Shown piece by piece: positions 1 through 11,568 of a stretch of 11,568 nt of DNA. The notes beneath the pieces were generated by a model. That model was given only the letters and a program-made list of their open reading frames with translations. It had not been told where the DNA came from and did no database searches. Every line of letters starts with the position of its first letter. Positions within the stretch are counted from its first letter, which is position 1. This DNA is from Bacillota bacterium (GTDB lineage Bacteria > Bacillota > Dehalobacteriia > UBA4068), in NCBI GenBank assembly GCA_017439615.1, contig JAFSIU010000189.1:1-11568 (forward strand), given 5' to 3'. The position numbers and the translations under genes are program-made.

Positions 1-628
1 AAATAATAAGAACAACAGCGATAATGAACAAGACAACGAGAAGCATTGATGCACCGGAATCACCGCCGCCCTGAGTATAATCACCATAGCCGACATAGCC
101 ATAATAATATTCATCAAGCAATTCATATATCAGAACAGCAAAATCATAAGCTGCTTTGTCATAATCACCATCAGCAAAAGGCTTCTCCAATGCAATGATC
201 ATATCATTCTGGAACCAGGAGAAATCCTCTTCAATGCCGGCGCCGAAGGAAACATAATAATCATTGACAGCGGAATTCACTGCATCATTGATGACCATCA
301 GCAGCAAAATGCCATTATCTTCCTCTGCCGAGCCGATGCCCCATTCATTGAACAGGGTCTCGGAATAATCAGCGCTTGAGAGCATACCTGTTGAAGGCAA
401 GGTAACGACCACCAGCTGAGCTCCTGTTTCACGGAAGAAATCAGAGGTGCTTTCATTGATATATTTTTCTGTCTCATCGCTTAAAACATCTGCTTTATCC
501 ACGGCATAGCTGCGAAATTCCGAAACAGGCAGCAGCTCGCTGTATTTCATTATGCCTAAAAAAGCACATAAAGCAACGATGATTATCGTGATTATCCATG
601 CTATCGGTTTTTTCTTCAAAAAGTTCAT
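1..628 (-). CDS. TPM-domain membrane protein, partial (C-terminus outside window)
   Basis: The frame stays open from the ATG at 626-628 to the window edge (209 codons), so the C-terminus is missing. An AAGGAG ribosome binding site precedes the ATG. A hydrophobic segment at residues 9-26 is followed by an extracytoplasmic region that fits the TPM family (TPM_phosphatase, YgcG-like): YAVDKADVLSDE (41-52) is the usual start, QLVVVTLPST (71-80) the core beta strand, DNGILLLMVI (104-113) the second strand, and FGAGIEED (128-135) the usual G-x-G-x-E turn. A short Gly-rich stretch (186-193) leads into a second membrane segment starting near residue 194. TPM domains occur in several secreted or membrane proteins; acid phosphatase activity is known for a plant member, but the role of bacterial ones is largely open. 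It lies 75 bp downstream of the telA-like gene on the same strand and is probably co-transcribed with it. The family call is fairly sure; the function is not. Confidence 0.8.
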   Translation of the reverse strand, partial: MNFLKKKPIAWIITIIIVALCAFLGIMKYSELLPVSEFRSYAVDKADVLSDETEKYINESTSDFFRETGAQLVVVTLPSTGMLSSADYSETLFNEWGIGSAEEDNGILLLMVINDAVNSAVNDYYVSFGAGIEEDFSWFQNDMIIALEKPFADGDYDKAAYDFAVLIYELLDEYYYGYVGYGDYTQGGGDSGASMLLVVLFIIAVVLII

Positions 629-665
629 GCTTTTCTCCTTACTCTGTCATAAAGCATAAAGGCAT

Positions 666-691
666 CCGCCCTCGGCAAAAGACGAGGGCGG
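666..691 (-). terminator. GC-rich intercistronic hairpin downstream of telA
   Basis: A perfect 9-bp inverted repeat (CCGCCCTCG at 666-674 and CGAGGGCGG at 683-691) with an 8-nt loop lies between the telA-like stop codon and the TPM gene. On the minus-strand transcript it is followed by a mixed sequence without a real U-run. It is therefore more likely a leaky terminator or an mRNA-stabilising or processing hairpin than a full stop. Confidence 0.45.
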
Positions 692-703
692 TAATAAACA
701 ATA

Positions 704-1846
704 TTATCTCAATTCCATGAGCTTTGCTTTCAGCTCGCCTTCAATGCGTGCCAGTTCAAGCTCTGCATCCTTGCGTTTTTGCTTACCTTCATTCTGAATG
801 GCAATGACCTCATCCAAGGTGGAAATGAGCTGCTGATTGGTGTGCTGCAGGGTTTCGATATCGATGATGCCTCTTTCGGCAGCCTTTGCGACCTCAACAG
901 TGCCCATTTTGAGCTTATCTGCATTATCCTTCAGAAGCTTGTTGGTCATTTCGGTTACAGAATTTTGTGCTTCGGTGGCAAGACGGGCATTCTCAAGACC
1001 AAGTGCAAGCACCATCTGGCTCTTCCAGAGAGGAATGGTGTTGACAAGAGAGCTCTGAATCTTTTCGATCATCAAAGCATCATTGTTCTGCAGCATACGT
1101 GTCTGCGGTCCCATCTGAATGGAAACTGCTCTGGAAAGCTCGAGGTCATGCAGCTTTTTCTCAAAGCGCTCGCACATATTGACCAGATCATTATATGCCT
1201 GAGCATCCTCGGGAGTGCCGGTTTCCTCAGCCTTTTTGCGCAGAGCCTCAACATCATTGGCGCGGACTTCTTCAAGACGTTTTTTGCCTGCCAATATGTA
1301 CATGGTCAATTCTTTATAATATTGCAGATTCAGTTCATACATCTGATCAAACATTGCAACATCCTTGAGCAAGGTGATCTGATGATTTTCAAGCATTTCG
1401 GCAATTTTATCAACATTGACTTCAGCCTTGTCATATTGTGCTTTCAAAGAAGCAAGATGATTGCCTGCCTTTTTGAAAAGACCCAGAAAGCCCTTCTTTT
1501 CTTCTTCAATTTTGAAGCCCTTCAATTCAACGACCAGATCGGAAAGAGCATCACCGACAGTACCAAGATCCTTGGTGCGAACATTGTTCAGAGCATTTTC
1601 GGAGAAGGAAGCAATATTCTTCTGTGCAGCAGCACCATATTGCAGAATCTGATTTACATTGCTGACATCAATGGTCTTTGCAAAGTCCTCAACGACCTTT
1701 TTTTCCTCTTCAGTGAGCAGATCGTCATTGAGCTGAACGGGCTCAACTTTTTTAACCTCCTCTGCAACTGCCTGCACATCAACGGCAGGAGCTTCAGCAA
1801 CTGCTTCAGCAGCCATAGGATCAAGAGTTAATTTTACTTCAGTCAT
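704..1846 (-). CDS. telA: TelA/YaaN family protein (toxic anion resistance family)
   Basis: The 380-aa product has the helical, coiled-coil-rich organisation of the TelA family (PF05816, 'toxic anion resistance protein'; Bacillus YaaN). An acidic Ala/Val/Glu-rich N-terminus (residues 1-50) is followed by KNIASFSENALNNVRTKDLG (76-95), a conserved GFLGLFKKA segment (119-127), long helices, and the most characteristic block, PQTRMLQNNDALMIEKIQ to TIPLWKSQMVLALG (about 247-284). A charged coiled coil (about 345-380) forms the C-terminus. No signal peptide is visible, so it is cytoplasmic or membrane-associated. The gene starts 25 bp after xpaC, the same pairing as xpaC-yaaN in Bacillus subtilis. 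Plasmid TelA was linked to tellurite resistance, but chromosomal members are more generally connected with envelope stress and their biochemical role is unknown. I chose ATG 1846; an in-frame TTG at 1852 lies too close to the AGGAGG. No truncation is seen. Confidence 0.92.
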   Translation of the reverse strand: MTEVKLTLDPMAAEAVAEAPAVDVQAVAEEVKKVEPVQLNDDLLTEEEKKVVEDFAKTIDVSNVNQILQYGAAAQKNIASFSENALNNVRTKDLGTVGDALSDLVVELKGFKIEEEKKGFLGLFKKAGNHLASLKAQYDKAEVNVDKIAEMLENHQITLLKDVAMFDQMYELNLQYYKELTMYILAGKKRLEEVRANDVEALRKKAEETGTPEDAQAYNDLVNMCERFEKKLHDLELSRAVSIQMGPQTRMLQNNDALMIEKIQSSLVNTIPLWKSQMVLALGLENARLATEAQNSVTEMTNKLLKDNADKLKMGTVEVAKAAERGIIDIETLQHTNQQLISTLDEVIAIQNEGKQKRKDAELELARIEGELKAKLMELR

Positions 1847-1854
1847 TTTCAATT

Positions 1855-1860
1855 CCTCCT
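1855..1860 (-). promoter_or_regulatory. Ribosome binding site deciding the telA start
   Basis: AGGAGG on the minus strand lies 8 nt upstream of ATG 1846 but only 2 nt upstream of the alternative TTG at 1852. This spacing favours the ATG and a 380-residue protein. Confidence 0.8.
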
Positions 1861-1871
1861 AAAAAATTATT

Positions 1872-2531
1872 TTATTTCAATTCAATATTTTTCTGCGGGC
1901 TGAGCTGCTGCTCGGTCAGACCTTCACGGGCCAGCATATTTTCAAGCACAGTGATATCGGTGGAAATATCCAATGCCTCTGCGCCATACAAGCTGTCGAG
2001 CTGCTTATTAAAGGCGGCAATGATGGTATCCATCACACCTTCAACCTTTTGTCTTGTTGCATTGATATTCTCTCCGTCAATGCCCGCCTCAGTCATCTGA
2101 TCATAAGCATCCAGCATTTTCAAGGTAGTAGGCAGATAATAGTTCATGAATTTTCTGATCTTGGGTGCTTTTTCCATATCCTTGGTAACAACATCGAAGA
2201 TTTTATTTGTAACTGCTTCAATCTCATCGATCTTGTCGCTGATATATTCATCCTCGATATTATCATTCAGCCTGCGCATTTCCCTGATGGAGCTGTCACG
2301 CTGTGCGATAAGCGCATCAAGCTCGGCATTGCCGGTCGATACAGGTTCATCGGGAATCTCAACGACTTCACCCTTATCAAATGCGCGGAAAACAAAATAA
2401 ACCGCAATACTCAGAGCAATTGCCGCAGCAAAATGCAATGGCTTATAAAGCGGCAAAAAGAATACCCAGAAAAGCCACAGCACCGCAATGGCGTAAATCG
2501 GGACAACAGATTTTTTTACTGTTTTTTGCAT
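1872..2531 (-). CDS. xpaC: XpaC family membrane protein
   Basis: The 219-aa product has two N-terminal hydrophobic segments (about residues 10-28 and 33-49) followed by a soluble helical domain. The block KIRKFMNYYLPTTLKMLDAY (124-143) is the hallmark of the XpaC family (PF10112, '5-bromo-4-chloroindolyl phosphate hydrolysis protein'). The family name comes from hydrolysis of a chromogenic phosphate in Bacillus; the physiological reaction is not known. The soluble domain is rich in Asp/Glu/Lys helices (about 70-120) and could interact with the coiled-coil TelA product encoded 25 bp downstream; that partnership is inferred from conserved gene order. The ATG at 2531 is preceded by GGAGG at 6-7 nt spacing. 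It is the first gene of the minus-strand operon and has a candidate promoter at 2577-2604. Length is normal for the family and no odd residues stand out. Confidence 0.93.
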   Translation of the reverse strand: MQKTVKKSVVPIYAIAVLWLFWVFFLPLYKPLHFAAAIALSIAVYFVFRAFDKGEVVEIPDEPVSTGNAELDALIAQRDSSIREMRRLNDNIEDEYISDKIDEIEAVTNKIFDVVTKDMEKAPKIRKFMNYYLPTTLKMLDAYDQMTEAGIDGENINATRQKVEGVMDTIIAAFNKQLDSLYGAEALDISTDITVLENMLAREGLTEQQLSPQKNIELK

Positions 2532-2576
2532 ATTTTCCCTCCGAAAAGCAAAATCTGTCTGAATAGTTTTTCACAT

Positions 2577-2604
2577 ATAATATTTTACTATCATTATTTT
2601 TCAA
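2577..2604 (-). promoter_or_regulatory. Candidate sigma-A promoter for the xpaC operon
   Basis: On the minus strand TTGAAA (2599-2604) and TATTAT (2577-2582) are separated by 16 bp; each hexamer has five of six consensus bases. It lies 46 bp upstream of the xpaC ATG in an AT-rich stretch. Assigned by eye from sequence only. Confidence 0.5.
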
Positions 2605-2682
2605 ATGCAAGTGATATCTGCAATCAGAGAATAACACATATCATTTGTCAAACTCTGCCGCATTTTGTCATATTTTTATCTA

Positions 2683-2711
2683 TTGTGCTGCAGACCTTTT
2701 CGTTATATAAT
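2683..2711 (+). promoter_or_regulatory. Candidate promoter for the HD hydrolase-carboxypeptidase pair
   Basis: A perfect TATAAT (2706-2711) lies 17 bp downstream of TTGTGC (2683-2688), a weak -35 element. The predicted start of transcription is near 2718, about 45 nt before the HD-gene ATG. The intergenic region 2532-2761 thus carries two divergent promoters; two near-repeats (CATTTGTCA at 2642-2650 and CATTTTGTCA at 2661-2670) sit just upstream of this -35. Confidence 0.45.
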
Positions 2712-2761
2712 ATTTGAATAATGGCTTTTTAACCGATAATTTTTTTTAGGAGAACATAAAA

Positions 2762-3337
2762 ATGACTGAAAAACTTACACTTGCAAAAGCACAAGAAATT
2801 ATCAATCAGAATGTCAGCGAGCAGCATCTCATTGTTCATGCTTTGGCAGTTTCCGCAGCAATGGGTGCGATGGCAGAGCATTTTGGCGAGGACAAGGAGC
2901 ATTGGCAGGCAATCGGCTATCTGCACGACGTAGATTATGAAAAATTCCCCGAGGAGCATCTGCAACACACCGAGGAAATATTGCAGCCTTTGGGCATTGC
3001 AGAAGAAGATATTCACGCCATCTTATGCCATGGCTATGGAATTTGCTCCGATACCAAGCCCGAAAGCAATCTCGAAAAAAGTCTGTTCACAGTCGATGAA
3101 TTGACAGGTATCATTCATGCCGCTGCGCGAATGCGCCCCACAGGCATCTCCGATCTGGAGGTCAAAAGCGTGATGAAAAAATTCAAGGACAAAAGCTTTG
3201 CCGCCAAATGTGACCGCGCAGTGATCAAGCAAGGCTGCGAAATGCTCAATATGGAGCTTGCCGATGTTATGGCGCTTGCCATCGCAGGAATGAAAACAGA
3301 AGCCGAGGGTCTCGGACTTTTGCCTAAAGAAGCATAA
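2762..3337 (+). CDS. HD-domain hydrolase (HDIG-like), predicted
   Basis: This 191-aa cytoplasmic protein belongs to the HD superfamily of metal-dependent phosphohydrolases. The metal-ligand pattern is visible: H26 (in HLIVHALAV), H55-D56 in GYLHDVDYE, histidines at 85 and 90 in the helix HAILCHGYG, and D112 in FTVDELTG. The sequence LTGIIHAAARMRP (114-126) resembles small HD proteins annotated as hydrolases or 'HDIG domain-containing protein', which act on nucleotides or other phosphate esters; the substrate here is not predictable. AGGAGA lies 8 nt upstream of ATG 2762. The next gene starts 40 bp after the stop with no strong terminator between, so both are probably co-transcribed, although no functional link between a cytoplasmic HD hydrolase and a secreted peptidase is evident. 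Length is typical and no domain is missing. Confidence 0.88.
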   Translation: MTEKLTLAKAQEIINQNVSEQHLIVHALAVSAAMGAMAEHFGEDKEHWQAIGYLHDVDYEKFPEEHLQHTEEILQPLGIAEEDIHAILCHGYGICSDTKPESNLEKSLFTVDELTGIIHAAARMRPTGISDLEVKSVMKKFKDKSFAAKCDRAVIKQGCEMLNMELADVMALAIAGMKTEAEGLGLLPKEA

Positions 3338-3377
3338 ACTATTGTTTTATTGAGAAAACGATAAAGGAGGACATATT

Positions 3378-4961
3378 ATGAAAAGAAGAATATTATGCAT
3401 GACCATTGCTTTGATAATGCTTTTCGGTATGGTGCAGACAGCAGCAGCTTTTGATACATCTGCTGATACCCAAATGCTTTGGCTTGTCAATGTTGACCAC
3501 CCGCTTGACAAAACCTTTGTCCCTGCCGATCTTGTTGTATTGGATTCTTCCATATACCAGAATCCCAATGCCAAATATATGCGTGAAACTCCTGCTAAAG
3601 CATTAAAGCTGATGCTTGAAGGCGTGGAAGCGGCAGGCTATGGCAAGCTTACCGCAAGAAGCGGCTACCGTTCCTATGCAACCCAAAGCTCAATGTTCAG
3701 CTCCCGTCTGCAAACAAGGCTGCAGACCATGACATATCAGCAGGCATATGATGCAACAAAAATGTATACCGCGATCCCAGGCACAAGTGAGCATCAGGCA
3801 GGCTTTTCACAGGATCTCAGTGATATTTATTCCGCTTTGAATAACGATTTCGGGGATACCAAAGCAGCTGCATGGCTGCGTGATAACAGCTGGCGCTATG
3901 GCTTCATCCTGCGCTATACCGAAGAAAAGATTCCTTATACCAAAATCGCCGATGAGCCCTGGCATTTCCGCTATGTAGGCACCGTCCATGCACAGCTCAT
4001 ATATGAAAACGGCTGGTGCTATGAGGAATATATCGAATATCTGCATAAGAATAAATATATCGCGCTTGACACCCCCGGAAACTATATATATGAAGTTTTC
4101 TGGACCAATGACACCTCAATGGAATTCGAAAATATTACAGAGATTTCCTCTGACAATGCAGGAGGATGGATCATCACTACCTGCAGCCCCAAAGATATCC
4201 TTGCCAAAATCAAAGGCAATTGGGCGGAGCAAAGCTTTATTTCCCTGCTCAATGGACAAGAATTTGCTTATCCCTATGTCATCAACCCTTCTGCCGCTAT
4301 CACCAGAGCAGAATTTGCAATGCTTTATGACCTGCTTGGAGATTATCTATATCAGAACAAGGATATGAATCGCGAAATTGCCGATTTTGCTGATGTTCCG
4401 CAAGCAGCCTATTACTATGATGCAGTTATGCGTATGGCAAAGGCACGTGTTATGAACGGAACCAGCACGACGCAGTTCTCGCCCTCAAACCTGATCACAA
4501 GAGAAGCTACCGCCACCGCGATCGCAAATATCATAAACGACAATACCATCAAAATCATCAGCTATAAAGATTTATCCTCCATTTCCGGCTGGGCATTCCA
4601 AAGCATACAAAAAGTCACCTATCAGGGACTGATGATCGGTGAGGATGGCAAATTCAATCCCAAAGACAATCTGACATGGGCAGAAGCTGCAACCATCATT
4701 CACAGATTGAAAGCTTATCTTGCCAAAAACCAGCCTCTGAAGAACACTGAGGAAGAAAAATCCACCGAACAAGCTCTGCCTGAAGAAGATAATGTGACAG
4801 AAAACACAACAAATGAAGATACAAATACTGCAGAAAACCCTGCCGATGAAGAAGCAAAAGATGAAGATACAGCTGCTGAAAGCGATGTGCCTGCAGCAAA
4901 TGAAGCAGGTATCACAGAAGTTTTACCACCCGGCATCTCTGCTCCCCAAACTGACAACTGA
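3378..4961 (+). CDS. Secreted VanY-type D-alanyl-D-alanine carboxypeptidase with three SLH domains
   Basis: The 527-aa product starts with a signal peptide (residues 1-24, ending TAAA). The VanY/peptidase M15B domain (about 40-215) shows SGYRSY (95-100), the zinc motif SEHQAGFSQD (137-146, ligands H139 and D146), and EPWHFRYVG (193-201, catalytic E193 and third zinc ligand H196). This family trims the terminal D-Ala from peptidoglycan stem peptides. Three SLH domains follow: about 275-325 (with ITRAEFA), 335-388 (FADV, YYYDAV, FSPSNLITRE) and 395-447 (WAFQSI, GKFNPKDNLT). SLH domains bind cell-wall secondary polymers, so the enzyme is probably held on the wall. Residues about 456-527 form an acidic Glu/Asp/Thr/Asn-rich tail. 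The ATG is preceded by AAAGGAGG. No vanH/A/X-like genes are present, so this is more likely cell-wall maintenance than glycopeptide resistance. A strong terminator follows at 5013. Confidence 0.93.
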   Translation: MKRRILCMTIALIMLFGMVQTAAAFDTSADTQMLWLVNVDHPLDKTFVPADLVVLDSSIYQNPNAKYMRETPAKALKLMLEGVEAAGYGKLTARSGYRSYATQSSMFSSRLQTRLQTMTYQQAYDATKMYTAIPGTSEHQAGFSQDLSDIYSALNNDFGDTKAAAWLRDNSWRYGFILRYTEEKIPYTKIADEPWHFRYVGTVHAQLIYENGWCYEEYIEYLHKNKYIALDTPGNYIYEVFWTNDTSMEFENITEISSDNAGGWIITTCSPKDILAKIKGNWAEQSFISLLNGQEFAYPYVINPSAAITRAEFAMLYDLLGDYLYQNKDMNREIADFADVPQAAYYYDAVMRMAKARVMNGTSTTQFSPSNLITREATATAIANIINDNTIKIISYKDLSSISGWAFQSIQKVTYQGLMIGEDGKFNPKDNLTWAEAATIIHRLKAYLAKNQPLKNTEEEKSTEQALPEEDNVTENTTNEDTNTAENPADEEAKDEDTAAESDVPAANEAGITEVLPPGISAPQTDN

Positions 4962-5012
4962 AACACTTGACCGAAGACTGAGATACATTGCATAAGACAT
5001 AATAAGTGTTAG

Positions 5013-5053
5013 ACAAAGAAGAGCAAGCGCATAGCTTGCTCTTCTTTGTTTTT
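5013..5053 (+). terminator. Rho-independent terminator after the carboxypeptidase gene
   Basis: A perfect 16-bp stem (5013-5028 with 5034-5049) has a 5-nt loop (GCATA) and is followed by a T-run (5049-5053). It ends the HD-carboxypeptidase transcription unit. The rest of the 4962-5185 intergenic region holds the candidate promoter for the next gene. Confidence 0.93.
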
Positions 5054-5107
5054 ATCTGCTGATAATCTATTAATAAATATAGTGGACAAAACTATAAGAT
5101 TTTGTTA

Positions 5108-5136
5108 TTGCAGAATTTATACCTATATGTTAGAAT
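5108..5136 (+). promoter_or_regulatory. Candidate extended -10 promoter for the metallophosphoesterase gene
   Basis: TTGCAG (5108-5113) and TAGAAT (5131-5136) are separated by 17 bp. A TG one base before the -10 gives an extended -10 (TGTTAGAAT), which would compensate for the weak -35. It lies about 50 bp upstream of the start codon, downstream of the preceding terminator. Confidence 0.55.
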
Positions 5137-5185
5137 ATGTATATAAATATTTATAGTCCTAAACATTAAAAAGGGAGATGCTCAT

Positions 5186-6142
5186 ATGCCGATCAATCAG
5201 AACAAAAAGAAGGTATTTTTTGCCATACTGATCATTGTCTTATTGATTGCTGCAGTGAGTTCTTTCCTTATTATAAAGAATTCTTCAGCCCCTTTTGCAG
5301 TCAGCGAAGATGAATATTGCATTGTCCTGCTTTCTGACACACAGTTTTACAGCCGCAGTCTTCCTGAAACCTTCAATGCAATGACTCAATTCATCACAGA
5401 CAACAAGGCTGCGCTCAATATTCAATATCTGGTACATACAGGCGATATTGTCAACAGCCCTTATGAAAAAGCACAATGGCAGAATGCAGATACCGCTATG
5501 AACAAGCTGACTGATATTCCATATGGCGTGCTGCCCGGCAATCATGACACCGGCAATGGCGAAGACAGATATATTGACTACCGCACTTTTTTCAGCGAAA
5601 AACGTTTTGCCGACAAGGCATGGTATGGCGAAGCACATGAGGGCAACCGCGGACACTATGACCTCATAACACTCGGCACACAGGATTTCATCGTGGTCTA
5701 TCTCAGCGATGAGCCCTCCAGATGCTGCATCGAATTTGCAAATGCTGCATTTGCGAAATATCCTGAACGCATTGGCATTTTATGCACCCATAATTATCTC
5801 GAAGATGATTACAGCCTCACCGATATGGGCGAATATATGCAGAAAAGCATTCTCGAAGCCAATGAAAATGTGCGTATGGTTTTGTGCGGACACAATAGTG
5901 TAACAGGATATCATACCACCACACTGAAAAATGCTGACGGCAAAGAACGCATTGTTCAGAACATCATCGCCAATTATCAGGACAGCCGCAATGATGGCGG
6001 CGGAGGCTATATGCTCTTTTTGAAAATCAATGAAAAAGAGCAGCATATCGAGGGCATAACCTATTCTCCCGTAAAAAATGATTTCGAAGGTCATATCGAA
6101 CCGGAGATCATGGATGAATTCACCATTGCTCTTCCTTGGTGA
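5186..6142 (+). CDS. Membrane-anchored calcineurin-like metallophosphoesterase
   Basis: The 318-aa product has a positively charged N-terminus (KKK at 7-9) and one hydrophobic segment (10-30) that acts as a signal peptide or anchor; the rest would lie outside the membrane. The calcineurin-like fold is shown by LLSDTQFYS (48-56, metal ligand D51), VHTGDIVN (83-90, D87), PGNHD (117-121, N119 and H120), a later histidine in THNYLE (201-206) and CGHNSVTG (234-241, H236). Two departures from the general D-x-H and G-H-x-H pattern are Q53 and S238. The SDTQ variant is common in secreted bacterial members of this superfamily; S238 is less usual and could weaken one metal site. Substrate unknown: phosphomonoesters, diesters or nucleotides are all possible. 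GGGAG lies 8 nt before ATG 5186. The gene appears to be a single transcription unit between a terminator upstream and a new promoter downstream. Confidence 0.9.
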   Translation: MPINQNKKKVFFAILIIVLLIAAVSSFLIIKNSSAPFAVSEDEYCIVLLSDTQFYSRSLPETFNAMTQFITDNKAALNIQYLVHTGDIVNSPYEKAQWQNADTAMNKLTDIPYGVLPGNHDTGNGEDRYIDYRTFFSEKRFADKAWYGEAHEGNRGHYDLITLGTQDFIVVYLSDEPSRCCIEFANAAFAKYPERIGILCTHNYLEDDYSLTDMGEYMQKSILEANENVRMVLCGHNSVTGYHTTTLKNADGKERIVQNIIANYQDSRNDGGGGYMLFLKINEKEQHIEGITYSPVKNDFEGHIEPEIMDEFTIALPW

Positions 6143-6200
6143 TTTATGATTTGTAAGCTCTGTAATAAGTAAGAAAATAATATAAAACTTATCTATAATC

Positions 6201-6229
6201 TTGACTATAATTTTTATTGATGTTAAAAT
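6201..6229 (+). promoter_or_regulatory. Near-consensus promoter driving the leader-lipoprotein-binding protein operon
   Basis: TTGACT (6201-6206) and TAAAAT (6224-6229) are separated by exactly 17 bp, and a TG precedes the -10 (TGTTAAAAT). It is the best promoter match in the window. Transcription would start near 6236, giving a 5' leader of roughly 185 nt before the lipoprotein ATG. Confidence 0.75.
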
Positions 6230-6250
6230 AGTTTAAGCCAATTTAATACT

Positions 6251-6328
6251 TTCGAGTCCATGCACCTAAAAGCCTTTGCTCATGGTAGTGGACCAAAGGG
6301 CAGCTCCGGAAACGTTCCTGCCTCCCTT
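6251..6328 (+). ncRNA. Structured leader RNA, candidate riboswitch of unrecognised class
   Basis: This part of the 5' leader is clearly more GC-rich than the surrounding intergenic DNA and can fold locally. Candidate helices are GTCCA (6256-6260) with TGGAC (6289-6293), mutually exclusive with CCATG (6258-6262) and CATGG (6281-6285). A second hairpin pairs GGCA (6299-6302) with TGCC (6319-6322) and GGAA (6308-6311) with TTCC (6315-6318); AAGGG (6296-6300) with CCCTT (6324-6328) is an alternative. It sits between a strong promoter and a strong terminator directly before a coding start, the usual layout of a transcription-attenuating riboswitch. I compared it from memory with the common classes (TPP, FMN, SAM, lysine, glycine, purine, cobalamin, c-di-GMP, ZTP, fluoride, NiCo, yybP, THF, T-box) and found no match. 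It could also be a free small RNA ending at the terminator. Confidence 0.5.
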
Positions 6329-6354
6329 GTTGAAAAGAAAGACCTGTTAAAATC

Positions 6355-6391
6355 GGCCGTTTGTTTCGCAAGGAAACAAACGGTCTTTTTT
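6355..6391 (+). terminator. Intrinsic terminator in the leader (attenuator)
   Basis: A 13-bp stem (6355-6367 with 6373-6385; one G-T pair) around loop GCAAG is followed by six T residues (6386-6391). It ends only 31 nt before the lipoprotein ATG at 6423, with no room for another promoter in between, so expression of the operon requires readthrough. An upstream AAAGACC (6338-6344) is complementary to GGTCTTT at the 3' base of this hairpin and could extend or compete with the stem. Confidence 0.9.
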
Positions 6392-6422
6392 ATATAAAAA
6401 CATTTTATGGAGGGAATTATTG

Positions 6423-9365
6423 ATGAAAAAGACTTTGACATTACTCCTCATCATGCTGCTCGTCTGCTTTGCAGTCGCAGGCTGCTTCGGCAATAATGAG
6501 CAGAATGAAACCACCACCGCTGCAGCTACGACCACTGTCGTTCCTGAAAAAACCGGCGGTCCCGAGGCTGTTGCCCGCGAACAGCTCTTTATCTATCTCG
6601 ATGGCGTTGCTATCAAAGAGGCAGGCTTTGCCTATGCTGATATTGAATCAGCAATGAAGGACATTACCATCGGCGGCACTGCATATTATGGCGCTGCTGT
6701 CAGCGATCTTGCCAAAGGCGTTGATATGTCTGCTGTCAAGGGCGTTTTCTTTGAAGCAACAGATGGCTATATTTCTTATGCTCCCGATGCTTCAAAGACA
6801 TATGTCGGCGCATTTACCAAAAACGGTGATGCCTATGCCTCTGTTGAGGTTGACGGCAAAAATCTCTATACAGGTATCATTGACGGTGCTTTCCCCTGTG
6901 ATGGCATAAACAAGGTTTATCTCGTAACCACCGCTGCTGATTGGAATGTTGATATTCAAGTAGATGGCAAATCTGTCGGCAGTCTCAATATGGAAGACTT
7001 TATGTTCAAAACTCCCATGGCTGATGGCAGAGTTGCAACCGGTCTCTTTGACGGCTCCTTCATGTATGCAGGCGGCGGCTCTACATACGAAGGCAAATTC
7101 CTCGGCTTTGGCTATGACCAAATGATTGCAAAACTCACTGCAAAGAACATCGCTTTGCCCAAAACTATTGCTGATATGGAAGTTTATGGTACTGTTCAGG
7201 GCAAAGACGGCAAAAATAGCGAATATAATTTCAGAGTTGACCATGAAAAATATTTCGGCAAGATCAGCTTCTTCGCAATGTATGACGGCAAGACCTATAA
7301 TGATATTGCAGGTGCCAAGGTGGGTCTCACTGCATTCATCAATACCAGCGGTCTGCGTTGGATGACCAGCAATGTTACCGCACTCAACTTCATCACCGGT
7401 GAAGAGCCTGCTGCTCCCACTACTGCAGCTCCTGCAGAGCCTACCACAGTTGTTACTCCCGAGCCTGCAACTCCTGCAACACCCGCAGACACTGCACGCG
7501 AACCCCTTTATGTCTATCTTGACGGCGTAGCCCTCAATGAAGCCGGCTTTGCTTATGCTGATATCAAAGCAGCAATGAAGGACATCACCGTTGGCGAAGC
7601 AAACTACTATGCAGCCACTGTTGCAGATATCGCCAAAGGCGTTGACTATTCCACAATCAAAGGCGTTTTCTTCGAATCCACTGACGGTTTCATCTCCTAC
7701 GGTCCCGATCCTGCAAAGGTTTATATCGGTGCATTTGCCAAAAAGGATAAGGGTTATGAATCCATTCAATATGAAGGCAAAGAGCTCTATGCAGGTCTCA
7801 TTGAAGGCGGCATTTCCAGTGAAGGCGTCAATAAGGTTTATCTCGTAACCACCGCTGCTGACTGGAGCGTTGACATTCAGGTCAACGGCAAGTCCATCGG
7901 TGCTCTCACTATGACTGACTATATGCACAAAACTCCCATGCCCGAAGGCGGCAGAGCTGCAACAGGTCTTTATGACGGTTCCTTTATGTATGCAGGTGGC
8001 GGCTCTACATACGAAGGCAAATTCCTTGGCTTTGGTTATGACCAGATGGTCGCCAAACTCATCGGCAAGAAAATGGTCATTCCCGAAAATGTCATTGAAA
8101 TGGAAGTCTATGGCACCGTTCAGGGCAAAGACGGCAAAAATACCGAATACTCCACCAGAGTGGATCATGACAAATATTTCGGTCTCATCAGCTTCTTCGC
8201 TATGTTCGATGGCAAAACCTATAATGATATCGCAGGCGCTCCTGTTGGACTTACCGCGTTTATCAATACCAGCGGTCTTCGCTGGATGACCAGCAATGTA
8301 ACTGCATTGAACTTCATCACCGGTGAAGAGCCTGCTGCTCCCGCTCCCGCAGAGCCCACCGCTCCTGCACCTGCAGAGCCCACTGCTCCCGCACCTGCAG
8401 AGCCCACCGCTCCCGCACCTGCAGAGCCCACCGCTCCCGCTCCCGCAGAGCCCACCGCTCCCGCTCCCGCAGAGCCCACCGCTCCCGCTCCCGCAGAGCC
8501 TGTTGCTCCTGCAGCACCTGAAGCAGTTGTACGCGAAGCTCTTATGATCTATCTTGATGGCGTAGCTGTCAATGAAGCAGGCTTTGCTTATGCTGATATC
8601 GAAGCAGCAATGAAAGACATCACTGTCGGCGATGCAAGCTACTACGGCGCTGCTGTTGCAGATCTGGCTATCGGCGTTGATATGACCACCGTCAAGAGTT
8701 TGTTCTTCGAATCTGCTGACGGGTTCATTTCCGTAGCAACCGATGCTTCCAAAGCCTATCTTGGCGCTTTCGCCAAAAATGATAAGGGCTATTCCTCTAT
8801 TCAATATGAAGACAAAAACCTCTATGCTGGCGTCATCGATGGCGGCATGACCAGCGAAGGCGTTAACAAAGTTTATCTCACCACCACTTCTGCTGACTGG
8901 AGTGTTGAGATCCAGGTTGACGGTCAATCCGTAGGCAAGCTGATTATGGCAGACTTTATGAAAAAGACCCCTATGCCCGAAGGCGGCAGAGTCAATACCG
9001 GTTATTTTGACGGCTCCTTTATGTATGCCGGCGGCGCTTCCACCTATGAAGGCAAATTCCTCGGCTTCGGCTATGACCAGCTTGTTGCCAAGCTTGGTGC
9101 TTTGAAAATGACCATCCCCACCAATATCGCCGAGCTTGAAGTTTATGGTATTGTTCAGGGCAAGGAAGGCAAAAACACCGAATACAAGACTGCAGTTGAC
9201 AATGAAAAATACTTCGGCAATCTCAGCTTCTATGCCATGATGGACGGCAAAACCTATAATGATATCGCAGGCGCACCCATCGGTCTCTCCGCATTCATCA
9301 ATGAAAGCGGACTGCGTTGGATGACCAGCAATGTTACTGTACTCAATTTTATAACTGCAAAATAG
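6423..9365 (+). CDS. Large lipoprotein with three copies of an unrecognised ~276-aa domain
   Basis: The 980-aa product begins with a lipoprotein signal peptide (lipobox AVAG-C21) and a Thr/Ala-rich spacer (about 28-50). Three homologous domains follow: residues 52-326, 359-634 and 704-980. They are separated by Pro/Thr/Ala linkers, one made of seven 8-residue repeats (641-696). Each domain has the conserved blocks YLDGVA, EAGFAYADI, AMKDIT, YY(G/A)A, DG(Y/F)IS, NKVYL, DGSFMYAGG, STYEGKFLGFGYDQ, VYG.VQGK and GLRWMTSNVT. The first half (YYG-A-V-DL, VKGVFFEATDGYIS) weakly recalls the oxidoreductase molybdopterin-binding fold, but no cysteine is conserved among the three copies. I do not recognise the family. 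It is first in an operon with two metal/cofactor-type substrate-binding proteins, suggesting surface ligand capture; this is inference. I chose ATG 6423 (8 nt after GGAGGG) over TTG 6420. Expression is probably controlled by the leader and terminator immediately upstream. Confidence 0.85.
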   Translation: MKKTLTLLLIMLLVCFAVAGCFGNNEQNETTTAAATTTVVPEKTGGPEAVAREQLFIYLDGVAIKEAGFAYADIESAMKDITIGGTAYYGAAVSDLAKGVDMSAVKGVFFEATDGYISYAPDASKTYVGAFTKNGDAYASVEVDGKNLYTGIIDGAFPCDGINKVYLVTTAADWNVDIQVDGKSVGSLNMEDFMFKTPMADGRVATGLFDGSFMYAGGGSTYEGKFLGFGYDQMIAKLTAKNIALPKTIADMEVYGTVQGKDGKNSEYNFRVDHEKYFGKISFFAMYDGKTYNDIAGAKVGLTAFINTSGLRWMTSNVTALNFITGEEPAAPTTAAPAEPTTVVTPEPATPATPADTAREPLYVYLDGVALNEAGFAYADIKAAMKDITVGEANYYAATVADIAKGVDYSTIKGVFFESTDGFISYGPDPAKVYIGAFAKKDKGYESIQYEGKELYAGLIEGGISSEGVNKVYLVTTAADWSVDIQVNGKSIGALTMTDYMHKTPMPEGGRAATGLYDGSFMYAGGGSTYEGKFLGFGYDQMVAKLIGKKMVIPENVIEMEVYGTVQGKDGKNTEYSTRVDHDKYFGLISFFAMFDGKTYNDIAGAPVGLTAFINTSGLRWMTSNVTALNFITGEEPAAPAPAEPTAPAPAEPTAPAPAEPTAPAPAEPTAPAPAEPTAPAPAEPTAPAPAEPVAPAAPEAVVREALMIYLDGVAVNEAGFAYADIEAAMKDITVGDASYYGAAVADLAIGVDMTTVKSLFFESADGFISVATDASKAYLGAFAKNDKGYSSIQYEDKNLYAGVIDGGMTSEGVNKVYLTTTSADWSVEIQVDGQSVGKLIMADFMKKTPMPEGGRVNTGYFDGSFMYAGGASTYEGKFLGFGYDQLVAKLGALKMTIPTNIAELEVYGIVQGKEGKNTEYKTAVDNEKYFGNLSFYAMMDGKTYNDIAGAPIGLSAFINESGLRWMTSNVTVLNFITAK
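6576..7400 (+). repeat. Domain copy 1 of the triple-domain lipoprotein
   Basis: Residues 52-326. It is closest to copy 2 at both protein and DNA level: runs around the KVYLVTT block, the GSTYEGKF block and the FITGEEPAAP junction are nearly identical. It has the only cysteine in any of the domains (C159, in FPCDG), replaced by Ser in the other two copies. Confidence 0.85.
7497..8324 (+). repeat. Domain copy 2 of the triple-domain lipoprotein
   Basis: Residues 359-634. The end of this copy and the start of the following linker match copy 1 at the DNA level (same codons for NFITGEEPAAP), which indicates that the unit duplicated was domain plus linker start. Confidence 0.85.
8343..8510 (+). repeat. 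Seven 24-bp tandem repeats encoding (APAEPTAP)n linker
   Basis: Seven in-frame 24-bp units, each coding for APAEPTAP (the last APAEPVAP), link domains 2 and 3. Units 2-4 begin GCA CCT and units 5-6 begin GCT CCC, so copies have been homogenised in blocks, as expected from slippage or unequal recombination. The Pro/Ala/Glu composition suggests an extended spacer. Confidence 0.97.
8532..9362 (+). repeat. Domain copy 3 of the triple-domain lipoprotein
   Basis: Residues 704-980, ending at the C-terminus without any anchor or tail. It is the most diverged copy (for example AGGAST instead of AGGGST, TTTSAD instead of VTTAAD), though the end block GLRWMTSNVT is unchanged. Confidence 0.85.
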
Positions 9366-9390
9366 TCAAAGGTCATCATAATATGCAAAA

Positions 9391-9427
9391 CAATCACAAA
9401 GGTCGGCATTATCGGCCTTTGTGATTG
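9391..9427 (+). terminator. Intercistronic hairpin between the lipoprotein and first binding-protein gene
   Basis: A perfect 12-bp stem (CAATCACAAAGG at 9391-9402 with CCTTTGTGATTG at 9416-9427) can be extended inward by weaker pairs. It is followed by CCATTATTATTAA, not a true T-run, so it is probably a leaky terminator or a 3'-end-stabilising hairpin that lets the lipoprotein message exceed the downstream genes. No separate promoter is evident in the 98-bp gap. Confidence 0.55.
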
Positions 9428-9463
9428 CCATTATTATTAATCGAAAAAATATGGAGGTAAAAA

Positions 9464-10612
9464 ATGAGTCGCTTGAACAAAATTCTCAAAATCGCTTTTT
9501 TAGTTTTGTCTGTCTTATGTCTGACCTTGCTCATTGCCGCCTGCGGTCCTGCAACAGAATTAGACCCTGACAAAAAGATCGTCGTTGACCTCATCGGCAA
9601 TGAAGTAGCCGTTCCGAAGGAACCCCAGCGCATTGCAGCTATGACCGGTCCTTCCTATGAAATGGTCTTTATGCTTGGCGCTGCTGACAAAGTCGCTATG
9701 GTTAAATCCGGCCATACCACCAATTATCCTTTGGCCCTTCTCACCTACCCCGAATTAGCAAATATCAATACCGTTGCTGCTAACCCCAGCTCCTCTGTTA
9801 ATATCGAGGACTATCTGAAACACAATGTTGACCTCGTAATCTATTATGAAAACGACACTGAATTGAAGAAATTCCGTGATACAGGCGTTCCCGCTGTTGT
9901 TCTCACTCTCAATACCGGCTTCTTCGACAGCAAAGAGGATGCAATGAATCAAGGCTTCGATACTTACAAAACCAATGCAACTGCAGCAGTCAAAACACTT
10001 TCTGAAATTCTCGGCACCGAAGAAGCTAAAAACGAATTTGATACTTGGTATAAATATACCACTGAAAAACTCGAACTCGTCTATAACCGCACCAAAGATA
10101 TCAAAGAAGAGGACAGACCCATTGTTTATTGGGGCAATACCTGGGGCGAAAATATTCTTGCCTCCTACGGCATTCAGAATCGCTGCTATGAAGTCTGGCT
10201 TGCAGGCGGCAATCTTGTCGGTCCTGTTGGCGGCGGCAATTTCCCCGAAGTCACCGCAGAACAGCTTTATGACTGGGATCCCGATATCATCCTCGTAGAC
10301 AATCACGGCAATTATCCCGACCTCGTCATCAAACATATGATGAAGGAAGGCGGTCAGTGGCAGACATTACGGGCTGTCAAGAACAATCAGTTGCACCGCA
10401 TCCCCGCAGGCGTTTTCTTCCTCGACAAAGGCACCACCAATGGCCTGATCATTCTGTGGCTCGCTACTGTTATTCAGCCTGAGCTCTTTACTGATGTCAA
10501 TATGGCTGAAGAAATCAAATATTACTACAATGAATTCTATGAATATGAAATGACACTTGATGAAGCCCAGAAGGTTCTTGACGGCTGGCATGACATCCTG
10601 GGAGATTTCTGA
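9464..10612 (+). CDS. ABC transporter substrate-binding lipoprotein, iron/siderophore/cobalamin-type
   Basis: The 382-aa product has a lipoprotein signal peptide (IAA-C27) and the class III binding-protein fold (Peripla_BP_2, PF01497; FepB/BtuF/heme-type). The N-terminal lobe starts with IVVDLIGNEVAVPKEPQRIA (39-58), continues with YEMVFMLGAADKVAMV (the usual E-x-x-x-x-LG-A segment) and SVNIEDYLKHNVDLVIYY. A helical backbone leads to the second lobe with VYWGNTWGENILASYG, LAGGNLVG and DWDPDIILVDNHG. Such proteins deliver chelated iron, heme or cobalamin to a membrane permease; the ligand here is unknown. GGAGG lies 7 nt before ATG 9464. It is followed after 23 bp by a paralogue, and no permease or ATPase lies in the window. 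It probably depends on readthrough from the lipoprotein gene. Confidence 0.9.
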   Translation: MSRLNKILKIAFLVLSVLCLTLLIAACGPATELDPDKKIVVDLIGNEVAVPKEPQRIAAMTGPSYEMVFMLGAADKVAMVKSGHTTNYPLALLTYPELANINTVAANPSSSVNIEDYLKHNVDLVIYYENDTELKKFRDTGVPAVVLTLNTGFFDSKEDAMNQGFDTYKTNATAAVKTLSEILGTEEAKNEFDTWYKYTTEKLELVYNRTKDIKEEDRPIVYWGNTWGENILASYGIQNRCYEVWLAGGNLVGPVGGGNFPEVTAEQLYDWDPDIILVDNHGNYPDLVIKHMMKEGGQWQTLRAVKNNQLHRIPAGVFFLDKGTTNGLIILWLATVIQPELFTDVNMAEEIKYYYNEFYEYEMTLDEAQKVLDGWHDILGDF

Positions 10613-10635
10613 TTTTCTCTAAGGAGGATAACTAA

Positions 10636-11568
10636 ATGAAGCTTAATAAAATCCTGAGTCTTTTGCTATGCATCTTATTGCTAACCGCAACACTGCTTGC
10701 AGGCTGTGCATGGACAGAACAAAAAGAAATCGAAAACGGCGTCACGATCATTGATAATGCAGGCAGAGAGGTTACCGTTCCTTTGAATACACAACGCATC
10801 GCAGCTATGACCGGTCCTTCCTATGAAATGCTCTTTATGCTCGGTGCTGCTGACAGAATCGCAATGGTCAAAGCCGGTCATACCACAGACTATCCTGTTG
10901 CGCTGATGCTCAATCCCGATTTGGCAAATATCGTAACCGTTGGTGCCAACCCCAACACCTCAGTCAATATCGAAGACTATCTCAAGAACAATGTTGACCT
11001 GGTTCTTTATTATGCCAATGATAATGAGTTGAAAAAATTCGAAACAGCAAATATTCCCGTTGTAGCGGTTTCCTCAGGCGGCGGCAGCTCCACAGAAACA
11101 GACGATGCCTACACAAGCAAAAAGACCGTCGAATATATCAAGAATATGACCGTCAAGGAATATGTCGACGACAAATGCCTCAGCATCAAGAATATCGCAA
11201 TGATACTCGGCGACGAGGCTATGGCAAAATACGAGAAATGGTATGATTACAATCTCGAGGTCGCCGAAAAGCTCTATGAACGCACCAAAGACCTCAAGGA
11301 TGAAGACAGACCTACTGTTTATTGGGCAAATACCTGGGGCGAAAATGTTCTCGCTACCTGCGATATCACAAATCATTATTATGATGTAATGCTTGCAGGC
11401 GGCACCTTCTACGGTCCGATGACTTCAGGCGGCAATTTCCCTGAGATCACCGCGGAACAGCTTTATGACTGGGATCCCGATGTCATCATCGTGGATAATC
11501 ACGGCAATTATCCCGAGCTTGTTATCAAATCAATGCAGAAAGAGACTTCACAATGGGCATCTCTTTCC
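10636..11568 (+). CDS. Second ABC transporter substrate-binding lipoprotein, partial (C-terminus outside window)
   Basis: The ATG at 10636 follows AAGGAGG (10621-10627) by 8 nt and the frame is open for 311 codons to the window edge. It has a lipobox (LAG-C24) and is a clear paralogue of the preceding gene: both share QRIAAMTGPSYEM, FMLGAAD, GHTT-YP, SVNIEDYLK-NVDLV, TWGEN, and EQLYDWDPD, with several nearly identical DNA stretches (for example 9629-9664 with 10795-10830). The main difference is after the first lobe: SSGGGSSTETDD and following residues (about 147-203) are unrelated to the neighbour and about nine residues longer. The pair arose by tandem duplication; divergence near the cleft suggests different ligands or partners. 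The last roughly 70 residues are missing if it matches its neighbour in length. Confidence 0.9.
   Translation, partial: MKLNKILSLLLCILLLTATLLAGCAWTEQKEIENGVTIIDNAGREVTVPLNTQRIAAMTGPSYEMLFMLGAADRIAMVKAGHTTDYPVALMLNPDLANIVTVGANPNTSVNIEDYLKNNVDLVLYYANDNELKKFETANIPVVAVSSGGGSSTETDDAYTSKKTVEYIKNMTVKEYVDDKCLSIKNIAMILGDEAMAKYEKWYDYNLEVAEKLYERTKDLKDEDRPTVYWANTWGENVLATCDITNHYYDVMLAGGTFYGPMTSGGNFPEITAEQLYDWDPDVIIVDNHGNYPELVIKSMQKETSQWASLS

Follow-up and report, generated by a model that had tools for sequence, protein, structure and literature searches.

An 11,568-nucleotide stretch of DNA (the window) carries in front of a lipoprotein gene a leader RNA that, with a probability of roughly 0.8, works as a transcription-terminating OFF switch of the riboswitch class RF01055, in its P3-less, tungsten-linked form, and controls uptake of tungstate and/or molybdate by a BtuCD-type importer. 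This reading retains one part of the original prediction, a riboswitch whose expression platform is a terminator ahead of a nutrient-uptake operon, and gives up the other, a new riboswitch class, because of the RF01055 match described below.

The window is one entire contig (C130) of a 74% complete, 1.26-Mb genome split into 206 contigs. The leader lies between a metallophosphoesterase gene (5186-6142) and the gene for a 980-aa lipoprotein (ATG at 6423), and its features and those of the genes that follow are:

6201..6229, forward strand: sigma-70-type promoter-like site, TTGACT-17-TAAAAT, with TG before the -10
6240..6356, forward strand: Moco/Tuco riboswitch aptamer, RF01055, P3-less form (Rfam covariance model)
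6242..6253, forward strand: 5' strand of P1 (MFE fold, Rfam alignment)
6256..6293, forward strand: P2 with tetraloop receptor (CCUAA 6265-6269, AUGG 6282-6285)
6298..6323, forward strand: P4 with GAAA tetraloop at 6309-6312
6326..6344, forward strand: predicted antiterminator strand, overlapping the 3' strand of P1 and able to pair with 6355-6372 (energy model)
6355..6391, forward strand: intrinsic terminator, 13 bp plus six T
6409..6413, forward strand: ribosome-binding site GGAGG
6423..9365, forward strand: lipoprotein with three domain copies
9464..10612, forward strand: PF01497 substrate-binding lipoprotein related to HI_1472 (which we take to be MolA)
10636..11568, forward strand: second PF01497 substrate-binding lipoprotein, ending at the contig edge

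The promoter had been described as near-consensus and agrees with 10 of 12 consensus positions, while promoter-like sites as such were no more frequent in the region than expected by chance (6 versus 4.4 +/- 1.9 in shuffles). Judged from the promoter spacing, transcription would be expected to start near 6236. The terminator is likewise present where it had been placed, its T run ending 31 nt before the lipoprotein ATG. Its hairpin (6355-6385) consists of 13 pairs, 6 of them G-C, around a 5-nt loop, is followed by TTTTTT at 6386-6391 and folds at -18.9 kcal/mol when taken alone. Four terminator-like sites were found in the region compared with 1.5 +/- 1.4 in shuffles, the other three having 5 to 7 pairs. 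Elsewhere in the window, positions 2-2531 of the minus strand encode a TPM-domain protein, a TelA-family ('toxic anion resistance') protein and a PF10112 protein in one cluster.

A covariance-model scan of the window against all of Rfam 15 returned RF01055 as the sole match at gathering level, with 54.6 bits against a gathering threshold of 36, an E-value of 4.7e-11 for the whole window and coverage of model positions 1-135 of 135. Since this full-length match exceeds the gathering threshold, the leader RNA is a member of the known Moco/Tuco riboswitch class and not a new class, and the statement that it fits no known class falls; the structured block reported from the sequence, on the other hand, is real beyond chance. 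The structural hallmarks of RF01055 (P1, P2, P4, the conserved junction as well as a GNRA tetraloop and its receptor) are present in the window. P1 comprises 12 pairs in the MFE fold (6242-6253 with 6337-6351), with CUUUC 6249-6253 facing GAAAG 6337-6341 and an extension of 6242-6248 with 6345-6351, and the P4 helix is broken by a 3x3 mismatch (6304-6306/6315-6317). The helices at 6256-6293 and 6296-6328 had been taken for mutually exclusive structures; they match stems P2 and P4 of a single aptamer and coexist. The short motifs noted earlier lie at their given positions (GGAAAC at 6308-6313, AAAGACC at 6338-6344 and GGTCTTT at 6382-6388), the first comprising the P4 tetraloop GAAA together with the pair that closes it and the second beginning within, and thus overlapping, the 3' strand of P1. 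The score of the window is below that of most relatives, which ranged from 43.4 to 92.7 bits among the matches listed. A reading as Yfr19, with 25.8 bits against a gathering threshold of 70 and spanning the terminator and sequence just upstream of it, was rejected.

Homologous leaders in front of related lipoprotein genes, which had been suggested as a source of covariation, were found as RF01055 matches in 8 of the 14 other loci (one of them, L120, belonging to the relative G006), so that 9 of 15 loci including the window share this arrangement. Two of the 14 (L115 and L128) lie too near a contig edge for a search of the upstream leader, and four of the 12 other loci with sufficient upstream DNA (L119, L121, L125 and L126) gave no RF01055 match even at E<=1. 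In the nine lipoprotein-linked aptamers, 19 of the 24 predicted pairs of P2 and P4 show changes on both sides with pairing kept in at least one sequence. P1 was absent from the consensus fold of these nine, whose alignment was not structure-fitted, and its covariation was thus not seen there.

The association of RF01055 with this gene neighborhood extends to an operon with a conserved order of lipoprotein, PF01497 binding protein, FecCD permease, ATPase, second lipoprotein and DUF364 protein. Within the reach of each contig, the order is kept in 13 of the 14 relatives' loci, the exception being L128, which is rearranged with the binding protein last and in which the DUF364 gene was not found. 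Of the 14 loci, 13 have the FecCD permease and 11 the ATPase, the remainder ending at a contig edge; the second lipoprotein was likewise found in 11, the other three ending before its place, and that protein (L117:13838-14671) has no Pfam or NCBIfam match at E<=0.001. The window contig itself ends after the two binding-protein genes and carries neither permease nor ATPase; the two FecCD genes of the host genome are on other contigs. The relatives' loci are mostly from Clostridia and other Bacillota, with one from Anaerolineaceae. Both the operon order and its link to RF01055 are shown here by computation.

The two binding proteins of the window are 57% identical over the part present. The best solved relative is 4ovk (E 1.7e-30 in a single-sequence and 8.5e-33 in a profile search), and the similarity to HI_1472 is also clear (E 2.3e-17 single, 4.6e-23 profile). 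In the portions of the literature considered here, MolA is described as binding molybdate and tungstate (PMC4031551), and DUF364 genes are placed in the neighborhood of iron, tungstate, vanadium and molybdate transport genes (PMC2954201). Because of the MolA-related binding protein and these DUF364 contexts, the operon is likely to import tungstate and/or molybdate and less likely to import iron or a corrinoid, as far as sequence relatives and gene context indicate. The earlier view that the downstream lipoprotein and binding-protein genes suit a metal- or cofactor-sensing RNA agrees with the HI_1472-related PF01497 proteins. Two loci carry further genes of note upstream of the operon. One is L124, where the gene is MoeA. 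The other is L121, where the operon lacks the riboswitch and is directly preceded by a regulator (L121:102-1310) in which a ModE-type HTH is fused to a TupA-like domain (TIGR00637 E 1.1e-19 and NF041772 E 5.7e-32, both below their cut-offs; PF12849 above its cut-off). There the riboswitch appears to be replaced by a ModE-type/TupA-like regulator, which therefore indicates the same metals.

The first gene of the operon encodes a protein of which little could be assigned by homology. Its domain is about 270 residues long, and the second and third copies share 72 and 70% identity with the first; short PAPAEPTA-type repeats lie between the second and third domains (window 8360-8540). No credible Pfam family was found for the domain. 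DHX29 UBA, Cornifin and biotin carboxylase (Pfam/NCBIfam) all scored below their cut-offs, even though the precomputed annotation of the protein database assigns the DHX29 UBA family, and none of ten families that each matched 1 or 2 of 34 domain members at E<=0.1 was accepted as real. Comparison of the domain profile with the PDB gave nothing significant (best E 0.17). One whole-protein relative (P0002, 83% identical, 970 aa), encoded on a 32-kb contig, was recovered when the 7,998 most word-sharing candidates among 5.8 billion proteins were scored, and a search with the domain profile, which scored 7,999 candidates under length limits that exclude multi-domain relatives, found at least 37 proteins with lengths of 170 to 367 aa. 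The profile matched 30 of 249 genomes and was full-length in just two (the host genome and G006); partial matches, which reach no further than about 140 N-terminal positions and consist mainly of the signal peptide, were not counted, although one at a contig edge (G019:C26, 41.9 bits) could be real. Comparison with PF00174-like domains gave a profile-comparison probability of 45% and a pairwise E of 2e-4 over 72 residues, with four controls at or below 1.5%, which is suggestive only of a possible remote kinship.

RF01055 is common beyond these loci and exceeded the gathering threshold in at least 52 of 101 genomes searched. Among the matches listed, the window's family and one genome of its order account for 32 elements; a gene for a binding protein or FecCD permease begins within 6 kb of at least four of these, and at least five are accompanied by a TupA-type match; one of these TupA-type matches (L095, E 4e-14) resembles ModA by eye. 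These counts are lower bounds because many of the contigs end early. The host genome contains two further, weaker matches that stay below gathering (31.2 and 30.4 bits), both on the minus strand and with a terminator by our own rule: L002 (1501-1609) precedes an SLH-domain protein and L003 (776-888) a TupA-like binding protein cut by the contig end. A second RF01055 match of 61.8 bits was observed at L124 (17024-17141), about 7 kb downstream of the first. When coordinates were compared among the matches listed, RF01055 RNAs of eight relatives (G006:C19, G010:C123, G016:C9, G051:C28, G057:C1, G063:C1, G035:C145 and G090:C20) were also seen to be followed on the same strand, at a distance of up to about 4 kb, by genes for PF00174-like (sulfite-oxidase-fold) domains, with many of the matches being weak.

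Closer examination of the aptamer bears on its ligand, for which iron, heme or cobalamin had been guessed and for which we propose the tungsten or molybdenum cofactor instead. The P3 stem is missing in the window (GGACC-AAA-GGGC) as well as in the other eight lipoprotein-linked aptamers, where by eye just 3 nt lead from P2 to GGG. The parts of Regulski et al. 2008 (PMC2408646) used here give 58 of 176 Moco/Tuco RNAs as lacking P3 and state that in 17 of 19 organisms P3-less RNAs occur alongside genes for the tungsten cofactor, so exceptions exist; two P3-less RNAs precede putative sulphite oxidases in S. wolfei. The host genome has four aldehyde-oxidoreductase-type (AFOR_N) matches, none on the window contig, and a TupA-like gene, a 243-aa fragment scoring 128.6 bits, which is below the model cut-off of 400. 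The P3-less form, the AFOR_N matches and the TupA-like gene together therefore favor the tungsten cofactor as ligand, as a correlation.

The same RNA class could also sense the molybdenum cofactor and control molybdate import, a possibility that we consider the lesser one but worth keeping in view. The AFOR_N matches, counted above for tungsten, are shared by E. coli and four other controls, the host genome contains one PF00384 molybdopterin oxidoreductase match (off the window contig), and MolA is described as binding both oxyanions (PMC4031551). Furthermore, P3 is a correlative mark of specificity, and its deletion from the E. coli RNA abolished regulation and did not switch it in the data presented in PMC2408646. 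These points have to be weighed against the absence of P3 in the window, the number of AFOR_N matches and the TupA-like sequences both in the host genome and in the regulator at L121, which argue for tungsten.

With the tungsten cofactor as the favored ligand, the proposed OFF switch would operate as follows. Abundant cofactor would bind the aptamer and keep P1 closed, which would make the 3' strand of P1 unavailable as an antiterminator; the terminator at 6355-6391 would then form and the operon would be off. When cofactor is scarce, 6326-6344 would sequester the terminator's 5' arm plus its loop (6355-6372) by base pairing and the polymerase would continue. The products in the on state would be the lipoprotein and the MolA-like binding protein, and in relatives also the FecCD permease, the ATPase, the second lipoprotein and the DUF364 protein, which would make up a BtuCD-type importer.

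In the energy model, the antiterminator of the window is interrupted by mismatches and pairs 6326-6330 with 6368-6372, 6332-6335 with 6364-6367, 6337-6339 with 6360-6362, 6341 with 6358 and 6343-6344 with 6355-6356. The P1 state was preferred over the antiterminator for transcripts ending at 6367 (-32.3 versus -25.7) and 6372 (-32.4 versus -31.2), while the antiterminator was preferred at 6376 (-35.7 versus -33.0, a gap of 2.7 kcal/mol) and the terminator state prevailed at 6380, 6384 and 6388. Because the antiterminator leads at 6376 and loses to the terminator from 6380, any switching would be kinetic.

A terminator was identified by our own rule in 67 of 72 RF01055 elements, a subset of the matches listed that comprises the window's family, genome G034, the loci and a few elements near binding proteins, and that also takes in the two weak own-genome matches, seven lipoprotein-linked elements and the window. 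On average, the P1 3' region pairs with the 5' arm of its own terminator at -13.3 kcal/mol compared with -10.2 kcal/mol for swapped partners (permutation sd 0.32), and none of 20,000 permutations reached -13.3, a value that is not an exact probability as the elements are related to differing degrees. In the shuffled-arm control, p was below 0.05 in 38 of 67 elements, and the window ranked 7 of 67 with p 0.04. The fit to the own terminator had p below 0.05 in 7 of the 9 members of the lipoprotein-linked set, which includes the window, and was no better than chance in this test for L116 (p 0.115) and L122 (p 0.464). The order of events from ligand-bound P1 to terminator to silenced operon is thus supported, though unproven, by a complementarity of P1 3' strand and terminator that runs through the class.

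That the aptamer belongs to the class but has lost its switching, with the terminator acting as fixed attenuation, appears unlikely. The weak, mismatched antiterminator facing a strong terminator would be in keeping with such a loss, as would a score below that of most relatives among the matches listed; however, the antiterminator fit beats shuffled arms at the p value and rank given above, and the junction, receptor and tetraloop of the aptamer are retained.

An importer for an iron chelate, a corrinoid or a similar compound, tied to cofactor supply indirectly through the RNA, is about as improbable. Substrates of this kind are the usual ones for FecCD permeases and PF01497 proteins, and the best NCBIfam model for the permease of one relative is BtuC (241.3 against a cut-off of 461). 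The RNA class, the similarity to MolA, the ModE-type/TupA-like regulator at L121 and the MoeA gene at L124 all point away from it. The new riboswitch class of the original prediction is hardly credible in view of the full-length match above gathering, and no point in its support was found.

The preferred reading of a riboswitch-controlled tungstate and/or molybdate importer may be part of a wider picture, which we offer tentatively: a previously undescribed tungsten-uptake system made up of a tungsten-cofactor riboswitch (in one relative, a ModE-type/TupA-like regulator), a BtuCD-type importer, a new family of capture lipoproteins, perhaps with a distant sulfite-oxidase fold, and a DUF364 enzyme, with tungsten perhaps carried as a chelate. 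Among the publications listed in a literature search thin on subscription journals, none tied the operon or the lipoprotein family to the riboswitch as far as its listing shows; such a permease may have been mentioned earlier, for instance in the 176-RNA alignment (S4) of Regulski et al. In the sections considered, PMC3766115 names molybdenum and tungsten transporters in general among functions under RNA control, and PMC11980592 lists Tup, Wtp and Mod as three transporter types for tungsten and molybdenum. A BtuCD-type tungsten importer, if true, would extend this list, beside MolBCA of Haemophilus. The RNA is one further case of a known class, and what deserves further attention is the conserved operon: the riboswitch ties six genes, with two lipoprotein families that lack a Pfam match, to the supply of tungsten or molybdenum and therefore gives both families a testable function.

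Compared with the P3-less RNAs described in the available parts of Regulski et al. (PMC2408646), the window shares P1, P2, P4, the GAAA loop, the receptor and the absence of P3, and a terminator follows the aptamer on its 3' side as in some published Moco/Tuco examples; the 3x3 mismatch in P4 sets it apart from the published RNAs, as does the operon behind it, no description of which turned up for this class in the literature covered here. DUF364 (PF04016) proteins, labeled 'putative heavy-metal chelation', are encoded by the last operon gene in relatives and by none on the window contig. TupABC, WtpABC and ModABC have the same presumed purpose of tungstate or molybdate uptake but are another type of ABC importer, whereas the genes described here are of the FecCD/BtuCD type. 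The MolBCA importer of Haemophilus influenzae (HI_1470-1472) shares the HI_1472-related PF01497 protein and, with the operon of the relatives, a FecCD-type permease and an ATPase, to which the operon described here adds the extra lipoprotein families, the DUF364 protein and control by a riboswitch.
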